Below are positions 1 to 64,000 of a DNA stretch of 64,000 nucleotides, piece after piece. The stretch comes from Streptomyces fodineus (GTDB taxonomy: Bacteria > Actinomycetota > Actinomycetes > Streptomycetales > Streptomycetaceae), in the NCBI RefSeq assembly GCF_001735805.1, contig NZ_CP017248.1, forward strand, positions 248,001-312,000, given 5' to 3'. The notes beneath the pieces are model-generated. The model was given only the letters and a program-made list of their open reading frames with translations. It searched no databases and had not been told where the DNA came from. The stretch's first letter is position 1. Every line of letters starts with the position of its first letter. A program made the position numbers and the translations under genes.

Positions 1-2
1 CC

Positions 3-602
3 GCCGATTACGTCGAACGCGTCCCGCCTCCAGCCGAGATGGACCCGCTGTCACGCGCGATGCTGGCGGGGTTTGCCGAACTGGTGCGGACGGCAGGTCT
101 GGGGCCGGTCGCGGACCTGGGGTGCGGCCCCGGACGCGTGACGGCGCACCTGGCCGGGCTGGGGGTGTCCGTCTTCGGCGTCGATCTGTCGCCGAAGATG
201 GTCGGGCTGGCCCGGCACGCCTATCCGAACCTGCGGTTCACCGAGGGCTCGATGACCGCGCTGGAGATGAGGGACGACGAGCTCGGCGGCATCCTGGCCT
301 GGTACTCCACCCATCACACGCCCCCGCAGTGGCTGCCGGAAGTGTTCGCCGAGTTCCACCGCACGCTCGCGCCCGGCGGCTACCTGCTCTGGGGAGACTA
401 TGTCGGCGATGAGCGGCTGCAGCCGACCCACGGCTATGGCCGTCCGGTGTCCTACGAGTCGTACCTCCTGCCCCTGGACCGCATGGTCGACCTGCTGGAG
501 CAGGCCGGACTCGTCGTCACCGCGAGGCTGGAGCAGGAGCCTGGAGGACGGGTGAACAGACCGCACGCCTGCCTGCTGGCCCGCAAGCCCGAAACGCCCT
601 GA
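3..602 (+). CDS. Class I SAM-dependent methyltransferase, 5' end outside window
   Basis: The reading frame is open to the left edge of the window, so the N-terminus is missing and the ATG at 39 is probably internal. The visible protein carries the SAM-binding glycine loop of class I methyltransferases (VADLGCGPGRVT), followed by the acidic strand end (VFGVDLSPKMV) and a post-II region with LAPGGYLLWGDY. It would transfer a methyl group from S-adenosylmethionine to an unidentified small molecule in the cytosol. The C-terminus is complete and ends in a TGA at 600-602. The family assignment is firm and the substrate is unknown. Downstream DNA is transposase debris, so no operon partner is visible. 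Confidence 0.85.
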   Translation, partial: ADYVERVPPPAEMDPLSRAMLAGFAELVRTAGLGPVADLGCGPGRVTAHLAGLGVSVFGVDLSPKMVGLARHAYPNLRFTEGSMTALEMRDDELGGILAWYSTHHTPPQWLPEVFAEFHRTLAPGGYLLWGDYVGDERLQPTHGYGRPVSYESYLLPLDRMVDLLEQAGLVVTARLEQEPGGRVNRPHACLLARKPETP

Positions 603-663
603 CGGGGCTCGTTCCCGGGGTGAGGCCGCTCGGCTGGACCGCCGACGATCACGGGGCGGGCGG

Positions 664-1090
664 TCAGACCGCAGGGCTGAGAGGGCGGCCTCCCCAGCGG
701 ATGCCCTTCTCTCTGCGAACACGGGCGCGTTCCCGGCGCTGCGCGGCCAGGACGCCTGGATGGCGGGCGTTCTGGTTGCGCCAGTGCAAGTAGTGATGCA
801 GCGCGCCCTCGACCGGGTTCACCAAGGACGCGTTGGTCGGTGTGAAGCAGAGCTCGACCTTGTTCCTGGCCGCCCATCGGCGGATCTTGCGGCCTGTTGT
901 GGGCGGAGAGGTTGTCGAGGATGACGTAGATGGGGGCGCCGTCCGGGCCGGCCGCCCGGATGCTCTCGAGCGCGGCGAGGCTGTGGTCGGTACCTTTGCG
1001 GCGCCGGTTGACGCCCCAGGGAGTGCCGTCGCCGACGGAGTAGCAGCCGTGGATGTAGCGCACTTCGCGAGTACGATGATAGGTCGCCGG
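664..1090 (-). pseudogene. IS630-family transposase remnant (frameshifted, internally deleted)
   Basis: Two minus-strand frames together give the C-terminal DDE half of an IS630-type transposase. One frame carries REVRYIHGCYSVGD and then IYVILDNLSAH, with the catalytic Asp of the IWDN/ILDN strand. The second carries NKVELCFTPTNASLVNPVEG, with the catalytic Glu, then HYLHWRNQNARHPGVL and the basic tail ending KGIRWGGRP. The switch between frames is a frameshift. The jump from NPVEG straight to HYLHWRN removes the stretch of about 30 residues that normally lies between them. It is a dead remnant with no recognisable inverted repeats. Confidence 0.75.
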
Positions 1091-1228
1091 CAAGCAGTCG
1101 GGGTTGCCCTGTTTCGCCCGCAGCGGATCGTGCGCCGGGGCAGCACCAGCTCGGTGCGTTACCGGCGCGCGAGAATGCTGCTGGCCTTGGCCGGCGGGAA
1201 CCGCGTCACGGTGATCGCCCACTCGGTT

Positions 1229-1303
1229 CACAAGGAACGCGCCCGCATCCGCAGCGAGAAAGGCATCCGCTGAGGCGGACACCCTCTCCAAGCCGCAGCC
1301 TGA
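1229..1303 (+). pseudogene. Second IS630 transposase C-terminal scrap, opposite strand
   Basis: The plus-strand frame reads KERARIRSEKGIR, a stop, then GGHPLQAAA and a stop. This matches the tail seen on the minus strand at 664-1090 (RARVRREKGIRWGGRP), with the tryptophan codon changed to TGA at 1271-1273. It is therefore a second, independently decayed copy of the same type of transposase tail, facing the first. Confidence 0.55.
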
Positions 1304-1335
1304 CCAACCCCGGCGAACCTCCCCGGATAGAACGA

Positions 1336-1554
1336 CTAGGGGACAGCGGCTGCCGTCTTGGGCGCGGCCGCCAGCCGCAGGCCGACCTCCACAAGGGTCC
1401 AGCCCAGGCGGGTACGGAGGTCCCGCCGGTGCCGGGCCGCGGCGGCGGCGGCGGCGGCGAGACGGTACGCGTCGGCTTCGGCACGGAGTTCGGCAGCGCG
1501 GACGTGGTGCAAGGCGAGGTGGGTCTCGGGGTGCATCGGGCTGCGGCCTCTCAT
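1336..1554 (-). CDS. Small alanine/arginine-rich protein coupled to the ArsR regulator
   Basis: A 72-residue protein starts at the ATG at 1554-1552, which overlaps the TGA of the upstream ArsR-type gene as ATGA. This indicates translational coupling. The sequence is one predicted helix rich in Ala, Arg and Leu (HHVRAAELRAEADAYRLAAA, then RHRRDLRTRLGWTLVEVGLRL), with no membrane segment or known motif. Small basic helical proteins of this kind often sit directly behind ArsR-type regulators in Streptomyces. The function is unknown. The start could also be the second Met at 1536, but the overlap argues for 1554. Confidence 0.6.
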   Translation of the reverse strand: MRGRSPMHPETHLALHHVRAAELRAEADAYRLAAAAAAAARHRRDLRTRLGWTLVEVGLRLAAAPKTAAAVP

Positions 1555-2135
1555 TCCGTGGTGAGGGGGAACGCGCGTGTGTGGATCCGTACCTGGGCGG
1601 TGTTGGCGTAGTCCTCGTTGGCGGCCCGGTCGCGGTAGGTGTCGACGAGCGCGTGCATCTTCTCGACGAGTTCCCGGGTCAGCTCGGGCGTCAGTCGCAG
1701 CGTCGCGCTGTTCATGTCCCAGGTGCGGTTCCACTCCTCCGGCCATGCCTGGCGGTTGCCGAGCCAGGTCGACAGATCCCGGGTCTGGGTGGTCGCGACC
1801 TCGTGGAGGTATATGTCGGCGGCCCCACGTACGTCCGGGTTGGCATCCGTGAGTAGCGCGTCGTCGAAACGTAGGCCCTTGTGGACCGCCTTCCACCACC
1901 GCTCGCGCCCCTTGCCGCGCTCGGGGGCGTCCTCAATGAATCCGTGGGCCGCGAGCTGTCGCAGGTGGTAGCTGGTGGCGCCGCTCGACTCGCCGAGCTT
2001 TTCAGCGAGTTGGGACGCGGTGGCCGGCCCGCCGAAGCGCAGCGCGTCCAGCAGCCGCATGCGCAGGGGGTGTGCGAGTCCACGCAGGGAGCGGGCGTCG
2101 AGACTGCGGACCTGTGGATCCTGGGGCTCGTTCAT
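1551..2135 (-). CDS. ArsR-family (winged-helix) transcriptional regulator
   Basis: The 194-residue protein has an N-terminal winged helix of the ArsR/HTH_20 type (residues about 10-95). Helices read SLRGLAHPLRMRLLDALRF and ATASQLAEKLGESSGATSYH, followed by a wing at EDAPERGKGRERWW. The C-terminal helical part probably dimerises or senses. No metal-binding CxC motif is visible, so the ligand is unknown. The ATG at 2135 is preferred because a promoter places the transcript start on it (leaderless mRNA); upstream in-frame ATGs at 2153 and 2174 lie inside the promoter/operator. It is cotranscribed with the small protein at 1336-1554 and probably represses itself. Confidence 0.85.
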   Translation of the reverse strand: MNEPQDPQVRSLDARSLRGLAHPLRMRLLDALRFGGPATASQLAEKLGESSGATSYHLRQLAAHGFIEDAPERGKGRERWWKAVHKGLRFDDALLTDANPDVRGAADIYLHEVATTQTRDLSTWLGNRQAWPEEWNRTWDMNSATLRLTPELTRELVEKMHALVDTYRDRAANEDYANTAQVRIHTRAFPLTTE

Positions 2136-2142
2136 GCGTACA

Positions 2143-2198
2143 AAAGTATCCATGCAAAGGATCCGTTGCAACATGTTCTTTGCAACGGATCCTTTGCA
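2143..2198 (-). promoter_or_regulatory. ArsR promoter with large palindromic operator
   Basis: Two 19-nt arms (2153-2171 and 2180-2198) form a perfect inverted repeat around an 8-nt spacer. Each arm is itself almost palindromic around GGATCC (TTGCAACGGATCCTTTGC). Within it lies a plausible minus-strand promoter: -35 TTGCAA (2171-2166), a 17-nt spacer, and -10 TACTTT (2148-2143), seven bases before the ATG at 2135. The operator covers the promoter, as expected for autorepression. Confidence 0.7.
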
Positions 2199-2424
2199 AG
2201 GCGACTGAGCCTGAGCCTTCCAGCAGCCGCCCTACCTCGCGGAGGTCGGCTCGATGGTGTGATGCGCCAGTCGCGTACGGCGCACTGCTCCCGGACGCGA
2301 CGTACAGCTCTCCTGCTGAGGGGTAAGGGCGCAGGCGGACCGGACGGCCTACTTCCGCATGCCTGCCACTCCCGAAGACGCCAAAGTGGGTCACAACAGG
2401 CCTGTTGGAAGGGAGCAACCGCCC

Positions 2425-3750
2425 GTGGGGATCCCGAGCCCGTGTCAGTTCCTCAGGACAGGCACAGACAAAGGGCAGTGCCGGCCACGGCGCCCCCGAC
2501 TTCGTACCGCAGCGGTCACGGTCGCACTCGCCACGGCAGCGGCGGGCTGTGCCGTCTTCCGCCCGACGGACCGCGCCGGGACTTCTCACGTGACGGCCGA
2601 CCGGCAAATGGCACCCACCGTGACCGTGGTGAACCACACCTACCAAGTACCCGATCCCCTGCCGACCGCGGAACCGGGCACATTGATTGCGGCCACAGAC
2701 CATGGCCCTGATGCGCGGCTGGAGAACGCGCGGCGCTGGACGGTGCTGTACCACTCCACCAACGCACGCGGCGCGCACGTTGCCGTCAGCGGCACCGTAC
2801 TGCTGCCGTCGGGCAGCGCTTCCCAGGGAGGTTGGCCGGTGGTGTCCTGGGCGCACGGAACCACCGGTGTGGCCGACGGCTGCGCACCCTCGCAGTCCGC
2901 GAACCTGGGCTCGGAGGCCTTCGCTCAGGAACTGCGCGCGCTCCTACGCGCCGGGTACGCCGTCACTGCCTCGGACTACCCCGGACTCGGCACGCCGGGC
3001 CCGCACACCTATTTGGTCGGCGCGGACGAGGGCAACGCCGTGGCCGACATCGTCACCGCGGCTCGGCAGCTGGTGCCCGGCCTGGCGCCGGTGTGGTTCG
3101 CAGTCGGGCATTCACAAGGGGGCCAGGCCGCGCTGTTCGCCACCCACACCGAGCGCCGGACGACCGGCCAGCGCCTTGGCGCGGCGGTGGCCGTCGCCCC
3201 AGCCAGCCACCTGGAGGCAATGCTCGCGGGGGTGAAAGCCTCCCATGTGCCCAGCGAGCTGTCCTTCGCCTTCTACTCGCTCGTCGGCCTGTCAGCCACC
3301 GATCCGGGTGGCCCTGCGACGGATCTGCGTTCGCTGCTGGGGCCCTCGGCAGCCGCTGCGGCCTCCCGGGTCATCGCCGACTGCGTGACGCATAGCTCTC
3401 CCGTGCTCAAGGGGGTGAACACCGAGCGGATGCTGCCGCTGAAAGGGGATCAGCTGCGGCGCATGGGCGAGCGGATGGGCGCCTACGGCGATCCGGACCG
3501 CTCCGCCATCACCGTCCCAACACTCGTCATCCAGGGTGGCGCCGACCAGGATGTGCCGCCCGCCTGGACCGACGAGGTCGTGGCCCGTCTACGTCGCCTG
3601 GGCTCCCCCTCACTGGTCTACCGCGCCTACCCCGGTGCGGGCCACGATCAGGTCCTCGGCCAGTCCGTCTGCGATCTGCTGGCCTTCCTCCACTCCCACG
3701 GCGGAACCCGACCCGGTGCCTGCACCCCGCCCCCGAGCAGCCACGGTTGA
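2425..3750 (+). CDS. Secreted lipase-family alpha/beta hydrolase (probable lipoprotein)
   Basis: Using the GTG at 2425, which has a GGGAG ribosome site nine bases upstream, the protein has 441 residues. It starts with a basic segment and a hydrophobic stretch ending in the lipobox-like AAAGC (Cys42), so it is probably a membrane-anchored lipoprotein. The body matches the secretory lipase family. It has an oxyanion region WAHGTTG, the nucleophile elbow GHSQGG (Ser230), an acid region around IQGGADQDVPP and the catalytic His in GAGHDQ. It would hydrolyse ester bonds of lipids or esters outside the cell. No neighbouring gene suggests a specific substrate. An earlier ATG at 2359 lacks a good ribosome site. 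Confidence 0.85.
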   Translation: MGIPSPCQFLRTGTDKGQCRPRRPRLRTAAVTVALATAAAGCAVFRPTDRAGTSHVTADRQMAPTVTVVNHTYQVPDPLPTAEPGTLIAATDHGPDARLENARRWTVLYHSTNARGAHVAVSGTVLLPSGSASQGGWPVVSWAHGTTGVADGCAPSQSANLGSEAFAQELRALLRAGYAVTASDYPGLGTPGPHTYLVGADEGNAVADIVTAARQLVPGLAPVWFAVGHSQGGQAALFATHTERRTTGQRLGAAVAVAPASHLEAMLAGVKASHVPSELSFAFYSLVGLSATDPGGPATDLRSLLGPSAAAAASRVIADCVTHSSPVLKGVNTERMLPLKGDQLRRMGERMGAYGDPDRSAITVPTLVIQGGADQDVPPAWTDEVVARLRRLGSPSLVYRAYPGAGHDQVLGQSVCDLLAFLHSHGGTRPGACTPPPSSHG

Positions 3751-4344
3751 ACCGGTCGGGCAGGCCGCCGAAAACGGCCGCAGGTGTGGGTGGTGCCCGT
3801 AGCAATCCTGTTCACCGACGACGTCATGGCTGGTCAGAGGCTGCTGCCACGCCAGTTCATCGAGATGTGGCTCGGGTACGGCAGCCGCCGCCCCGGTGCC
3901 GGTGATCAGTATGGGTGGCGCACGGGCAGTCGTACCGACCCACCGCCTGCCACCGGCAGCGGACGGATTCCATGGCGAATGCTGCCGTGTCGTGACCGCA
4001 CACGACGCTGACCAGCCGGTATCCGCGGCGAGGTCGCAGAATGCGAGGGTGGCCCTCCGTCGAGGGCCCCGGGTGCGCCACCCCGCGGTCGGCCTGGCTC
4101 CCGTCTGGCACAGCGAAGACATGGGTCAGAGTGGAGGCATCGATTTGGCGCGGTCAGCGCGGACGAGACAGGGGAGGGCCTGGCACGCCCGCTGGCGGGA
4201 CGGCGGCGTAGAAGTTCTGTGTTCAAAGGGTCCGCCAGGGCAGCCTTCGCAGATGCAGCCGCCATTGGCGGGTCCGGCTGGCGGCCGAGCCGGAGAAGGG
4301 GCCGACTGCCCACGGTGGAAGACCAGCGGTAGACACCGGCCCGG

Positions 4345-4912
4345 GTGGCCACGGTGATCGCGCGACGTTTCCACGCTCTCTTCAGCACAGCGCAGACCTG
4401 GCGCACCCTGCACCAGATGGGCTGGACTGTGCAGGTCGCTGCCCGTCTGGCTCTGGTCACCGGCCACTGCATGTCGGCTGAGGGCGTAGAGCTGTGCTGG
4501 CAGGCGTTCCTGCACAGATTCGACCTGGAGCACACCTTCCGGATGATCAAGCAGACGCTCGGCTGGACCCGCCCCAAGCTCCGCACCCCCGAGGCGGCGG
4601 ATCGGTGGACCTGGCTGGTCATCGCGCCCCACACTCAATTCCGCCCCCACCCGGCCGCTGGCCGCTGACCTCCGCCGCCCCTGGGAGAAGCCGGCCAAGC
4701 CCGGCCCGCTGACCCCCGCCCGGGTCCGCCGGGGGTTCAGGAACCTCCGCCCCAACTTGCCCTGCCCGGCCTGTGCTTGCTCCGAAACCCAACCGACCCG
4801 GCCCCGGCCGGCCGCGCGGCTCGAAGAACCGACACCCCGCCACCCGATACGACGTGGGCAAAACGGTCAGGCGACCCGGGACCATTGCCGAACGTGACCA
4901 GGCCAGACCATA
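4345..4912 (+). pseudogene. DDE transposase C-terminal remnant (Streptomyces FDLEHTF-type)
   Basis: Pieces in shifting frames reproduce the C-terminal third of a common Streptomyces transposase. The pieces are WQAFLHRFDLEHTFRMIKQT, then WTRPKLRTPEAADRWTWLVIA, and in a second frame LAADLRRPWEKPAKPGPLTP then RVRRGFRNLRPN. In a third frame come GRPRGSKNRHP and YDVGKTVRRP, ending in TAA at 4912. The N-terminal half is gone. Upstream DNA back to about 3790 shows no convincing frame. A scrap of the same family, containing PWEKPAEPGRL, occurs at 36795-36866. Confidence 0.7.
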
Positions 4913-5447
4913 AAGAACAACCTGAGTGAGGCCGCCGAGCGAACCGTCGCCCAGCACCGCCCTGCCTGCACGACCTGGTCCTTGAGGTGCCAGAGCCCGA
5001 ACCGCAGCGGGCCCTGGAGGAAAAGGAATCCTGCTCGCCCTGGCCGACCGGCCACCGCTTCCCCGACCGCACCCGGGCCACGCACACGCAACCGTCCGAG
5101 CACTCTTGCGGACAGAGAGCTTTGGATTTCCCCACCCGGTACTCAGCGGGTCACCCAACCTGCTCACCCTGATTCCCCACCCGCATGGGTCGGCCCGTGT
5201 CGCGCAAAGTAGTTGTTGTGCGGCACTCAGCCCGCGCTGTCGGCCACGCCGTCCTCGGCGCGGATGCGATGGGCGCTGGAGAGCGAGAAGCGTCTTCTGA
5301 CCGAGGCGATGACGAGCTGCGCCCGTACTGCCCTGCTACAGCGAGGGAGGTTCACCCCCCGAACTGCGTGCGGCGGTACGGCGCAACGAGCTCGTGTTCG
5401 TGGGCCTGGAGCCGCTGTAGGCGGCCGGGTGAACCCGATCGAGGGGG
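4913..5447. other. No supported gene; degenerate intergenic DNA
   Basis: Short frames here have no recognisable domain or ribosome site. The segment around 4920-4966 resembles 43781-43826: both read AACCTGAG followed by a GCCGCCGAGCG core and CCCAGCACC. It is therefore probably debris of a repeated mobile element rather than unique sequence. Confidence 0.4.
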
Positions 5448-6932
5448 TCAGCCGCGGGGCAGGAGGAGGCGGGACAGGGCGGCGGTGGCGAGGAGGAGGG
5501 CGGCGACGGCGAGGAGGCCGATGCGCATCCCCGGGAGGGAGAAGCCCCCGACGGGTCCGGAGAGCAGACTGCCGAAGAGGGCGACTGCAAGCGCACCTCC
5601 GGTCTGACGGAATGAGTTGAGCAGCCCCGACGCGGTCCCCGCGCGCTCTCCCGGGACGGCGTCCATCAGCAGCGCGGTCAGCGCCGGCACCACGAGCGCC
5701 CCGCCGACGCTCAGCGGCAGCAGCAGGACCAGCACCAGCCACACCGGGGTGTGTGCGGCCAGCGGCAGCATGGCCAGCATCGCTCCGGTGAAGATCAGCT
5801 GGCCGGCGACGATCACCGGCCGCCGCCCGATCCGCTCCGACAGCCTCGGCGAAACCAGGTTGGTCGCCGTCACCACCGCCGACATAGGGACGAACATCAG
5901 CCCGGCCGCGATCCCCGACATCCCGCGCAGCTGCTGGTAGTACAGCCCGAGGAGGAAGATCCCGCCGTAGAAGGCCGCGTTGACAGCGAAACCGACCGCC
6001 AGCGGGACGGCCACCCGGTGGTCCGTCAACATGCCCAGCGGAACCATGGGCTGGCGGTGCCGGGCCTCCACCGCGCGGAAGGCGAACCCGGAGGCGACGG
6101 CGAGCGCGGCGGCGAGCAGCACGGGGCCGCTGGTCCAGCCCAGGTGGCCGCCCTCGATCACCGCGAAGGCCAGACCGGCGAGGGCCAAGACGGCGGTGAG
6201 CTGGCCGCCGCCGTCCACCGCGGCGGGCCGGCTCGCGGAGCGCGGAACCCGGACCAGCAGGCCCAGAATCACCGCGCCCACGGGAAGGTTGATCAGGAAG
6301 ACCGCCCGCCAGCCGGCCGACTCGGTGAGCAACCCGCCCAGCACCGGCCCCGCGGCCATCGCCACCGAACCCCCGACCGTCCACAGCGCGATGGCGCGGG
6401 CACGCGCCCGGGCGTCCTCGTAGGCCTGCCGGATCAGAGCCAGTGAGGCCGGCATCACGACCGCGGCGGCGCCGCCCTGCGCCACGCGCGCGCCGATCAG
6501 CACGCCGATGCCGGGCGCCAGGGCGCAGCCGAGGGAGGCGAGGGTGAACAGGGCCACGCCCCAGGCGTAGGCACGGCGCGCGCCCGCACGGTCGGCGAGG
6601 GCTCCGGCGGACAGCATCAGGGCCGCAAACATCAGGGTGTACGCGTCCACCACCCACTGCAGTCCGGTCATCCCGCCGTTCAGGGACTTCCCTATCGCGG
6701 GCAGAGCGATGTTCACGGCCGAGACGTCGATGGTGATCACCGTGAAGCCGAGCAGCGAAGCCACCAGCGCGATGCCGCCACGCCCCGGCGCGGTGAAGCC
6801 GTCGGCGGGCGGCGCGGCTGGTCGGGACCGGTGCGGCTGTCGTCGCCGGAGCGTGGGCGCAGACGACTGCTGACCGTGCCCGTGGGTGGGTGTGGTGGAC
6901 GCGGACGTGGCAAGGACAGGGACGGATCGCAC
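5448..6932 (-). CDS. DHA2-type MFS drug exporter
   Basis: A 494-residue, strongly hydrophobic protein with about fourteen predicted membrane segments. MFS motif A is visible in the loop after TM2 (GALADRAGARR), and the antiporter motif C is visible in TM5 (AAGPVLGGLL). It therefore belongs to the proton-driven drug:H+ antiporters of the EmrB/QacA (DHA2) type in the cytoplasmic membrane. The GTG at 6932-6930 is preceded by AAGGAG at seven bases, so it is chosen over upstream starts. The gene is divergent from the XRE regulator at 7171, its likely repressor. Transported compounds are not predictable. Confidence 0.9.
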   Translation of the reverse strand: MRSVPVLATSASTTPTHGHGQQSSAPTLRRRQPHRSRPAAPPADGFTAPGRGGIALVASLLGFTVITIDVSAVNIALPAIGKSLNGGMTGLQWVVDAYTLMFAALMLSAGALADRAGARRAYAWGVALFTLASLGCALAPGIGVLIGARVAQGGAAAVVMPASLALIRQAYEDARARARAIALWTVGGSVAMAAGPVLGGLLTESAGWRAVFLINLPVGAVILGLLVRVPRSASRPAAVDGGGQLTAVLALAGLAFAVIEGGHLGWTSGPVLLAAALAVASGFAFRAVEARHRQPMVPLGMLTDHRVAVPLAVGFAVNAAFYGGIFLLGLYYQQLRGMSGIAAGLMFVPMSAVVTATNLVSPRLSERIGRRPVIVAGQLIFTGAMLAMLPLAAHTPVWLVLVLLLPLSVGGALVVPALTALLMDAVPGERAGTASGLLNSFRQTGGALAVALFGSLLSGPVGGFSLPGMRIGLLAVAALLLATAALSRLLLPRG

Positions 6933-7170
6933 TATGAACTCCTTGGTGAGCAAAGGGAACTGACTGCAGATCGGAGAGAGTCGGCGGGCGGCCTCAGCCT
7001 GCCGGGGCCGCGGTCCTGTGACTCGCACCCCCTGGGCTCCGGCGGCCGGGCCGCCCGCTGCGGGAACAACTCTCCGCCCTCACGTGGGCGCCTGGCAGAC
7101 CGGGCCGTTCCCGGGGTGCGGCGTTCCAGGTCCTGACAGGGCCCCCCACCTTCCCGGTCCGCCTGCCACA
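6933..7170. promoter_or_regulatory. Divergent control region of MFS exporter and XRE regulator
   Basis: This 238-bp spacer separates the two divergent starts and must hold both promoters. A ribosome site (AAGGAG, minus strand) lies next to the exporter start. No clear palindrome or convincing -35/-10 pair was found by eye, so the regulatory link is inferred from gene arrangement only. Confidence 0.35.
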
Positions 7171-8121
7171 ATGGGCCGAATGGCAGCAGCAGACGCACGA
7201 GGCACCGAGCTCGGCAGATATCTCAAGGCCCGCAGGGCGCAGGTCAGGCCGGAGGACGTCGGCCTTCCGGCCGGCGCGGGACTGCGCCGTACTCCCGGAC
7301 TGCGCAGGGAGGAACTGGCCGCGCTGGCCGGAGTGAGCGTCGACTACTACATCCGGCTGGAGCGCGGCCGGGAGACCAACCCCTCCCCCGCCGTCGTAGA
7401 CGCCCTCGGCCGCGCCCTGCGACTGCGCGGCGACGCTTACGAACGTCTGCACGAACTCGCAGAGTTGGCCTCCGGCCGGATCGGTGAACTGCCCGCATCC
7501 GCCGATCATGCCGTCCGCGCCTCGGTGCTGAGGATGCTGGAGTCGGTGCGTCCGCTCCCCGCCTACGTGGTGAGCCGCTACAACCGCATACTGGCCGCGA
7601 ACCCGCCCGGCCGTCGGCTGCTGCCCGGGCTCTGGGACTGGCCGCAGGACCAGCGCAACCTGACCCGCTATCTCTTCCTTCACCCGGTCGGCCGGACGCT
7701 CTATCAGCCGTGGGAGGAGACGGTCGCGCTCTCGGTGGCGCATCTGCGGGCGGTTGCCGGAGCCGATCCTGATGACCCAGAGCTGACCGCGCTCGTCGGT
7801 GAACTGGTGGTGAAGTCACCGGAGTTCGCGCGGCTCTGGGAGCGGTACGACGTCTGCGAACGCGGCGGAGGGCAGAAGTCCTTCCGGCATCCGAGGGTCG
7901 GACCGATGACCCTGACCTACGAGGTCATGCAACTGGCCCGGACGGGCGGCCAGCGAATGGTGGTCTACCAGGCAGCCCCGGGCACCCCGGACGAGACGGC
8001 CATGCTCCGCCTGGACTCCGCGGGCCCCCGACCGGAGTCGGTACCCTCGGACCATCCGGAGCCAGCCGACGCGCCATGCCCCGCCAGCACGCTTTCTCCG
8101 GCCCGCGCCTCCGCCAGCTGA
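7171..8121 (+). CDS. XRE/MmyB-type helix-turn-helix regulator
   Basis: The protein has about 316 residues. The N-terminal part matches the actinobacterial XRE fold, with LGRYLKARRAQVRPEDVGLP, then RRTPGLRREELAALAGVSVD and YYIRLERGRETNPSPAVVDAL. The C-terminal half matches the MmyB-like ligand-binding domain (YVVSRYNRILAANPPGRRLL, LTRYLFLHP). Such proteins typically regulate a divergent transporter or oxidoreductase, here the MFS exporter at 5448-6932. The start may be the ATG at 7171 or at 7180; neither has a strong ribosome site. The last 30 or so residues are low-complexity and may be an extension after loss of the ancestral stop. Confidence 0.88.
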   Translation: MGRMAAADARGTELGRYLKARRAQVRPEDVGLPAGAGLRRTPGLRREELAALAGVSVDYYIRLERGRETNPSPAVVDALGRALRLRGDAYERLHELAELASGRIGELPASADHAVRASVLRMLESVRPLPAYVVSRYNRILAANPPGRRLLPGLWDWPQDQRNLTRYLFLHPVGRTLYQPWEETVALSVAHLRAVAGADPDDPELTALVGELVVKSPEFARLWERYDVCERGGGQKSFRHPRVGPMTLTYEVMQLARTGGQRMVVYQAAPGTPDETAMLRLDSAGPRPESVPSDHPEPADAPCPASTLSPARASAS

Positions 8122-8277
8122 TCCTGGACTCCTCGTCCGCCTCGCCCCGCACCCGGCAAGCCATAGCGTCCAGCGCCGAGAACGCCCGGAATCACCAGGC
8201 CCGGCCTCGACCGGCTCAGGCCGGGATGAAGCCGAGTCTGTCGGCTGCCTGTCCGGCGGTCAGCCGTCGGCGCGGGT

Positions 8278-8447
8278 GTCACCGGGTTTACCGTAGGCGA
8301 CCGGATGCTCGCACACGAGGCCCCGCTGCCCTGGGGAAGCGACTTCTGGGCCGAACGCGTTCTGATCAACGCGGATCACACGGCAGCCTGCCCACCCGGG
8401 CTGGACGCCGTGCACGCGGCGGCGCTGCCGGTCAACGGGTCCCCGCG
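8278..8447 (+). pseudogene. Fragment of zinc-binding/quinone oxidoreductase (MDR family)
   Basis: An internal frame reads VTGFTVGDRMLAHEAPLPWG followed by FWAERVLINADH and LDAVHAAALPVNG. This is the GroES-like N-terminal domain of medium-chain dehydrogenase/reductases (NADPH:quinone-reductase type). It has neither start nor nucleotide-binding domain and runs into unrelated sequence after PVNG. It is an isolated gene scrap. Confidence 0.6.
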
Positions 8448-8732
8448 GTGCAGGCCCTGGAGAAGCCCGCCCCGACCCTGCCGAGGTCGCCCGGGCCAAC
8501 GGGCGTTCCGGATGGTGCTACCCGTTGCGTTCAGCAGCCCGGCCAGATGGGTGGGCGCCTCTGTGAGATCGGTGCGGATCGGCTGCTCATGGGGCAGCAG
8601 GTGCCGCTGTCTGCCGAGGACGGTCACGGTGGCGCGGATGCGGGCGCGGGCCTCGCGCAGGGATACGCCGTACTCGCTGAGCTTGGCATTTAACCTCTGG
8701 GCCTCTGAGGTGACGTGCCCGATCATGGGTGG

Positions 8733-9188
8733 ATGACTGCCTTTTACCACGTGTGCTTCGTGGTCCCGGACATCGAGCAGGCGATGCAGGACTTTCAGCG
8801 CGCGGCCGGGGTTGAATGGAGTGATCCTGTGTCCGACCGGCTGGGTGAGTGGGACTACCGCATCGTCTTCACCACAGGCGGCCCGCCCTTCATCGAGCTT
8901 ATTGAAGGGCCGTCAGGCAGTCCCTGGGACGCGTCCGAGGGAGCCAGGTTCGATCACATCGGCTTCTGGACCAGCGATGTGCGGCAGGGTTCCCAGCGAT
9001 TGGAAGAAGAGGGCATGCCAGTGGACTTCTCCGGTTGTCCCTACGGTCGGCCGTTCGCCTATCACCAGATGGACAGCATCGGTGCACGGATCGAACTCGT
9101 TGACGCCGGCAGACAGGCCAGCTTCCTCAACGGGTGGCATCCAGGTGGGAAGCCGATGCCCGCCATCGACGAGACGTCCAGAAGCTGA
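8733..9188 (+). CDS. VOC-superfamily (glyoxalase-like) protein
   Basis: The protein has 151 residues from the ATG at 8733. It opens with FYHVCFVVPDIEQAMQDF, a typical first beta-alpha unit of the vicinal-oxygen-chelate fold. A second module follows with FDHIGFWTSDVRQGSQRL. Candidate metal ligands are His in YHV, Glu in FIELIEG, His in FDHIGF and Glu in RIELVD. This suggests a metal-dependent enzyme such as a methylmalonyl-CoA epimerase-like or glyoxalase-like protein, or a binding protein. A GTG at 8715 would add six residues. The substrate is unknown and no partner gene is adjacent. Confidence 0.8.
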   Translation: MTAFYHVCFVVPDIEQAMQDFQRAAGVEWSDPVSDRLGEWDYRIVFTTGGPPFIELIEGPSGSPWDASEGARFDHIGFWTSDVRQGSQRLEEEGMPVDFSGCPYGRPFAYHQMDSIGARIELVDAGRQASFLNGWHPGGKPMPAIDETSRS

Positions 9189-9236
9189 GCTCTCGTCACG
9201 TGATGCAACCTCGAACGGTATCCCGAACTTGATCAC

Positions 9237-9695
9237 TCAGACCAGCTCTCGCCACCGGGAGCGGGGCTTGGCGGGGGTGAGGGCATAAGCGGGCAAGGCC
9301 GCGAACAGCATCCGGTCGACGGACAGGTTGAGGATTTCCGCCGTGCCGTTGAGGTGAGGGCTGTAGGCGGGAAGGTTCTTCACCGTCACGGCCATCGTGC
9401 CAAACGCGGCGGTGACGGGGGTCGACACGAAGTCCTTGCCCCGGTCCACCCGCACCTGCTCCTGTGTCCCTCCCGCGGGGCCGTAGGGGTCTTCACGCAA
9501 TACAGGGTCGCGCAGCGCGACCAGCACGGAAGCGCGGGAAGGGACACCAAGGGTGACGGCGCTGCCAGCGATGACTTTGGTAGCGGTGTCGGTGAACCAG
9601 GTCACCCACGGGCGCACCAGGTCGCCGTCGGCATCGACCAGCGAGCGGGGGATCCTGGCCGAGACCGAGCAGCGGCTGTTCACCCTGCCACGGCC
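9237..9695 (-). pseudogene. Integrase-core (Mu/rve-type) transposase fragment
   Basis: The minus-strand frame contains the DDE core of an integrase-type transposase. It reads DADGDLVRPWVTWFTD (first Asp region), VRVDRGKDFVSTPVTAAFG (second Asp), and YSPHLNGTAEILNLSVDRM with the final Glu. Both the N-terminal DNA-binding region and the C-terminal domain are missing, and no inverted repeats are evident. Apparent full-length relatives would exceed 400 residues. It is a truncated remnant. Confidence 0.65.
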
Positions 9696-9896
9696 CGTAG
9701 CCCCTCCGGCGGGCCGCAACCAGCCTGCTCAGCCCAACTGAAAGGCCAAGCCGGGCATCACCTCAAGTGACGCCCTCTGGGGCGCTCGGTCGCGCCGATG
9801 AGCGGACAGGCCGTTCTGCCAGCCCGCCGAGAAAACCCGTTGCGAGTGCCCCGCATCGGATGTCTGATTGATCGGCCACCGATCAGGGGAGGGAAC

Positions 9897-10475
9897 ATGA
9901 GGACGTCGCTGCCCACCCCCTCGTTGCGCACCGCTCGTCTTCAACTGCGTGCCTTCGAAGTCGCGGATGCGAACGACCTCTTCGCACTGCACAGCAACGC
10001 CTACGTGCTGCGCTACTGGGACGCCCCACCGTGGAGCGAACGCGTGCGCGCCGAGAAGTTCATCACGGCTTGCCGGCAGATGGCGCAGGAGGGCACCGGG
10101 GCGCGGCTGGCCGTAGATCGTGTCTCCGACGGGGCGTTCATCGGCTGGTGCAGCCTGAACAGGTGGAATCCGGACTACCGCAGCGCGTCGCTCGGCTACT
10201 GCTTCGACGATGCAGCGTGGGGCCACGGCTACGCGACCGAGGCCGCGCGCGCTCTGCTGCGGTGGGCATTCGACACGCTGGACCTAAATCGCGTCCAAGC
10301 TGAGACCGATACCCGCAACGTGGCTTCTGCCCGCGTGCTGGAGAAGCTCGGCTTCGTGCGTGAAGGGACGTTGCGGGAAGACTGCGTCGTCAACGGCGAG
10401 GTCTCCGACTCGTGGGTCTATGGGCTGATCAGGCGGGAGTGGCAGCCCTCGTCCGAGCCGGTTACCGCCCACTGA
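9897..10475 (+). CDS. GNAT acetyltransferase, RimJ/RimL type
   Basis: A 192-residue protein starts at the ATG at 9897, preceded by GGGAGG at five to six bases. The sequence follows the Acetyltransf_3 pattern: RTARLQLRAFEVADANDLFA, then FIGWCSLNRWNPDYRSASLG, and the acetyl-CoA loop region GYCFDDAAWGHGYATEAARA. The family-typical VQAETDTRNVASARVLEKLG and FVREGTLRED follow. It should transfer an acetyl group from acetyl-CoA to a protein N-terminus or small amine in the cytosol. It is complete, with no operon partner. Confidence 0.88.
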   Translation: MRTSLPTPSLRTARLQLRAFEVADANDLFALHSNAYVLRYWDAPPWSERVRAEKFITACRQMAQEGTGARLAVDRVSDGAFIGWCSLNRWNPDYRSASLGYCFDDAAWGHGYATEAARALLRWAFDTLDLNRVQAETDTRNVASARVLEKLGFVREGTLREDCVVNGEVSDSWVYGLIRREWQPSSEPVTAH

Positions 10476-10554
10476 GTTCCGTCGCTCGGCACCCGGTGTC
10501 AGCTAACCCCAAGCAACTCATCACTGCGCCTCATCCACACACAACAGCGAACCG

Positions 10555-10582
10555 GAAAGATGGTTACAAACAACCATCTTTT
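10555..10582. terminator. Hairpin downstream of GNAT gene
   Basis: A perfect 10-bp stem (10556-10565 with 10572-10581) around a 6-nt loop is followed by a short T-run. It is AT-rich compared with its surroundings and lies between the GNAT gene and the inverted repeat at 10605. It may be a transcription terminator or part of an element end. Confidence 0.45.
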
Positions 10583-10604
10583 CCCGCGCTCGAGAGGCCA
10601 ATCA

Positions 10605-10640
10605 GAGGCTTTCGCTTCGAGGTGACGTGCTGGTGGGGGC
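10605..10640. repeat. Left 36-bp inverted repeat flanking DinB gene
   Basis: Bases 10605-10640 match the reverse complement of 11389-11424 at 33 of 36 positions, and weaker similarity extends about ten bases inward. The outermost motif is GAGGCTTTC. The pair encloses only the DinB-family gene and its leader. Confidence 0.75.
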
Positions 10641-10806
10641 TGGTGTAGTCCTGGTGTACGGGTATCCCGACAGGGGCGGCCTGCCCCGCACCCGGCTGAA
10701 GCACTTTCACCTCATCGCCGCGACTGCCGTCCTGACGCCACCTGACAACACCTTGAAGCGAGAACTCAGTAGCGACCTTGGGCGGCCACAGACGAACATG
10801 CAACGC

Positions 10807-11367
10807 ATGAGTGACCAACCCGCGCGATGGAGCCAGGCAACCGTCTACCCCGACATGTGGGCCAATCCGGACGACGACCCCCGCAACACAGAAGGTCCCA
10901 GTCCGGACGGCGAGCTTGCGACGCTGCAGGACTTCCTGACGAACTACCGCATGACCCTGCGGATGAAGTGCGAGGGCCTGAACGCGGAACAAATGGCCTG
11001 TCGATCGGTTCCGCCGTCGACGATGTCGCTGCTCGGCCTGGTTCGGCACCTCGTCGAGGTTGAACGGGACTGGCGCAACTGGATCAGCGACGGTGACCCG
11101 CTGCCGAAGCTGTACGGCGAGAAGGACGCCGACTTCGACGGAGCTGTCGCCGAGCAGGTCGAGGTCGACGCCGCGTTCTCCGCTCTGGAGCGCGAGCAGG
11201 CCGCGACCGATGCCGCGCTGGCCGGGCACCCGGATCTGGGCGAACGTCTGGGCAAGGACCGGGTCGCGGTTCGGGAGCTGATGGTGCACAGGATCGAGGA
11301 GTACGCCCGTCACTGCGGGCACGCCGACCTGTTGCGCGAGCGCATCGACGGAAGGGTGGGCCAGTGA
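10807..11367 (+). CDS. DinB-superfamily protein (DUF664-like)
   Basis: The protein has 186 residues from the ATG at 10807; an ATG at 10798 is an alternative. The fold signature is a four-helix bundle: LATLQDFLTNYRMTLRMKCE, then STMSLLGLVRHLVEVERDWR and the terminal VRELMVHRIEEYARHCGHAD. The two histidines in RHLVEVE and the EEYARHCGHAD stretch match the metal-binding positions of DinB/YfiT proteins. These proteins include thiol-dependent transferases using bacillithiol or mycothiol and damage-inducible proteins. The substrate is unknown. It is the only gene between the 36-bp inverted repeats, so it may have moved as a passenger. Confidence 0.85.
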   Translation: MSDQPARWSQATVYPDMWANPDDDPRNTEGPSPDGELATLQDFLTNYRMTLRMKCEGLNAEQMACRSVPPSTMSLLGLVRHLVEVERDWRNWISDGDPLPKLYGEKDADFDGAVAEQVEVDAAFSALEREQAATDAALAGHPDLGERLGKDRVAVRELMVHRIEEYARHCGHADLLRERIDGRVGQ

Positions 11368-11388
11368 CGAGGGTCGGGGGTTACGCCC

Positions 11389-11424
11389 GCCCCCACGAGC
11401 AGGTCACCTCGAAGTGAAAGCCTC
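11389..11424. repeat. Right 36-bp inverted repeat flanking DinB gene
   Basis: This is the reverse-complement partner of 10605-10640 (33/36 identical). It begins 21 bases after the DinB stop codon and ends in GAAAGCCTC. No transposase frame occurs between the repeats, and no obvious direct target duplication flanks them. Confidence 0.75.
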
Positions 11425-11559
11425 AGAAGCCCTCGCCGGGAAACGAGTGCAGGAACGGCGCCGATGATCATGTGGGTTCGAAGCCCATGACCGCCAGGCG
11501 AGACCGTGCCTGCCCGTTCGTGATCCCGCATACCCTTCACGCTCGACCGGCTGGGACCC

Positions 11560-12195
11560 GCCGCTGCTCCCATCACCGCCGATACTGCCGCCGGCCTGCG
11601 GCGTCACCTCGCGGCAGTGCCCGATCCGCGTCGAGTGCGCGGGGTGCGCTGACCGACCGTGGCGCTGCTGGCGTGCGCGCCGGCAGCGGCACTGGCCGGT
11701 GCACGATCGCTGGCGGCGATCGGCGAGTGGGCAGCCGACGCGCCCGGCACGTGCTGGCCCGGCTCGGCTTCCGACCCGATCCGCTGACCGGCCTCATCTC
11801 GCCCCACGTGGATACGATCCGTCTGCTGCTACTCAAGACAGACGCAAAAGCGTTGGACACCGCGATCGGCCGCCACCTGCAAGAACGCCGGCACCACACA
11901 CCGACACCCACCGACGGCGAGGCCCAGTGCCCTATACCCATCCCGCGGCGGGCGATCGCGATGGACGGCAAGACCCTGCGCGGCTCTCGCACCGCCGACC
12001 GGCCCGCCGTGGCGCTGCTGGCGGCTATGGACCCCCACCGGCAGCGTGCTCGCCCAGCGCCGGGTCGCCGACAAGAGCACCGAAATCCCGGCCTTCGCCC
12101 CACTGTTGGACACGCTCGTCCCAACCGACACCCGTTATCACCGCCGACGCCCTGCACACCCAGCACGACCACGGCGCCTACCGACCAAGGAAGCG
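11560..12195 (+). pseudogene. ISAs1-family transposase remnant
   Basis: Fragments in several frames match the ISAs1 transposase order: GLRRHLAAVPDPRRVRGVR, then ARSLAAIGEWAAD. Next comes LDTAIGRHLQERR, AIAMDGKTLRGSRTADRP (catalytic region), and TEIPAFAPLLDTL with VITADALHTQHDHGAY. The C-terminal third is missing. The remnant ends about ten bases before the P450 start, so the P450 promoter region is partly made of transposase DNA. Multiple frameshifts make it inactive. Confidence 0.75.
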
Positions 12196-12204
12196 AGTAC
12201 GAGT

Positions 12205-13395
12205 ATGACCTCTGCTCCACCGTCGACCACCCTCTTCAACGACGCGCTCATGACCGACCCGTACGGCACGTACGCCCGCCTTCGGGAAGCCGGGCCGGTA
12301 CACCGCACTACCACTCCTGACGGCGCCCCCGTCTGGGTCGTTACCCGCTACGAGGATGTACGCGCCGCTCTCACGGACCCACGGTTGTCACTGAACAAGG
12401 CAAACACCCACACCACCGGCCGCTACCAGTCGTCCATGCCGCCGGAGCTGGACGCCCACCTGCTCAATATGGATCCGCCCGACCACACCCGGCTTCGACG
12501 TCTTGTCTCGAAGGCGTTCACCGCGCGGCGCATCGAGGGCCTGCGGCAGCGCGTCCAGGCACACGCTGACAGGCTCCTGGACGCCATCACAGAGCGGCCG
12601 GCCGACCTGATGCACTCCCTGGCGAACCCTCTGCCCATGGAAGTCATCTGCGAACTCCTCGGTATCCCCGCCCAGGACCGCCGAGATTTCCACGCCTGGA
12701 CCCACAGCGTGCTCGGGCCCGCCGAGGACGCGGCAGTGGAATCCCGTGCCGCCATGCGGGAGATGCACCGATACCTCACCGGCGTCATTGCTGCCAAGCG
12801 CAACAAGCCGGCCGATGACCTGCTCACCGCAATGATCGAAGCCCGCGACGAACGCGACGGCCTCAGCGAACCCGAACTGCTCGCTATGGCGTTCCTGCTC
12901 CTTTTCACCGGCTACACCAGTTCGGTGAACCTGATCGGTAACGCCACGTTGGCGCTCCTGCTTCACCCGGCCGTGATGACCTCGGTCCGTGCCGGCCGTA
13001 CACCGGTCCGCGCGGTGCTTGAAGAGACCCTTCGCTGGAATGCTCCCGTCACGCTGGGGGTCCGACGCTTCGCTCTGGAAGACATCACCATCGGCGGTAT
13101 CACCATTCCCACCGGTTCCCGCGTCTGGGTCTCGCTCGCCTCGGCCAACCGCGATGCCGCCCAGTTCACCGACCCTGATTGCTTCCAGCCCGAGCGTGCC
13201 TCCGCCCACCTCGACTTCGGCCACGGCATCCACTACTGCCTGGGCGCCCCCCTGGCGCGCCTCGAAGCCGAAGTCGCGCTCACCGCTCTCCTCGCCCGGT
13301 TCCCGTGCCTCCGCCTCGCGATCCCCACCGACGAGCTGGAATGGCTGCCCTCCTTCCACCATCGCGGCCTGAAGAAGCTTCCCGTGATCTGGTGA
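12205..13395 (+). CDS. Cytochrome P450 with unusual I-helix
   Basis: The protein has 396 residues from the ATG at 12205, with AAGGAAG upstream. It shows the C-helix heme-propionate region DPPDHTRLRRLVSKAFT, the ExxR motif (EETLR, Glu274-Arg277) and the heme loop FGHGIHYCLGAPLAR with ligand Cys345. The size and class fit soluble bacterial P450s that take electrons from ferredoxin. The I-helix reads LLLFTGYTSSVN instead of the usual AGHETT. The acid/alcohol pair that helps split O2 is therefore Thr238-Ser239 rather than Glu-Thr. No ferredoxin gene is adjacent. A longer frame starting at 12046 is only upstream ISAs1 debris in phase. Confidence 0.92.
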   Translation: MTSAPPSTTLFNDALMTDPYGTYARLREAGPVHRTTTPDGAPVWVVTRYEDVRAALTDPRLSLNKANTHTTGRYQSSMPPELDAHLLNMDPPDHTRLRRLVSKAFTARRIEGLRQRVQAHADRLLDAITERPADLMHSLANPLPMEVICELLGIPAQDRRDFHAWTHSVLGPAEDAAVESRAAMREMHRYLTGVIAAKRNKPADDLLTAMIEARDERDGLSEPELLAMAFLLLFTGYTSSVNLIGNATLALLLHPAVMTSVRAGRTPVRAVLEETLRWNAPVTLGVRRFALEDITIGGITIPTGSRVWVSLASANRDAAQFTDPDCFQPERASAHLDFGHGIHYCLGAPLARLEAEVALTALLARFPCLRLAIPTDELEWLPSFHHRGLKKLPVIW

Positions 13396-13608
13396 CTGCC
13401 GACCTGATCAGATCCAGGAGCCGACCGGAACCCCAGCCCCCGCCAAGCCGAGGCAAGGGAGCCGGTACAAAACGTGGGGCCCGAGGCAGCCCCTGGGGCT
13501 CCTTCGGTCTGCTGGACGGCACGTGGTCCTCGAGCATGGAGGGGTCCACGGACAGCACGGAAGACCCTGATTCGGGGCGGCACTGGTTGCCCCCGGCCCC
13601 GCGCCGAG
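13396..13608. other. No gene seen between P450 and IS256
   Basis: This short GC-rich spacer has no convincing frame, ribosome site or palindrome. The IS256 element begins at its right edge. Confidence 0.4.
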
Positions 13609-15034
13609 GTTGCGTCCAGGGAAGTGGTGTACGGGTTCGACCTGATCCGGGGGTTTGCTCCGGCATCAGGATGAGGCCCGCATAGATGAACGGCCACCGG
13701 CTGATCTTCGAGGTGTCGAAGCCCGAAGGAGATCAGCACGATGACCGCACCCGACAGTCTGCCCCTGCACGCCCTCACGGAAGACAATCTCGCCGCGGCG
13801 AGTCCCGATCTGCTGCGCGCGATGGTCAAGACGTTCGCCGACGCACTCATGTCCGCGGAGGCGGACGCCCTCTGCAACGCCGAATACGGCCAGGTCAGCG
13901 ACGAGAGAGTCAACCACCGCAACGGATACCGCCCGCGTGAGTGGGACACCCGGGCGGGCACCGTCGAGCTCGCCATCCCCAAGCTCAGGTCCGGGAGTTA
14001 CTTCCCGCACTGGCTGCTGGAACGCAGGCGGCGGGCCGAGCAGGCCCTCATCAGCGTGGTCGCCACCGCCTACCTGCTGGGCGTCTCCACCCGCCGAGTC
14101 GAGAAGCTCGCCGAGTCCCTGGGCGTCACCCAGCTGTCGAAGTCCCAGGTCAGCGCGATGGCCAAGCACCTGGACGAACAAGTCACAGCCTTCCGTAACC
14201 GTCCCCTGGATGCCGGACCCTACGCGTTCGTATGGGTCGACGCGCTGACGCAGAAGGTCCGCGAAGGCGGCCGGATCATCAACGTCCACGCGCTGATCGC
14301 AGTCGGCGTCAACGCCGACGGGCACCGCGAGATCCTCGGCCTGGACGTGGCCACAGCCGAGGACGGCGCCGGCTGGCTGGCCTTCCTGCGCTCGCTGATC
14401 GCCCGCGGCTTGTCCGGCGTCCAGCTGGTCATCTCCGACGCGCACATGGGCCTGGTCAACGCGATCGGCGCCACCCTGCCCGGCGCGAGCTGGCAGCGAT
14501 GTCGTACTCACTACGCCCGCGCACTGCTGAGCCAGGTGCCCAAGTCGGCCCAGCCATGGGTCGCAACATTGCTGCGGACCGTTTTCGAACAGCCCGACAC
14601 CGACGCCGTCCAGGCCCAGATGCGGCACGTCCTCGACGCCCTGGAAGCCAAGTTCCCCAAGGCCGCAGCGCACTTGGACGCCGCTCAGGGCGATGTCCTG
14701 GCGTTCACCGCGTTCCCGCGCGAGATCTGGCGGCAGATCTGGTCGAACAACCCGCAGGAACGGCTGAACAAGGAGATCCGCCGCCGCACCGACGTGGTCG
14801 GCATCTTCCCCGACCGCACCGCCCTGATCCGCCTGGTCGGCGCGGTCCTGGCCGAGCAGAACGACGAGTGGACCGAGGCCCGCCGCTACATGGGCCTCGA
14901 CCTGCTCGCCAAGGCCCGCCTCCACCCGATCGAGTCAGAAATCGACGACACCGTCCTCCCGACCGAACTCACCGCATAGCCTCAAAACGAGATCACCGAG
15001 TGGCCGTTGATACACCACTCCCGCGGACGTGACC
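13609..15034 (+). mobile_element. IS256-family insertion sequence, near complete
   Basis: Imperfect terminal repeats at 13613-13632 and 15011-15030 (16 of 20 bases matching, sharing AGTGGTGTA) enclose one intact transposase gene. The flanking three bases GGT/ACC may extend the repeats to 13609 and 15034. No matching target duplication was found on either side. The insertion may therefore be old, or its ends may have recombined. Confidence 0.75.
13741..14979 (+). CDS. IS256-family transposase (intact)
   Basis: A 412-residue mutator-type DDE transposase with GGAG five to ten bases before the ATG at 13741. The N-terminal region has the family signature NHRNGYRPREWDTRAGTVEL and the helix-turn-helix STRRVEKLAESLG. 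The catalytic Asp residues lie in YAFVWVDALTQKVR and GVQLVISDAHMGLV, and the Glu lies in the WSNNPQERLNKEIRRRT block. CRTHYARAL corresponds to the conserved C/H region. Length and all blocks agree with active family members. The protein would cut and join element ends by a copy-out/circle route typical of IS256. Confidence 0.92.
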   Translation: MTAPDSLPLHALTEDNLAAASPDLLRAMVKTFADALMSAEADALCNAEYGQVSDERVNHRNGYRPREWDTRAGTVELAIPKLRSGSYFPHWLLERRRRAEQALISVVATAYLLGVSTRRVEKLAESLGVTQLSKSQVSAMAKHLDEQVTAFRNRPLDAGPYAFVWVDALTQKVREGGRIINVHALIAVGVNADGHREILGLDVATAEDGAGWLAFLRSLIARGLSGVQLVISDAHMGLVNAIGATLPGASWQRCRTHYARALLSQVPKSAQPWVATLLRTVFEQPDTDAVQAQMRHVLDALEAKFPKAAAHLDAAQGDVLAFTAFPREIWRQIWSNNPQERLNKEIRRRTDVVGIFPDRTALIRLVGAVLAEQNDEWTEARRYMGLDLLAKARLHPIESEIDDTVLPTELTA

Positions 15035-15249
15035 CCTGCCCCGGCAGCTCAACCCACCGGATCTGATCGCCCCTGGGCGTCACGACGGTACTGCGCACAG
15101 TCTGCTCCGCTGCGGTCAAGATCGTTGGAGAGACGAGAGTAGCTACCGATGCCGGGTGAACCGCCACCGGCCCCAGCCGCAGGTCCAAGCAGGGCAAGGA
15201 CAGTCGAACATCGGTCAGGCCCCTTCACTGATTCCGTTCACAAAGCCGT
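15035..15249. other. Gap between IS256 and IS630; possible truncated gene
   Basis: A minus-strand frame from 15197 reads LRLGPVAVHPASVATLVSPT then ILTAAEQTVRSTVV. It has protein-like composition but then runs into the IS256 right end. It could be the start of an unknown gene truncated by the insertion. I recognise no family. Confidence 0.25.
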
Positions 15250-16403
15250 TACTGAGGTTTGAGGCGGGATGTCGTTGGGGGGTGACGGAATGTGATCGTC
15301 GCGGTATGCCGGTTGTGTGAGGTATCCGCAGGGTGGTGGGCTGACGCCTGAACGGCAGGTGTTTCGCGAGCGGATCCGGATGGAGGCCGCCGAGCGTTTC
15401 GTCGCAGGTGCCTCCAACGCGGAGGTCGCCATGGACTTACGGGTGAGTGTGCGCTCGGTGCAGCGGTGGCGACGGGCCTGGAAGGACGTCGGCACCGAGG
15501 GGCTGCGATCGGCTGGACCGGTCTCGAAGCCGAAACTGAGTGACAGGCTGTTCGCCGTCCTGGAAGTCGAGTTGGCCAAGGGTGCCGCGGCGCACGGCTG
15601 GCCGGACCAGACCTGGACTCTGGCCCGGATCAAGACGCTCATCGGGCGGCGGTTCCACAAGTCGTTCACGCTCTCCGGGATCTCGCTGATGCTGCGACGC
15701 CACGGCTGGAGCCACCAGGTCCCCGCCAAGCGTGCGGTGGAACGGGACGAGGCAGCCGTCGCCGGATGGGTGAAGGAGACCTGGCCATCCGCGGAAGCAC
15801 CGCGGCGGCGCTCGACGCCTACCTCGTCTTCGAGGACGAGGCCGGCTTCTCGATGACGCCGCCCACCGCCCGCACCTGGTCCCACCGCGGCGACACCCCC
15901 ATCGTCCGCGTCCGCGGGCGTTCCCAGCGCCGCATCTCCATCGGGCCGCCCTGGCCTGCTACAGGACAGGCGAGCGCTCCCGGCTGATCTACCGACCGAT
16001 CGTCCATGCGGACCACAAGGCCGGCGGCCGCCGAAGCTTCGCCTGGACGGACCTACCGCGACCTGCTGGCCACAGCCCACCAGCAACTCGGCAGGCCGAT
16101 CGTCCTGATCTGGGACAATCTCAACGTCCACCGCGACCGCCGATTACGCGAGTTCATCGACTCCCACGCCTGGATCACCGTCCACTACCTGCCGCCCTAT
16201 GCGCCACAGCTCAACCCGGTCGAGGGCATCTGGTCCCTCCTGCGAAGGCGCTGCCAGGCCAACACCGCCTTCACCGACGCCACCCACCTGATGGACACCC
16301 TGCGACGCGGCCTTCGCCAGGTCCAGTACCGGCCCGACCTCATCGACGGATGCCTCACTGGCACCGGCCTCACGATGACGACATCACACCTCAAACCTCA
16401 GTA
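15250..16403 (+). mobile_element. IS630-family element with TA target duplication
   Basis: Bases 15250-15275 and 16378-16403 form terminal inverted repeats matching at 24 of 26 positions. Each outer end is the dinucleotide TA, the target duplicated by IS630/Tc1-type elements. The element proper is therefore 15252-16401, about 1150 bp. Its single transposase gene is broken by frameshifts. The ends look recent enough to be mobilised in trans by a related transposase. Confidence 0.85.
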
Positions 16404-16404
16404 G
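15317..16404 (+). pseudogene. IS630 transposase, broken by frameshifts
   Basis: Frame 1 (GTG at 15317 to 15856) has the N-terminal helix-turn-helix: ERFVAGASNAEVAMDLRVSV, then RSVQRWRRAWKDVG. A second frame from about 15766 carries YLVFEDEAGFSMTPPTARTW with the first catalytic Asp. A third from about 16045 carries PIVLIWDNLNVHRDRRLREF (second Asp) and LPPYAPQLNPVEGIWSLL (final Glu). One shift between the first two parts could be programmed, as in some IS630 elements. The second, around 15960-16040, destroys the protein. The TAG stop is formed with the right-hand TA target copy. Confidence 0.85.
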
Positions 16405-16702
16405 CCGGCACGGGTGAAGCCCCTGACGGGAGCTTCATGCGGGGCCGGGGCCGGGTTCCTGACGGAGTCAGGACGTCCAGTACCAGGCCCGGGACCGACC
16501 AGCCCCGGCTGGAGCGGGAGACAGCACGCCGGCACTACGGCGCGGCGTCCGCCACCTCGCACCGGGCGCCGTACGACAGCCGACTCCCCCCCACAACGCG
16601 TGGCCGGCCCTCGGCCGGACACGGGAACGCCCCCTCGGAGTTGGTGACGGGACTGATGAGGAGGTACGGGGGCCGGCGGGCGCTACACGCCGACCAACGG
16701 AT
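16405..16702. other. No gene seen downstream of IS630
   Basis: GC-rich sequence in which frames are open only because stops are rare. No domain, start/ribosome-site pair or strong hairpin was found. Confidence 0.35.
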
Positions 16703-16882
16703 TCAGATGCCGAGGCGAAGGCCGAGGGGGGAGCCCACAAGAGTGCTGACGGGTTGTTCGAGAAGACCGTCGGTGATGTCGTCGGGGCCCGGTGCCTGGG
16801 CAGCTATGGCGGGGACGATCCCTCCGAGGGAAAGCAGCGCGCTCACTGCTGCAACGGTCACGACGCGGCGGACAGACAGCAC
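16703..16882 (-). CDS. Small secreted peptide, unknown
   Basis: A 59-residue product starts from the GTG at 16882-16880, with a good GAGAGGGA ribosome site upstream. It begins LSVRRVVTVAAVSALLSLGG then IVPAIAAQ, a classical Sec signal peptide with cleavage expected after AIA. The mature part is only about 33 residues (QAPGPDDITDGLLEQPVSTL, ending LGLRLGI) and has no cysteine or known motif. It may be a short exported peptide or a truncated secreted protein. The upstream in-frame ATGs lack ribosome sites. Confidence 0.5.
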   Translation of the reverse strand: MLSVRRVVTVAAVSALLSLGGIVPAIAAQAPGPDDITDGLLEQPVSTLVGSPLGLRLGI

Positions 16883-16889
16883 GGTGATT

Positions 16890-18230
16890 CCCTCTCGGTC
16901 AGGAGAAGACGCTGGACCTATCGACAGGCAAGAGACATCCCACCTGCCAAGCCCGCGCACGCGTGACATCACCCGTTTAAGGGACAGCCGCCCCCACCCA
17001 CAGGCCTGGCACAGACATTACGACGTCCCCTCGCGGGACCCGGATACTCACGGAGCGGACCCGGGCCAGACGGCCCCCGGCGAAGGCGGGCCCGGGGCCG
17101 GCAGGCCCACGCAAGGGCGGGCACATCCCGACCGCGCAGCCAAAGGACCCCGGCCGCTGGCCGGGGGCCTTCCCGGAGCCGTCGCGGCACGGCCCCGACC
17201 CCTCCGGGTGCCCCGGAGCCCACAAACGGCATGTTCAGCACGCGGAATACGCTGCTGGGCGGCCAGCCAGGCGCCGGCCGACGACATGGGTGATACCGGC
17301 ACGAGCCTGAGCGGACAACACGGAATCGTCCAGTCGCCGCAGGACCTGCTCGCCGTGATGCCTGGCCGCGATCAGCCATCGCAATACAACGGAAAAGGCG
17401 ACAGTGCCCACGGCGGTGACGTCCTCGCCGGACAGGGAGCGCTGCGGTTCACCGTGTGCGTCACCCGAGCGCTGGGTGTAGGCACAGCCGACCGCGGCGG
17501 AGACGTCAAGACCGACCTGACCGCTGATGTGGAACGCAGCCGCACAGTAAGCCCCGGTGCGGAGGCCCCGCCGACAAGCCCCACATCTGCAAGGCCAGCA
17601 GGACACCGGCATGCGCACGCTCAGGCGCGCGGACGAGGCCGGCGACGTACACTTCTACGACCCTCCAGAGCGTGTGTACGCAAGAACGCCGAGCTGGCCG
17701 GCAACGCTGGGTCGAGGTCTGGGGCCCGCGGATCCAGGACTCGACCGATGGCTGGTCGCGGGCGACAAAGTCGGCCAGGCCGGAGGCCAGCCCAGCGGCC
17801 GGCACCACGGTCCCTGCTGCTGCGTTCGGGCAAGGTGAGCCAGCCCAGTCTCCTCCTACTCATTGCGAAATGAGCAGTTACGGCCGCGCCTGCCTGGGCA
17901 CAGTGGACGGCACGGGAAAGTGTTGACGAACGGCAAGAGGCGCTGGCGCTGGCCGCGCCGGCCAGCGACGTGGCATCGGCGGCCGACGACACACCCTGGC
18001 AGCGGGTGCTACGCGCGACCAGCGGCGGCAGATGGGGTCTGCAACCCACCGGCTGGACCGTGATCAGGCTGGATACACCCTGGCAGGACACTCCCTCCTC
18101 GGAACGGCCCGGCTGGAGGGGACCTGATTCGGGACCCGCGCCTCTACGAAGTCACCCCACCCCAGCCCACCGGTTAGGTTCTGCATCGAAATCGAGGCGA
18201 CGAGCCTTGTCCGTTCTCGGCAGACTGCAG
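16890..18230. other. About 1.3 kb without a supported gene
   Basis: Many overlapping frames are open on both strands, but none has a recognisable domain together with a start and ribosome site. A stretch at 17930-18130 (plus strand) reads ALALAAPASDVASAADDTPW then RVLRATSGGRWGLQPTGW and may be a decayed gene of unknown family. The region is best regarded as degenerate DNA. Confidence 0.35.
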
Positions 18231-18232
18231 AC

Positions 18233-18685
18233 ATGTCAACCGACGTGAGCGGGATGATCGAGTGCAGACCGCTGGCCCGGATCTGGGGTAAGGACGACGA
18301 GGACACGATTTGGCACGCCGCCATCGACCTCAGCCTCCTCAACACCGGCAACGCCTATGACGCACTCGCCTGCCTCTTCGGCGTTCGCAACTCCTTCGGG
18401 TTCCAGGCGCTGGCCGAAGGCCGTGGCCTGCCGGACGACGCCTCGGACGTGCTGCGGGCCGCGTTCAACGCGTGGGGCGGGCCACAACACGCGCACGGAA
18501 CAACATGGATCAACTGGGCCGAGCTGGCAGCTGCCCACTGGGACGAGACCGATCGGTCCGGCACGCGCAGCCGCAGCACGGTCGCCGGGCCGGGGACCCA
18601 CTGGGGGCCAGTCTGGGACGTGATGCGGACGCTCGCCGAGCTGCATGGACCAGAACACGTGCGGCTCGTGGTCTGGTTCGACTGA
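18233..18685 (+). CDS. Conserved actinobacterial hypothetical protein
   Basis: A 150-residue soluble protein begins MSTDVSGMIECRPLARIWG. It continues with AIDLSLLNTGNAYDALACLF and GVRNSFGFQALAEGRGLPDD, and ends TLAELHGPEHVRLVVWFD. This order recalls a common Streptomyces family of unknown function in which the middle region is longer. The segment between THWDETDRSG and GPVWDVM seems shortened here. Many Trp and acidic residues suggest a cytosolic globular protein. No operon partner is present. I cannot assign an activity. Confidence 0.65.
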   Translation: MSTDVSGMIECRPLARIWGKDDEDTIWHAAIDLSLLNTGNAYDALACLFGVRNSFGFQALAEGRGLPDDASDVLRAAFNAWGGPQHAHGTTWINWAELAAAHWDETDRSGTRSRSTVAGPGTHWGPVWDVMRTLAELHGPEHVRLVVWFD

Positions 18686-18889
18686 TCACGGAATGCCGTC
18701 CCCAGGCACAGCTTGACTTCTCCGTTGGGAAGCCCCTGAGTGTTCTGGTGGCCCCGGTGAGCTCCGTAGGTGGCCCACAGGCCTGAGCGGTTGACTCTCG
18801 GCTGGTGGGCCCGCGCGGATCGCCAAAGGACCCGTCTACCCTGGCCAAATAATGGTTGTGGGGGATGTCCGGGTCGGTGACGTGTTGTC

Positions 18890-19135
18890 GGGCCGGTCAG
18901 CCGTCCCAAGGATGCCTCCGGCTTCGTCGTGCTGCCTCGTCGCTGGGTCGTCGAACGCAGTCTTGCGTGGATGATGCGCGCCCGTCGGCATGCCCGGGAC
19001 TACGAACGCCTCGTCCAACTCTCCGAGACCCTGATCACCTGGGCCGCCATCACCCTCACGACCAGGCGCCTGGCCCGGAAGGGCGCCACCTCCAGCTGGC
19101 CGAGGAATCCAGCACCGGACGACTCGACCAAGTAG
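18890..19135 (+). pseudogene. IS5-family transposase C-terminal fragment
   Basis: The frame reads [20 protein letters not shown] then [16 protein letters not shown] and [13 protein letters not shown]. This is the conserved C-terminal block of IS5-type transposases, in which the VVER Glu is catalytic. Everything upstream of that block is missing. The fragment ends six bases before the serine-hydrolase stop codon on the other strand. Confidence 0.75.
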
Positions 19136-19140
19136 GCAGG

Positions 19141-20376
19141 TCAGTCGTCGACTGCCTGGTAGAGAGTGGTCCAGAAGTCCTGCATGGCCCGCGCCGAATC
19201 CGGGGTGGACATCCCGGTCTGGGTGAGCAGGATGCCGACGAGCTGGTGGCGCGGATCGGCATATGTAGTCGTGCCGGCTCCGCCGTCCCAGCCGAACTGG
19301 CCGATGGGCGCGTAGTCACCGCGGTAGGTGCGCACCGTCATCCCGAAGCCCCAGCCGCCGGTCTGCCCCTGGCCGTGTGACAGATGGACGACGCTGCGGG
19401 CCCAGGACTGTAGGGCGGCTGTCTGCTCGGGCGTGAGGCGGTTGGTGGTCATCAGCTCGACGGCGGGCCGGGACAGGATCCGCTCGGTCCCGTGCATCCC
19501 GTGGTTGAGCAGCATCCGGAAGTAGGCGTGGTAGTCGTCGACGGTGGAGTCCAGTCCGCCGCCGCCGGACTGGAACGCCGGAGGCCGGCTGTGGTGTCCC
19601 CCCTCGGCCTCGTCCTCCACGTTGAACTCTCCGGTCTGCGGATCGGGGGCGTACAGGGGCGGCAGCCGGTCGATCTTGCCGGCGGGCACGTGGAAGCCGG
19701 TGTCCTTCATGCCCAGCGGATCGAAGATGCGTTCGCGCAGGAACGTCTCGAACGACTGGCCGGTGACCCGAGCGACGAGCACGCCGAGTACGTCGTCGCT
19801 GACGTTGTACAGCCACCGCTCTCCGGGCTGGTGCATCAGCGGAAGCGCGCCCAGGCGGCGCATCCACTCATCCGGCTCGACGGCCGGCAACATCCATCCG
19901 TTCTCGCCGTAGACCTTCTGCGCGAAGTACGCGCTCATCATCGGGGAGCCCGTAGCCGTCGTGTCCAGTCCGAGCCCGCAGGTGGAGGTGAGCAGGTCCC
20001 GCACGGTGATCGGACGCCGAGCCGGCACGGTGTCCTCAAGCGGGCCGTCGGCGCGCTTGAGGACCCGCCGGTCGGCCAGCTCGGGCAGCCACCGGTCTAT
20101 CGGGTCGTCCAGCCGCAGCCGGCACTCATCCAGCAGGACCATCGTCGCCGCGACCGCGACGGGCTTGGTCGTCGAGGCCATCCGGAAGATGGTGTCCCGG
20201 CACATCGGCGCGCCGCCATCGTGGCGCATCGTCCCGATCGCCTCGACGTGCGTCTGCCCGTCCCGGCTGACCAGGGCGACGAGCCCGGGAATCTTCTTGG
20301 ACTCGACATGCCGTTCCAGCACCTCGCGCAGTCTGCGCAGCCCTGCTTCGGACAAGCCGTTGTTGCCGTTTCCCAT
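19141..20376 (-). CDS. Serine hydrolase, class C beta-lactamase/esterase fold
   Basis: A 411-residue protein starts at the ATG at 20376, with AAGGAGA six bases upstream. The SxxK nucleophile is Ser68-Thr-Thr-Lys71 (FRMASTTKP). The catalytic Tyr is Tyr190 in ERWLYNVSDDVLG, the pattern of EstB-like esterases rather than true lactamases. The third motif is FGWDGGAGT. No signal peptide is visible, so it is probably cytosolic and hydrolyses esters or amides of small molecules. It lies 150 bases behind the PadR/DUF1048 pair in the same direction and may be under the same control. Confidence 0.88.
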   Translation of the reverse strand: MGNGNNGLSEAGLRRLREVLERHVESKKIPGLVALVSRDGQTHVEAIGTMRHDGGAPMCRDTIFRMASTTKPVAVAATMVLLDECRLRLDDPIDRWLPELADRRVLKRADGPLEDTVPARRPITVRDLLTSTCGLGLDTTATGSPMMSAYFAQKVYGENGWMLPAVEPDEWMRRLGALPLMHQPGERWLYNVSDDVLGVLVARVTGQSFETFLRERIFDPLGMKDTGFHVPAGKIDRLPPLYAPDPQTGEFNVEDEAEGGHHSRPPAFQSGGGGLDSTVDDYHAYFRMLLNHGMHGTERILSRPAVELMTTNRLTPEQTAALQSWARSVVHLSHGQGQTGGWGFGMTVRTYRGDYAPIGQFGWDGGAGTTTYADPRHQLVGILLTQTGMSTPDSARAMQDFWTTLYQAVDD

Positions 20377-20526
20377 CAGGAATCTCCTTGCACACCTTGG
20401 TCGTTCTCGACGGCGCCGCGGGCATGCGGCGCGAGGCGGCCGGCCGGGCATGACCCCGCGGCCGCGTAGTGCAGAAAGGCGATGAAAGTGGTGCTCGGCC
20501 CCTGGGGGCGATGTGCACAGGCGCGA

Positions 20527-20916
20527 TCAGACCGTCTTGTCTTCTGTTCCGGTCTCATTCCCGGCGGCGCGCTCGATGTCGTCGGTCAGCTGCTTGCGTG
20601 CGCGGGCGGGGACGTAGCCGCCCTCCGAGTAGTTCTTGGCGAACGCCTCGACGAACTCCACCGGGTCCTCTCCAACGATCTCGCGGATCGGCGCTCCGTC
20701 CACCGCGGCCTGCTCGAACAGGTCGGCAAGGTCTTCGAACATCGACGCATTGCTGTCTGCGTCGGTCGGTACGAAGTGCATCAGGTACCGCTCAATCGCC
20801 TCGACCGCCGTGCGGTGGCTCTCGGGAAGCTCCTTGATGCGCGCCTTGTATGCCTTCCAGCGCTTCTTGGGCCCGATCACCTTCGTGAGGAAGCCGGTCT
20901 TTTCGACATCGGACAT
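20527..20916 (-). CDS. DUF1048-family protein, partner of PadR
   Basis: A 129-residue protein whose ATG lies two bases after the stop of the PadR gene, so the two are cotranscribed. It is a compact, charged helical protein: KKRWKAYKARIKELPESHRT, then AVEAIERYLMHF, DLFEQAAVDGAPIREIVGED and PVEFVEAFAKNYSEGG. This matches the DUF1048 family, which is typically encoded beside PadR regulators in actinobacteria and firmicutes. The function is unproven. It probably works with the regulator or in the same stress response. Confidence 0.85.
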   Translation of the reverse strand: MSDVEKTGFLTKVIGPKKRWKAYKARIKELPESHRTAVEAIERYLMHFVPTDADSNASMFEDLADLFEQAAVDGAPIREIVGEDPVEFVEAFAKNYSEGGYVPARARKQLTDDIERAAGNETGTEDKTV

Positions 20917-20918
20917 GG

Positions 20919-21248
20919 CTACTTTCCCCCTTCGCGGAGCTGTTCCAGTCGTTCCGTGAGGAAGCTCCAGGTCCTCCAGAACTCTTCGAGGTACTCCCGT
21001 CCCTGAGCGTTGAGGGAATGCACCTTGCGTGGCGGCCCCTTCTCGGAGGGGACCTTCTCCACGTCGACGAGACCGCGCTTCTCCATCCTGAGGAGCAACG
21101 CGTAGATGGTCCCTTCGGCGATGTCGGAGAAACCCTGCTTCCGCAGCCGGGCCGTGATCTCGTAGCCGTAGGCGGGCCGACCGGCCAGGGACGCGAGGAT
21201 GATGCCCTCCAGCGTGCCCTTGAGCATCTCCGTCTCCAGCTTGGTCAT
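20919..21248 (-). CDS. PadR-family transcriptional regulator
   Basis: The protein has 109 residues and a strong GGGGAGG ribosome site. It is a minimal PadR (PF03551) with the winged helix MLKGTLEGIILASLAGRPAY, then GYEITARLRKQGFSDIAEGT and IYALLLRMEKRGLVDVEKV. A short dimerisation helix (EYLEEFWRTWSFLTERLEQL) follows. The recognition-helix motif EGTIYALLLRME is family-typical. It is the first gene of a unit with the DUF1048 gene and probably represses its own promoter at the paired palindromes just upstream. The inducing ligand is unknown. Confidence 0.93.
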   Translation of the reverse strand: MTKLETEMLKGTLEGIILASLAGRPAYGYEITARLRKQGFSDIAEGTIYALLLRMEKRGLVDVEKVPSEKGPPRKVHSLNAQGREYLEEFWRTWSFLTERLEQLREGGK

Positions 21249-21284
21249 GGAACACCTCCCCTCCGCGCTAGTCAGCGCTATTGA

Positions 21285-21324
21285 GTACCGGTACACAGTA
21301 ACGCTGACTACCGGTACTTAGCAA
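21285..21324 (-). promoter_or_regulatory. PadR promoter with two TACCGGTA palindromes
   Basis: The palindrome GTACCGGTAC (21285-21294) and a second TACCGGTA (21309-21316) lie 23 bp centre to centre. They flank a candidate minus-strand promoter: -35 TTGCTA at 21324-21319, 18-nt spacing, -10 TACTGT at 21300-21295. One site overlaps the spacer and the other the expected transcription start, a good layout for autorepression. Confidence 0.65.
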
Positions 21325-21383
21325 GACGGAATAGTAGAGGTGCAGGCCGACATCGCAAGTGCTCGGTTCACCAGCATCACTGG

Positions 21384-21509
21384 CACGACCTCGAGCAGGC
21401 CGCACTGCTCGCGGAGACCGCCGGGCACCCATTCGTGCGCAGCGTCGCCATCCGTCAACTTCTCTACCTCTCGCCCGCCACCCGCCACGCCTTCGACGTG
21501 CCGAGTTGA
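21384..21509 (+). pseudogene. Unidentified coding scrap before IS5 remnant
   Basis: A frame without a start reads HDLEQAALLAETAGHPFVRS then VAIRQLLYLSPATRHAFDVP and a TGA at 21507-21509. Composition and helix pattern look like a real protein C-terminus. The family is not recognised, and it is cut off on its left by about 21340. Confidence 0.3.
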
Positions 21510-22057
21510 GAAACACGCACTCAGCTCGACGACGCCGGCCTCATCGGCGTCACCCGCGTCGTCCTCGACGCCGCCCATGTCCGCGCTAAAAAAGGGGCGA
21601 ACACACAGGTCCGAGCCCCGTGGACCGGGCAAAGCCAGGTTCCAAGATGCACGTCATGTCGGACGCGAACGGACTGCCTCTGGTCGTCGGTGTCTCCGCG
21701 GCGAACGTCCACGACGGCCTCGGACTGAAGCCCATGATCGTCGGTCTCCAAACCGACCCCCACCGAGGCCACCACTTCAAGCCCAAGCGAATCTACGCGG
21801 ACAAAGCCTACGACGTACCTCACCTGCGTAAATGGCTGTGGGGTAAGCACATTGGCGTCCGTATCGCCCGCAAGGGCATCGACACCAGCGAACGCCTAGG
21901 GCGACGCCGCTGGGTCATCGAACGCACCATCTCCCGGCTCAGCGGCTACCGCAGACTCAGCCTCCGCTACGAACGCCATCCCCGCAACTACCTCGCCTTT
22001 CTCGGCCTCGCCACAGCCCTCTGCTGCTACAAACGACTCCTCAAACTCACCACATAG
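21510..22057 (+). pseudogene. IS5-family (IS427-like) transposase, truncated and shifted
   Basis: The first frame gives IGVTRVVLDAAHVRAKKGAN. After an extra two bases in an ACACACA run at about 21601-21608, the next frame continues DRAKPGSKMHVMSDANGLPL and VVGVSAANVHDGLGLKPMI. It then reads YADKAYDVPHLRKWLW and the C-terminal GRRRWVIERTISRLSGYRRL with NYLAFLGLATALCCYKRLL. The DDE residues are present in the joined product. The natural orfA half is missing upstream. An A6G4 run at 21588-21597 marks where such elements normally frameshift. Confidence 0.8.
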
Positions 22058-22089
22058 GACACGGTGTAAGAGCTCGTTACGGAGGTCAT

Positions 22090-22255
22090 GCTGCTGGCCG
22101 GTACCAGGAGCCCGCAGGACGCTGTCGAGTTGATCGTCCGAGACTACCTGGCACAGGGCGCCGCACCGAGGCTCGTGCCGGTAACGCCGCCGACCAGGAT
22201 CGCCTCGCCGACCGGAGGTCAGCGCCGGAAGAGGGCCGATGAGCACTTCAGGTGA
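22090..22255 (+). pseudogene. Repeated coding scrap of unknown family (copy 1)
   Basis: The frame reads QDAVELIVRDYLAQGAAPRL then VPVTPPTRIASPTGGQ and RRKRADEHFR, then TGA. Bases 22128-22255 recur in inverted orientation at 29819-29945 with the same reading frame conserved. It is therefore the C-terminus of a real, mobile-element-associated protein. The family is not identified. Confidence 0.45.
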
Positions 22256-22439
22256 GATCGGCGTGTCGTGTCGGCTGATGTTCGGCTGCTCGGGGGTAAC
22301 CTCCTGGCGTCGGCTGCGGGACTGAACCGAGGCTGGCGTCTGGCCTCGCCTTCATGAGGCACTCCTAGCCGAGCAGCGGGCGACCCGACTGCTGCACATG
22401 GACGATGTGGCCATCGACGGCCCCCACATCAGGCCCTCA

Positions 22440-22707
22440 GTGCAGCAGCCGCCAATTCGCCGACCTGGCAGTCGAGTTCGGCATCAGACCATCAGTCGGC
22501 CGCACCGGCCCGTGCTGGGACAACGCTCTGGCCGAGTCGTTCTTCGCCACCCACAAGCGAGAGCTGGCCGACGACCGACCCCGGCAGAGCCGCGCCGAAG
22601 CCCGCACCGCGATCTTGGAGTGGATCGAAGCCTGGTAAAACGTACGACGGCTGCACGGCAGCCTCAGCCATCGCAGTCACGCCGAGTACTAGACCGTTCT
22701 CGCGGCC
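22440..22707 (+). pseudogene. IS3-family transposase (integrase core) remnant
   Basis: The frame reads RQFADLAVEFGIRPSVGRTG then CWDNALAESFFATHKRELAD and EWIEAW, the classic end of an IS3 OrfB with catalytic Asp and Glu (CWDNALAES). The next codon is TAA, but the frame continues RRLHGSLSHRSHAEY before another stop and TVLAA. The expected tyrosine codon has become a stop. Only the last quarter of the gene survives. Confidence 0.8.
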
Positions 22708-22829
22708 TGACCATCACACCGATGGTGTCCGCCAAAGCGGAGCAAGCTCAGAACCGCATGCACGCTTCGAAGCGGCGGGGACTGGAAACGGAGCGGAGGT
22801 ACGCCGCCACCGAGCCAGTCCCCGACCCT

Positions 22830-23400
22830 TCAACGTTGCCTCCCCAGGGTGAGGACGGCCTTGGTGATGACGAAGATGCGGTTGGGGCTGATGCGGGATC
22901 TGCGGAAGATCTGCCGGGACTCAGGGGCCATGCCGCGTTCGACTGGGGCTCTGGGCTGGGAGAGTGCGCGGTTGACGGTGCGCTGGGTGAGGGTGAGTTC
23001 ATTGCTCGGTGGGCGTTTGAGTCCGGTGGTGGCCCAGGGGCTGGCGCCCTGGTAGGCGCGGTCGGCGAGGATCGGGACGCCTTGTCGCTCGCAGATGCGG
23101 ATGATCTCGTGGGCTCGAGGTGCGGTCAGGTCGTGGGTGCGGCCCGGCAGCGCGGGCGAGATCGACAGCACCCCGCCGACGGTTCGGTGACGACCTGGAT
23201 GTTCACGCCGTGCCGGCAATGCTTGGCCGAGTCGTCCGCCCGGCTGCCGCCGACGCGGTCGCACTCGGTGAGAGTCCCGTCCAACAGGACGCAATCCGGA
23301 TCGTGCTCGCGCGGCGTCTTGAGAAGCCCCGGGCCCGGCGCGCGGTCGGTGAGAAGGCCGGTCACCGGCCCACGCCACCGGAACGACTTGTGAAACGCCG
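22830..23400 (-). pseudogene. IS5-group (DDE_Tnp_4) transposase remnant
   Basis: Two minus-strand frames together give CVLLDGTLTECDRV (first Asp) with AKHCRHGVNIQVVTEPSA. After a shift they give LSISPALPGRTHDLTAPRAH then RICERQGVPILADRAYQGAS (second Asp). PVERGMAPESRQIFRRSR (Glu) and ITKAVLTLGRQR follow. The N-terminal helix-turn-helix is absent here; a scrap of a similar N-terminus occurs at 36945-37101. It is inactive. Confidence 0.75.
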
Positions 23401-23486
23401 TGCCCTGTGACTCCCGGTTCGGAGTCGCAGGACACGGGGAGGGCTCGGCCTGCATTCGTGCGGGCGGCCGCGCCGGGCTTGATCGA

Positions 23487-25301
23487 TCAGGAACCGATCA
23501 ACGTCCAGTACGCGTTGACCTCGGCCCAGTTCGTCCAACCGCTCACACTGTTGATGCTTTGGGTGTACCCCATGTGGCCGCCGCTACCGAGCGCGAAGAC
23601 CGTGCTCTGTGCGGTGTCCGGGTCGTATATCGCACTCGGGTCGCCGACGAAGTTGTTCCAGTACGCGTTCGCCTCGGCCCAGTTCGACCAACTGGCCCCG
23701 TCGTTGCCGCTCTGGCTGTAGCCGATCCTGCCGTCCCCGCCACGCGCGAGCAGCGAGATCGTCTTCGCACTGGCGTTGTACACCGGACGCGGGTCGCCGG
23801 CGAAGTTGTTCCAGTACGCGTTCACCTCGGCCCAGTTCGACCAGCTGGCCCCGTCGTTGCCGCTCTGCGTGTAGCCGATCCTGCCGTCCCCGCCACGCGC
23901 GAACACGGTCATCCTCTTGGTGTCCGGGTTGAGGACGACGTGCGGGTCGCCAGCGAAGTTGTTCCAGTAGGCGTTGACCTCGGCCCAGTTCGACCAACTG
24001 GCCCCGTCGTTGCCGCTCTGCGTGTAGCCGATCCTCCCGTCCCCGCCACGCGCAAAGACCGTCATCTTCTTGGTGTAGGGGTTGTAGATCACGTGCGGGT
24101 CGCCGGCGAAGTTGTTCCAGTACGCGTTCACCTCGGCCCAGTTCGACCAGCTCGCGCCGGCATTGCCGCTCTGCGTGTAGCCGATCCTGCCGTCCCCGCC
24201 ACGCGCGAACACGGTGACCTTCTTGGTGTCGGGGTTGTACACCGCCGAGGCGTCGCCCTTGAAGTTGCTCCAGTACGCGTTGACCTGAGCCCAGTTCGAC
24301 CAGGTGGCGCCGTTGTTGGTGCTGGTGCTGATGCCCATGGCGCCGTCGGCCTGGCCGCGGGCGAAGAGCATCGTCATCTTGGCGTCCGCGTCGTACACCG
24401 CGTTCGGTGTGCCTTGCAGTCGCCAGTACGCGTTGGCCTCAGCCCAGTTGCTCCAGCTTGCTCCGCCGTTCGTGCTTTTGGTGAGGCCGAGGTGGCCGCC
24501 GGACCCGAGGCCGAACAGGGTCATCGTCTTCGTGTCAGGGTTGTACACCGACCAGCTGCTGTCCGAAGTGATGCCGTTACCGGTCGAAACGGGAGCCGAG
24601 ACGCCCCACTGGCCAAAATCGTCGGCGACGGCCTGGTCTTCGTCAACTCCCGTGCCACCGACCTGTATGTCATTTTTGATCTGGCGGAGTTGGGAGCGGG
24701 AATCCCAGTTGCCGCCGGACCAGGCGTAGGTCTGCCAGCCCCATTTGATCTTGGAGCTGTTGAACAGCTGCTGGATCGCATAGTATCCGCCGTACGCACC
24801 GGTGCAGTCGCGGCCGATCACCGAGGCGATTCCGTCGAAGTACTTCTCGATCGCTGGAAGATCTCCGGATTGCACGTCCCAGTCAAGGCTGAAGTAGATC
24901 GGCCGGGCTGCCGGCATTCCGGCCGCACTTGCCGCGCTCTGCGCCTTCTGGGCATCGCTGACGCCCTGGGAATAGCCGTTCAGCGGGGCGTACTGCGCCA
25001 TTTCCCAGTTGCACACCACGTCGATCCCGGCGCCGATGAACGCCAGCGCGCTGCTGCGGGTCAGCGCACCGGGGCCGGCGAGGTACTGGCAGACGAAGGT
25101 GTAGCCGTCTGCTCTGATCGTCGATGGGCTCGGATTCGGATAGGTATTGAAGTCCAGCCCCAGTCTGGTGGCGGCCGAGGCGGCTGACGGGTTGCCCAGG
25201 TCGAGCCCGAGTTTGACTCCGGTGCCGACGGTCACGGCCGCAATGGCCGCGAGCATGCGCCGGCGCGATAGCGACGATTGAAATTGCTGATCTTCAGTCA
25301 A
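23487..25301 (-). CDS. Tat-exported DUF1906 glycoside-hydrolase-like protein with seven propeller repeats
   Basis: The 604-residue product starts from the TTG at 25301, with AGGAG upstream. The N-terminus has a twin-arginine signal (SRRRML at residues 12-17, then AAIAAVTVGTG), so it is exported folded. Residues about 45-230 match the DUF1906/Rv2525c-like TIM-barrel domain: RLGLDFNTYPNPSPSTIRAD, YTFVCQYLAG and RPIYFSLDWDVQ. The rest is seven tandem repeats of about 51 residues with the core SWSNWAEVNAYWNNFAGDP. This is the count and Trp pattern of seven-bladed PLL-type lectin propellers. It probably binds glycans outside the cell and may cleave peptidoglycan-like polymers. Confidence 0.85.
   Translation of the reverse strand: MTEDQQFQSSLSRRRMLAAIAAVTVGTGVKLGLDLGNPSAASAATRLGLDFNTYPNPSPSTIRADGYTFVCQYLAGPGALTRSSALAFIGAGIDVVCNWEMAQYAPLNGYSQGVSDAQKAQSAASAAGMPAARPIYFSLDWDVQSGDLPAIEKYFDGIASVIGRDCTGAYGGYYAIQQLFNSSKIKWGWQTYAWSGGNWDSRSQLRQIKNDIQVGGTGVDEDQAVADDFGQWGVSAPVSTGNGITSDSSWSVYNPDTKTMTLFGLGSGGHLGLTKSTNGGASWSNWAEANAYWRLQGTPNAVYDADAKMTMLFARGQADGAMGISTSTNNGATWSNWAQVNAYWSNFKGDASAVYNPDTKKVTVFARGGDGRIGYTQSGNAGASWSNWAEVNAYWNNFAGDPHVIYNPYTKKMTVFARGGDGRIGYTQSGNDGASWSNWAEVNAYWNNFAGDPHVVLNPDTKRMTVFARGGDGRIGYTQSGNDGASWSNWAEVNAYWNNFAGDPRPVYNASAKTISLLARGGDGRIGYSQSGNDGASWSNWAEANAYWNNFVGDPSAIYDPDTAQSTVFALGSGGHMGYTQSINSVSGWTNWAEVNAYWTLIGS
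23490..24560 (-). repeat. Seven tandem ~153-bp coding repeats
   Basis: The 3' part of the gene consists of seven units of about 153 bp, the central four nearly identical in DNA as well as protein. The conserved stretch encodes GYTQSGNDGASWSNWAEVNA. High DNA identity suggests recent unit duplication or homogenisation within the gene. Confidence 0.85.
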
Positions 25302-25346
25302 CTTCCACTCCTGGTCGGTGGTAAACGGAAAGCGGGGTGAGATCAC

Positions 25347-25830
25347 GAAGACGGTTCGGCCGATGGGCCGGTCCGGGCATGCCTCCGCCTTGGAGCCACA
25401 GCAGCCCTCGTGGTCGCTGCCTGCTCAGGGCAGGGCAGTGAACCGGGCCGGTTCGGGGCAGGCGTCTGCCCCGGCCCCGGGATACGGCCGCGGGACGGTG
25501 GCGCGCATTGCCGGCGCGTGCCTGGCCGGCGCGTAGCGGAGGCACGATGGGAACCTGGTACGGGAGCGTCCTGGCAGTTCGTCCGTCAGAGCGTCAGATG
25601 CCTGTCGCAGCATGTCTGCGTCTGTGGGACCTCGGCAGCAGGACATTGCGCCGGAATTCAGCTTGGCATAGCCGTTGCTGAAGTTGTGGCACTTGAGTTG
25701 GTGGTCCTGACGATGGGGACCGTATCAGTAGAACTCGCCGGAAGAGCCCACCCGCTTCGGCCTCCTCGGCGTTGTTCCACCCTGAGTGGTTGGCTCTGAA
25801 GCTGGAGTCGATGTGGAGCCAGGTGCACAC
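25347..25830. other. No gene seen, upstream of the DUF1906 gene
   Basis: This ~480-bp spacer should carry the promoter of the minus-strand exported protein. I found no clear palindrome or coding frame. Short frames lack ribosome sites. Confidence 0.35.
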
Positions 25831-26330
25831 CTATTTCGTCCCGGAGAACCACATCAGCTGGACAAAGCCGACCTCCTGTCCTTGGTAGTGGAAGTACTGC
25901 CCGTCGGTCACCGGGCTGGCCCTGCGTGCAGTCCGCTGCGCTGGCCGACTGCGCTGCTCGTGGCTGCAGGGCTGGCGATGGCCACGTCTGTCAACCAAGT
26001 CTTCGACTGCTCCAGCTCGGTTACGAGTGCAGGTTCGGCGTCGGCCGCAATTCGCGCACCGGTGAAGTAGCGATCCAATGCCCGGACCGACTGGGCGAAG
26101 TACCGTTTCCAGGCGAATACGCGGGTGGCCGGCACCGCGTCGATTGGGATGGCGGTGACTCATCCGGTGGCGCAAGGGCGTGTTGCTTCGGCTGGGCGTG
26201 GCCTCTTCGCCCGGTGGGAAGCCGTGGTCCTGCCAGCCCTTCGGTCGGCCATGGCAAGGGCCATTCCGGTCGTGGTGACAACGGCGGCGGCCGTCGTCGG
26301 GGCCATTGCCGCCTTGACCGAACGTTTCAT
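25831..26330 (-). pseudogene. Secreted protein gene broken by in-frame TGA and frameshift
   Basis: The ATG at 26330 has AAAGGA five bases upstream and opens MKRSVKAAMAPTTAAAVVTT then TGMALAM, resembling a signal peptide. After 56 codons a TGA (26162-26160) interrupts. The same frame then continues with good protein character: AIPIDAVPATRVFAWKRYFA, RALDRYFTGARIAADAEPAL and VTELEQSKTWLTD, to a stop at 25908. A further frame ends GQYFHYQGQEVGFVQLMWFS with a stop at 25831. It is probably a decayed extracellular protein of unknown family. It is divergent from the SARP gene, so it may once have been its target. Confidence 0.5.
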
Positions 26331-26400
26331 TGCTGTTCCTTTCGTTACGCGGGAACGGCTGAGCACCCCACGGTGACGCTATGGACACGGGTCCGTCGGC

Positions 26401-26419
26401 CGTCCTAGATTCGTCCTAG
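26401..26419 (+). promoter_or_regulatory. 11-bp-pitch direct repeat upstream of SARP gene
   Basis: CGTCCTAG occurs at 26401-26408 and again at 26412-26419, a direct repeat with an 11-bp step. SARP proteins bind direct heptamer repeats spaced 11 bp apart on one face of the helix. The site lies in the divergent spacer of the SARP gene and may be its own target. Confidence 0.4.
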
Positions 26420-26469
26420 TGCGAGGTCGACCAGGGGATCGGCGCTAATCGTGAAGTGCCGGGGGGAAC

Positions 26470-29406
26470 ATGAGATTCGGCGTGCTGGGGCCGTTACACG
26501 CCCAGATCACCGGGCGCGAGGTGCTACTCGACGGACCGCGGCAGGCCAAGATGCTGGCCGCGCTTCTGGTCGACGCCAACAACCTCGTCGCCATGGAACG
26601 GCTCGTCGCCGTGATGTGGGACGAGAACGCACCCGCCACCGCGGTCCGTCAGGTCCAGGACGCCCTCTCCGGGCTGCGCCGCAACCTCGCCGCGTGCGGA
26701 GCACCCGGTTCCTTGATCAGTACGCGGCGCGGCGGCTACCAGATCCACCTGGCGCCGGATCAGCTCGACCTACTGGAGTTCGACCACGAGCGGCACCTCG
26801 CCGAACGGCACACGACCCCGTTCGAGACGGCTGTCGCGCTGCGGCGCGCGCTGACCTGCTGGCGTGGTAACGCCCTGGTCGACATCTCCAGCCAGGTCCT
26901 GGAGCTCGATGCGGCACGCCTGAACGAGAAGCGCGCGGCCACGCACAAACTGTGCCTGAGCATCGAACTCGACCTGGGGCGTCATCGTGAGGTCATCGAG
27001 GAACTGACCGCCCTGCTACGCGAACACCCCTACGACGAGCAAGTCGCCGAACACCTGATGGTCGCCCTCTACCGGTGCCGGCGACAAGGCGAGGCGCTGC
27101 AGGTGTACGAGCGGCTGCGCCGGACACTGGCCGACGAACTCGGCGTCGATCCCACCCCGCCGATCCAGGCGCTGCATCTGCGCATCCTGGCCGCCGATCC
27201 CGTCCTGGCGGCCCCTGTGCCGGCGAGCGGTCCCCCGGACACACGACCGGAAAGTCCTGGCACGACGGCTGCCGACCCGGTTATGGCGATGCCGGTGCGC
27301 CAACTGCCGCTGGATGTACCTGACTTCCTGGGCCGAGCCGACGTGCTGGCCGAAATCGCCCGATTACTCGACGGGTCGGCGCCGAACCGGGCCCCAGTGG
27401 CCGTCATCGTGGGTGGTCCCGGTGTCGGCAAGTCCTCTCTGGTGACGCACGCCGCGCGGCTGGCGAGCGCCGCCTTCCCCGACGGCCAGCTCTACCTCAA
27501 CCTCGCCGGGACATCAGACGAGCCGCGGGACCCGGCGCTGATGCTGACCGAGGCGCTGCGCGCACTGTCGATCGCCGGCAGCGCGATCCCGAACGGCCTG
27601 TCCGAACGGGCCGCGCTGTACCGGTCGTTGCTGGCGGACCGCCGGATGCTGGTCGTGCTGGACGATGCCGGTCACGCCGGTCAAGTGCTGCCGTTGCTGC
27701 CCGGGGCCGACGGCTGTGCCGTGTTGATCACCAGTCGCACTCTGCTGACGCAACTTCCCGGCGCCCGGCACATCGACCTGGACGTGCTGAGCCCGGCAGA
27801 GGCGAGCGAGTTGTTCACCGGCATCGTCGGGCGGCGGCGGGTCGAGCGGGAGCCGGCGGAGGCAGAGGCGATCCTCGACTGCTGCGGCAACCTGCCGCTG
27901 GCGATCCGGATCGCCGGCGCCAAGCTCACCGGCCGCCCGGCGTGGTCGCTGCGGGTGCTGCGGGAACGGATCGAGGATGAGTCCCGGCGGCTGGCCGAGC
28001 TGAGGATCGGGGATCTCAGCGTACGAGCCAGCGTCGAACTGAGCTTGCGGCTGCTGCCGTCCGACGCGGTGCGCGCACTGAGCCTGCTGGGCCTGCTCGG
28101 CCCCTACACCCTCCCCGGCTGGGTGGTCGGCCCGCTGCTGGACCGCTCGGACGCAGAGGAGGTGCTGGACACCCTCGTCGATGCCAGCCTGGTACGGCTG
28201 ACCGCCACCGACGCCGTCGGCCAGCCGCGCTACCGGCTGCACGATCTGATCAGGACCTGTGCCGTGGAGATCGCCGCCCCGCTGCCGGCGACAGACAAGC
28301 GGGACGCGATCATCCGGGTGCTGTCCGCCTGGCTCGAGCTGGTCGGGCGCGGCACCGACCGGTTGCCGGCGGCCGGGCTGCTGGCCGCCGCGCCCGGTTC
28401 GGCACCGCGCCGGTCTCTGCCCGATGCGGTCGTGGACCGGCTGATGGCCGATCCGTTCGGCTGGTTCGACGCGGAAAGCGACAATCTGCTCGGCGTGGTG
28501 AAACTGGCCGTGGACTGGGGCCTGGACGAGTTGGCCTGGGAGCTGGCGGCCGGCACGGCGACCTACTACGACCACCGGTGTCTGTATCAGGACTGGCAGC
28601 ACGGGCACCAGCTCGCGTTGGGCGTGACCGAAGCCGCCGGCAACGTGCGCGGCACATCGGTGCTGCTGCGCGGTCTTGGCCAGCTGCACATCTACCGAGA
28701 CGAGTTCGACCGGGCTACCCATGCCCTGGAGTCCTCCGTCGGACTGTGCCGGGACGGTGGGGACAAGCGCGGCGAGGCGTTGTCAATGGCGATGCTGAGC
28801 ACAATCAGCCGGGTACAGGGCCGTTACGGCGAAGCCCTCGAACGTGTCGAGCACGCGCTGGCCATGGCGGTCGGTGAGGGCGACCAGCACCTCGAAGCGC
28901 AGCTGTCCTGTTCGATGGCCGTGATGCGGCTCATGCACGGCGAACTCGACGAGGCGGAGTCCTGGTTCAGCGAAGCCTTGCGCCAGGCCAGGGCGCTCGA
29001 CGACGGGCATCGGGTGGCGGTCGTACTGCGGCGGTTCAGCCGGCTGCACGATCGGCGCGGTGATCCGGACGAGGCGCTGCGCTGCCTGTGGCAGGCGTTG
29101 GCCACCTTCGAGGAACTGGCCGACGAGCGGTGCGCCGCGTACACGCTGCTGGAAGTCGGCCGCGTCTACGCCGGCCAGCACGACCGGGATCGGGCGAGCC
29201 CGGCGTTGGAGCGCGCGGCGGACCTGTTCCACCGGCACGGCGACCGCCACGACGAGGCCGCGTGCTGGCAACTGATCGGCGACCTGGACGCCGCCGCCGG
29301 CATCCACGACCTGGCGCGCCAGCACCGCGATCGCGCGCAGCGGCTCTGGCAAATCATTGGTGACATGCACCTGATAAATGGGCAGGAGCGACCGTCGTCG
29401 CCGTGA
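26470..29406 (+). CDS. AfsR/SARP-type transcriptional regulator with ATPase and TPR regions
   Basis: A 978-residue regulator with GGGGGGA before the ATG. Residues 1-95 form the OmpR-like winged helix (VLLDGPRQAKMLAALLVDAN, NLVAMERLVAVMW). Residues 100-240 form the bacterial transcriptional activation domain ending ADELGVDPTPPIQALHLRIL. An NB-ARC-like ATPase follows, with Walker A GGPGVGKSS (Lys321) and Walker B MLVVLDD (Asp398/399). The C-terminal third is TPR-like (YGEALERVEHALAMAVGEGD and others). Such proteins switch on specialised metabolism. Leu299 is encoded by TTA (27364-27366), so translation should depend on the bldA tRNA. No biosynthetic cluster is adjacent. Confidence 0.93.
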   Translation: MRFGVLGPLHAQITGREVLLDGPRQAKMLAALLVDANNLVAMERLVAVMWDENAPATAVRQVQDALSGLRRNLAACGAPGSLISTRRGGYQIHLAPDQLDLLEFDHERHLAERHTTPFETAVALRRALTCWRGNALVDISSQVLELDAARLNEKRAATHKLCLSIELDLGRHREVIEELTALLREHPYDEQVAEHLMVALYRCRRQGEALQVYERLRRTLADELGVDPTPPIQALHLRILAADPVLAAPVPASGPPDTRPESPGTTAADPVMAMPVRQLPLDVPDFLGRADVLAEIARLLDGSAPNRAPVAVIVGGPGVGKSSLVTHAARLASAAFPDGQLYLNLAGTSDEPRDPALMLTEALRALSIAGSAIPNGLSERAALYRSLLADRRMLVVLDDAGHAGQVLPLLPGADGCAVLITSRTLLTQLPGARHIDLDVLSPAEASELFTGIVGRRRVEREPAEAEAILDCCGNLPLAIRIAGAKLTGRPAWSLRVLRERIEDESRRLAELRIGDLSVRASVELSLRLLPSDAVRALSLLGLLGPYTLPGWVVGPLLDRSDAEEVLDTLVDASLVRLTATDAVGQPRYRLHDLIRTCAVEIAAPLPATDKRDAIIRVLSAWLELVGRGTDRLPAAGLLAAAPGSAPRRSLPDAVVDRLMADPFGWFDAESDNLLGVVKLAVDWGLDELAWELAAGTATYYDHRCLYQDWQHGHQLALGVTEAAGNVRGTSVLLRGLGQLHIYRDEFDRATHALESSVGLCRDGGDKRGEALSMAMLSTISRVQGRYGEALERVEHALAMAVGEGDQHLEAQLSCSMAVMRLMHGELDEAESWFSEALRQARALDDGHRVAVVLRRFSRLHDRRGDPDEALRCLWQALATFEELADERCAAYTLLEVGRVYAGQHDRDRASPALERAADLFHRHGDRHDEAACWQLIGDLDAAAGIHDLARQHRDRAQRLWQIIGDMHLINGQERPSSP

Positions 29407-29450
29407 CCTGGATGACGGCTGTGGACCCCTGGTGGCTTACTGATCATTTC

Positions 29451-29680
29451 AGAGTGGCTTCCGGAGCCGTCGAAGGCAGATGATGCTGCAGGCGAGTTCG
29501 AGTAGTCCCTGGTGGAGGTCGGCTCGCTGCTCGCAGCGGACACGGAGTCGTTTGAAACTGATGGAGCCAGGCGAACGTCCGCTCGACGATCCAGCGGGTG
29601 CGGCCGAGGCCGGAGCCGTGGGCAACGCCGCGTCGGGCGATCAGGGGTCTGTGCCGCGTTTCCGTTGCAGGTGGCGGTAC
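29451..29680 (-). pseudogene. IS5-family transposase C-terminal remnant
   Basis: Minus-strand frames combine to LIARRGVAHGSGLGRTRWIV then ERTFAWLHQF and, after a one-base shift, FKRLRVRCEQRADLHQGLLE and LACSIICLRRLRKPL. This is the standard end of IS5-group transposases with the catalytic Glu in IVERTF. At least two frameshifts are present, and the upstream DD part is missing. Confidence 0.8.
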
Positions 29681-29818
29681 TTGTCGTTAGTCGTAGCCCC
29701 GCGCGGCCGCTCTGGCAGCAGTGGAGTATCGCTCCCACAGGTCGTCGGAGACAAGATCGATAGACGCCAGCCGGAGGCTGCCCAGAAGGACCTTCGACCA
29801 TCAGCCGACATTCCGACC

Positions 29819-29945
29819 TCACCTGAAACGCTCATCGGCCCTCTTCCGGGGCTGACCGCCGGTCGGCGAGGCGATCCTGGGCGGCGGCGTTACCGGCACG
29901 AGTCTCGGTGCGGCGCCCCGTGCCAGGTAGTCTCGGACGATCAAC
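29819..29945 (-). pseudogene. Repeated coding scrap of unknown family (copy 2)
   Basis: On the minus strand this reads IVRDYLARGAAPRLVPVTPP then RIASPTGGQPRKRADERFR and TGA. It is the same protein C-terminus as at 22128-22255 with only conservative changes. The two copies are in inverted orientation 7.5 kb apart, and similarity extends a short way past the stop codon. Confidence 0.45.
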
Positions 29946-30546
29946 AACGATGTTTAAAGGGGACCTTTACTGAGTCCGATCACACGAAGCCCGATCCGAA
30001 CATCGCGTCGATGCCATCCGACCGGGTAGAGAACGGCGTTTCCGCATTCGCTACCTCTCAGCCCGTCGACCGAAAGTCGGAGACTTCGGAGCCTGTGGTA
30101 GCGGTGACCGAGGTGTACGGAACCTTACTCAGCGCGGTCACGGCCCGCGAGTAGACGGATCGGCCGTTGTCGACGAAAACCAGACCGTGGAGGACCTCGA
30201 CAGGTTTCCTGCCTAATTCGACCTTGCTGCCTTGGCTGCCAAGGCAGCGATCATCCGCAATGAGGTCCGCGCCCCCAGGAACTCCGGGCCAGGAAGCCCG
30301 AGGTACTGGCCAACGTCGCCCAGCCGGCGGGGAACTCAGTGCTCGCGCAGGCCAACCAGACCACTCGGAGCAAGCTGTCGCTCCCCTAGCAGCCCGGCGT
30401 CAGCCCGACACCAGGCACGTCTCCCGACGTCAGGGACACCCCCACGAGCGGTACTGCCGCCAGATGTGACCGGTCCCCCGTCCGAACCACGTACGCCCCC
30501 GATCGAGGCGGTCACCGAGCATCACCAGCGCCTGCTCACTGCCCCG
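29946..30546. other. About 600 bp without a supported gene
   Basis: The plus-strand frame ending at 30154 (FATSQPVDRKSETSEPVVAV) has protein-like composition but neither start nor family. The rest shows nothing recognisable. Confidence 0.3.
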
Positions 30547-31484
30547 TTAATGCCAGTGGGTGGCCCGGTAGCGGGTGGGTGGGGTGCCTCGGTGGCGGGT
30601 GAATGCGCGGGAGAAGGCGAACTGCGAGGTGTAGCCGACGGTGTTGGCGATGCGGGTGACGGAATCATTGGTCTCTCGGAGCCTTCGTGCGGCGATCTCC
30701 AGGCGCCAACGTGTGAGGTAGGCCAGTGGGGGTTCGCCGACGAGACGGGTGAAGCGGCGGGACAGAGTGGCCCGGGAGACGCCGACTTCGCGAGCCAGGG
30801 TGTCCACGGTCCATGTGCGCCCGGGCTCTTCGTGGATGAGGGAGATCGCGGCGGCGACTTCGGGATCGCGCAAGGCCGCCCACCAGCTGGCGCTGCGGTC
30901 CGGGGCATCCCGCGAGGCCGCCCACTGGCGCAGGATGTGGACGAAGAGGACGTCGACCAGCCGGTCGTGATGGTCTGTAAGCCCGGTGCCTGGTCGGCCA
31001 GTTCAGCGGTCAGCATGCGCAGCGTCTCGGTGAGGTCGCACCGGCGCGCCGAGGGGTCGGCCCGCAACAGCAGCACCGGTGGCAGGGTCAGCAGCGGGTG
31101 GGAGGCGTGGGTATCGAAGCGGTAGCCGCCACAGACGACGCGGGTCTGCGGTCCAGGGTCGGCGCCGGGGCCGGGGAAGTCGATCGGTGCGCCCGGCCCG
31201 CTGCGATCGGCCTGGGTGACGTCTTCGAACCGGATCGTCGGGCCCGTCGGGTCACTCGCCATCGCGTGGCCGCTGCCGGCCGGGAGCAGGACGAGGTCGC
31301 CCGCCGTCAGGGGAAGTGGTTCGGCGCCCGGGCGGCGCAGCCAGCAGGTGCCCTGGGCGATGTGGTGAAAGACGGCCGAGGGCAGGTGCGGGAATTCGAT
31401 CCCCCACGGCCCGGTGGCATGCACCCTGGCGGTGACGGTGCCGCCGATCTTCGTGGCGGACAGCACATCGGCGAGGACATCCAT
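30547..31484 (-). pseudogene. AraC-family regulator with cupin domain, single frameshift
   Basis: From the ATG at 31484 the first frame encodes a cupin-type sensor domain (VHATGPWGIEFPHLPSAVFH then LPLTAGDLVLLPAGSGHAMA). At about 30985 a one-base shift breaks the frame. The next frame continues HHDRLVDVLFVHILRQWAAS and the complete AraC DNA-binding domain: TWTVDTLAREVGVSRATLSR, FTRLVGEPPLAYLTRWRLEI and YTSQFAFSRAFTRHRGTPPT. The full order is that of cupin-AraC regulators that control a neighbouring enzyme, here the divergent metallo-hydrolase at 31577. Either a recent mutation or a sequencing error would explain the shift. Confidence 0.8.
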
Positions 31485-31576
31485 ACCCGGACACTACAGG
31501 CGATGAGACGAACAGCTAGGAATCTGGGTCAGATGAGCATGGAACGGCTCAGCCATGCTGACATAGCGTCGAAGTC

Positions 31577-32356
31577 ATGGCACACACCACAGTCATCCCG
31601 GTACCGGCCATGGGCAAACGGAACGTCAACGCCTTTCTGTTGCTGGGCCGTCGGGCCGTTCTGGTCGACACCGGTATCCCGGGCAGCGGCGCGAAAATCC
31701 TGGCGCGGATCGCCGAGCACGGCATCGAGCCCGGCAACGTCTCGGCGATCGTCATCACCCACGCCCACATCGACCACTTCGGATCCGCCGCGGAACTACG
31801 CCTGGCCACCGGAGCTCCGGTGGTCGCGCACGTCGCGGATCTCGGGCCCTACACAACCGGCCGGATCCGGGAGCCTTACCTTCCCACCGGACGGTTCGGC
31901 CGCTTCCTGGACCGGCTGGACGCCTTCCATGAGCACGCGGAACCGTTCCGGCCGGACCTGCTGGTCGACGGGCCCACCACGCTGTACGAGCACGGCGTCA
32001 ACGCCCGGATCATGCCCACCCCAGGGCACACCGCCGGCTCGATATCGGTGCTCACGGATGAGGGCGATCTCGTCGCGGGTGACCTGGTCGCCACCTCGTT
32101 CCTCGGCATGGCCCACCGAAGACCGGCCAACCCGCCCTTCCACGACGACCCGGCCGGCAACCTGGCCAGCCTGCGAGCGACGCTCGCCCTCAAGCCGACC
32201 ACGCTGCACGTCGGCCACGGAGGGCCGCTGGACCCGGCACGGGTGGAGAACTGGGCGGCCAGGGAGCAGCACCGGCTGGAGAGGCTCGCCGCTCGCGGCC
32301 GGCTGCGCACGCGGGAAGAAGTGCGTGGCATCGCACAGGAGTCGACGAGCAGTTAG
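31577..32356 (+). CDS. MBL-fold metallo-hydrolase
   Basis: The 259-residue protein carries the metallo-beta-lactamase-fold metal motif ITHAHIDHFGS (HxHxDH), a second ligand His in PTPGHTAGS and an Asp in LVAGDLVA. A third His lies near the end in HVGHGGPL. This is a dinuclear Zn (or Fe) hydrolase of the glyoxalase II/lactonase type, acting in the cytosol. It is divergent from the AraC-type gene with a 92-bp spacer, and was probably its target. The arms AGCATGG (31534) and CCATGCT (31553) in the spacer form a candidate operator. The substrate is unknown. Confidence 0.9.
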   Translation: MAHTTVIPVPAMGKRNVNAFLLLGRRAVLVDTGIPGSGAKILARIAEHGIEPGNVSAIVITHAHIDHFGSAAELRLATGAPVVAHVADLGPYTTGRIREPYLPTGRFGRFLDRLDAFHEHAEPFRPDLLVDGPTTLYEHGVNARIMPTPGHTAGSISVLTDEGDLVAGDLVATSFLGMAHRRPANPPFHDDPAGNLASLRATLALKPTTLHVGHGGPLDPARVENWAAREQHRLERLAARGRLRTREEVRGIAQESTSS

Positions 32357-32600
32357 CGCAGAGAACGAGCGCCCGCGACCGCCGCACACGCCCAGCACCG
32401 GATCACCTCCGCCCGGGCGTAGGTGATCCGATGTACCCGGCCGCCTTGGTGTGCCGGTAAATGTGCTCTTCGCGCGAGCGCAGGTGATCCCGACACCTCG
32501 CTGGCCGCGAGACCGGGGAAGGTCTTCGGTACGTGGCGTGCAGGAAGCGGTCCAGAGCTGCGCCCACCAGCGGTGCAACGATGCGCAGCAAGCCCCCCCC
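32357..32600. other. Spacer before the IS110 array, no gene seen
   Basis: No frame with domain support was found. The segment ends in a run of eight C residues (32593-32600) directly at the left end of the first IS110 copy. Confidence 0.35.
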
Positions 32601-32862
32601 GTTATCTTCTTCGCGGTCCTGCAAGAGGACCGCTGGCCTCCGGGCCCGGCATGGCTGGTCCCCCCTGTCGAAAGCATGACCTGGGGGGTGGTGCCACCGG
32701 GCCCGAGAGGCGCCGTTGGAGACGCTGATGAGAGGTCCGACTACCGCCTGGCCCGGCGCAACGCCCGGCCGCTTGCGGGCGGCAGGTCTGCATAACGTGG
32801 ATGCGCGCATACGACGCCAACGCCCTGGCCAGCACCGCACGAACCCCCCTCTGGAGGATGGG
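32601..32862 (+). ncRNA. Putative IS110 bridge RNA region (copy 1)
   Basis: The non-coding leader can fold extensively. There is an 8-bp hairpin (32613-32620 with 32626-32633). A larger nested structure pairs 32641-32647 with 32699-32705, GGCA 32648-32651 with TGCC 32692-32695, and C6 at 32660-32665 with G6 at 32683-32688. IS110 elements of this layout express a structured bridge RNA from this position that carries donor- and target-binding loops. The guide bases were not worked out here. Confidence 0.55.
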
Positions 32863-34065
32863 TTGGACGACATCGACGACGTGGGCGTCTTCCTCGGCCT
32901 GGACGTCGGCAAGAGCGCCCATCACGGGCACGGGCTGACCCCGGCCGGCAAGAAGGTCTTCGACAAGCAGCTGCCCAACAGCGAGCCGAAGCTGCGGGCC
33001 GTCTTCGACAAGCTGGCCGCGAAGTTCGGCACCGTGCTGGTGATCGTGGACCAGCCCGCCTCCATCGGAGCACTCCCGCTCACGGTCGCCCGGGACGCCG
33101 GCTGCAAGGTCGCCTACCTGCCCGGCCTGTCCATGCGGCGGATCGCCGATCTCTACCCGGGCGAGGCAAAAACCGACGCGAAGGACGCCGCGGTAATCGC
33201 GGACGCGGCCCGGACCATGCCGCACACCCTGCGCTCGCTCCAGCTGACCGACGAGATCACCGCCGAGCTGACCGTGCTGGTGGGCTTCGACCAGGACCTG
33301 GCGGCCGAGGCGACCCGCACCTCCAACCGGATACGCGGCCTGCTCACCCAGTTCCACCCCAGCCTGGAACGCGTCCTCGGCCCGCGCCTGGACCACCCCG
33401 CCGTGACCTGGCTGCTGGAACGCTACGGATCCCCAGCCAGCCTGCGAAAGGCCGGTCGCCGCAAGCTCGTTGAGGTGATCCGGCCCAAGGCCCCGCGCAT
33501 GGCCGCCCGGCTGATCGACGAGGTCTTCGACGCGCTCGACGAGCAGACCGTCGTGGTCCCGGGCACCGGCACCCTCGACCTCGTGATCCCCTCCCTGGCC
33601 CGCTCGCTCGCGGCCGTCCACGAACAGCGACGAGCCCTGGAAGCACAGATCGGACAGCTGCTGGAGGCTCACCCTCTTTCCGCGGTCCTGACCTCGATTC
33701 CGGGGGTCGCGGTCAGGACCGCCGCCACCTTGCTGGTCACCGTCGGCGACGGCACCAGCTTCCCCACCGCCGCCCACCTGGCCTCCTACGCCGGCCTCGC
33801 CCCGACCACCAAGTCATCGGGAACCTCGATCCACGGCGAACACGCGCCCAGAGGCGGCAACCGGCAACTCAAGCGGGCGATGTTCCTGTCCGCGTTCGCC
33901 GCCCTGCACGATCCCGCCTCCCGCACCTACTACGACCGATGCCGGGCCCGCGGGAAGACCCACACCCAGGCCCTCCTCCGTCTGGCCCGCCAGCGGATCA
34001 ACGTGCTGTTCGCCATGCTCCGCGACGGCACCTTCTACGAACCCAGAACCCCACGCCTCGCTTGA
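32863..34065 (+). CDS. IS110-family transposase (RuvC-like DEDD recombinase), copy 1
   Basis: A 400-residue protein starts from the TTG at 32863, with GGAGG five bases upstream. A longer frame back to 32716 would run through the structured RNA region and is rejected. The N-terminal RuvC-like domain has the acidic residues in FLGLDVGKSAHH, VIVDQPASIGALPL and GEAKTDAKDAAVIADAAR. The C-terminal transposase_20 domain has TSIPGVAVRTAATLL and the serine region LASYAGLAPTTKSSGTS. It catalyses RNA-guided recombination through a circular intermediate. The protein is identical to that of copy 2, so duplication is recent and both are probably active. Confidence 0.93.
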   Translation: MDDIDDVGVFLGLDVGKSAHHGHGLTPAGKKVFDKQLPNSEPKLRAVFDKLAAKFGTVLVIVDQPASIGALPLTVARDAGCKVAYLPGLSMRRIADLYPGEAKTDAKDAAVIADAARTMPHTLRSLQLTDEITAELTVLVGFDQDLAAEATRTSNRIRGLLTQFHPSLERVLGPRLDHPAVTWLLERYGSPASLRKAGRRKLVEVIRPKAPRMAARLIDEVFDALDEQTVVVPGTGTLDLVIPSLARSLAAVHEQRRALEAQIGQLLEAHPLSAVLTSIPGVAVRTAATLLVTVGDGTSFPTAAHLASYAGLAPTTKSSGTSIHGEHAPRGGNRQLKRAMFLSAFAALHDPASRTYYDRCRARGKTHTQALLRLARQRINVLFAMLRDGTFYEPRTPRLA

Positions 34066-34067
34066 CG

Positions 34068-34099
34068 AAAGACATAGAGGCACCCCCCCCCGTTATCTT
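34068..34099 (+). promoter_or_regulatory. RE-LE junction of the tandem IS110 copies
   Basis: Here the right end of copy 1 abuts the left end of copy 2, as in an excised circle. A candidate -35 (AAGACA, 34069-34074) in the right end and TTATCT (34093-34098) in the left end are 18 bases apart. A lone left end lacks this -35. The hexamers are weak matches, so promoter activity is an inference from known IS110 biology. Confidence 0.4.
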
Positions 34100-34353
34100 C
34101 TTCGCGGTCCTGCAAGAGGACCGCTGGCCTCCGGGCCCGGCATGGCTGGTCCCCCCTGTCGAAAGCATGACCTGGGGGGTGGTGCCACCGGGCCCGAGAG
34201 GCGCCGTTGGAGACGCTGATGAGAGGTCCGACTACCGCCTGGCCCGGCGCAACGCCCGGCCGCTTGCGGGCGGCAGGTCTGCATAACGTGGATGCGCGCA
34301 TACGACGCCAACGCCCTGGCCAGCACCGCACGAACCCCCCTCTGGAGGATGGG
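34092..34353 (+). ncRNA. Putative IS110 bridge RNA region (copy 2)
   Basis: Same structured leader as 32601-32862, displaced by 1491 bp. This copy lies directly downstream of the copy 1 right end. If the junction promoter works, this is the copy that would be transcribed. Confidence 0.55.
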
Positions 34354-35556
34354 TTGGACGACATCGACGACGTGGGCGTCTTCCTCGGCCTGGACGTCGG
34401 CAAGAGCGCCCATCACGGGCACGGGCTGACCCCGGCCGGCAAGAAGGTCTTCGACAAGCAGCTGCCCAACAGCGAGCCGAAGCTGCGGGCCGTCTTCGAC
34501 AAGCTGGCCGCGAAGTTCGGCACCGTGCTGGTGATCGTGGACCAGCCCGCCTCCATCGGAGCACTCCCGCTCACGGTCGCCCGGGACGCCGGCTGCAAGG
34601 TCGCCTACCTGCCCGGCCTGTCCATGCGGCGGATCGCCGATCTCTACCCGGGCGAGGCAAAAACCGACGCGAAGGACGCCGCGGTAATCGCGGACGCGGC
34701 CCGGACCATGCCGCACACCCTGCGCTCGCTCCAGCTGACCGACGAGATCACCGCCGAGCTGACCGTGCTGGTGGGCTTCGACCAGGACCTGGCGGCCGAG
34801 GCGACCCGCACCTCCAACCGGATACGCGGCCTGCTCACCCAGTTCCACCCCAGCCTGGAACGCGTCCTCGGCCCGCGCCTGGACCACCCCGCCGTGACCT
34901 GGCTGCTGGAACGCTACGGATCCCCAGCCAGCCTGCGAAAGGCCGGTCGCCGCAAGCTCGTTGAGGTGATCCGGCCCAAGGCCCCGCGCATGGCCGCCCG
35001 GCTGATCGACGAGGTCTTCGACGCGCTCGACGAGCAGACCGTCGTGGTCCCGGGCACCGGCACCCTCGACCTCGTGATCCCCTCCCTGGCCCGCTCGCTC
35101 GCGGCCGTCCACGAACAGCGACGAGCCCTGGAAGCACAGATCGGACAGCTGCTGGAGGCTCACCCTCTTTCCGCGGTCCTGACCTCGATTCCGGGGGTCG
35201 CGGTCAGGACCGCCGCCACCTTGCTGGTCACCGTCGGCGACGGCACCAGCTTCCCCACCGCCGCCCACCTGGCCTCCTACGCCGGCCTCGCCCCGACCAC
35301 CAAGTCATCGGGAACCTCGATCCACGGCGAACACGCGCCCAGAGGCGGCAACCGGCAACTCAAGCGGGCGATGTTCCTGTCCGCGTTCGCCGCCCTGCAC
35401 GATCCCGCCTCCCGCACCTACTACGACCGATGCCGGGCCCGCGGGAAGACCCACACCCAGGCCCTCCTCCGTCTGGCCCGCCAGCGGATCAACGTGCTGT
35501 TCGCCATGCTCCGCGACGGCACCTTCTACGAACCCAGAACCCCACGCCTCGCTTGA
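34354..35556 (+). CDS. IS110-family transposase (RuvC-like DEDD recombinase), copy 2
   Basis: The 400-residue product from the TTG at 34354 is identical to that of copy 1 along its whole length, including the LDVGK, TDAKDA and ASYAGL motifs and the stop context. The ribosome site and leader are also the same. Two intact identical copies in tandem suggest either insertion of one element next to the other or integration of a dimeric intermediate. Either copy could supply transposase to the other. Confidence 0.93.
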   Translation: MDDIDDVGVFLGLDVGKSAHHGHGLTPAGKKVFDKQLPNSEPKLRAVFDKLAAKFGTVLVIVDQPASIGALPLTVARDAGCKVAYLPGLSMRRIADLYPGEAKTDAKDAAVIADAARTMPHTLRSLQLTDEITAELTVLVGFDQDLAAEATRTSNRIRGLLTQFHPSLERVLGPRLDHPAVTWLLERYGSPASLRKAGRRKLVEVIRPKAPRMAARLIDEVFDALDEQTVVVPGTGTLDLVIPSLARSLAAVHEQRRALEAQIGQLLEAHPLSAVLTSIPGVAVRTAATLLVTVGDGTSFPTAAHLASYAGLAPTTKSSGTSIHGEHAPRGGNRQLKRAMFLSAFAALHDPASRTYYDRCRARGKTHTQALLRLARQRINVLFAMLRDGTFYEPRTPRLA

Positions 35557-35579
35557 CGAAAGACATAGAGGCACCCCCC

Positions 35580-36040
35580 CGGATGCGCCGGGATTCCGCT
35601 TGGACGCCAGGCCGCCGAACAGGTGAGGACTCGCAGCTGGTCGACCAGACCCGGCTGTGAAAGGCGAGCAGTGCCCAGGGCAATGGGGCGAACGGACCAC
35701 GGGGAGGGACCAGCAGACGGCTATGGAGGAAGTGCCCGAACCCGCCAAGCACCACGAACATAGCCATCAACTCGCGCTCATGCGGGCCAGGAAGGCGCAG
35801 GCGGGAAAGACGGGCGCAGCCGAGCCGGCGCAAACGTTTTGGTGATGGCGATATCTGCATCTCCCCACCAGGTGCTCGGGCCGGCCCGAGAGCTGCCCGG
35901 CTTGTCTTCCCGGCAGAGCCGCGCTGTCCTGCACGGTGAGGCCAGGCATTCGGCTGCCCCCCATGCACCGGCGGAAGTTGGTGGCGTCCCGCGGGTGTGC
36001 GGGCCGCCCCGGCAACGGGCCCGCCCCGGTGAACCGCCGG
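35580..36040. other. Spacer right of the IS110 pair
   Basis: A short plus-strand frame (35657-35845; EEVPEPAKHHEHSHQLALMR then ARKAQAGKTGAAEP) has protein-like composition. It has no clear ribosome site or family. Nothing else is recognisable. Confidence 0.3.
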
Positions 36041-36790
36041 TCAGGCGGCCTGGCCGGTGGGCATGATGGTGACCTGCTGGAGGTTCACCCGCGGCGGCAG
36101 CGTGGCAATGAAGCCAACGGTCTCTGCGATGTCCTGCGCCGTGAGCCACTCCATGGTCTGCCTGGAGCCCGCCAGCCAGTTGCGGGCGCCAGGGTCAGTG
36201 ACATGGCTCTGCAACTCGGTGCCGACGATGCCCGGCTCGATCGCCGAGACGCGCACGTTCTTCGCGCCCAGCTCGGCCCGCAGGTGACGGGAGAGATGGG
36301 TGACCTACGCCTTCGTGCCTGAGTAGACCGCGAAGTTCGGGAAGATGTTCTGCGCCGCGATCGACGAAGTGTTGATCAGGTCGGCCACACCGCGCTCGGC
36401 AGCGCCCTTGACCAACTGCGGGGTGAACGCGCCGATCGCATTCATCAAACCGGTGATGTTCAGGTCGATCTGATGCTGCCACTGGCCCGTCGCCAGCTCC
36501 TCGATCGGAGCGGGCAGCATGACGCCGGCGTTGTTCAGGAGCAGGTCGGCGCCGCCGAATTCGGCCTCCACCCGGTCAGCGGCGCGCTGCAGAGCGGCGG
36601 CGTCGGTTACGTCAGCAGCCATCGCCACCGCGCCACCGTCATTCTTCTCGATGCGGGCGACGAGGTCCGCCAGCCGGTCGGCACGCCGCGCCAGGACGAC
36701 GACGCGGGCACCCAGAAGCGCCAGTTTCTCGGCGGAGGCCTCACCGATGCCACTGGAGGCGCCGGTGACGACCGCGACGCGACCGGCCAG
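36041..36790 (-). pseudogene. Short-chain dehydrogenase (SDR) with one nonsense codon
   Basis: The frame begins at a fusion point near 36790 and reads AGRVAVVTGASSGIGEASAE, the NAD(P) glycine motif. It continues VAMAADVTDAAALQRAADRV, LLLNNAGVMLPAPIEELATG, and the catalytic YSGTK. Two codons after SGTK, a TAG at 36307-36305 stops translation. The same frame continues VTHLSRHLRAELGAKNVRVS and AIEPGIVGTELQSHVTDPGA to the natural end at 36041. The original start codon is lost because transposase DNA abuts the first strand. It is a formerly complete NAD(P)-dependent oxidoreductase, now dead. Confidence 0.85.
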
Positions 36791-36794
36791 GGGC

Positions 36795-36866
36795 CCGGCG
36801 AACCCGAGCGGAGGTGAGCCGGCCGGGCTCGGCCGGCTTCTCCCAAGGACAGCGGAGATCCGCAGC
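36795..36866 (-). pseudogene. Scrap of FDLEHTF-type transposase C-terminus
   Basis: The minus-strand frame reads AADLRCPWEKPAEPGRLTSA then RVRR. This matches LAADLRRPWEKPAKPGPLTP / ARVRRGFRNLR in the remnant at 4345-4912. It is only 24 codons long and is fused on its left side to the SDR gene. Confidence 0.55.
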
Positions 36867-36944
36867 CGAGGCCGGGCAAGGCGAAGTCGGGTGCGGGCGC
36901 AGACAACCAGCCATGTCCACCGCTCTGCCGCCGCGGGCGCGGGG

Positions 36945-37101
36945 GAACTTCGGGCAGTTGCGCCAGTAGGAGCCGCACTTCACCGGTGGCGCGGGTGATG
37001 GTGGGACAGTCCACCCCGAACCAGCAGGCCAGCACGTTATGAGTGATGTCATGGCGCAGATTCACCAGCGCGGCCAGCAACCGGGCCAGATCAATTGTCA
37101 A
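36945..37101 (-). pseudogene. N-terminal scrap of an IS5-group transposase
   Basis: The frame from the ATG at 37101 reads TIDLARLLAALVNLRHDITH then NVLACWFGVDCPTITRATGE and VRLLLAQLPEV. This is the helix-turn-helix region at the start of DDE_Tnp_4-type transposases. The catalytic part is missing and is replaced by the scrap at 36795-36866. Confidence 0.6.
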
Positions 37102-37116
37102 TGGTTGGGGATCAGT

Positions 37117-37290
37117 TCACCCTTCTTGATCTCCGTTCGGATAGGCCGGCCTCCGGCTGCGTAGACGCCTGATCTCCGCGATGAGCCGAGGGACAGCTTC
37201 CCGGGCGGCAGCGATGAACTGCACGTTCTCGTCCCACCACTCGTCAACGGTGTCGACGTAGCGAGGGCGCTGGATCAGAGTCGCGGCCAT
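37117..37290 (-). CDS. Small protein (57 aa), possibly C-terminal fragment
   Basis: A short complete frame from the ATG at 37290-37288 reads MAATLIQRPRYVDTVDEWWD then ENVQFIAAAREAVPRLIAEI and RRLRSRRPAYPNGDQEG. The part FIAAAREAVPRLIAEIRRL resembles the end of a family of small, helical actinobacterial proteins of unknown function. The piece could be a fragment placed behind a chance start. It lies directly before the TetR gene in the same direction, separated by 48 bases from its stop. Confidence is low. Confidence 0.35.
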   Translation of the reverse strand: MAATLIQRPRYVDTVDEWWDENVQFIAAAREAVPRLIAEIRRLRSRRPAYPNGDQEG

Positions 37291-37338
37291 GATCTCGCGA
37301 TGGCCGAGCTTCCGGAGGGGCCGTGTCCGTCGTGCCCC

Positions 37339-37920
37339 TCAGCGGGTCATCAGCACCTCGAGTGCCTCGTTGAGATATGTGTGGAACTCCCCGTCTTCCT
37401 CTGGGGGCAGCATCGAGGGCACCGCGTGGCCGAGTTGGGCGTGGCCCAGGTAGACGGTGTATGCGAGCAGTCCGCGCCGGCGGGCCTCCGGTTCGGGGAA
37501 GCCGAGGTCGGCGAAGAGCTGGGCGAGGTATGCCACCCTGCGCTCGGTCACCCGGCGCAGGGCCGCCGCGACCTGGGGTTGCGTCGCGGTGGCGAGCAAT
37601 GCGACCTCGAGCGGGTCGGCCGTGGCCGACGTGATGGCTGCGGCGAAGAGCAGTTGGATCCGCTTCCTGGGGTCTGGTTCCGCTTCGACCTCGCTGATGG
37701 TGCCCTCGGTGTTGATCTGTGCCCAGCGGTCGAGAGCGGCCTCGATGAGCGCGTCACGGTTGGCGAAGTGCCAGTAGAAGCTGCCCTTGGTGGTGCCGAG
37801 CCGGGCCGCCAGGGGTTCCACCGCGACGGCCGCGATACCGCCCTCACCGATCGCGGTGAGCGCGGCGTCCGCCCAGTCCTGGGCGGTCAACCGAGGTTTC
37901 CTGTCCTGTCGTTGCGCCAT
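37339..37920 (-). CDS. TetR-family regulator controlling the divergent SRPBCC gene
   Basis: A 193-residue protein from the ATG at 37920; a second ATG at 37926 is possible. The N-terminal TetR helix-turn-helix reads WADAALTAIGEGGIAAVAVE then PLAARLGTTKGSFYWHFANR and DALIEAALDRWAQ. The C-terminal helices form the ligand pocket, as in TetR_C_6-like proteins. The start codon directly abuts a pair of palindromes, so the mRNA is probably leaderless or very short-leadered and autorepressed. It is divergent from the SRPBCC/DUF2867 gene at 37972 with only 51 bp between starts. Confidence 0.92.
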   Translation of the reverse strand: MAQRQDRKPRLTAQDWADAALTAIGEGGIAAVAVEPLAARLGTTKGSFYWHFANRDALIEAALDRWAQINTEGTISEVEAEPDPRKRIQLLFAAAITSATADPLEVALLATATQPQVAAALRRVTERRVAYLAQLFADLGFPEPEARRRGLLAYTVYLGHAQLGHAVPSMLPPEEDGEFHTYLNEALEVLMTR

Positions 37921-37922
37921 GA

Positions 37923-37962
37923 CCATACGCTACCGTATGGTCAACCATACGCTAGCGTATGG
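37923..37962. promoter_or_regulatory. Two TetR operators in a 51-bp divergent spacer
   Basis: Palindromes CCATACGCTACCGTATGG (37923-37940) and CCATACGCTAGCGTATGG (37945-37962) lie 22 bp apart centre to centre. The first touches the TetR start and the second touches the ribosome site of the divergent gene. One repressor could therefore close both genes. Confidence 0.8.
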
Positions 37963-37971
37963 AGGTAGGCG

Positions 37972-38904
37972 ATGACTGCGGTACGCAATGTCCACGAGCG
38001 TGTGATCGACGCCCCCGCGGCGGCTGTCGGCGCCCTGCTCGACCGTCTCTCCGCCGCGGACGACCCGATCTTCCCGACCCCGGCCTGGCCGCGTATGTGC
38101 CTCGACGGCCCACTCGCCGTGAGTGCGGACGGCGGTCACGGCCGGATCCGCTACCACGTCACGGCGTACGAACCAGGGCGTCGCGTCCGCTTCGACACCC
38201 CTCCGGGCGGCGGCCTCGACGGATACCACGAGCTGACGGTCGCACCGCTCGGTGCCGAACGCTGCTGTGTACGCCATGTTCTCGAGTGCGAAACGCGCGG
38301 CTTCTTCCGGCTCCAGTGGGCCTGCGTCATACGGCACATACACGACACAATGATCGAGGAGATCTTCGACAACATCGAGCGTGCGGCGGCTCACGGCGTT
38401 GCCCGCCCCATGCGCTGGTCACCGTGGGTGCGGCTGCTCCACCGGCTCGGCTGGGCCCGGCCCCAAGCCGTCGCCAGTCCGGCGGCGGCCCAGCTGATCC
38501 GCACGTCCCTCGACCGTACCGACTACGAGGACGCGTACCGGATGGAACTCCTGCCGGGCCTGCCGCGTGACCCAGCGGCCTGGACGGGCATCCTGCGCGA
38601 CGCCTTCCCGGTCCTCGCCCAAGCCGGCGGCGAACTGCTCCTGGACGTGAACACGGCGGGTCTGACGGCTCGCGCCTCGATCCTCATCGATGAGCGTTAC
38701 GTCACCCTCAGCACGGCCGTGAAGGTCGACGGCCTGCGAGCGCGCCTTTACTGGGGTGTGGTCAAGCGCGTACACCCCTTCATGGCCCGCAGCATGTTCC
38801 GGCGTACGCACCGCACGTTGGCGCTCGCAGCGCCCAGCGCCGGAGAACGGAGTCGGGCCGCCGCGCTCAGAGCGTCCGCCACTGGATCACCGAATGCGGG
38901 GTGA
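37972..38904 (+). CDS. SRPBCC/DUF2867-type protein
   Basis: A 310-residue protein with GGAGG six bases before the ATG. The N-terminal half has the START/SRPBCC lipid-binding pattern (IRYHVTAYEPGRRVRFDTPP, YHELTVAPLGAERCCVRHVL). The C-terminal half matches DUF2867: DYEDAYRMELLPGLPRDPAA, VKVDGLRARLYWGVVKRVHP and FMARSMFRRTHRTLA. Such two-part proteins are common targets of divergent TetR regulators in actinobacteria and are thought to bind hydrophobic ligands. Enzymatic activity is not established. Its promoter lies within the double operator at 37923-37962. Confidence 0.8.
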   Translation: MTAVRNVHERVIDAPAAAVGALLDRLSAADDPIFPTPAWPRMCLDGPLAVSADGGHGRIRYHVTAYEPGRRVRFDTPPGGGLDGYHELTVAPLGAERCCVRHVLECETRGFFRLQWACVIRHIHDTMIEEIFDNIERAAAHGVARPMRWSPWVRLLHRLGWARPQAVASPAAAQLIRTSLDRTDYEDAYRMELLPGLPRDPAAWTGILRDAFPVLAQAGGELLLDVNTAGLTARASILIDERYVTLSTAVKVDGLRARLYWGVVKRVHPFMARSMFRRTHRTLALAAPSAGERSRAAALRASATGSPNAG

Positions 38905-38997
38905 GCGGCTGCGGACGTACCGAGGGCCTGGGGTGGCTGCTTGCGCGAGTTCGTCGAGTTGGTCGAGTTCCCTCGCCGGCGGGGATTCCAGGGTGGT

Positions 38998-39375
38998 CAT
39001 CAAGCCGCGAGCTTCTCTCGTTCCACGAGCTGACCATTCTCGAATCTCACGCCCGCGCGGACCAGGGAGAACAGACGGGCTCCGGCGATCGCTCGCCAGC
39101 GGGCCTGGGCGGACTCGACGAGCTTGAACACCATCGCGAGGGCTGCGGCCGGGCTGCCGGCACCGCGGGTGACCTTGGTGCGGAGCTTGACCTGTGGAGA
39201 ACATGGACTCGATGGGGTTCGTGGTCCGCAGATGGATCCAGTGTGCGGCTGGGAAATCGTAGAACGCCAGCAGCTCCTCCTGGTCGCCGGCGATCTTCGC
39301 GACGGCCATGGGCCACTTGGCGCCGTAGGTCTTCTCGAACGCCTCGATCGCCTTCTCCGCGTGTGCGACCCCCAC
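38998..39375 (-). pseudogene. IS256-family transposase C-terminal remnant
   Basis: Minus-strand frames read AIEAFEKTYGAKWPMAVAKI then DQEELLAFYDFPAAHWIHLR and TTNPIESMFST. After a shift near 39195 they continue VKLRTKVTRGAGSPAAALAM, VFKLVESAQARWR and a stop at 39000. TTNPIES carries the catalytic Glu of this mutator-type group. It belongs to a different IS256 subgroup from the intact element at 13609-15034. The N-terminal two thirds are missing. Confidence 0.8.
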
Positions 39376-39474
39376 CACGCACAGCTCAACGAGCCATCCG
39401 GGTGCCGAGCCACCGCCAACCATGGAACCTCCTGGGAGCATCTGCCCCAAGAACTGGCAACGGCTCTGGGATGA

Positions 39475-39850
39475 CCTCATGACAACGTCAGGCCGAGTGG
39501 CATGGGGCCGACGTATGGCAGCAGTTGCACGAGGTCATGCTGGCGAAGCTGCGGGTGCCGGCGCCCTGGACTTCTCCCGCGCGGCGGTGGACTCTTCGCA
39601 CGTCAGAGCCTCATTGCGCCTGGTCCGTGACCTGGGCATCCGGCCACTGATCGCCCGCCTCAAACACCGAGCACGGCTCTGGCCTGGCCGCCCAGCGGCG
39701 GGTCGTCGAGCGTGCCTTCGCGCTCCTGCACCACTTTCGCCGCCTGCACATCCGCTGGGAGATACGCGACGACATCCATGAAGCTCTGCTCAGCCTCGGC
39801 TGCGCGCTGATCTGCCGGCGGCGGCCGACCGTCCCCCAATGCCGTCACTC
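39475..39850 (+). pseudogene. IS5-family transposase remnant with deletions
   Basis: Pieces in three frames give WQQLHEVMLAKLRVPA, then GALDFSRAAVDSSHVRA (first catalytic Asp) and GLAAQRRVVERAFALLHHFR (catalytic Glu). RLHIRWEIRDDIHEALLSLG follows. The central strand with the second Asp is deleted. It is a short, multiply shifted remnant ending just before the HAD gene. Confidence 0.7.
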
Positions 39851-39878
39851 ATAGGCGCTGTTGGTGTTCCCTGATAGT

Positions 39879-40610
39879 TCAAAGAGCCCCAACAGCGCCG
39901 GGGGATGTCGCCACAGTGATGTCCAGAGCCGGCGGACGGTCTGAGGCGACGGCGTTGCCGGAGGATCCGGACGCGAAGGCCAGGATGTGCGGGACTGCTT
40001 CGCGCAGGCTCTCGAAGTGGCGGTGCACGCCCTCCACTGCGGCAGCGGCGTTCACGCCCCACACCGTCATACCGGCACGCAGCCCGGACTGCACTCCGGA
40101 CGGAGCGTCCTCGATGACCAGGCAGTCTTCCGGCTCGGCCCCCAGTCGCGCAGCGGCCCGCAGATACGGAACGGGAGAGGGCTTGCCCTCCTCAACAGCG
40201 GCTGCGTCCACGATCAGGCCCGGCGCCGGCAGGCCCGTGCGCAGGAAACGGCCGCGTACCCGGTGCTCGTAGTTCGAGGTCACCAGTGCCCAGGAACCCG
40301 GCGGCAGGCCGCGCAACACCTCTGCCGCACCCTCGAAGGCCGCGTAGAGGCCGGACCGGACGTCCTCGTCCTCCAGCTCGTGCAGCGCGGACAGGCACTC
40401 GTGCGGATCGTGGGCCGCGGCGACCTGCGCGAAGGTTTCCGTGGGCCTGGTCCGCAGGGCCACCTGGTAGACCTCGTCCGGGTCCAGCCCGTAGCGCTCC
40501 GCCCACGCTCGCCACACCCGGCGCTGGTTGCCCACTGCGTCGATCAACGTGCCATCGACATCGAACAGAACGTACCTCGCGCGGCCGGGCTGCGCAGATT
40601 TGCTTGTCAC
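39879..40610 (-). CDS. HAD-superfamily phosphatase
   Basis: A 243-residue protein starts from the GTG at 40610. HAD motif I is VLFDVDGTLIDAV (Asp nucleophile and acid/base), motif II is the Thr of ALVTSNYE, motif III Lys lies in EEGKPSPVPYL, and motif IV is DCLVIEDAPSGVQSGLRAG. The helical cap between motifs I and II places it with the beta-phosphoglucomutase/GPP-type subgroup acting on sugar phosphates. It is cytosolic. It overlaps nothing and stands alone between IS debris and a GNAT gene. The exact substrate cannot be predicted. Confidence 0.9.
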   Translation of the reverse strand: MTSKSAQPGRARYVLFDVDGTLIDAVGNQRRVWRAWAERYGLDPDEVYQVALRTRPTETFAQVAAAHDPHECLSALHELEDEDVRSGLYAAFEGAAEVLRGLPPGSWALVTSNYEHRVRGRFLRTGLPAPGLIVDAAAVEEGKPSPVPYLRAAARLGAEPEDCLVIEDAPSGVQSGLRAGMTVWGVNAAAAVEGVHRHFESLREAVPHILAFASGSSGNAVASDRPPALDITVATSPGAVGAL

Positions 40611-40759
40611 ACACTGATCATGCCAGGCGCCGAGCAGCCAGTTCCGGGGCAGCTCTGGAAGCGTGTCTGCTGGCTGCGTGCCCCCTTGTCAGCCATGGCG
40701 TCTCGGTGACGCGGCAAAATGGAGTTGACCTCCGAGGTGTACTCGGGTCTTCTGCTGCG

Positions 40760-41200
40760 ATGTCTGACCTTCGCATCCAACAGCCGGACGACGACGTCAC
40801 GCTCAGGGACTGGCAGTACGTCCACAACACCATCATCCCTACGCACCTCCTGTCCATCGACGCGGTACGCGAGCGCGCACAACGCCATCACCTGGAGGTC
40901 GCGTACGTCGGTGACGTTCTCGTGGGTTGCAGCACGGTGCGCCCTCCGTCGGACGACACCATGACGGCCACGTTGATCGCCCGTGTGCTCGCTCCTCACC
41001 GCAGGCAGGGGTTCGGCGAGGATCTCTATGCTCGCGGGCTCAACCACGCACGGGAGTTGGGCGCCAAGGTGATCGAAACGGTGGTCCTGTCCTCCAACGA
41101 GGACGGTCTGCGGTTCGCATGCAAACACGGGTTCACCGAGATCGAGCGGTACCTGCTGCCCGGGGAAACCATTCCTTGGATCGATCTGCGCCTTTCCTGA
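40760..41200 (+). CDS. GNAT-family acetyltransferase
   Basis: A 146-residue protein from the ATG at 40760. It shows the GNAT core: VAYVGDVLVGCSTVRPPSDD, then ATLIARVLAPHRRQGFGEDL with the acetyl-CoA-binding RRQGFG. The family-typical AKVIETVVLSSNEDGLRFAC KHGFTEIER region follows, with one helix shift. It is complete and cytosolic. The start codon has no strong ribosome site, and the frame remains open far upstream only because of high GC. The acceptor substrate is unknown. Confidence 0.85.
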   Translation: MSDLRIQQPDDDVTLRDWQYVHNTIIPTHLLSIDAVRERAQRHHLEVAYVGDVLVGCSTVRPPSDDTMTATLIARVLAPHRRQGFGEDLYARGLNHARELGAKVIETVVLSSNEDGLRFACKHGFTEIERYLLPGETIPWIDLRLS

Positions 41201-41431
41201 TCCGAGTCGCCCGGGACTTGTTGCTCTGGGCATGGCGATCCTCGGGCAACTGGTCCCGGACGGACGACTTGCGGGAGCCGTTTCAGCGTGTCGACCCACT
41301 CCAGGGCGGCGTCGTTCAGAGCTTCCGTCCAGGTTGATTTGGGTTCAGATGGCTGATGCGGCTTCTGCGTTCGCGGCGCGGAACGACCGGAGCCAGGCGC
41401 GACTTCCGGGTGATCACGAGGTGTCGACGTC

Positions 41432-42545
41432 CTGACCACCACAACGGAAGACCGTGGCTGCCAGCTCATCATCGCCCTCCTGGCCGGCCTGAGCCGACTC
41501 ACCACCGCGTCACCGCCCGCCTCCGGCGAGCACCCCCGCCTGCTGCAGCGCCTGGCTGCCGTGCCCGACCCGCGTCGGTCTTCCGGCCGTCGTCATTCCC
41601 TGGTCTTCGTCCTGGCACTGGCTGCATGTGCCGTGCTCGCGGGCGCGAAGTCCCTGATTACGATCGCGGAATGGCCGCCGACAGGCCGCCAACCGTGCTC
41701 ACCGCGCTCGGCGGCCCCGTGCGCGAGCCGACCGGGCCAGTCGCCCCGGCCGAGGCCACCGTGCGCCGTCTCCTGCAACGCGTCGACGGCGACGCCCTCG
41801 ACGCCGCGATCGGCGGCCGGCGCGCCGATCGCGAGCACGAACCGACACGGGCCTGGGACCGGCAACGCCTCCGTGCGCTGGTCGTCGACGGCAAGACCGT
41901 CCTCGCCGCCGGCCGACCAGACGGCACCCAGGTCCGCCTCCTCGCCGCCATGACCGCAGGCAGCCAGCTCATCGTCCAGCGCGCGGTCAGCTCCAAGACC
42001 AACGAAATCCCAGCAGGCCCGCTACATCGCCGTGATCAAGGGCAATCGCCCCACCGCTTCAGCAGGAACTGAAGCAACTGCCGCGGCGGCAGGTGCCGCT
42101 TCAGGGCAAGACCCGCGCCACCGCACACGGCCGCGACGCGATTCGCCGGATCAAGACCTGCTCCGTCGCGCGCGGCCTCGACTTCCCCCACGCCGCCCGG
42201 GCCGTCCATGTCGTACGCCGCCGCCGGACCGTCACCATCGGCAAGGTCACCCTCGAGCGCGTCTACGGCGTGACCAGCCTCCGACCCCACCAGGCCAAGC
42301 CCGCCGACCTCGCCTCCTGGGTGCGCGGCCACTGGGGCATCGAGAACAAGATCCACCACCTGCGCGACGCCACGTTTGCTGAGGACACCTCACGCGTCCG
42401 CACAGGCACCGCACCCCGGGCGATGGCCAGCCTGCGCCACCTCGCCCTCGGCGCCCTCCGACACGCCGGCCACGACAACATCGCCGCCGGGTCCGCCACC
42501 ACGTCCGCGCCCCCGCCGTACGCTTGCCACCTTCGGCATCACGTG
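41432..42545 (+). pseudogene. ISAs1-family transposase, internally deleted
   Basis: Successive frames give HPRLLQRLAAVPDPRRSSGR and VLALAACAVLAGAKSLITIA. Next come TVRRLLQRVDGDALDAAIGG, ALVVDGKTVLAAGRPDGTQV and SKTNEIP, then directly QARYIAVIKGNRP. The block expected between NEIP and QARY (VITADALHTQ region) is deleted. The C-terminal part continues VYGVTSLRPHQAKPADLASW, VRGHWGIENKIHHLRDATFA and EDTSRVRTGTAPRAMASLRH, ending RTLATFGIT. It is a second, better preserved member of the family seen at 11560-12195. Confidence 0.85.
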
Positions 42546-42592
42546 ATCAAACCAGACCACTCTAACGACGCCGCCTTGGTGCACCGGGCTGC

Positions 42593-43539
42593 CTAACCCG
42601 CCAGCCGAGCAATGTCATCGGCGATTCCGCCCAAGGGCCCGACCGTGCCTATCGAGCGGAAACAGTCCCACAACTCGACCGCATGGTAGAGCCGGTAGAG
42701 GTCAAGCCGCTCGACGGCGTCGGCGGGAAGCGGCCCGTAGCCTTCGAACAGCGCGCTGCGTTCCGGCTCACCGCGGCCGAGGGAGTAGTAGTCGGTCTTG
42801 GCCAGGTCGATCAGCGGGTCGGCGGCGATCGCGTTCTCGACGTCAATCACGCCGCTCACCTCCCAGCCGCCCGGGCGCCGAGCGACGAGCACGTTGCCCT
42901 CATGCAGGTCATTGTGGCAGAGCACGGCGGTCCCGCAGTTGTCGAACAGCGCCCCGTCGCGCTCGACCCGCCGCGCGACCGCGTCGTGCAACCGGCCGTC
43001 GCCGCCCAGAACCTTGAACTCCGCGAGTTTCTTGGCGAACTGGTGCCGCATGTAGCTGCCATTATCGAAGCGCGGATCAAGGATGCGGTCGGTTACATAC
43101 CCGTAGGCCTCCTGGCCAATCTGGTGCACCGTGGCCAAGGCGGCGCCCATCTCCCGGTAGAACGATGGAATTCGTGCCGAGTTCATTTCCTTCGACGCCT
43201 CAGACAGCGGGCGCCCCTCGAGCAGGCTCAGGATCGTGACGGCCCGGCCCCAGGCCCTCCCCCCGGCGTGTGGTGCAGCACGCTCGGCACCGGCAGGGAT
43301 CCCAGGCTCGCGAGCATCTGATAGACGCGAACTTCCTTTGCCTGCTTCCACGCCCATTCGTGCGCATACACCTTGAAGATCGCGCTGTGGGCAGGATCAG
43401 CACAGCGCATCTCGCACACTGCGCTCAACTGGCCGCCCGTACGCGGCATCGCTTCGATCACCTCGGCGTCGGGGAACACCTCCCGCAGCAGCCCTTCGGC
43501 CCACACCATCCTAGGAGGCAACTGATCCGGTTGCGACAT
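42593..43539 (-). pseudogene. Aminoglycoside-phosphotransferase-fold kinase, single frameshift
   Basis: From the ATG at 43539 the N-lobe reads MVWAEGLLREVFPDAEVIEA then RTGGQLSAVCEMRCADPAHS and AIFKVYAHEWAWKQAKEVRV. The frame breaks in a G-rich run at about 43245-43265. A second frame gives AVTILSLLEGRPLSEASKEM, the catalytic loop AVLCHNDLHEGNVLVARRPG (Brenner motif HxDxxxxN) and the metal-binding VSGVIDVENAIAADPLIDLA. Everything needed for an APH-type phosphotransferase is present apart from the one-base shift. It would phosphorylate a small molecule with ATP. The shift may be real or a homopolymer error. Confidence 0.8.
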
Positions 43540-43639
43540 GCGTGGACCATATGCACCGAGATGCAACCCAGCAATCGGTTATCCCGCACTGCCCGCCGAC
43601 AGACCCGGGCCGGTCAGACTGCCGGAGCCGATGCTGGCT

Positions 43640-43830
43640 GGGGGTTTCTGTGCGCCACAGATGTGGGGCGGGAATCGGCGACCCCGGCGGGGGCACCCCT
43701 ACCCCTGCTCGCCACCTACGGTATCGCGTGATCAAACCGGACAGATCGCTCGAACGACGACGCCCGGTGGCATACCCACAACCTGAGCGCGGCCGCCGAG
43801 CGGCACGTCTCCCAGCACCACCGCAGCCTG
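43640..43830 (+). pseudogene. ISAs1 3'-end scrap and shared repeat
   Basis: The sequence LPLLATYGIA, stop, SNRTDRSNDDA parallels the end of the ISAs1 remnant (RTLATFGIT, stop, SNQTTLTT) at 42518-42570, including GTGATCAAACC just after the codon. At 43781-43826 follows a block similar to 4920-4966. Only the very end of an element survives. Confidence 0.45.
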
Positions 43831-43879
43831 CGCGTTCTGACATCGGCATCACCTCAACCCGAGTCCAATACCCTTCCGG

Positions 43880-44620
43880 CTGCGGCCTCGTCCGCTTCGC
43901 TTCGGCACGAGGGCACCGGTTCGCCGACCGGACGCGTGCCCGGCACGCCGCCGCCCAGGCCCTGCTGAAGGAAGGACACAGCCAATGCTCAATCCATCGA
44001 CAGCTCTAGGGGGAACCTGGCGCACCGTCAAGCAGTTCGCCAACGCCGAGGCGCTGGAGGAGTTGTTCACCGGTCAGTGGCAGAACCGGACCTCCGTCCC
44101 CGATGACGACAGGCCCTGCCTGGACGCCCGCCGGGACTAGGGTTGCACCAGCGCATAGAAGTTGTGGGAAGAGATCGTGCCGCTCGGATACAAGGGCAGT
44201 TACCAGCGGTTTCGCGCTCACCTCCGCGACAAGCGCACCTCACCAGGGCCGGTGACCGCCCGTCCGACCTCGCCCCGGGACCGTCGCCGGGTGGTTCCTG
44301 CGGCACCCGGACACCTTCAGCGAATCCGGGCAGCTCCAGCTCAAGGCCGTCCGGACACACTGCCCCGAACTCGACGCCCTCACCCACCATGTCCGGTCTT
44401 TCGCGACGACGCTGACCGGTCGCCAGGGCGAGCGCCAGCCGGACTGGCTCGGCGCCGTCCGGCAGGACGACCTGCCCAGCCTCCACGTCCTCGTCACGGG
44501 AATCGACCGCGACCGCGATGCTGTCATCGCCGGACTCACCCTGCCCTGGAACTCGGGTCCCGTCGAAGACCAAGTCAGCCGGATCTAGACGCTCAAGCGC
44601 CAGGGCCGGTTTCTCACTTC
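43880..44620 (+). pseudogene. ISL3-family transposase remnant
   Basis: Pieces in order read RFADRTRARHAAAQALLKEG then HSQCSIHRQL (helix-turn-helix), KQFANAEALEELFTGQWQNR and KLWEEIVPLGYKGSYQRFRA. Then come QLQLKAVRTHCPELDALTHH, VRSFATTLTGRQGERQPDWL and GIDRDRDAVIAGLTLPWNSG. This is the ISL3 order, with several stops (TAG at 44138 and 44156) and frameshifts. The catalytic first half is missing. It ends just before the acidic orphan gene. Confidence 0.8.
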
Positions 44621-44647
44621 TTCGGAAACGTGTGTATTCCAAGCCCT

Positions 44648-45253
44648 TCACGAGAAGATGGAGTTGAAGCCACGCATCAGATATCGGCCGTACTCCTCAG
44701 GGTTGTCGTTCGGACCCACTGCGGTCTCGACGGCGACGGTGTCCCCCCAAGCCTGTTCGTTCCCCTTTTCCTGCCGGACCCAGATTCCTTTGCCCTCAGG
44801 GAGCACCGGTTGTGTGAGCTCGGGGAGGGCGAGGCGCCCCCAGTCGATAGTCACTTCGATGTCGTTGGGCCGCTCTGACGCTATTTCCTCAAACTCGTTC
44901 ACGAGGAAGTATTCAAGCCATTCATCCGCATCTTCGTATTGGTTCTCGTCCTCCTCATACTCGCTTCCCGGATGGGGAACGCCCCCTGCTGGCTCCCCGC
45001 CGGGGAGGAAGCTGATTGGGGTGAGTCCGGTAACCTTGACCTGGAGAAACGGGTAGAGGTCCTCCTCCAGCGCCAACCTTCCTGCCTGATAGACCCTCAC
45101 TACGAAGTCGTCGGCCGCTGAGGCCCAGTTGCCGAGCCGGATGTAGTCGAGTGCGGCCTGCTGAATATCTGGAAGGCTGGGGCTGACCTCGATGTCCTCC
45201 CATCCTCCGCCACCTTGATGGAACGATCCTTCGAACACATAGAAGCTGTACAT
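44648..45253 (-). CDS. Acidic orphan protein, unknown function
   Basis: A 201-residue protein starts from the ATG at 45253, with GGAGA four bases upstream. It begins MYSFYVFEGSFHQGGGGWED and has a strongly acidic middle (GSEYEEDENQYEDADEWLEY). It ends TVAVETAVGPNDNPEEYGRY then LMRGFNSIFS. No signal peptide, membrane segment or known domain is evident. Codon use includes more A/T-ending codons than its neighbours, which suggests recent acquisition. Small acidic orphans near mobile DNA are sometimes immunity or anti-restriction proteins, but nothing here proves that. Confidence 0.6.
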   Translation of the reverse strand: MYSFYVFEGSFHQGGGGWEDIEVSPSLPDIQQAALDYIRLGNWASAADDFVVRVYQAGRLALEEDLYPFLQVKVTGLTPISFLPGGEPAGGVPHPGSEYEEDENQYEDADEWLEYFLVNEFEEIASERPNDIEVTIDWGRLALPELTQPVLPEGKGIWVRQEKGNEQAWGDTVAVETAVGPNDNPEEYGRYLMRGFNSIFS

Positions 45254-45592
45254 GCTGTCTCTCCGTGCACGGTGGGCCAGCCCAACCAACCGCCGCAAAC
45301 GCTGGGATGGCACGCTGAAGTAGAGAAACCTGTCTACCAGCCCGCACTGACAAGCGGGCGACGGGTATGGCGCGAACACAGAACGTGACCAAGTACAAGA
45401 GTTGATCCAGAGCCGTGGCCAGCCACCACCCACCGGTCGGCGGCCTCCCCTTCGGCTTATGTGTGTGGCCACGATGCCCGGCCCACGGAAGGCTGGTTCG
45501 CCTCAACTCGACAGCGGACGGCGGAAAGTGACGCGGTCAACGGGCCTTCGGGCCATGCCGGTTCCTCGCCGACGGCCAGATGACGTCTGCGG
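45254..45592. other. No gene seen, upstream of acidic orphan
   Basis: This 339-bp stretch should contain the promoter of the orphan gene. No clear palindrome or coding frame was found. Confidence 0.35.
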
Positions 45593-45859
45593 CTACGACT
45601 CCTCACGGGTATCCAGCTCGAACCACACTGTCTTCCCCCTGCCGCTCGGCGAGTTTCCCCAGGAGGAAGCCAGGGCAGACACGATCACCAGCCCCCGCCC
45701 TCCTTCTGTCTTGTCCTCGTCCGGACCGAGATCCACGAGCATGGCAGGGTGGGAGTCTCTGTCCCGTACCTCTACCCGGAGATGGTGGGGGTAGTACAGC
45801 TTTTGCCTATTTCGACAAAGGATTGCTTTTGCCCCGTTTCTGTGCTTAATCCCAATCAA
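45593..45859 (-). pseudogene. C-terminal half of RsbW-like ATP-binding protein
   Basis: The frame reads YYPHHLRVEVRDRDSHPAML then VDLGPDEDKTEGGRGLVIVS and ALASSWGNSPSGRGKTVWFE. This is the ATP-lid and last strands of the HATPase_c_2 fold used by anti-sigma-factor kinases, with the G2-type motif GGRGLVIV. The first half with the Asn-containing N box is absent. The frame is entered from unrelated sequence, so it is a truncated gene rather than a small protein. Confidence 0.65.
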
Positions 45860-46329
45860 TGGTGATCAGAACCAACCGCAACGTGCTGAGCGGTCTGCCT
45901 TCCGCGTGCCAAGCCGAAGGTGCGTAGGCTGCTGACACGAATTGTTGTCACAGGTGTGGCAGACCGACGGGTTCTTCCCGGCCGAGACGCGGCTCGGAAG
46001 AATGCATGGCTCGTGCTTCGAAATCCCGCCGAAGAAACGCCAACCGCCCCTGGCAGAAGCCGTGTTATAGATCTCTGCCCAGCAGCGGGCGCGAACCGAT
46101 TCGGTGGCCGGCCCGGCGGCCCAATCCACGGCCGGAATGCGCACGGGTGTTGGCTCACCACTGAGGGCGCGCTACTCGTCAGCCCCTTCGGGCCCGCACC
46201 CGTTCACCGCCGTGAGCGGGAACGGTCCAGGCCCGATGTGGATTTCAGGCGGCACCAGACCGGCCGTCATCCAGCGCGGAAACCGGAGCCGGGACAGTGG
46301 GCGCAGGAGGAGGCGGGGCCGATGCCTCT
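45860..46329. other. No gene seen
   Basis: The sequence between the ATPase fragment and the transposase remnant is GC-rich with no domain support. It may include further decayed transposase sequence on the minus strand. Confidence 0.35.
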
Positions 46330-46715
46330 CTGCCCGAGGTCTGCGGGCTCGACGGGTGCGCGGTCGCTCGGCGCGGGCCCGCAGCGTCTCACTGATGCTG
46401 CCTGAGTCGTACTCACCCGCTCCCCCAGTCCTGTTCGAAATCGCCGCACATCGTGCGCACCGTAGGCACAGGTCCGCCGACATCCAGGCGGCAGCGGACC
46501 GCATCCGCCGTCTGCCGACGGTCCGTGAGGTTCTCCGCATATTGCAGTACCGACACGAGAGCCAGCTGAGCAGGCGAAAGCCCACGCGGCCTGTCAGCGG
46601 GATACCAGCCGGCGAAGTCGGCGTCCGCGAACAAGCCATCCAGCCGACCGAGCACCCACATCGCGGCCGTGCCATGCGGATTGCCGGCCCGCGCCATCCG
46701 CACCGTCAACGGCGG
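46330..46715 (-). pseudogene. IS1182-like transposase N-terminal remnant
   Basis: The minus-strand frame reads NPHGTAAMWVLGRLDGLFAD then ADFAGWYPADRPRGLSPAQL and ALVSVLQYAENLTDRRQTAD. This is the conserved start of IS1182/IS5-like transposases. A later scrap in another frame (SISETLRARAE) fits the region about 130 residues further on. The catalytic core is missing. Confidence 0.65.
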
Positions 46716-46739
46716 AATCAATCGCCCTGAACCCGACGG

Positions 46740-47084
46740 CCCGCCGCAGGAGCGCCGGGTCCGAGCGTGATCTTGAGCTGGATCTTGTACCAGTGGTGCG
46801 GGAGCATCGTGACGCCGGTCGTCGGACCGGGGGAAGACCGAGTGAATGTTCTTCGGACCAGGTCAAGGTGCACGCCTGCCAGCGGTGCGTCATCGGGTTG
46901 AGCCGGCTGACGGTGAACCCGCGGTCGGTGCCTGCGACCCGGCTACCACGGCGTCGGTCAGGGCCCGGTGGATGACGTCGGTGACGCACCACATAACCGG
47001 GTAGTCGTCGACTTCGCAGAACTCGGAAAGCGCGGCCAGGAACGTCATCCGTAGCCCGACAGCCGGGTCGATCGGCTCGGGCAT
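46740..47084 (-). pseudogene. Decayed gene of unknown family
   Basis: From the ATG at 47084 the frame reads PEPIDPAVGLRMTFLAALSE then FCEVDDYPVMWCVTDVIHRA and LTDAVV before losing character. A second frame gives VHLDLVRRTFTRSSPGPTTG then LPHHWYKIQLKITLGPGAPA. Both stretches look like real protein, but the joined product matches nothing I know. It is probably a frameshifted gene or two fused scraps. Confidence 0.35.
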
Positions 47085-47200
47085 CCCATCATCCTGCCGC
47101 CCTTCGGCCCTGACCCTGGCCCCAGCTTTTCGGCAGACCGCCAAGTCCGTACAGAAGACCTACCGCAGCCGCACGCTTTCACCCGCGCGGCTTCGCTCCC

Positions 47201-48393
47201 CTACGCCACCGTGTGCGGCACCCAGACGGTGGCGTGGAACGGGCCGTTGGCAGTGGACGCGCCAGCAGGCGGAAGGGCTGCGCTGCCCGCGACGACGCCA
47301 TGGCAGTTGACCTGCGTCGCGGAGGAGTTGAGGCCGCCGAGGGAGGCCAGGTAGGTGAAGTCGCCGTCGTCGACGCGGGCGACGAAGGCGAAGGAGTTGG
47401 GGGCGAAGTTGTCACCGACCATGACGTTCCCGGCGATCTGCTTGACCTCGGTGACACCACGCCCTGAGCCGATCATGGCACTCGTGTGTGTCATGAGGTC
47501 GAACGACCTGGAGAGCAAGCTGTCGCTGCCGACCACAGTGCTCCCGCTGATCAGCTGGGCGGTCAGGAAGTGGGACCCCAGGTCCGTGCGGATGCCGGTG
47601 CGGAGGTCGTAGGCGTATCCGGTGAGGCCGTTGCCGGCCGTTCGAGACTGACCGACCACGGTTGAACCGCTGACGTCGTTGGCTGTGCTGGAGCTTCCGC
47701 CGAGGGTGCCGAGATCGGTCATCGTCCGGGTGCGCAGGCTGTACGCGAACCCGTGCTTTGTGGTGGCCGGCATGTTCGGCAGGGAGGAGCTGCCCACGAC
47801 GATCGCACCGCTGACGGCCGCCGCGGTGCTGTCGCCCGACGCCCCGGCGAGGCTGCCGAGATCGGTCATGGTCCGGGTGCGCAGGCTGTACGCGAACGCG
47901 TGGGTCACCACGTCGCCGGACAGCGACGACGTTCCCACCACGGTGTCACCGTTGAGGCCGGTGATGTTGGTGCTGCTGCCGCCGAGAGTGCCGATGTCGA
48001 TGAGCCGGCGGGTCCGGACGTTGTAGGCGAAGCCATGAGTCGGGCCGTCGGTGGAGAGGTCTGACTCCCCGACGACGTAGTCCCCCTCCACGCCGGTCGC
48101 GTGGCTGGAGCCCCCAGCGTGCCGAGATCGGTCATGGTGTGTCTGCGCAGGTCGTATGCGAAGGCGTGCTCGGCGGCGTCGCCGCTCGTCAGTGAGCTCC
48201 CGACGACCGTGTTGCCGTCGATGGCGGTGGCCTCGCTGCGGGTACCGCCCAGGGTGCCGAGGTCCTGCACGGTGTACTGCACGGACCCCGCCGCCGACTC
48301 GGCCGACGACGTGTCAGCCCCGTACGCCGGACCGGCGCCCACGGCGAGCAGACCCGCGCCCACCAGAATCCAGGCACGTAAACGTATGCGCAT
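47201..48393 (-). pseudogene. Secreted HAF-repeat protein, one-base frameshift
   Basis: From the ATG at 48393 the product starts with a Sec signal (MRIRLRAWILVGAGLLAVGA then GPAYGADTSS). Extracellular HAF-type repeats follow, each with the pattern D(L/I)GTLGG, a GxxVVG strand and HAFAYxLRTRTM. In a G-run at about 48114-48118 one G is missing, so the first frame ends as nonsense. The next frame continues HATGVEGDYVVGESDLSTDG and five or six more repeats to WVPHTVA at 47201. With the G restored it would be a propeller-like secreted protein of about 395 residues. A true mutation, a phase-variable tract or a base-calling error are all possible. Confidence 0.75.
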
Positions 48394-48889
48394 GATGCCC
48401 CCTGCAATGATCGATCGGGACGAGCACGGTTCGGCAGACCGCTGTGCCCTCCCCAGGCACGGGCCGACCGGATGTCGCACAGCCTTCACTTGTACATCAG
48501 TTCCGATCGGCCAGGCAGTGGGCGGTCGGCCACAAATAGGAGGTTCGTGACCTCGCCGTCAGGGAAGCTGCGCTCCTGAACGGAAAGTCCCAGCCGTTGG
48601 CGACGGGAAGGGCTTGTTGCCCTCCGTGCGTCTGGGCAGCGTCATCGGGCAGTCGGCCACCGCGTGACCTGGCGCCCGAGGGGCTTTGAGCCGGCGGACG
48701 AGGTCGCGTGGTGGGGACGAGCCGCATGTCCGGGCCGATCTCGGCCAGCGGACGGCACGCGCCGCCCCTGCGACTCCGCGCACCGCTTGCACAGGTAGAT
48801 ACGCGCCTCCGCCGTGGCGCTCGTCGAGGCGTACAGCGCAACCTCCCACGGTGGGGCAGCTCCGGTGGCGGGGGCCTGTTTTTGCCGCT

Positions 48890-49165
48890 GGATGCGGCGT
48901 GGACGTGCTCGCGGATGCCCTCGGCGTAAATGAGCCAGATCGACACTTTTGCGGCGCGGGCGACTGCGGCGAAAGAGATCGGCTCGTCGTCGTCCAGCAT
49001 GAGCCGGATGGTGTCGAGCACACGTTGGCGTTTGAGGAGGCTGGCCCATCTCCCGAGCTTTCTCGCGGTCGGCCCGCAGGCTGTTGGCGTGGTCGTCGAT
49101 CGCGGGCAGGTAGGACGGGTCTGGACCGGAGAACCCGCGGCCTGAGCACTGGAAGCGGATCAGGC
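48890..49165 (-). pseudogene. Remnant of tyrosine-recombinase/DUF6262 module
   Basis: The first frame reads CLIRFQCSGRGFSGPDPSYL then PAIDDHANSLRADREKARE, the end of a tyrosine-type site-specific recombinase. The second, fused in another frame, reads RQRVLDTIRLMLDDDEPISF then AAVARAAKVSIWLIYAEGIR EHVHAA split across the join, the start of DUF6262. In intact actinobacterial elements these two genes are adjacent. The join shows an integrative element that has been almost completely deleted. Confidence 0.6.
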
Positions 49166-49285
49166 ATACGTGTCCGCCGGCCTTGTCGTTGGTCGGTTCG
49201 GTTCAGCCGCCGAACGGAACAGCGGCCGACCGGCTCCCGCCCTGGACCAGGTGCGTGCTGGGGCGTTCTTCCGTACCGATCAGGC

Positions 49286-49957
49286 CTATCCGACCGCCTG
49301 CTCACCCTTGACGACGGTGAAGGCGATGCCGCCCAGTTGCGAGGTGAGGTAGCGGTGCAAGGCCGCTGAGGCGCTGCCCGCTTGGCTGGTCTGCAGTTGG
49401 ATGCCGGAATGGTCCGTTGCCGGGCCGATCTGGTATACGGGGAACCCTGCGATCGTCGGGCCGCTGTGTGCCATGAGCCTGCGGACGGCCGTCTGCAGTG
49501 TCCGCTCGGAGTAGCGGCAGGCAAGGATGTCGAGCCGGTTGAGGTCGACGGCCGGGTGGGCACGCTTGGCCGCCCGCGCGAGCAGCCTCCCGCGCGCCAC
49601 GTCCGTGACACACAGCGCCACCCGTCCCGGGGTGTAGCCGTCGATCACCGTGCCGAAGATGTCCGAGTACGCGGCGTTGAACTCCTCGTCGCCGACGGCC
49701 TGTGCAAGGGCCTGTGCCTGCGCGGTGTCGTCGGATGCGCCACTGCCCGCAGAGGGTGAGGCCGCGCTCTGCCCGTGCACGCCTTCCGGACAGGAAGCGC
49801 TCATCCCGCCGCTCGAACTCCTGCTGCCCGCCGAGGACGCAGACGTAGTGCCAGCAGACGGCGTCCGCGCCGCCGAGTTCCCCAGCGAAGACCCGGCGCA
49901 CGCCGCAGTGGCAGCCAACATCCCCGCACAGAGCGTCAGAGCAACAGCGCGCCTCAT
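49286..49957 (-). CDS. Putative lipoprotein, unknown function
   Basis: A 223-residue protein from the ATG at 49957, with GAAGAAGGA five bases upstream. The N-terminus is a lipoprotein signal (MRRAVALTLCAGMLAATAAC) with the lipobox ending at Cys20. A Ser/Gly-rich linker follows. The globular part reads AQALAQAVGDEEFNAAYSDI, FGTVIDGYTPGRVALCVTDV, RLDILACRYSERTLQTAVRR and GPTIAGFPVYQIGPATDHSG. It should be anchored to the outer face of the cytoplasmic membrane. I recognise no enzyme family. Two internal Cys residues (LCVTD, LACRY) could form a disulfide. Confidence 0.7.
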   Translation of the reverse strand: MRRAVALTLCAGMLAATAACAGSSLGNSAARTPSAGTTSASSAGSRSSSGGMSASCPEGVHGQSAASPSAGSGASDDTAQAQALAQAVGDEEFNAAYSDIFGTVIDGYTPGRVALCVTDVARGRLLARAAKRAHPAVDLNRLDILACRYSERTLQTAVRRLMAHSGPTIAGFPVYQIGPATDHSGIQLQTSQAGSASAALHRYLTSQLGGIAFTVVKGEQAVG

Positions 49958-51256
49958 GGTGTCCTTCTTCCGCCCGTGGTCCCGACCAAGCGCAGCCGCT
50001 CCCAACCAGGCCCCGAGACGCCGCGACACGATGGCGCGCAGTGTAGCGAGTTCGAAATGGCTCACGACCGCCCGTGCCCAGTGGCGGCGCGCAACGCGGC
50101 GGCGGCGCGCGATGCACATCGGAGCCTCACGGATGCGCGACACCTTCGCCCGCCGTAGTGGCCGTGCCTTGTCCTGCCGGCACTCGTGCTCGTGGCCCGG
50201 CCGCCATCGTGACCGCGCTGCTGCTCACCCATGGCGTCCCCGATGCCTGGTGGCCCCAGACCGGCCACGCCTTCCACTCGCCCCGGGGCACGGCCACACC
50301 CAACGACCCCTGCGACCTGGTCCTCGGCCCCGCCCGGGACTACTTGGCGGGACACGCCATGGCGGGCGACCGGGGACCTCGGCAGCCTGTCGCCCGCGCG
50401 GTGATCCCGGCGGATCGCTTCGAACGGGAGGGGATTTCCGGCGGTGGCGGATCCTGGGGCGGGACGCGGTCGTCTTCCCCGAGGTGGTGGCCGGGCGCAA
50501 GGGCGGCTCCACTTGTAGAGCCGAACGTGGCTCATACAGATGCCACAACCTCGAATCCACTTCAGACTCCGGGAAGTCGCGATCCACTTTTGTGAGCCGG
50601 AGATCTCGGTGAGCTGCAGGAGGTACCGCCCGTCCACCGGCGCCGGTACGGGGCGTCGCTGCCGATCAGCGCGCCTCGCGCCCGTGGCCAGCAAGGAACT
50701 GTCCCCCGCGGCCAACGCCACAGGAGACCGCCCGGCGCATCGGCGCACCACCTGCGACGCTCATCCCGGGTGCCCGGCACCTGACGATGATCTCCAGCCC
50801 TGAGGCGGTCGCGACGGCCGTGGACAGGCTCACGGCGGCATCGATCACGGCATCTCGGTAACTCCGCCGCTACGCCGGTGCGTACGTCAAGGGTCAGCTG
50901 TCCAGGCCACCTCATCAGTAGTGGCTGTGCTGGATCCATCGGTCACCGCCCCGGCCGGTGGGCCGCGGTCCGGGCGGATCTCTCCTCGTAGCGGTCATGC
51001 ACGGGAGCACCCTCGACCCCGACCTGCGACGCTGCCCGGTCGAGATCGCACGCCTCGCCCTGTAGTCTCCGGCGCCACCTTCGTCACCATGCCGGTATCG
51101 GCGGTCAGCCTGGGCTGCATCGACATGGTCAGTTCCACGCCGACCACGGCGGCGAGCGGCAGGAACGCCGGCCCCGTGCGTACCTGCTCGCAAACGCCGT
51201 TTCCTCGGCCCCCTCCGACCAGTACCCTGTTCGCCACTGTGCGTGAGGATCTGCCG
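49958..51256. other. About 1.3 kb with no firmly supported gene
   Basis: A plus-strand frame at about 50190-50400 reads AAIVTALLLTHGVPDAWWPQ then GHAFHSPRGTATPNDPCDLV and GPARDYLAGHAMAG. It looks like part of a real protein but has no start with ribosome site and no family. A minus-strand stretch at 50780-50880 (AAVSLSTAVATASGLEIIVR) is similar in quality. The rest is uninformative. Confidence 0.35.
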
Positions 51257-53002
51257 ATGCTACGCGGGGGAACAAGGCGGATGAGTGTCCGGGAATTGAA
51301 GCCTGAGGGCCGGCAGCCGGTGCGGGCCGAGGACGAGGACGAGCAGCGGCGGCTGTCGGTGTTCCACCTCGTCGGCCTGGCGGCTGGGGGCATGATCGGT
51401 TCCGGCTGGCTGCTGGGCGCGGACGACGCGTTCCGCCGGGCCGGTTCGGACGCCTACCTGGCCTGGGTGTTCGGCGGCCTGCTCATGCTGCTGATCGCCG
51501 CGGTCATGGTCGAATTGGGCACCGTCGCCCCCAAGACCGGCGGGCTGATATTCCTGCCGCTGCAGAGCAGCGGCGCGCTGGTGGCGACGGTGGTCGCGGC
51601 CGGCCTGTGGATCTTCTACGCGATCAACCTCTCCAGTGAGGCCGTCGCGATGACGAGGGGCCTGTCCTGGAAGGTCCACGGGCTCCTGGACTCCTCCCAG
51701 GCGCTCACCCTCACAGGCTGGGGCTACGCGCTGGTGTTCATGGCGGCGATCTCCGCGGTGAACCTGGTGGCCCCGCGGATCTTCTTCAGGATCAACTCCT
51801 GGCTGACGGTGGTGAAGGTCATCGTCCCTGTCCTGACCGTCGCGCTGCTGATCGCCGCCGGCTTCGACCACCCAAGTCCCCACGCGAGTGGCGGCGGCAC
51901 CGGAAAAGGCCCCGGCGCCGCCTTGGCAGCGGTCGTCGGCAGTGGCGTGATCTTCGCCTACGTCGGCTTCCAGGGACCGCTGGACTTCGCCGGGAACATC
52001 AAGCGGTGGGGACGGGGAATCGGCGAGGCGGCCCGGCTCCGAAGGGCGGTCTTCGGAACGATCGTCGGGGCGATGGTCCTGTACATATCGCTTCAGGTCG
52101 TCTTCACGAAGTATCAGGCGTCCTACTGGAGTCCGGCCGGCATCGAGCCGTCGCCCTATGCGCAGTTCGCCTTCGCCCTCTCCCTGTGGTGGCTCGGGTG
52201 GCTGCTCAGGATCGGCGCCGTGATCTCACCCATGGGCGCGGGACTCGTCTTCGCCCATGCGCTCACCCGCGAGGTGGCAGCGCTCAGCCGGGCCCATCTC
52301 ACGCACCGCGGGCTGCAAACCGCCCGCAAGGCCTCCCTGAAGCGGCGGTACGACGTGTACTGGCTGGTCCTGGTCGTCGACTTCTTCGTCGCGAGCGTCG
52401 CGTTGCTGGCGGTCGGCGGCAGCTGGAGCTCTCTCGTCGCGATCACCGGAGTCCTGACGCTGGTCGTCTACGCCGTCCCGGGCGTCGTCCTCGTGTCGCT
52501 CCGCGATCACCTGACCGGCTGGTCCCGCCTGCGGCGCGGCGCCCGCGAGGTCCTGGCGCGTACCGGTTTCGCGCTGATCGCGCTGATCCTCTACGGGGCG
52601 GGCTGGGCCCCCTTGTGGCGGGGCATGGCGACCCTCACGGTGGGCTGCGCCCTGCTGCTGTGCCTGCCGATCCTCGCCCGGTGGCTGCCCGCCTTCGGCC
52701 GGATGTACGACGCCAAGGTGCACGTGACACTGTTCCGGCACTGGCGCACCAGCTCCGCCGCCCAGGCCGGACTCTGGCTGATCGGTCATCTCGCGGTGCT
52801 GACGCTGCTGACACTGCTGGGCGATTCCTCGGTCAGAGTCCTCCCCAAGCTCCTCGGGGGCTTCCTGGCCGTCGCTGCGGCGCTCGCGGCCTTCGAGGGC
52901 CTGGTCGACGCGTCCAGACGCCACATGACCGAAGTGGCGCCCATGCTGCCGACCCCGGGCACCGGCCGCCCCGCCGCGGCCGCTAACGCAGCGAACGAAT
53001 GA
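51257..53002 (+). CDS. APC-superfamily amino-acid permease
   Basis: A 581-residue membrane protein from the ATG at 51257, with GAGGA seven bases upstream; the ATG at 51281 is also possible. About twelve membrane segments are visible. They begin VFHLVGLAAGGMIGSGWLLG, the TM1 glycine-rich substrate-binding segment of amino-acid/polyamine/organocation transporters. TM6-like VVGSGVIFAYVGFQGPLDFA follows, with charged loops LRRAVFG and LKRRYDVY. It imports or exchanges an amino acid or amine at the cytoplasmic membrane. Its 3' end overlaps the convergent 573-residue gene by 20 bases. Confidence 0.88.
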   Translation: MLRGGTRRMSVRELKPEGRQPVRAEDEDEQRRLSVFHLVGLAAGGMIGSGWLLGADDAFRRAGSDAYLAWVFGGLLMLLIAAVMVELGTVAPKTGGLIFLPLQSSGALVATVVAAGLWIFYAINLSSEAVAMTRGLSWKVHGLLDSSQALTLTGWGYALVFMAAISAVNLVAPRIFFRINSWLTVVKVIVPVLTVALLIAAGFDHPSPHASGGGTGKGPGAALAAVVGSGVIFAYVGFQGPLDFAGNIKRWGRGIGEAARLRRAVFGTIVGAMVLYISLQVVFTKYQASYWSPAGIEPSPYAQFAFALSLWWLGWLLRIGAVISPMGAGLVFAHALTREVAALSRAHLTHRGLQTARKASLKRRYDVYWLVLVVDFFVASVALLAVGGSWSSLVAITGVLTLVVYAVPGVVLVSLRDHLTGWSRLRRGAREVLARTGFALIALILYGAGWAPLWRGMATLTVGCALLLCLPILARWLPAFGRMYDAKVHVTLFRHWRTSSAAQAGLWLIGHLAVLTLLTLLGDSSVRVLPKLLGGFLAVAAALAAFEGLVDASRRHMTEVAPMLPTPGTGRPAAAANAANE

Positions 53003-54704
53003 CCTCCGTGGCCTCCGCCTCGTATCCCCTGCCGCGCAGCTCCTCGACCGCCTCCTCCCGGCGGTGCGTGTCGGACCACCGGCCCACCGTGGCACGGAGC
53101 AGGAAATGCCTGTCCTCTTCCGTCATCGTGCTGGCGCGCAGCCGGTCGACGACCAACGCCACGCCTTGAGGGGTGACACGCTGCTCGTTCTCCAGGCATC
53201 GTTCGAGCAGGTCCCAGCCATCGCGGGGCAGCTCTGCGCCGTACAGGCAGGCGGCGATCTCGGCGATGACCGCACCCGAACCCCGGGGCACCGCGACGGG
53301 GTCGGAGGGGTCCGCCAATTCCTTGCAGGCCAGATCGACGGCCTCGGCGCGGCCGTGGCTCCGCAGCCCTCTGACATACTCGACGAAAAGCCCGGCGTCG
53401 GCGCCCTGTTCGAGGACGCGCGCGGCCAGTTTCTGAGCGATCGTCTGCGCCACACGGTTGCGGTCCCTCGGCCGCTCGATCCTGACCAGCAGACCGGCCA
53501 TATCGGTTCCCGAGCGGTCATCAGTGTGCGCCGCGGCGGCGATACGCAGCAGCCTCCTGCATTCCGGCTGCGCGTTGAAATTGCCCAGTACCGTGTCCAG
53601 GTAGTCGAGTTCCACCGGTGAGCGGGGCCCGGCCGCTCTCGCCGTCCCCCTGGCCACGATGTCGGCGAGCAGGTCCTTGGTCGTCCTGGTGAGCGCCTCT
53701 GAGCGGTGCCAGGCGATGACGATCTCCGCCAGGTGTTCCACGTTGTCGCGCGAGGCGGCGTGCTCGCGGATCAGCGCGCACTTGTCGGAGGATCCCTGTC
53801 TGGCCAACTGGCCGCAGATTTCTGCGATGTCATGCTGGGACAGCCGTTTGCCGACATGCTCCACGAGCGTGTCCGGGCTGTCGGTCCGGGTAGCGATCAG
53901 ATGGGCGACGATCCGTCTTGTCTCGGGTACGTGATCCGGAATCCGCAACTGTGCGTCGACCCACGCTTCCAGGATCCGCTCGGAGGGACTGAGCTGGTGG
54001 AGCGCGCCGGCAAGATCCTGGAACTCCCTGGGAATCGTGTACGAGGCCTGCGACGGCACGTGCACGTGCTCGGTGATCGCGACGAGGGTCTGACGGAGGA
54101 GCTCGGCGGCCTCTTCCTCGCACTTCTCATCACGCAGCGCGATGTAGAGGAGGGCCTTGTCGAGATTGGTCCGCCCCGAACTCGGTGTGGTGAACACGCG
54201 CAGCGTCTTGTCCACCAGCTCGGTCTTTCCAGCGCCACGGCACTCCCGGACGAAGACGGCAACGTCGAGCACCGTCCGCTGGCAAGCGATGTCATGGATG
54301 ACGCCATCTGTCAGCCGTGGGTACCGGCCCTCACTCGTACGCTCCGCATCCCATTGCCGGATGGCGAGTTCCGCGGCGTGAATGATGTTCCGGCTCAGCG
54401 CCGCCGTGGCCACCATGTTGACGGCGTCCCGGTAGTCGAAACTCACGGCGCATTCGATGAGCCGGTCGATGGTGCTGAGCATGGCGAACGCGTGCAGGGC
54501 CCTGATCGCATTGGCGGGCCGGGGCCTCTCACTGCTCTCGGTGACGGGCTGCTCGCCCTCCCGCATGGCCTGCATGCGCTCCTTGAAGGCGGCGACCGAG
54601 CACTTGGTCACCCATTCATAGCCGAAGCTCCACGACTCCGTCGCGCCGTCGCCCTCGGAACGTCTGGCCACGTCGGAACCCGAGGCCTTCTGGCCCTCCG
54701 TCAT
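52983..54704 (-). CDS. 573-aa helical-repeat protein of the caspase cassette, unknown
   Basis: The ATG at 54704-54702 overlaps the TGA of the upstream caspase gene (ATGA), so translation is coupled. The protein is almost entirely amphipathic helices, for example IDRLIECAVSFDYRDAVNMV, ALLYIALRDEKCEEEAAELL, KCALIREHAASRDNVEHLAE and DGWDLLERCLENEQRVTPQG. The lengths resemble TPR/HEAT-like or pentatricopeptide-like hairpins. No catalytic motif, membrane segment or signal peptide is seen. In a protease cassette it could be the substrate, scaffold, sensor or executioner. No family is recognised. Its 3' end overlaps the APC permease gene. Confidence 0.8.
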   Translation of the reverse strand: MTEGQKASGSDVARRSEGDGATESWSFGYEWVTKCSVAAFKERMQAMREGEQPVTESSERPRPANAIRALHAFAMLSTIDRLIECAVSFDYRDAVNMVATAALSRNIIHAAELAIRQWDAERTSEGRYPRLTDGVIHDIACQRTVLDVAVFVRECRGAGKTELVDKTLRVFTTPSSGRTNLDKALLYIALRDEKCEEEAAELLRQTLVAITEHVHVPSQASYTIPREFQDLAGALHQLSPSERILEAWVDAQLRIPDHVPETRRIVAHLIATRTDSPDTLVEHVGKRLSQHDIAEICGQLARQGSSDKCALIREHAASRDNVEHLAEIVIAWHRSEALTRTTKDLLADIVARGTARAAGPRSPVELDYLDTVLGNFNAQPECRRLLRIAAAAHTDDRSGTDMAGLLVRIERPRDRNRVAQTIAQKLAARVLEQGADAGLFVEYVRGLRSHGRAEAVDLACKELADPSDPVAVPRGSGAVIAEIAACLYGAELPRDGWDLLERCLENEQRVTPQGVALVVDRLRASTMTEEDRHFLLRATVGRWSDTHRREEAVEELRGRGYEAEATEVIRSLR

Positions 54705-55729
54705 ACGCGCAGTGCCTTCTCCACCTGGTTCCAGTAGCGGGCGAAGGCGTGGGGCGAGTCGAACGCCTGGTTGGCCCGGACGTCGATGTGCCGCGCGAGA
54801 TGCCGGCTGGCCTCATCCGGCCTGGAGCTGAGCAGAGCGACCACGTCGCCGGTCTTTCGCTCGTCCTTCAGCAGTTCATCGAGGCGGGAGTCCCGGTCCA
54901 TCATCAACGTCTTGACCCAGTCCCCAGGCTCGACCGGGAGTTGCGGGACCGGGTCGCGCTTCTTGAGCTCCATCTGGTTGGTGAAGAGCGGGGTGCCGTC
55001 ACGGGCGTCGTTCAGCGACATCCTCGGTACCTGGTGCTGGGCACCTGTGCAGTTCTCCATCTCCGCCTTCACCGCCTCCCGCAGGAGGCCGATGGTGAGC
55101 TGGTGGTTGTGGTCCTTCGTGCCGTCCTGCAGTACGTGCAGCAGATGCCCGCTGAACGGTGTGCACTTCGAGAGATCCCCGGGCAGAGCTGAGCAACCGT
55201 CAGCGGAAGCGAAATTGGCATTCTTGACGGCCGTGAACACACAGGTGCCCTCGTCCAGCGCGCCCAGGACTCCTGGAAGGACGGGCTCCTCCCCGAGCTG
55301 AGGCAGCAGGTTCGAGTAGCAGCAGTCGGCGATCAGGACCTTCAGCCTTGCCCTGGCCTTGCGCATGACGCGGTAGACGTACCAACTGGAGAGCCAGGTC
55401 CATGGCTTGTCCCGGTAGGACGAGCCCACGGAGAAGTGGACCTGCGCGCCGGGAACGTCACTCCAGTACTGGCCGTGGCCGACATACACCACCAGGAGGA
55501 TGTCGTCGGGCCCCGTCTCGTCCGCGGCCGCCTGCAACGCCCTCATCACGCCGTCGGCCGTCTGGACCTCGTCCTCGGTCAGAACCCGGCAGCAGTCGGT
55601 ACCCCACATCTCGTCGCCCGCGAGAACCTCGCCGTACATCCGCGCGCTCGCACCGATCGGCGGATGGCCGTCCATCCCCGAATCGACGGCGTACCTCGCC
55701 GGTCCGATCACCACCGCACGCGATGCCAT
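54701..55729 (-). CDS. Caspase-like cysteine protease (peptidase C14)
   Basis: A 342-residue protein from the ATG at 55729, one base after the stop of the 110-residue gene. It opens ASRAVVIGPARYAVDSGMDG, the first strand of the caspase-hemoglobinase fold. The catalytic His is His85 in VVYVGHGQYW, and the catalytic Cys is Cys137 in VLIADCCYSNL. Conserved secondary blocks are CCRVLTEDEVQTADGVMRAL and LDEGTCVFTAVKNANFASAD. After about residue 230 comes a distinct C-terminal region (EPGDWVKTLMMDRDSRLDEL, SPHAFARYWNQVEKALRV) that could be an adaptor or death-type domain. It is likely a signal-activated protease of a conflict system. Confidence 0.88.
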   Translation of the reverse strand: MASRAVVIGPARYAVDSGMDGHPPIGASARMYGEVLAGDEMWGTDCCRVLTEDEVQTADGVMRALQAAADETGPDDILLVVYVGHGQYWSDVPGAQVHFSVGSSYRDKPWTWLSSWYVYRVMRKARARLKVLIADCCYSNLLPQLGEEPVLPGVLGALDEGTCVFTAVKNANFASADGCSALPGDLSKCTPFSGHLLHVLQDGTKDHNHQLTIGLLREAVKAEMENCTGAQHQVPRMSLNDARDGTPLFTNQMELKKRDPVPQLPVEPGDWVKTLMMDRDSRLDELLKDERKTGDVVALLSSRPDEASRHLARHIDVRANQAFDSPHAFARYWNQVEKALRV

Positions 55730-55730
55730 C

Positions 55731-56063
55731 TCAGCCGTCCAGCCCTTCCGTCGTCGGCTCCGCTGCCAAGTCGGGCACCGACTGGGTGGCGACCAGAGTC
55801 TCGGGCGGATCCAGCCGCTCACCGCGCCAGTGCTCGACGACCCGCTTCACGGCGTCCACCGCGGCGGACACGGTCATCTCGGTCGCCTTGCCGACCGCGG
55901 CCACGAGGACGATCTCGACGATGCCGCCGGTCAGTACCTTGCCCTCGTCGACGGCCGACGAACGCCACGACAGACCGGTCTCCGCCTCCAGTTCGTCGAG
56001 CATCCGGTCCGTCTCGTCCAGACCGGTCGGCCCCTTGACGGTCACCGAGATCCTCGTAGCCAT
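55731..56063 (-). CDS. 110-aa adaptor-like protein (EACC1-like), first gene of caspase cassette
   Basis: A small alpha/beta protein: a first strand RISVTVKGPT, an acidic helix DETDRMLDELEAETG, a hairpin KVLTGGIVEIVLVAAVGKAT and a long helix MTVSAAVDAVKRVVEHWRGE. The pattern strand-helix-strand, then TGGIVEIVLV and a terminal helix, resembles the effector-associated constant component (EACC1). EACC1 is encoded next to caspases and trypsin-like proteases in actinobacterial conflict systems. That similarity was judged by eye, not by search. The gene stops one base before the caspase start. It would act as the sensor/adaptor subunit. Confidence 0.65.
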   Translation of the reverse strand: MATRISVTVKGPTGLDETDRMLDELEAETGLSWRSSAVDEGKVLTGGIVEIVLVAAVGKATEMTVSAAVDAVKRVVEHWRGERLDPPETLVATQSVPDLAAEPTTEGLDG

Positions 56064-56278
56064 GCCAACGCCCCCGCCCCGAGCTCAGGTCGACAACCAG
56101 GACGCCGAACCCGGTTCCGCAGTTCCCGTGTCAGCGCCCATACCAGCGTACTCACCAGAGCAAGCCACCCCGCTCCGATCAGCCTGCCCCAGCCCCGGCC
56201 CGCGCAGGGGCTGTCCGAACGAGCTGGTTTCGCATGCAAGCGGGCCGCCCGGTTCGGAACCCGGACCGCCCGCTGCAA
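56042..56278 (-). CDS. Possible small membrane protein upstream of caspase cassette
   Basis: A 78-residue frame with one probable membrane helix (GRLIGAGWLALVSTLVWALT) followed by a positively charged tail (RELRNRVRRPG). It overlaps the start of the 110-residue adaptor gene by 22 bases in the same direction. If real, it would be the first gene of the cassette and might tether it to the membrane. No clear ribosome site was found, and in GC-rich DNA a chance frame is possible. Confidence 0.3.
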   Translation of the reverse strand: MQRAVRVPNRAARLHAKPARSDSPCAGRGWGRLIGAGWLALVSTLVWALTRELRNRVRRPGCRPELGAGALAWLRGSR

Positions 56279-56290
56279 GGGGCAGGTCAG

Positions 56291-56809
56291 TTACGGCTGG
56301 TCCGTAGTGGCCGTCCCCAGTTCTTCCCGCAGTGTTCGCTGGACGTAGGCCATGGCCTCTTGGGCGTCCGGATCGGCAAAGCGGCCGGCCAACTCGTCAG
56401 GGGCGACGTCCTCTACCCGCTCGTGCAACCACCACAGGTGTCCCTGGGGGTCTCGCACCCGGGCAACGCGCTCACCGAAGGCGAGCAGGGTCGGGCGGGT
56501 CACCACACGGGCGCCGGCCGTGACGGCCTGATCCACGGTCGCACGGGCGTCATCGACATAGACACGTAGGTGAGACGGGGTCGATGGCCAGCCGGGTTTG
56601 GCATCGAAGAGCATGATGACGCTCTCGCCGATCTCGACCTCGACATGACCGATATCACCGTCGGGATCGAGCATTCGGGAGCCGGGGGTCTCGACCGCTC
56701 CGAACGCCGACTTCAAGAAATGCACTTCTGCGTCGCTGTCGCGGCTGATCACCCAGGCGTTGACTCGTGCGTAGCGCGGCGGAACCTGAACCTGTGGCTG
56801 GGATGTCAT
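56291..56809 (-). CDS. VOC-family (PhnB-like) protein
   Basis: A 172-residue protein from the ATG at 56809. It has the first module YARVNAWVISRDSDAEVHFL then KSAFGAVETPGSRMLDPDG, and the second module HLRVYVDDARATVDQAVTAG and RVARVRDPQGHLWWLHERVE. This is the PhnB/glyoxalase-like vicinal-oxygen-chelate fold. The DPQGHLWWLHE end is typical of antibiotic-resistance-like and 3-demethylubiquinone-type members. It probably binds or modifies a small ligand in the cytosol. It lies between the caspase cassette and the broken PfpI gene, all in the same direction. Co-regulation is possible but not shown. Confidence 0.85.
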   Translation of the reverse strand: MTSQPQVQVPPRYARVNAWVISRDSDAEVHFLKSAFGAVETPGSRMLDPDGDIGHVEVEIGESVIMLFDAKPGWPSTPSHLRVYVDDARATVDQAVTAGARVVTRPTLLAFGERVARVRDPQGHLWWLHERVEDVAPDELAGRFADPDAQEAMAYVQRTLREELGTATTDQP

Positions 56810-56817
56810 GCGACGGA

Positions 56818-57200
56818 TCATGTCAGCGGCCGTCCTCGCCCGCTAGACGCCCTCTGCTCCAGTACACGGGACACGGCGCGTCGGAGATTCTCGTCGGGCC
56901 CGGCAATGAACTTGCCGAACACGGCCACCGCTTCGGGCCCCGCGACCTCGGGAGAACCGGCGTCGAATGGTGGCTTCGGGTCGTATTCCATGGCCAACTG
57001 GGCGAAAGTCGCGACCTCTTCCCCGCAAACGTGCGCAATGACGGTGAGCCCGAAGCCGATGCCCGCGGTCACACCCCGCCGGAGAACCTGTTCCGGTCCA
57101 TGCACACCCGTTCCGTCGACACCTTGGCGCCCAGCCGGGCCAGATGGTCGCGGGTGGACCGATGCAATCACTTCCTCCACGAATCCTCCGGGCACGCACA
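56818..57200 (-). pseudogene. DJ-1/PfpI-family protein, truncated and frameshifted
   Basis: One frame reads RDHLARLGAKVSTERVCMDR then NRFSGGV and a stop. After a one-base correction the next reads GVTAGIGFGLTVIAHVCGEE, VATFAQLAMEYDPKPPFDAG, SPEVAGPEAVAVFGKFIAGP and DENLRRAVSRVLEQ. This is the C-terminal third of DJ-1/PfpI proteins, including the GGVTAGID-type loop. The nucleophile-elbow Cys region further upstream is not recognisable. Confidence 0.75.
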
Positions 57201-57349
57201 GGTGAGCGGCACCCGAAGGGCCTCGATCCTGGCCCCACCACCTCAGAACCTCAGGTTGAAGCCATCGGTTATGTGCGCCTTAAGCGGCGTGTAATGAATC
57301 CTTAGAAACCCAACTTCTCTACCGGCCAGAGGAGTTACCGTCAGTAATA

Positions 57350-57361
57350 TGTTGTACAACA
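57350..57361. promoter_or_regulatory. TGTTGTACAACA palindrome upstream of secreted protein gene
   Basis: A perfect 12-bp AT-rich palindrome lies 42 bases before the start at 57404, in a locally AT-rich window. It may be an operator for the secreted protein/chitinase pair. No regulator gene of matching specificity was identified. Confidence 0.4.
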
Positions 57362-57403
57362 GTACGCTGACGTCCGCATTCCCCATCCGAGAGGAAAGAC
57401 ACC

Positions 57404-57982
57404 ATGCGCTCACACCTGAAGTTACCCGTCACCGTCACGGCGGTGACACTCGCCACAGCCCTCGCTGCCCCGGTTGCCTCGGCACGCACCGCCTCCGCCG
57501 CCTTCCAGGGTGGGGGCAACCACGTAATGCGGCCGTCGGACAGCCAGAACATCAACGTCCACGTGACGTCCTACGGCTACAACGACAACGACGACGGCAA
57601 CGGCCACTACGGCACCGCGCAGATCGCCTATCCCCAGATACACAACGAGGCGACCGAAGACCTCGGCACCTACGACCACCCCGCCACCTTCGCTACCGAC
57701 CCCGGCGAATTCGCCCCCGGCACCCGCATCTACGTCCCGTACCTCCAGAAGTACTTCATCATGGAGGACGGCTGTGCGGAGTGCAGTTCGGACTGGAACA
57801 ACGGCGTGTACCACGTCGACCTGTGGATGGGCCCCGCCAGCACGCAGCCAGAGCCCGCCCTCGGCAACTGCGAAGGTTCGGTCACCCAGGACTCCGGCAT
57901 CATCGTCAACCCTGACCCTGGTCTGCCGGTCGACACCACCCCGATGTTCTCCGACGGACAGTGCACGGTCGTCCACCACTGA
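57404..57982 (+). CDS. Secreted double-psi-barrel-like protein
   Basis: A 192-residue protein with a GAGAGGAAAG ribosome site. A Sec signal (HLKLPVTVTAVTLATALAAP then VASARTASA) is followed by a mature domain: NINVHVTSYGYNDNDDGNGH, FAPGTRIYVPYLQKYFIMED and GCAECSSDWNNGVYHVDLWM. The GTxIYVPYLxKYF - EDxCAEC - HVDLWMG order is that of small secreted double-psi beta-barrel (3D/barwin-like) proteins. These bind polysaccharide and may show lytic transglycosylase-like activity. Cysteines in CAEC, NCEG and GQCT are probably disulfide-bonded. It precedes the chitinase by 182 bases, so both may be part of polymer attack. Confidence 0.7.
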   Translation: MRSHLKLPVTVTAVTLATALAAPVASARTASAAFQGGGNHVMRPSDSQNINVHVTSYGYNDNDDGNGHYGTAQIAYPQIHNEATEDLGTYDHPATFATDPGEFAPGTRIYVPYLQKYFIMEDGCAECSSDWNNGVYHVDLWMGPASTQPEPALGNCEGSVTQDSGIIVNPDPGLPVDTTPMFSDGQCTVVHH

Positions 57983-58164
57983 GCCGTCCCTGAGCGACCT
58001 GGCCCGTCGGTGTTCGGTCGCCGTCGGCAGCCGACGAACGCACATGCCTTCGCATCCGCACACCAGGTCAGGCATACCGTGCCGGAGCACGCCGCCCCCC
58101 CCAGGCCCAAGCCTGCGTGGACGGCGGTCCCATTCTTTTCGACTCCCAGTCCGACAAGGCAACC

Positions 58165-59157
58165 ATGAACACTCGCACCCCCAGACCCGCTCTCGCCGCG
58201 CTTCTGCCACTCACCGCCACCGCCATGCTGGTCGCGAACGGAGAGCCGGCCAACGCCGCTACGGCGACGTCGACGTGGCCCGCGCACTTCGCGGCCCCCT
58301 ACCTCCAGATCGGCCCCGGCACCGCCGGTGACATGGCCGACGACATGGCCGCCACCGGTCTGAAGCACTACACGCTGGCATTCCTCATCCCTGAGGATGG
58401 CTGCACGGCCAAATGGGAATTCAACGGTGACCCGGTCGGCGCGTTCACTTCGGAAATCAACGCGCTCAAGGCCAACAGCGGAGACGTCATCATCTCCTTC
58501 GGCGGAGCCGCCGGCGGCGAACTCGCCCAGACCTGCACCTCCGTCTCCGACCTGACCGCCGCCTACGCCAACATCGTCAACACCTACGGCGTCACCCGGC
58601 TCGACTTCGACATCGAAGGCGCGACCCTCGACGACACCGCCGCCAACACCCGCCGCAACCAGGCACTCGCCGCGCTTCAGGCGCAAAACCCCTCGGTCCA
58701 GGTGGACTACACGCTCGCGGTCGCCCCCGACGGCCTGCCCTCCGCACAGACCGGACTCCTCCAGGACGCCAAGGACAACGGGGTCGACGTCAGCACCGTC
58801 AACCTCATGACCATGGACTTCGGCGACGGACACAACGCGCTCGCCGACGCCGAATCGGCCGCACAGGCAACCGCCCGGCAACTCGCCCATATCTACGGCG
58901 TTTCCCACTCACAGGCGTACCAGATGATGGGCCTGACGCCGATCGCCGGCAAGAACGACGACGACGAAGTCTTCTCCCAGTCCGACGCGGCCACGCTGGA
59001 GAACTTCGCCGCCTCCAACGGAGTCCAGGAACTGTCCTTCTGGGAAGTCGACGGATACGACAAGCCCACCGGCTACGCGTACTCCAACACCTTCAACCAG
59101 CTCAGCACCACCCAGGCACGCAACGCGAGCGCACGGACACCACGCGCAGCACACTGA
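58165..59157 (+). CDS. Secreted GH18 chitinase-like enzyme
   Basis: A 330-residue protein from the ATG at 58165, with AAGG upstream. A signal peptide (NTRTPRPALAALLPLTATAM then LVANGEPANA) leads to a GH18 barrel: YTLAFLIPEDGCTAKWEF, GDVIISFGGAAGGELAQTCT, VTRLDFDIEGATLDD and TVNLMTMDFGDGH. The catalytic stretch is Asp147, Asp149 and Glu151. The first Asp of the usual DxxDxDxE motif is Thr144. It should cleave beta-1,4-linked N-acetylglucosamine polymers outside the cell. No chitin-binding module is attached, so the neighbouring secreted protein might assist binding. Confidence 0.88.
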   Translation: MNTRTPRPALAALLPLTATAMLVANGEPANAATATSTWPAHFAAPYLQIGPGTAGDMADDMAATGLKHYTLAFLIPEDGCTAKWEFNGDPVGAFTSEINALKANSGDVIISFGGAAGGELAQTCTSVSDLTAAYANIVNTYGVTRLDFDIEGATLDDTAANTRRNQALAALQAQNPSVQVDYTLAVAPDGLPSAQTGLLQDAKDNGVDVSTVNLMTMDFGDGHNALADAESAAQATARQLAHIYGVSHSQAYQMMGLTPIAGKNDDDEVFSQSDAATLENFAASNGVQELSFWEVDGYDKPTGYAYSNTFNQLSTTQARNASARTPRAAH

Positions 59158-59190
59158 CACCGCCTCGGCAAGGAGGAGAAGGTATTCCAA

Positions 59191-59229
59191 GACCACCTGA
59201 GCCGGCGCGATGAGCGGGCTCAGGTGGTC
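59191..59229. terminator. Perfect 13-bp stem after chitinase gene
   Basis: Arms 59191-59203 (GACCACCTGAGCC) and 59217-59229 pair perfectly around a 13-nt loop, 33 bases after the chitinase stop. A T-tract is lacking, as is usual for Streptomyces terminators. It also lies beyond the end of the convergent SDR gene, so it may serve both directions. Confidence 0.75.
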
Positions 59230-59291
59230 GGCGGTGCATTACCTGCCGAGGTCAGATGTCGTCGTCGCGGATCGGGCAGATTGCCGGTTGT

Positions 59292-60137
59292 TCAGCGGAC
59301 CCAGGCGCGGGTGAGGTCCTGGACGGCCGAGCCGTCGAGGTCGGCGAGCGTGGTGGCGACGAAGTCGCGGGCCCACTGCGAGGTCTGGATGCGGAAGGCC
59401 GGGCGGTCGGCGGTCAGGGCGTCGATGATCGGGGCGGCGGCCTCGGCCGGGGTCTGGGCGTTGCCGAAGGACTGCCGGGTGCGGGCGATGTACGCTTCAA
59501 GGGCAGGGGCGTAGGGCCCGGCCGCGGCGAGCAGGGCGGGAACGTCCAGGCCGAGGTTGGCGACGAACTCGCTGGCCACCGCGCCCGGTTCGACCACGGT
59601 GACATCCACGCCGACGGTGGCGGCGACGGGCGCGAGGGACTCCATGAAGCCCTCGACGGCGAACTTGGCCGCGCAGTAGGCCTCGTTGAAGGGCTGGCCG
59701 ACGACGCCGCCGACGCTGGTGACGGTGATCACGCGGCCCTGGGCGGCGCGCAGGTGGGGCAGGGCGGCGCGGGTGGTGGCCACGACGCCGAAGAAGTTGA
59801 CCTCCATGGCGGCGCGGACGTCGTCGAGGCTGCTCTGTTCGATGGTGCCGACCTGGGCGGCGCCGGCGTTGTTGACCAGTGCGTCGAGGCGGCCGTGCTC
59901 GGCGATCACTTCTTCCAGGCAGGCGGAGATGCTGTCGGGGTCGACCACGTCCAGGCGTTTGACCTGGATACGGTCGGCGACGTCGTTCTCGGCAGCGGCC
60001 TCCAGCAGTGCCTCGGCCTTGCCCGTGTCGCGCATGGTCGCGATGGTCGTCCAGCCGGCGCGGGCGGCGCCGATCGTGGCGGCCAGGCCGATGCCGGAGG
60101 ACGTGCCGGTGATCAGAACCGTCTTCTCGCTGGTCAT
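59292..60137 (-). CDS. Short-chain dehydrogenase/reductase
   Basis: A 281-residue classical-type SDR from the ATG at 60137. The cofactor motif is VLITGTSSGIGLA (TGxxxGIG), and the adenine-binding Asp lies in KRLDVVDPDS. NNAG is in LDALVNNAGAAQ. The catalytic Ser and Tyr-x-x-x-Lys are in VITVTSVGGVVG and EAYCAAKFAVEG. It oxidises or reduces an alcohol/ketone with NAD(P)H in the cytosol. It is divergent from the TetR gene at 60266, and two large palindromes lie in the spacer, so it is almost certainly controlled by that regulator. The substrate is unknown. Confidence 0.92.
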   Translation of the reverse strand: MTSEKTVLITGTSSGIGLAATIGAARAGWTTIATMRDTGKAEALLEAAAENDVADRIQVKRLDVVDPDSISACLEEVIAEHGRLDALVNNAGAAQVGTIEQSSLDDVRAAMEVNFFGVVATTRAALPHLRAAQGRVITVTSVGGVVGQPFNEAYCAAKFAVEGFMESLAPVAATVGVDVTVVEPGAVASEFVANLGLDVPALLAAAGPYAPALEAYIARTRQSFGNAQTPAEAAAPIIDALTADRPAFRIQTSQWARDFVATTLADLDGSAVQDLTRAWVR

Positions 60138-60173
60138 CAAGGGTTCTCCCGTCAAGAGTAACTGGAGTCAGCC

Positions 60174-60228
60174 AATAACCGGGGAACTCCCCGGTTATTT
60201 GTAACGGTAACCGGGGAACTCCCCGGTT
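60174..60228. promoter_or_regulatory. Double palindromic operator between SDR and TetR genes
   Basis: The 20-bp palindrome AACCGGGGAACTCCCCGGTT occurs twice, at 60177-60196 and 60209-60228, exactly 32 bp apart (about three helical turns). The first copy extends to 60174-60199 with 11-bp perfect arms. The placement, over both presumed promoters, is typical of a TetR repressor site. Confidence 0.85.
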
Positions 60229-60265
60229 GTCCAGGTAGACTGATCTCCCGACGAAGGGAGCAGCC

Positions 60266-60841
60266 TTGACCACCCAGCCGAGCCCGCTGCGCGCCGATGC
60301 CCGCCGCAACCGGGAGCGCATCCTCGAAGCGGCCGTGCGTGCCTTCTCCGAGAAGGGCGCGGACGTTCCGATCGACACGATCGCCAAGGCCGCGGGCGTC
60401 GGCTCGGCCACGCTCTACCGCCACTTCCCCACCCGCGAGGCACTGGTCGAGGCGGCCTACCGCAACGAGCTGGCCCGGGTCTGCGACAGCGCCGCCGAGC
60501 TGCTGGCCGACCTTCCGCCGGACCGGGCGATACGCCTGTGGATGGACCGGTTCATCGACTACCTGGCAGCCAAGCAGGGCATGGCGGACGCCCTGCGGGC
60601 CGCGGTCGCCTCCGGCGCGGACCCCTTCGCCGAGACCCTCGACAAGCTCAGCACCGCGATCGGCACCCTGCTGCACGCCGGCACCGAAGCCGGGCTCCTC
60701 CGCTCGGACATCGAACCCATCGACGTCGGCCTCAGCCTCAGCGGCGTCGCACTGATCACCAGCGCTCCCGCCCAGCGCGAACGGGCCGGCCGCCTCCTCG
60801 ACCTGCTCCTCGACGGGCTCCGCTACGGAACAGACCGATAA
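60266..60841 (+). CDS. TetR-family regulator of the divergent SDR
   Basis: A 191-residue protein from the TTG at 60266, with GAAGGGAG five bases upstream. The DNA-binding domain reads RADARRNRERILEAAVRAFS then DVPIDTIAKAAGVGSATLYR and HFPTREALVEAAYRNE, with the recognition helix GSATLYRHF. The C-terminal helices resemble TetR regulators of the SCO-type that control SDR or MFS genes. It likely represses itself and the SDR by binding the double operator at 60174-60228. The ligand is unknown. A strong stem-loop follows its stop codon. Confidence 0.93.
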   Translation: MTTQPSPLRADARRNRERILEAAVRAFSEKGADVPIDTIAKAAGVGSATLYRHFPTREALVEAAYRNELARVCDSAAELLADLPPDRAIRLWMDRFIDYLAAKQGMADALRAAVASGADPFAETLDKLSTAIGTLLHAGTEAGLLRSDIEPIDVGLSLSGVALITSAPAQRERAGRLLDLLLDGLRYGTDR

Positions 60842-60864
60842 CCCGTCCCTCTGGCACGCTGCAC

Positions 60865-60920
60865 GGGCCCGGTGGCGGGCAGCGGCCATGGCACGCAGGG
60901 GTCAGCCTGCCACCGGGCCC
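60865..60920 (+). terminator. GC-rich stem-loop after TetR gene
   Basis: Arms 60865-60876 (GGGCCCGGTGGC) and 60909-60920 pair perfectly, with further inner pairing at 60878-60880/60905-60907. It starts 24 bases after the TetR stop. No T-tract follows. Confidence 0.65.
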
Positions 60921-60969
60921 TCTCGGTTGATGCCCGATCTCCAGGTCACTGGCTTTGCCTTGGTGGCGC

Positions 60970-61390
60970 TCAGGCAAAGCCGTGCCAGGGCTGTCGCCAG
61001 CGGATCGACGTCCTGGGCTTGCCGCCGGGGAGCGCCGGTCGCGCGGCCGCCCGACCGGAGGGACTGTGCCGGGCGGTGTCGCCTGGCCATGCCTGAGTGG
61101 CCTCTTCTCCGGCCGGGTCCTTCGGCGGCACGGAGAGGCGGCTCACGGCGTCGACGAGGGCAGCGCGATGCTGAGCCAGCCGCTGCGGCGGCCTTGCCGT
61201 GTCCGGGTCGGTGAGGTCGGGGCCTCGGGCTGCCGTGAACCATGCCTGGGCCAGCGCGAGGGTGAGGACCAGGATGTCGGCCGGGTCGTGGCCGGCCTGG
61301 ATGGTCCCTCGCCGCCGAGCTGCGGACAGGGCCGCTTCCTTGTCGGCCGCCTCCAGGCGCACCCACTCCCGCTTCTCCTGCTTCTTCACG
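60970..61390 (-). pseudogene. C-terminal fragment of a TetR-family regulator
   Basis: The frame reads VRLEAADKEAALSAARRRGT then IQAGHDPADILVLTLALAQA and WFTAARGPDLTDPDTARPPQ, ending in a stop at 60970. The pattern GTIxxGHDPADxLxLxLALAQAW is a signature of the ligand-binding C-terminus of one TetR group. No helix-turn-helix precedes it, so the gene is truncated. The downstream tail is low complexity. Confidence 0.6.
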
Positions 61391-61447
61391 AGAAACGGGG
61401 AGCTCGGGGGGAACCGGCCGTCCGAGCAGGTGGGCACCGTCGAGGTG

Positions 61448-61981
61448 CTATCGCTTCTGGTCTGTACCTGCGGGATCGGCGGCGGCCTTCACGAGGTTGT
61501 GCTCCAAGCGTTCCAGGGTGAGCAGGGCCGCGGCCCGCTCGTCGGCGGACATACCAACGGTCGAGAGTTCCTCGAGCCGGCTCCAGACCCGCTCGACCTC
61601 ACGGCGCAGGGCATGGCTGGCCACCGTGGGTTCGATGAGGGACGCGCGCTTGTCGGTGGGTGAGGGGCGGCGACGGACGAAGCCGGCCTGCTCCAGGCGC
61701 TGGACGGTGCGGGTCATGGTGGCGGCGTCGGAGTCCAGCAGGCGCACGAGGTCGGCCTGCCGCTGGGGGCCGAGTTCCCACAGGTGCATCATGACCAGCT
61801 CCTGGCCCGGATGCAGGCCGATGCGGCGCAGCAGCTGTCCCGCGAACATGCGGTGCAATCGGGCCAGGCGGAAGATCGCGTGACTGATCGGGCCGGTGCC
61901 GGCCGCGGCCGGCACCGGGACGGTTGCCTCGTGTCCCCTGCCCGGGGGACCCCATCCGGCTTCCGATGTGGGCTGCGCCAT
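61448..61981 (-). CDS. MarR-family regulator
   Basis: A 177-residue protein from the ATG at 61981. The MarR winged helix reads LLRRIGLHPGQELVMMHLWE then LGPQRQADLVRLLDSDAATM and TRTVQRLEQAGFVRRRPSPT. DKRASLIEP follows, containing the conserved DxR wing (SPTDKRAS). It binds as a dimer to palindromes near its target. It is divergent from the old-yellow-enzyme gene at 62232, and an inverted repeat lies between them. Such pairs commonly respond to electrophiles or phenolic compounds. The ligand is unproven. Confidence 0.92.
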   Translation of the reverse strand: MAQPTSEAGWGPPGRGHEATVPVPAAAGTGPISHAIFRLARLHRMFAGQLLRRIGLHPGQELVMMHLWELGPQRQADLVRLLDSDAATMTRTVQRLEQAGFVRRRPSPTDKRASLIEPTVASHALRREVERVWSRLEELSTVGMSADERAAALLTLERLEHNLVKAAADPAGTDQKR

Positions 61982-62128
61982 CTCTTCCTCACTTTCCTGT
62001 CCGATCAACTTAATCCTACCTGTCGATAGCCCCCTGGCCTGTCGGCCTTCGGATGAGGAAAGACACCCCAGGACATGGGGGTGTGACCTCTGTCACGTTC
62101 AACCTCGGGAATGGATGCAGCGGATTTA

Positions 62129-62164
62129 CCTGTTCGGACAGGTGATTTACTTGTCCGAACAGGC
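62129..62164. promoter_or_regulatory. Candidate MarR operator before old-yellow-enzyme gene
   Basis: CCTGTTCGGACAGG (62130-62143) is a near-palindrome. It is repeated in inverted form as CTTGTCCGAACAGG (62151-62164), so the two arms also pair with each other. The repeat lies 68 bases before the start at 62232. Confidence 0.65.
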
Positions 62165-62231
62165 AATCGCGGTGCAGGCCGGGCCGTCGCACGCCCGGGC
62201 CGCGCAACAGCACTCATCCAGAGGAGAGACC

Positions 62232-63299
62232 ATGACCACTGCTTTCGATCCGATCGTCCTGGGCGGCAAGCGCCTGGCCAGCCGCGTCGTGATGGCGCCG
62301 ATGACCCGCAGCCGTGCCTTCGGGGCCGGCGCCGAGCCGACGGAGCTGATGGCGACGTACTACGCGCAGCGCGCCAGCGCCGGACTGATCGTCACCGAGG
62401 GCATCCAGCCCTCGCCGGTCGGGCAGGGCTACCCCGACACCCCCGGCCTGCACACGCCCGGGCAGGTGCGGGCGTGGCGGACGGTGACCGACGCCGTGCA
62501 CCGCGAGGGTGGTGTGATCTTCGCGCAGCTGATGCACACCGGGCGGATCGGCCACCCGAGCCTGCTGCCCGACGGTCTGCTTCCGGTGGGGCCGTCGGCG
62601 GTGGCCGCCAAGGGTCAGGTCTACACCCACGAGGGGCCGAAGGACTTCGTGGTCCCGAAGGAGCTGGGCGAGGCGGAGATCCGGCAGACGATCGCCGACT
62701 TCGCCGCCGCGGCACGCAACGCGGTTGAGGCCGGGTTCGACGGCGTGGAGATCCACGGTGCCAACGGCTACCTCATCCACCAGTTCCTCGCACCCAACAC
62801 CAACCAGCGCACCGACGCCTGGGGCGGCAGCGTCGGGGGCCGGATCCGCTTCGCCGTCGAGGTCGTCACGGCTGTGGCCGAAGCGATCGGCAGCCACCGG
62901 GTCGGCCTGCGGATCTCGCCCGGAAACCCGTACAACGACATGTCCGAGGACAACCCGGGCGAGGTCTACGGGACGCTCTTGGACCGGCTCGCCGGCCTGG
63001 AGCTTGCCTACCTGCACCTGATGGAGGGGCCGGACCGCGCCCTGACCGCGTCGCTGCGCAAGGCGTGGCCGAGCACGTTCATCCTCAACCCGTTCACCCA
63101 CCCCGACGCCACCGGCCCCGACGCGCTGAAGCTGGTCGAGAACGACAGCGCGGACATGGTCGCCTACGGGGCGCTGTTCCTGGCCAACCCCGATCTGCCG
63201 CGCCGCCTCGCCGTCGACGGTCCGTTCAACACCCCGGACCCGGCCACCTTCTACGGCGGCGACCACCGCGGCTACACCGACTACCCGACCTTGGACTGA
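62232..63299 (+). CDS. Old-yellow-enzyme family ene-reductase (NADH:flavin oxidoreductase)
   Basis: A 355-residue FMN-dependent TIM barrel from the ATG at 62232, with GAGGAGAG upstream. It starts FDPIVLGGKRLASRVVMAPM then TRSRAFGAGAEPTELMATYY. It carries GLIVTEGIQPSPVGQGYPDT, IFAQLMHTGRIGHPSLLPDG, the substrate-binding DGVEIHGANGYLIHQFLAPN (His/Asn pair) and ADMVAYGALFLANPDLPRRL. These are the N-ethylmaleimide-reductase/pentaerythritol-tetranitrate-reductase class features. It reduces activated C=C bonds of electrophiles with NAD(P)H. It is divergent from the MarR gene and probably induced when that repressor releases the operator at 62129-62164. Confidence 0.93.
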   Translation: MTTAFDPIVLGGKRLASRVVMAPMTRSRAFGAGAEPTELMATYYAQRASAGLIVTEGIQPSPVGQGYPDTPGLHTPGQVRAWRTVTDAVHREGGVIFAQLMHTGRIGHPSLLPDGLLPVGPSAVAAKGQVYTHEGPKDFVVPKELGEAEIRQTIADFAAAARNAVEAGFDGVEIHGANGYLIHQFLAPNTNQRTDAWGGSVGGRIRFAVEVVTAVAEAIGSHRVGLRISPGNPYNDMSEDNPGEVYGTLLDRLAGLELAYLHLMEGPDRALTASLRKAWPSTFILNPFTHPDATGPDALKLVENDSADMVAYGALFLANPDLPRRLAVDGPFNTPDPATFYGGDHRGYTDYPTLD

Positions 63300-63333
63300 C
63301 GTCCGTTGCCGCGCTGCGGCCTGCCCGGTAGGG

Positions 63334-63372
63334 GCTGCCGCCTGATCGACCGAAAGCCGATCAGGCGGCAGC
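63334..63372. terminator. Perfect 15-bp stem between convergent genes
   Basis: Arms 63334-63348 and 63358-63372 pair perfectly around a 9-nt loop (ACCGAAAGC). It lies between the ene-reductase stop and the convergent TetR gene stop, so it probably terminates transcription from both sides. Confidence 0.8.
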
Positions 63373-63411
63373 GATCACACAGCCCTTGACGTTCGTTTCG
63401 CGTGGCATGCC

Positions 63412-63999
63412 TCAAGTCCGCGCGAGCGCATGGTCGATGGTGGTGAGCCACTGGGTGACGATGGTGTCGACGAACTCGTCGGTGGCTTCGGCCCGGTCGA
63501 AGAAGAGGCGGGCGAGGAGGGGGCCGTAGAGCAGGCTGTACTGCTCGGCGGTGATCTGCAGGCCGGACGGCTCCAGGAGCTTGTTCAGCGCGGCGAGGCG
63601 GTCCTCCGCGATCCGGGCCATGGCCTGGGCGCTGTCGGGGTCATGGTCGGCTTCGGCGGCGATGGCCAGCGCTGCTGTGCGGGTGGCGGGGACGGTGATA
63701 CCGGCGCGCAGGCTGACCAGCCAGGCAGTGGCGACAGCGCGTACGTCCGCGCCGGGTTCGGGGTAGCCGACGTCGGGGCCTTCCAGGGTGACGTCGGAGA
63801 GCAGGGCCGCGCGGCTGGGCCAGTGCCGGTACAGGGTCTGACGGGTGACGCCGGCCCGTTCGGCCAGGAGCGCGGTGGTCAACCCGGTCAGCCCTACCTC
63901 GGGCAGCAGTTCGCGGGCAACGGCCAGGATCCGGGCGCGGGTGCGCTGGACACGGGGGTTGTCCGGATTCGGCTGACGGCGGTGGACGGGCGGCTTGGA
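63412..63999 (-). CDS. TetR-family regulator, 5' end outside window
   Basis: The reading frame continues to the right edge of the window. The visible part is NPRVQRTRARILAVARELLP then EVGLTGLTTALLAERAGVTR and QTLYRHWPSRAALLSDVTLE, a TetR helix-turn-helix. The ligand domain follows (ADVRAVATAWLVSLRAGITV, SLLYGPLLARLFFDRAEATD). The TTG at 63882 sits inside the first DNA-binding helix region and is not the real start. The true start lies upstream of 63910, perhaps beyond 64000. It is convergent with the ene-reductase gene. The target is unknown. Confidence 0.88.
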   Translation of the reverse strand, partial: SKPPVHRRQPNPDNPRVQRTRARILAVARELLPEVGLTGLTTALLAERAGVTRQTLYRHWPSRAALLSDVTLEGPDVGYPEPGADVRAVATAWLVSLRAGITVPATRTAALAIAAEADHDPDSAQAMARIAEDRLAALNKLLEPSGLQITAEQYSLLYGPLLARLFFDRAEATDEFVDTIVTQWLTTIDHALART

Positions 64000-64000
64000 C

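Follow-up and report, generated by a model that had tools for sequence, protein, structure and literature searches.

A four-gene block in Streptomyces fodineus joins a putative caspase operon to a convergent APC-family permease gene and suggests a candidate sensor pair with exchangeable executioners

Introduction

Caspases are widespread in bacteria and, to our knowledge, it is mostly unknown what switches them on. In a window of 64,000 nucleotides from Streptomyces fodineus, which is the whole stretch of DNA analyzed here, an earlier note had described three tightly coupled minus-strand genes for a 110-aa adaptor-like protein, a caspase-fold protease and a helical protein of 573 aa, and this locus raises the question of which partners such a caspase is kept with and which of them might sense and which might kill. 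Pairs of EACC1 and caspase genes are proposed, in the accessible part of the source, to be membrane-associated conflict systems (PMC7159879).

Results

A block of four genes is conserved between species

The ORFs of the claimed trio were all found at their positions on the minus strand (Table 1), where the single base 55730 lies between the 110-aa gene and the caspase gene and an ATGA overlap joins the latter to the gene for the 573-aa protein. The view of a three-gene unit stands with respect to the strict joint conservation of these genes and falls short in that the unit really comprises four genes, as an APC-family permease gene had been overlooked, which is convergent with the caspase operon and has 20 bases in common with the end of the solenoid gene.

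Table 1. Positions of the genes and other features of the block within the window.
Feature	Identifier	Coordinates	Strand	Length	Remarks
EACC1-like gene	P0003	55731..56063	-	110 aa	first gene of the caspase operon; based on the ORF
Predicted caspase-fold protease gene	P0001	54701..55729	-	342 aa	
Predicted alpha-solenoid gene	P0002	52983..54704	-	573 aa	
APC-family permease gene	P0084	51281..53002	+	573 aa	start codon inferred; ORF open from 50921
Homologous four-gene block		51222..56065	.		based on blastn between species
Permease residues 329-346 (TREVAALSRAHLTHRGLQ)		52265..52318	+		predicted cytosolic loop, TM8/TM9

When the solenoid protein was used as the only query, 35 loci were collected from genome contigs, and in 34 of them the caspase and 110-aa genes lie directly 5' of the solenoid gene in the same order, the sole exception (L050) being a mere fragment of the solenoid gene. 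The gap between the 110-aa gene and the caspase gene amounts to 1-10 bases in all 34 loci and, with start codons chosen by script, the caspase and solenoid genes share an identical overlap of 4 bases in 31 of the 34, the remaining spacings being 9 (L027), 95 (L036) and 104 bases (L040). The permease gene is arranged tail-to-tail with the solenoid gene in every locus having enough sequence (32/32). The three-gene arrangement is not due to chance, and a lack of conserved co-occurrence in other genomes, which the earlier note had named as the finding that would speak against its proposal, is thus not what was observed, since the trio is strictly conserved together.

Comparison of positions 40001-64000 of the window with 8 of the 35 loci by blastn (E ≤ 1e-10) revealed a block that is homologous across species and flanks without match. 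Homology ended at 51135-51322 and at 56065-56204 in the 8 loci, and it stopped at the four genes even where nucleotide identity was 93-95%. Clustering of script-predicted genes indicated no further conserved neighbor, no other cluster being present in more than 5 of 34 loci. A search with the upstream flank, which is patchy across the genus, defined no clean empty site; in one genome (G146), the cassette is 95% identical and the matching pieces of the flank are on contigs other than that of the cassette.

In order to follow the distribution within the genus, 295 congeneric genomes were searched with the solenoid, caspase and permease, for which about 4, 7 and 4 candidates, respectively, were scored per genome. 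Close relatives of the three proteins occurred in exactly the same 12 genomes, with lowest identities of 44% (solenoid), 52% (caspase) and 50% (permease). The identity of the next scored match dropped to 30% (caspase) and 34% (permease), which corresponds to a sharp gap, and no further match to the solenoid was obtained at E ≤ 0.001 in the 295 genomes. Permease and solenoid genes were on one contig in 11 of the 12 genomes, and in all 11 they were tail-to-tail. All cassettes detected were from Actinomycetes.

The caspase operon encodes a predicted protease and a probable EACC1 relative

The protein encoded by the second gene starts with a caspase-superfamily peptidase carrying a His/Cys dyad. 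As had been claimed, a caspase fold is predicted and His85 (codon 55475-55477) and Cys137 (codon 55319-55321) are both there and invariant in 22 aligned rows, which represent the window and 21 of the 34 loci. C-terminal to the caspase, there is only a helical domain of about 75 aa and no fused variable effector, and the module following the caspase is a separate gene in 34/34 loci. The best structural match of the caspase model is a metacaspase; C14 peptidases, which comprise caspases and metacaspases, cut after Asp or after Arg/Lys, and metacaspases cut after Arg or Lys. Foldseek placed prolegumains in its top ranks, but the full-length rmsd was near 20 and a legumain-like prodomain is not assumed here, and a hhalign probability of 8% was taken as no support for a common ancestry of the C-terminal domain and the solenoid. 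With PADLOC 2023, a weak match to a generic caspase model was all that was obtained (E 0.0013), and the four further proteins submitted gave none at E ≤ 0.01. The proteins of the trio had no above-threshold match in Pfam, matches to ATP-gua_Ptrans (E 0.21) and NACHT (E 0.16) being at chance level.

The 110-aa protein, which had been thought to be of EACC type, is probably a divergent relative of EACC1. P0003 itself has no match to the EACC1 model PF19953; this model matches 4 of 22 P0003 orthologs at E ≤ 0.1, the best at 8.9e-5 and 22.9 bits, compared to a cut-off of 23.6. Profile-profile comparison with 23 canonical EACC1 stretches gave P = 2.7e-4 at a probability of 41%, whereas 20 column-shuffled controls reached 0.055 at best. 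A single conserved TM helix with a patch of small residues is a feature of EACC1 in the two-gene system. The top 19-residue hydropathy was 1.74 for the EACC1-like protein, two canonical proteins reached 2.21 and 1.56, and as the hydrophobic stretch includes Glu and Lys, a membrane helix is doubtful for the protein from the window. Several EACC1-like rows, such as those of L031-L035, contain a Gly-rich stretch.

The solenoid is predicted to be all-helical and the permease carries a family-specific loop

Modeling of P0002 with AlphaFold2 (pLDDT 88.4, pTM 0.80) gave 33 helices and zero strands, and the protein is a predicted alpha-solenoid. Its description as a helical protein outside known families was borne out in that no Pfam, NCBIfam or PADLOC family scored above threshold, and HEAT/ARM-type alpha-solenoids are possible relatives. 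Among about 8,000 candidates scored, 80 homologs of the solenoid were recognized, of which a single TIR fusion had a precomputed Pfam annotation, and a profile search on this scale returned the same 80 proteins and none more distant. A match to ZW10_C2 in one of 36 solenoids (E 0.0072) was at chance level, and a weak class-wide match in G524 (56 residues, E 1e-4) is probably spurious and was disregarded. Searches of 72,556 plasmid and 50,697 phage records brought up nothing that matched the solenoid.

The permease P0084 matches PF13520 (E 4.8e-24, 85.5 bits, cut-off 27) and shows 14 hydrophobic peaks, and its closest solved relatives by sequence are the amino-acid transporters CAT1, xCT and LAT1/2, with which it shares this family, the peaks and the GSGW motif in TM1. 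This motif is kept in cassette permeases as in paralogs, and the permease could be a plain transporter. It differs from APC transporters in that the motif after TM6 is replaced, the GE(A/T)RNP present in 17 of 18 paralogs (GETRTP in the other) being GN/GD/GS-x-K/R in cassette permeases, and in a family-specific loop. When 18 caspase-linked rows are compared, conservation of the permease over 18 residues is highest at residues 329-346, where 17 of 18 columns reach an identity of 90% or more as compared to 21% of all permease columns, whereas in 18 paralogs only 4 of the 18 columns are conserved to this degree. The surrounding loop (316-361) contains 8 K+R and 2 D+E. Distance matrices were correlated (r 0.90-0.97), which shared descent alone would also produce.

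In Frankia relatives a TIR domain is found in place of the caspase

In three genomes, whose genus was taken as Frankia, the solenoid is fused to an N-terminal TIR domain, and these three proteins as well as P0082 matched TIR_2 (PF13676) with 33.6-40.3 bits at a cut-off of 28. TIR domains can act as NADases, and exchange for a TIR domain is a typical trait of conflict systems. In the three loci, tblastn with the EACC1-like protein and the caspase from the window detected neither, although very distant ones could escape. The permease gene is tail-to-tail with the TIR-solenoid gene in two of the genomes, while in the third it lies where a contig ends, and close relatives of the permease occur in exactly these 3 of 13 genomes. 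In a permease tree with long-branch warnings and a paralog set without Frankia members, the TIR-linked permeases side with 18 cassette permeases against 18 paralogs (support 100/100). The two TIR-linked permeases carry a different loop (LPSEIAELSKL..LTYRRLG). The TIR version is known only from the three genomes of Frankia and from one protein of a metagenome (P0082, neighborhood unseen); a single TIR clade was rejected (p-AU 3.7e-5), and another TIR fusion branches elsewhere. As solenoid and permease are kept across both types of loci, they are, judged from these sequences, the constant pair, with caspase or TIR as the exchangeable end. The solenoid, which relatives retain with the permease while TIR replaces caspase and adaptor, looks like a constant sensor or scaffold, and it is unlikely to be merely the substrate, inhibitor or executioner that the earlier note had suggested.

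Discussion

We give about even chances to the four-gene block being a membrane-coupled switch for cell suicide, with permease and solenoid as presumed sensors of a trigger and the caspase as the presumed damaging part. As TIR takes the place of the caspase in Frankia, permease and solenoid are likely to be the sensing half and the killing half would be exchangeable. The permease in the membrane would offer its conserved cytosolic loop to the solenoid, which would relay a perturbation of the permease by phage, envelope attack or missing or foreign substrate. The caspase, held or primed by the EACC1-like protein, would once released cleave cell proteins and stop the cell, and the TIR version might reach the same outcome through NAD+ destruction. 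Being transcribed from the opposite strand, the permease gene could be expressed without the killing operon. More tentatively, the block may be a guarded-transporter suicide system, in which APC permease and solenoid form a constant membrane sensor that plugs into unrelated executioners, EACC1-caspase or TIR, and the loop acts as a docking or cleavage switch. We know of no activity, interaction or phenotype for any member.

The conserved loop could also mean that the permease is a target or effector of the caspase, which would cut the arginine-rich loop, possibly after the THR of LTHR-GLQ, and thereby cause a leak or shut the transporter. This is an unlikely alternative, though consistent with the top conservation of residues 329-346 in the 18 caspase-linked permeases and not in the 18 paralogs, with the different loop of the two TIR-linked permeases and with the similarity of the caspase model to metacaspases, a class cutting after Arg or Lys. 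However, a docking site would give the same conservation, and as the permease persists in loci in which no caspase was detected, cleavage by a caspase alone cannot account for its role. Similarly low odds are assigned to a developmental function in mycelial bacteria, namely a death switch that responds to nutrients and is not directed against phages, in which the permease would serve as amino-acid transceptor. Membership in the APC family, solved relatives that are amino-acid transporters and the confinement of the cassette to Actinomycetes agree with such a switch, as does the multicellular habit that EACC1 systems track in 650 of 671 organisms according to the accessible part of PMC7159879 (Table 1 therein). 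However, presence in just 12 of 295 congeneric genomes and variable flanks are not what a core developmental gene would show. The replacement by TIR also argues for a conflict system.

The compactness of the block, its lack of flank homology, the patchy distribution and the fourth gene on the opposite strand would also suit an addiction-like selfish unit, in which the caspase operon is the poison, restrained by the permease or the EACC1-like protein, and no outside trigger is sensed. This is rather improbable, because no carrier was detected among the plasmid and phage records and because a 573-aa solenoid in every complete locus exceeds the needs of an antidote. Least credible, and in our opinion very improbable, is a permease that is a passenger neighbor and transports its substrate without any part in the caspase system; the convergent orientation and the retained APC core motif in TM1 would be expected of it, but the presence of the permease is locked (12/12 and 3/3 genomes), no close relative exists elsewhere in the 295 + 13 genomes searched, and the permease survives the exchange of caspase and TIR.

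The membrane-coupled switch has counterparts among known systems. In Kiwa, a membrane-sensor anti-phage system, a membrane protein is proposed to sense attack and to signal to a cytosolic effector; the likeness drawn here is one of scheme, and the sensor of the block would be a transporter-family protein. Prokaryotic TIR death effectors resemble the proteins of the Frankia relatives in having an N-terminal TIR_2 on a repeat scaffold, which in Frankia is this solenoid family with an APC permease as partner gene. As far as the accessible part of the source goes, the actinobacterial System 4 of Kaur et al. 2020 (PMC7159879) shares with the block a small 5' gene, which is of EACC1 type there and probably so in the block, directly followed by an N-terminal caspase, a match of the caspase to the same NCBIfam subfamily model and a proposed membrane association. 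System 4 there consists of two genes with a variable effector fused to the caspase, whereas the caspase of the block ends after a short helical domain and the block has four genes, adding a separate solenoid and a convergent APC permease; a TIR counterpart to EACC1 plus caspase is likewise a feature of the block and not of System 4 as described in that part. The word permease is absent from the main text of PMC7159879. The EACC2-caspase and TRADD-N systems, in the accessible part of PMC8195603, also combine a constant caspase module, an alpha+beta component and exchangeable partners, but EACC2 is fused to the caspase, whereas the EACC1-like gene is separate, and no solenoid-permease pair is seen in that part. 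EACC1-caspase pairs are thus already published, while the solenoid-permease core was not found described in the literature searched, a body with most subscription papers and all of bioRxiv outside, and within the same limits neither a conflict system of caspase and amino acid permease nor a permease-TIR anti-phage defense was encountered.

Comparative genomics thereby offers a concrete candidate sensor pair for a bacterial caspase, consisting of a transporter-family protein and a solenoid, and the same pair wired to TIR is a natural experiment that lets the roles be separated. If this is true, a transporter would be the tripwire of bacterial programmed cell death, and its executioners would be interchangeable as in animal and plant immunity.

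Conservation of a four-gene cassette

An ORF check of the window, which lies at 248-312 kb of a single-contig genome of 9.7 Mb, placed the three minus-strand genes for the 110-aa EACC1-like protein, the caspase and the 573-aa helical protein (hereafter solenoid) where the earlier note had put them, with the proposed spacing (a gap of one base, then an ATGA overlap) and with His85 and Cys137 of the caspase present. A pattern-based scan of genome contigs with the solenoid alignment, using one genome per GTDB species, yielded 35 loci from Streptomyces, Kitasatospora, Streptacidiphilus, Mangrovactinospora, Actinospica and one Nocardiopsaceae bin. In 34 of the 35, the caspase and EACC1-like genes lie directly 5' of the solenoid gene, and the three genes are therefore kept together as had been supposed. 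The exception, L050, holds a lone piece of the solenoid gene, probably a decayed copy, and caspase, EACC1 and permease were unmatched in that locus.

Clustering of the neighboring genes brought out a fourth member, encoding an APC permease (PF13520, 85.5 bits) and convergent with the solenoid gene. This arrangement was found in all 32 loci whose contigs reach far enough (those of L046 and L047 stop too early), with permeases 42-97% identical to that of the window. The permeases of L028 and L040 each appear as two tblastn pieces, perhaps owing to frameshifts or sequence errors.

Features of the window and of related sequences
Feature	Position	Strand	Remark
EACC1-like gene (P0003)	55731-56063	-	110 aa
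Caspase gene (P0001)	54701-55729	-	342 aa
Solenoid gene (P0002)	52983-54704	-	573 aa
Permease gene (P0084)	51281-53002	+	APC family
Homology to other species	51135-51322 to 56065-56204		the four genes
Flanking piece	50709-50888		171-180 bases; common to window, L017 and L018
Best-conserved permease stretch	residues 329-346		TREVAALSRAHLTHRGLQ
Chitinase-like gene	58117-59157	+	putative secreted GH18 protein, by eye
Repeat protein gene	47201-48489	-	abundant DLGTLGG...VVGSS-type repeats; HAF-repeat-like by eye
Solenoid gene piece in L050	8001-8343 of locus

Among 295 congeneric genomes, compared for solenoid, caspase and permease with EACC1 left out and with a few best-looking candidates scored per genome (about 4, 7 and 4, respectively), the solenoid was found in 12; caspases of at least 52% identity (next best 30%) and permeases of at least 50% identity (next best 34%) occurred in the identical 12 genomes. 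Any caspase match was obtained in 179 of the 295 and any APC match in 286. The solenoid and permease genes are on one contig, convergent each time, in 11 of these genomes and on two contigs in G139. The 12-genome and 35-locus counts overlap, as several genomes are apparently the same records as loci.

When window positions 40001-64000 were compared with 8 of the 35 loci by blastn (E<=1e-10), homology covered the four genes; in the flanks none was found, including in loci whose block has 93-95% identity, with the single exception of the short flanking piece listed. Distances among the four proteins correlate with r of 0.90-0.97 over 32 loci and none of 999 permutations was as high, which would be expected if the genes travel jointly and equally from plain shared descent.

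The EACC1-like protein and the solenoid

P0003 alone gave no useful family match. Among its orthologues 4 of 22 reached Pfam EACC1 at E<=0.1, and the top score, 22.9 bits, stays below the cut-off of 23.6. When 35 orthologues were combined into a profile, it aligned collinearly over 82 columns with one built from 23 of 25 canonical EACC1 stretches examined (P 2.7e-4, hhalign probability 41%; best of 20 column-shuffled controls 0.055). For P0003, proposed in the earlier note to be an EACC-type adaptor, we favor a divergent EACC1, though not with certainty. EACC1-like proteins of L045-L048 carry long Pro-Gly-Ala tails (e.g. PGAPTVPG). The genome of the window also contains three more caspase-domain open frames of 924-1562 aa and two canonical EACC1 loci (L001, L002, L003, L051, L052); in L052, by eye, EACC1 is followed by a caspase-like frame continuing into a protein kinase-like region.

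Folds of the cassette members come from prediction. AlphaFold2 with 36 rows modeled the solenoid as all-helical with 33 helices (pLDDT 88.4, pTM 0.80), in agreement with the helical protein of the earlier note, and it is confidently predicted to be an alpha-solenoid; PDB comparison gave generic matches only. In a database of 5.8 billion proteins, with about 8,000 candidates scored, 80 homologues were obtained, and all those with an organism name are from Actinomycetes. A precomputed Pfam domain is absent in 79, the remaining one being a TIR fusion (P0082). Longer solenoids of 626-656 aa occur in L044, L045 and L048.

TIR domains in place of the caspase

Of six matches in a class-wide search of 394 genomes, two belong to the genus of the window and three to a different one; the sixth, a weak match, was set aside. 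The other genus is taken as Frankia because two of three close protein relatives of one match carry that name. All three Frankia solenoids lie within large open frames with an N-terminal TIR_2 fusion (33.6, 36.8 and 40.0 bits; cut-off 28), and within 10-17 kb around them tblastn with the window's proteins (E<=0.01) found no EACC1-like gene or caspase. These proteins (P0085-P0087) have an extra region of about 200 residues without Pfam match between TIR and solenoid. The permease is convergent with the TIR-solenoid gene in two of the three genomes; in G554, the remaining one, the solenoid gene sits close to the end of its contig, and a permease of 46% identity is found at the end of a different contig. 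Twelve of 13 Frankia genomes matched the query at E<=0.001, nine of them solely in the TIR part, and the full TIR-solenoid with a close permease was confined to the same three.

In a tree of 18 of the 33 available cassette permeases and 18 Streptomyces paralogues, with Frankia paralogues left out, TIR-linked permeases side with the former at 100/100, at a junction that carries a long-branch warning. In the solenoid tree P0082 falls within the solenoids linked to caspases, and grouping the TIR fusions in one clade was rejected (p-AU 3.7e-5), so that most simply TIR would have been joined to the solenoid twice.

Conserved loop of the permease

Cassette permeases retain GSGW in TM1, and the post-TM6 motif GE(A/T)RNP, which 17 of the 18 paralogues have (the other has GETRTP), is replaced. 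The best-conserved 18-residue stretch of the entire permease reaches 90% identity or more in 17 of its 18 columns, a level found in 21% of all columns and, in the paralogues, in 4 of these 18. By hydropathy, it belongs to the loop that follows TM8; as this loop contains 8 basic residues against 2 acidic ones, it is probably cytosolic. The corresponding loop differs in both TIR-linked permeases. For the conserved stretch of the cassette permeases we infer a role in docking or as a protease site.

Model and relation to described systems

The cassette co-occurs as a unit of definite anatomy in which solenoid and permease are constant and the death domain is exchanged. Read most economically, sensing and signal transmission would fall to the constant pair and execution to EACC1-caspase or TIR; membrane sensing, docking, activation and killing are steps that we infer, and an anti-phage or developmental purpose may be envisaged.

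The two-gene EACC1-caspase system, in which effectors are attached C-terminally to the caspase, is described in Kaur et al. 2020 (PMC7159879), where the word "permease" is absent from the main text, and EACC2 was added by a 2021 paper (PMC8195603). PADLOC-DB 2023 holds no model for the cassette apart from a weak generic caspase match. Of the three-gene combination that was suggested to be undescribed, the EACC1-caspase pair is published, and in the library searched no publication turned up that joins the parts of the cassette. The cassette core may be a system of its own.
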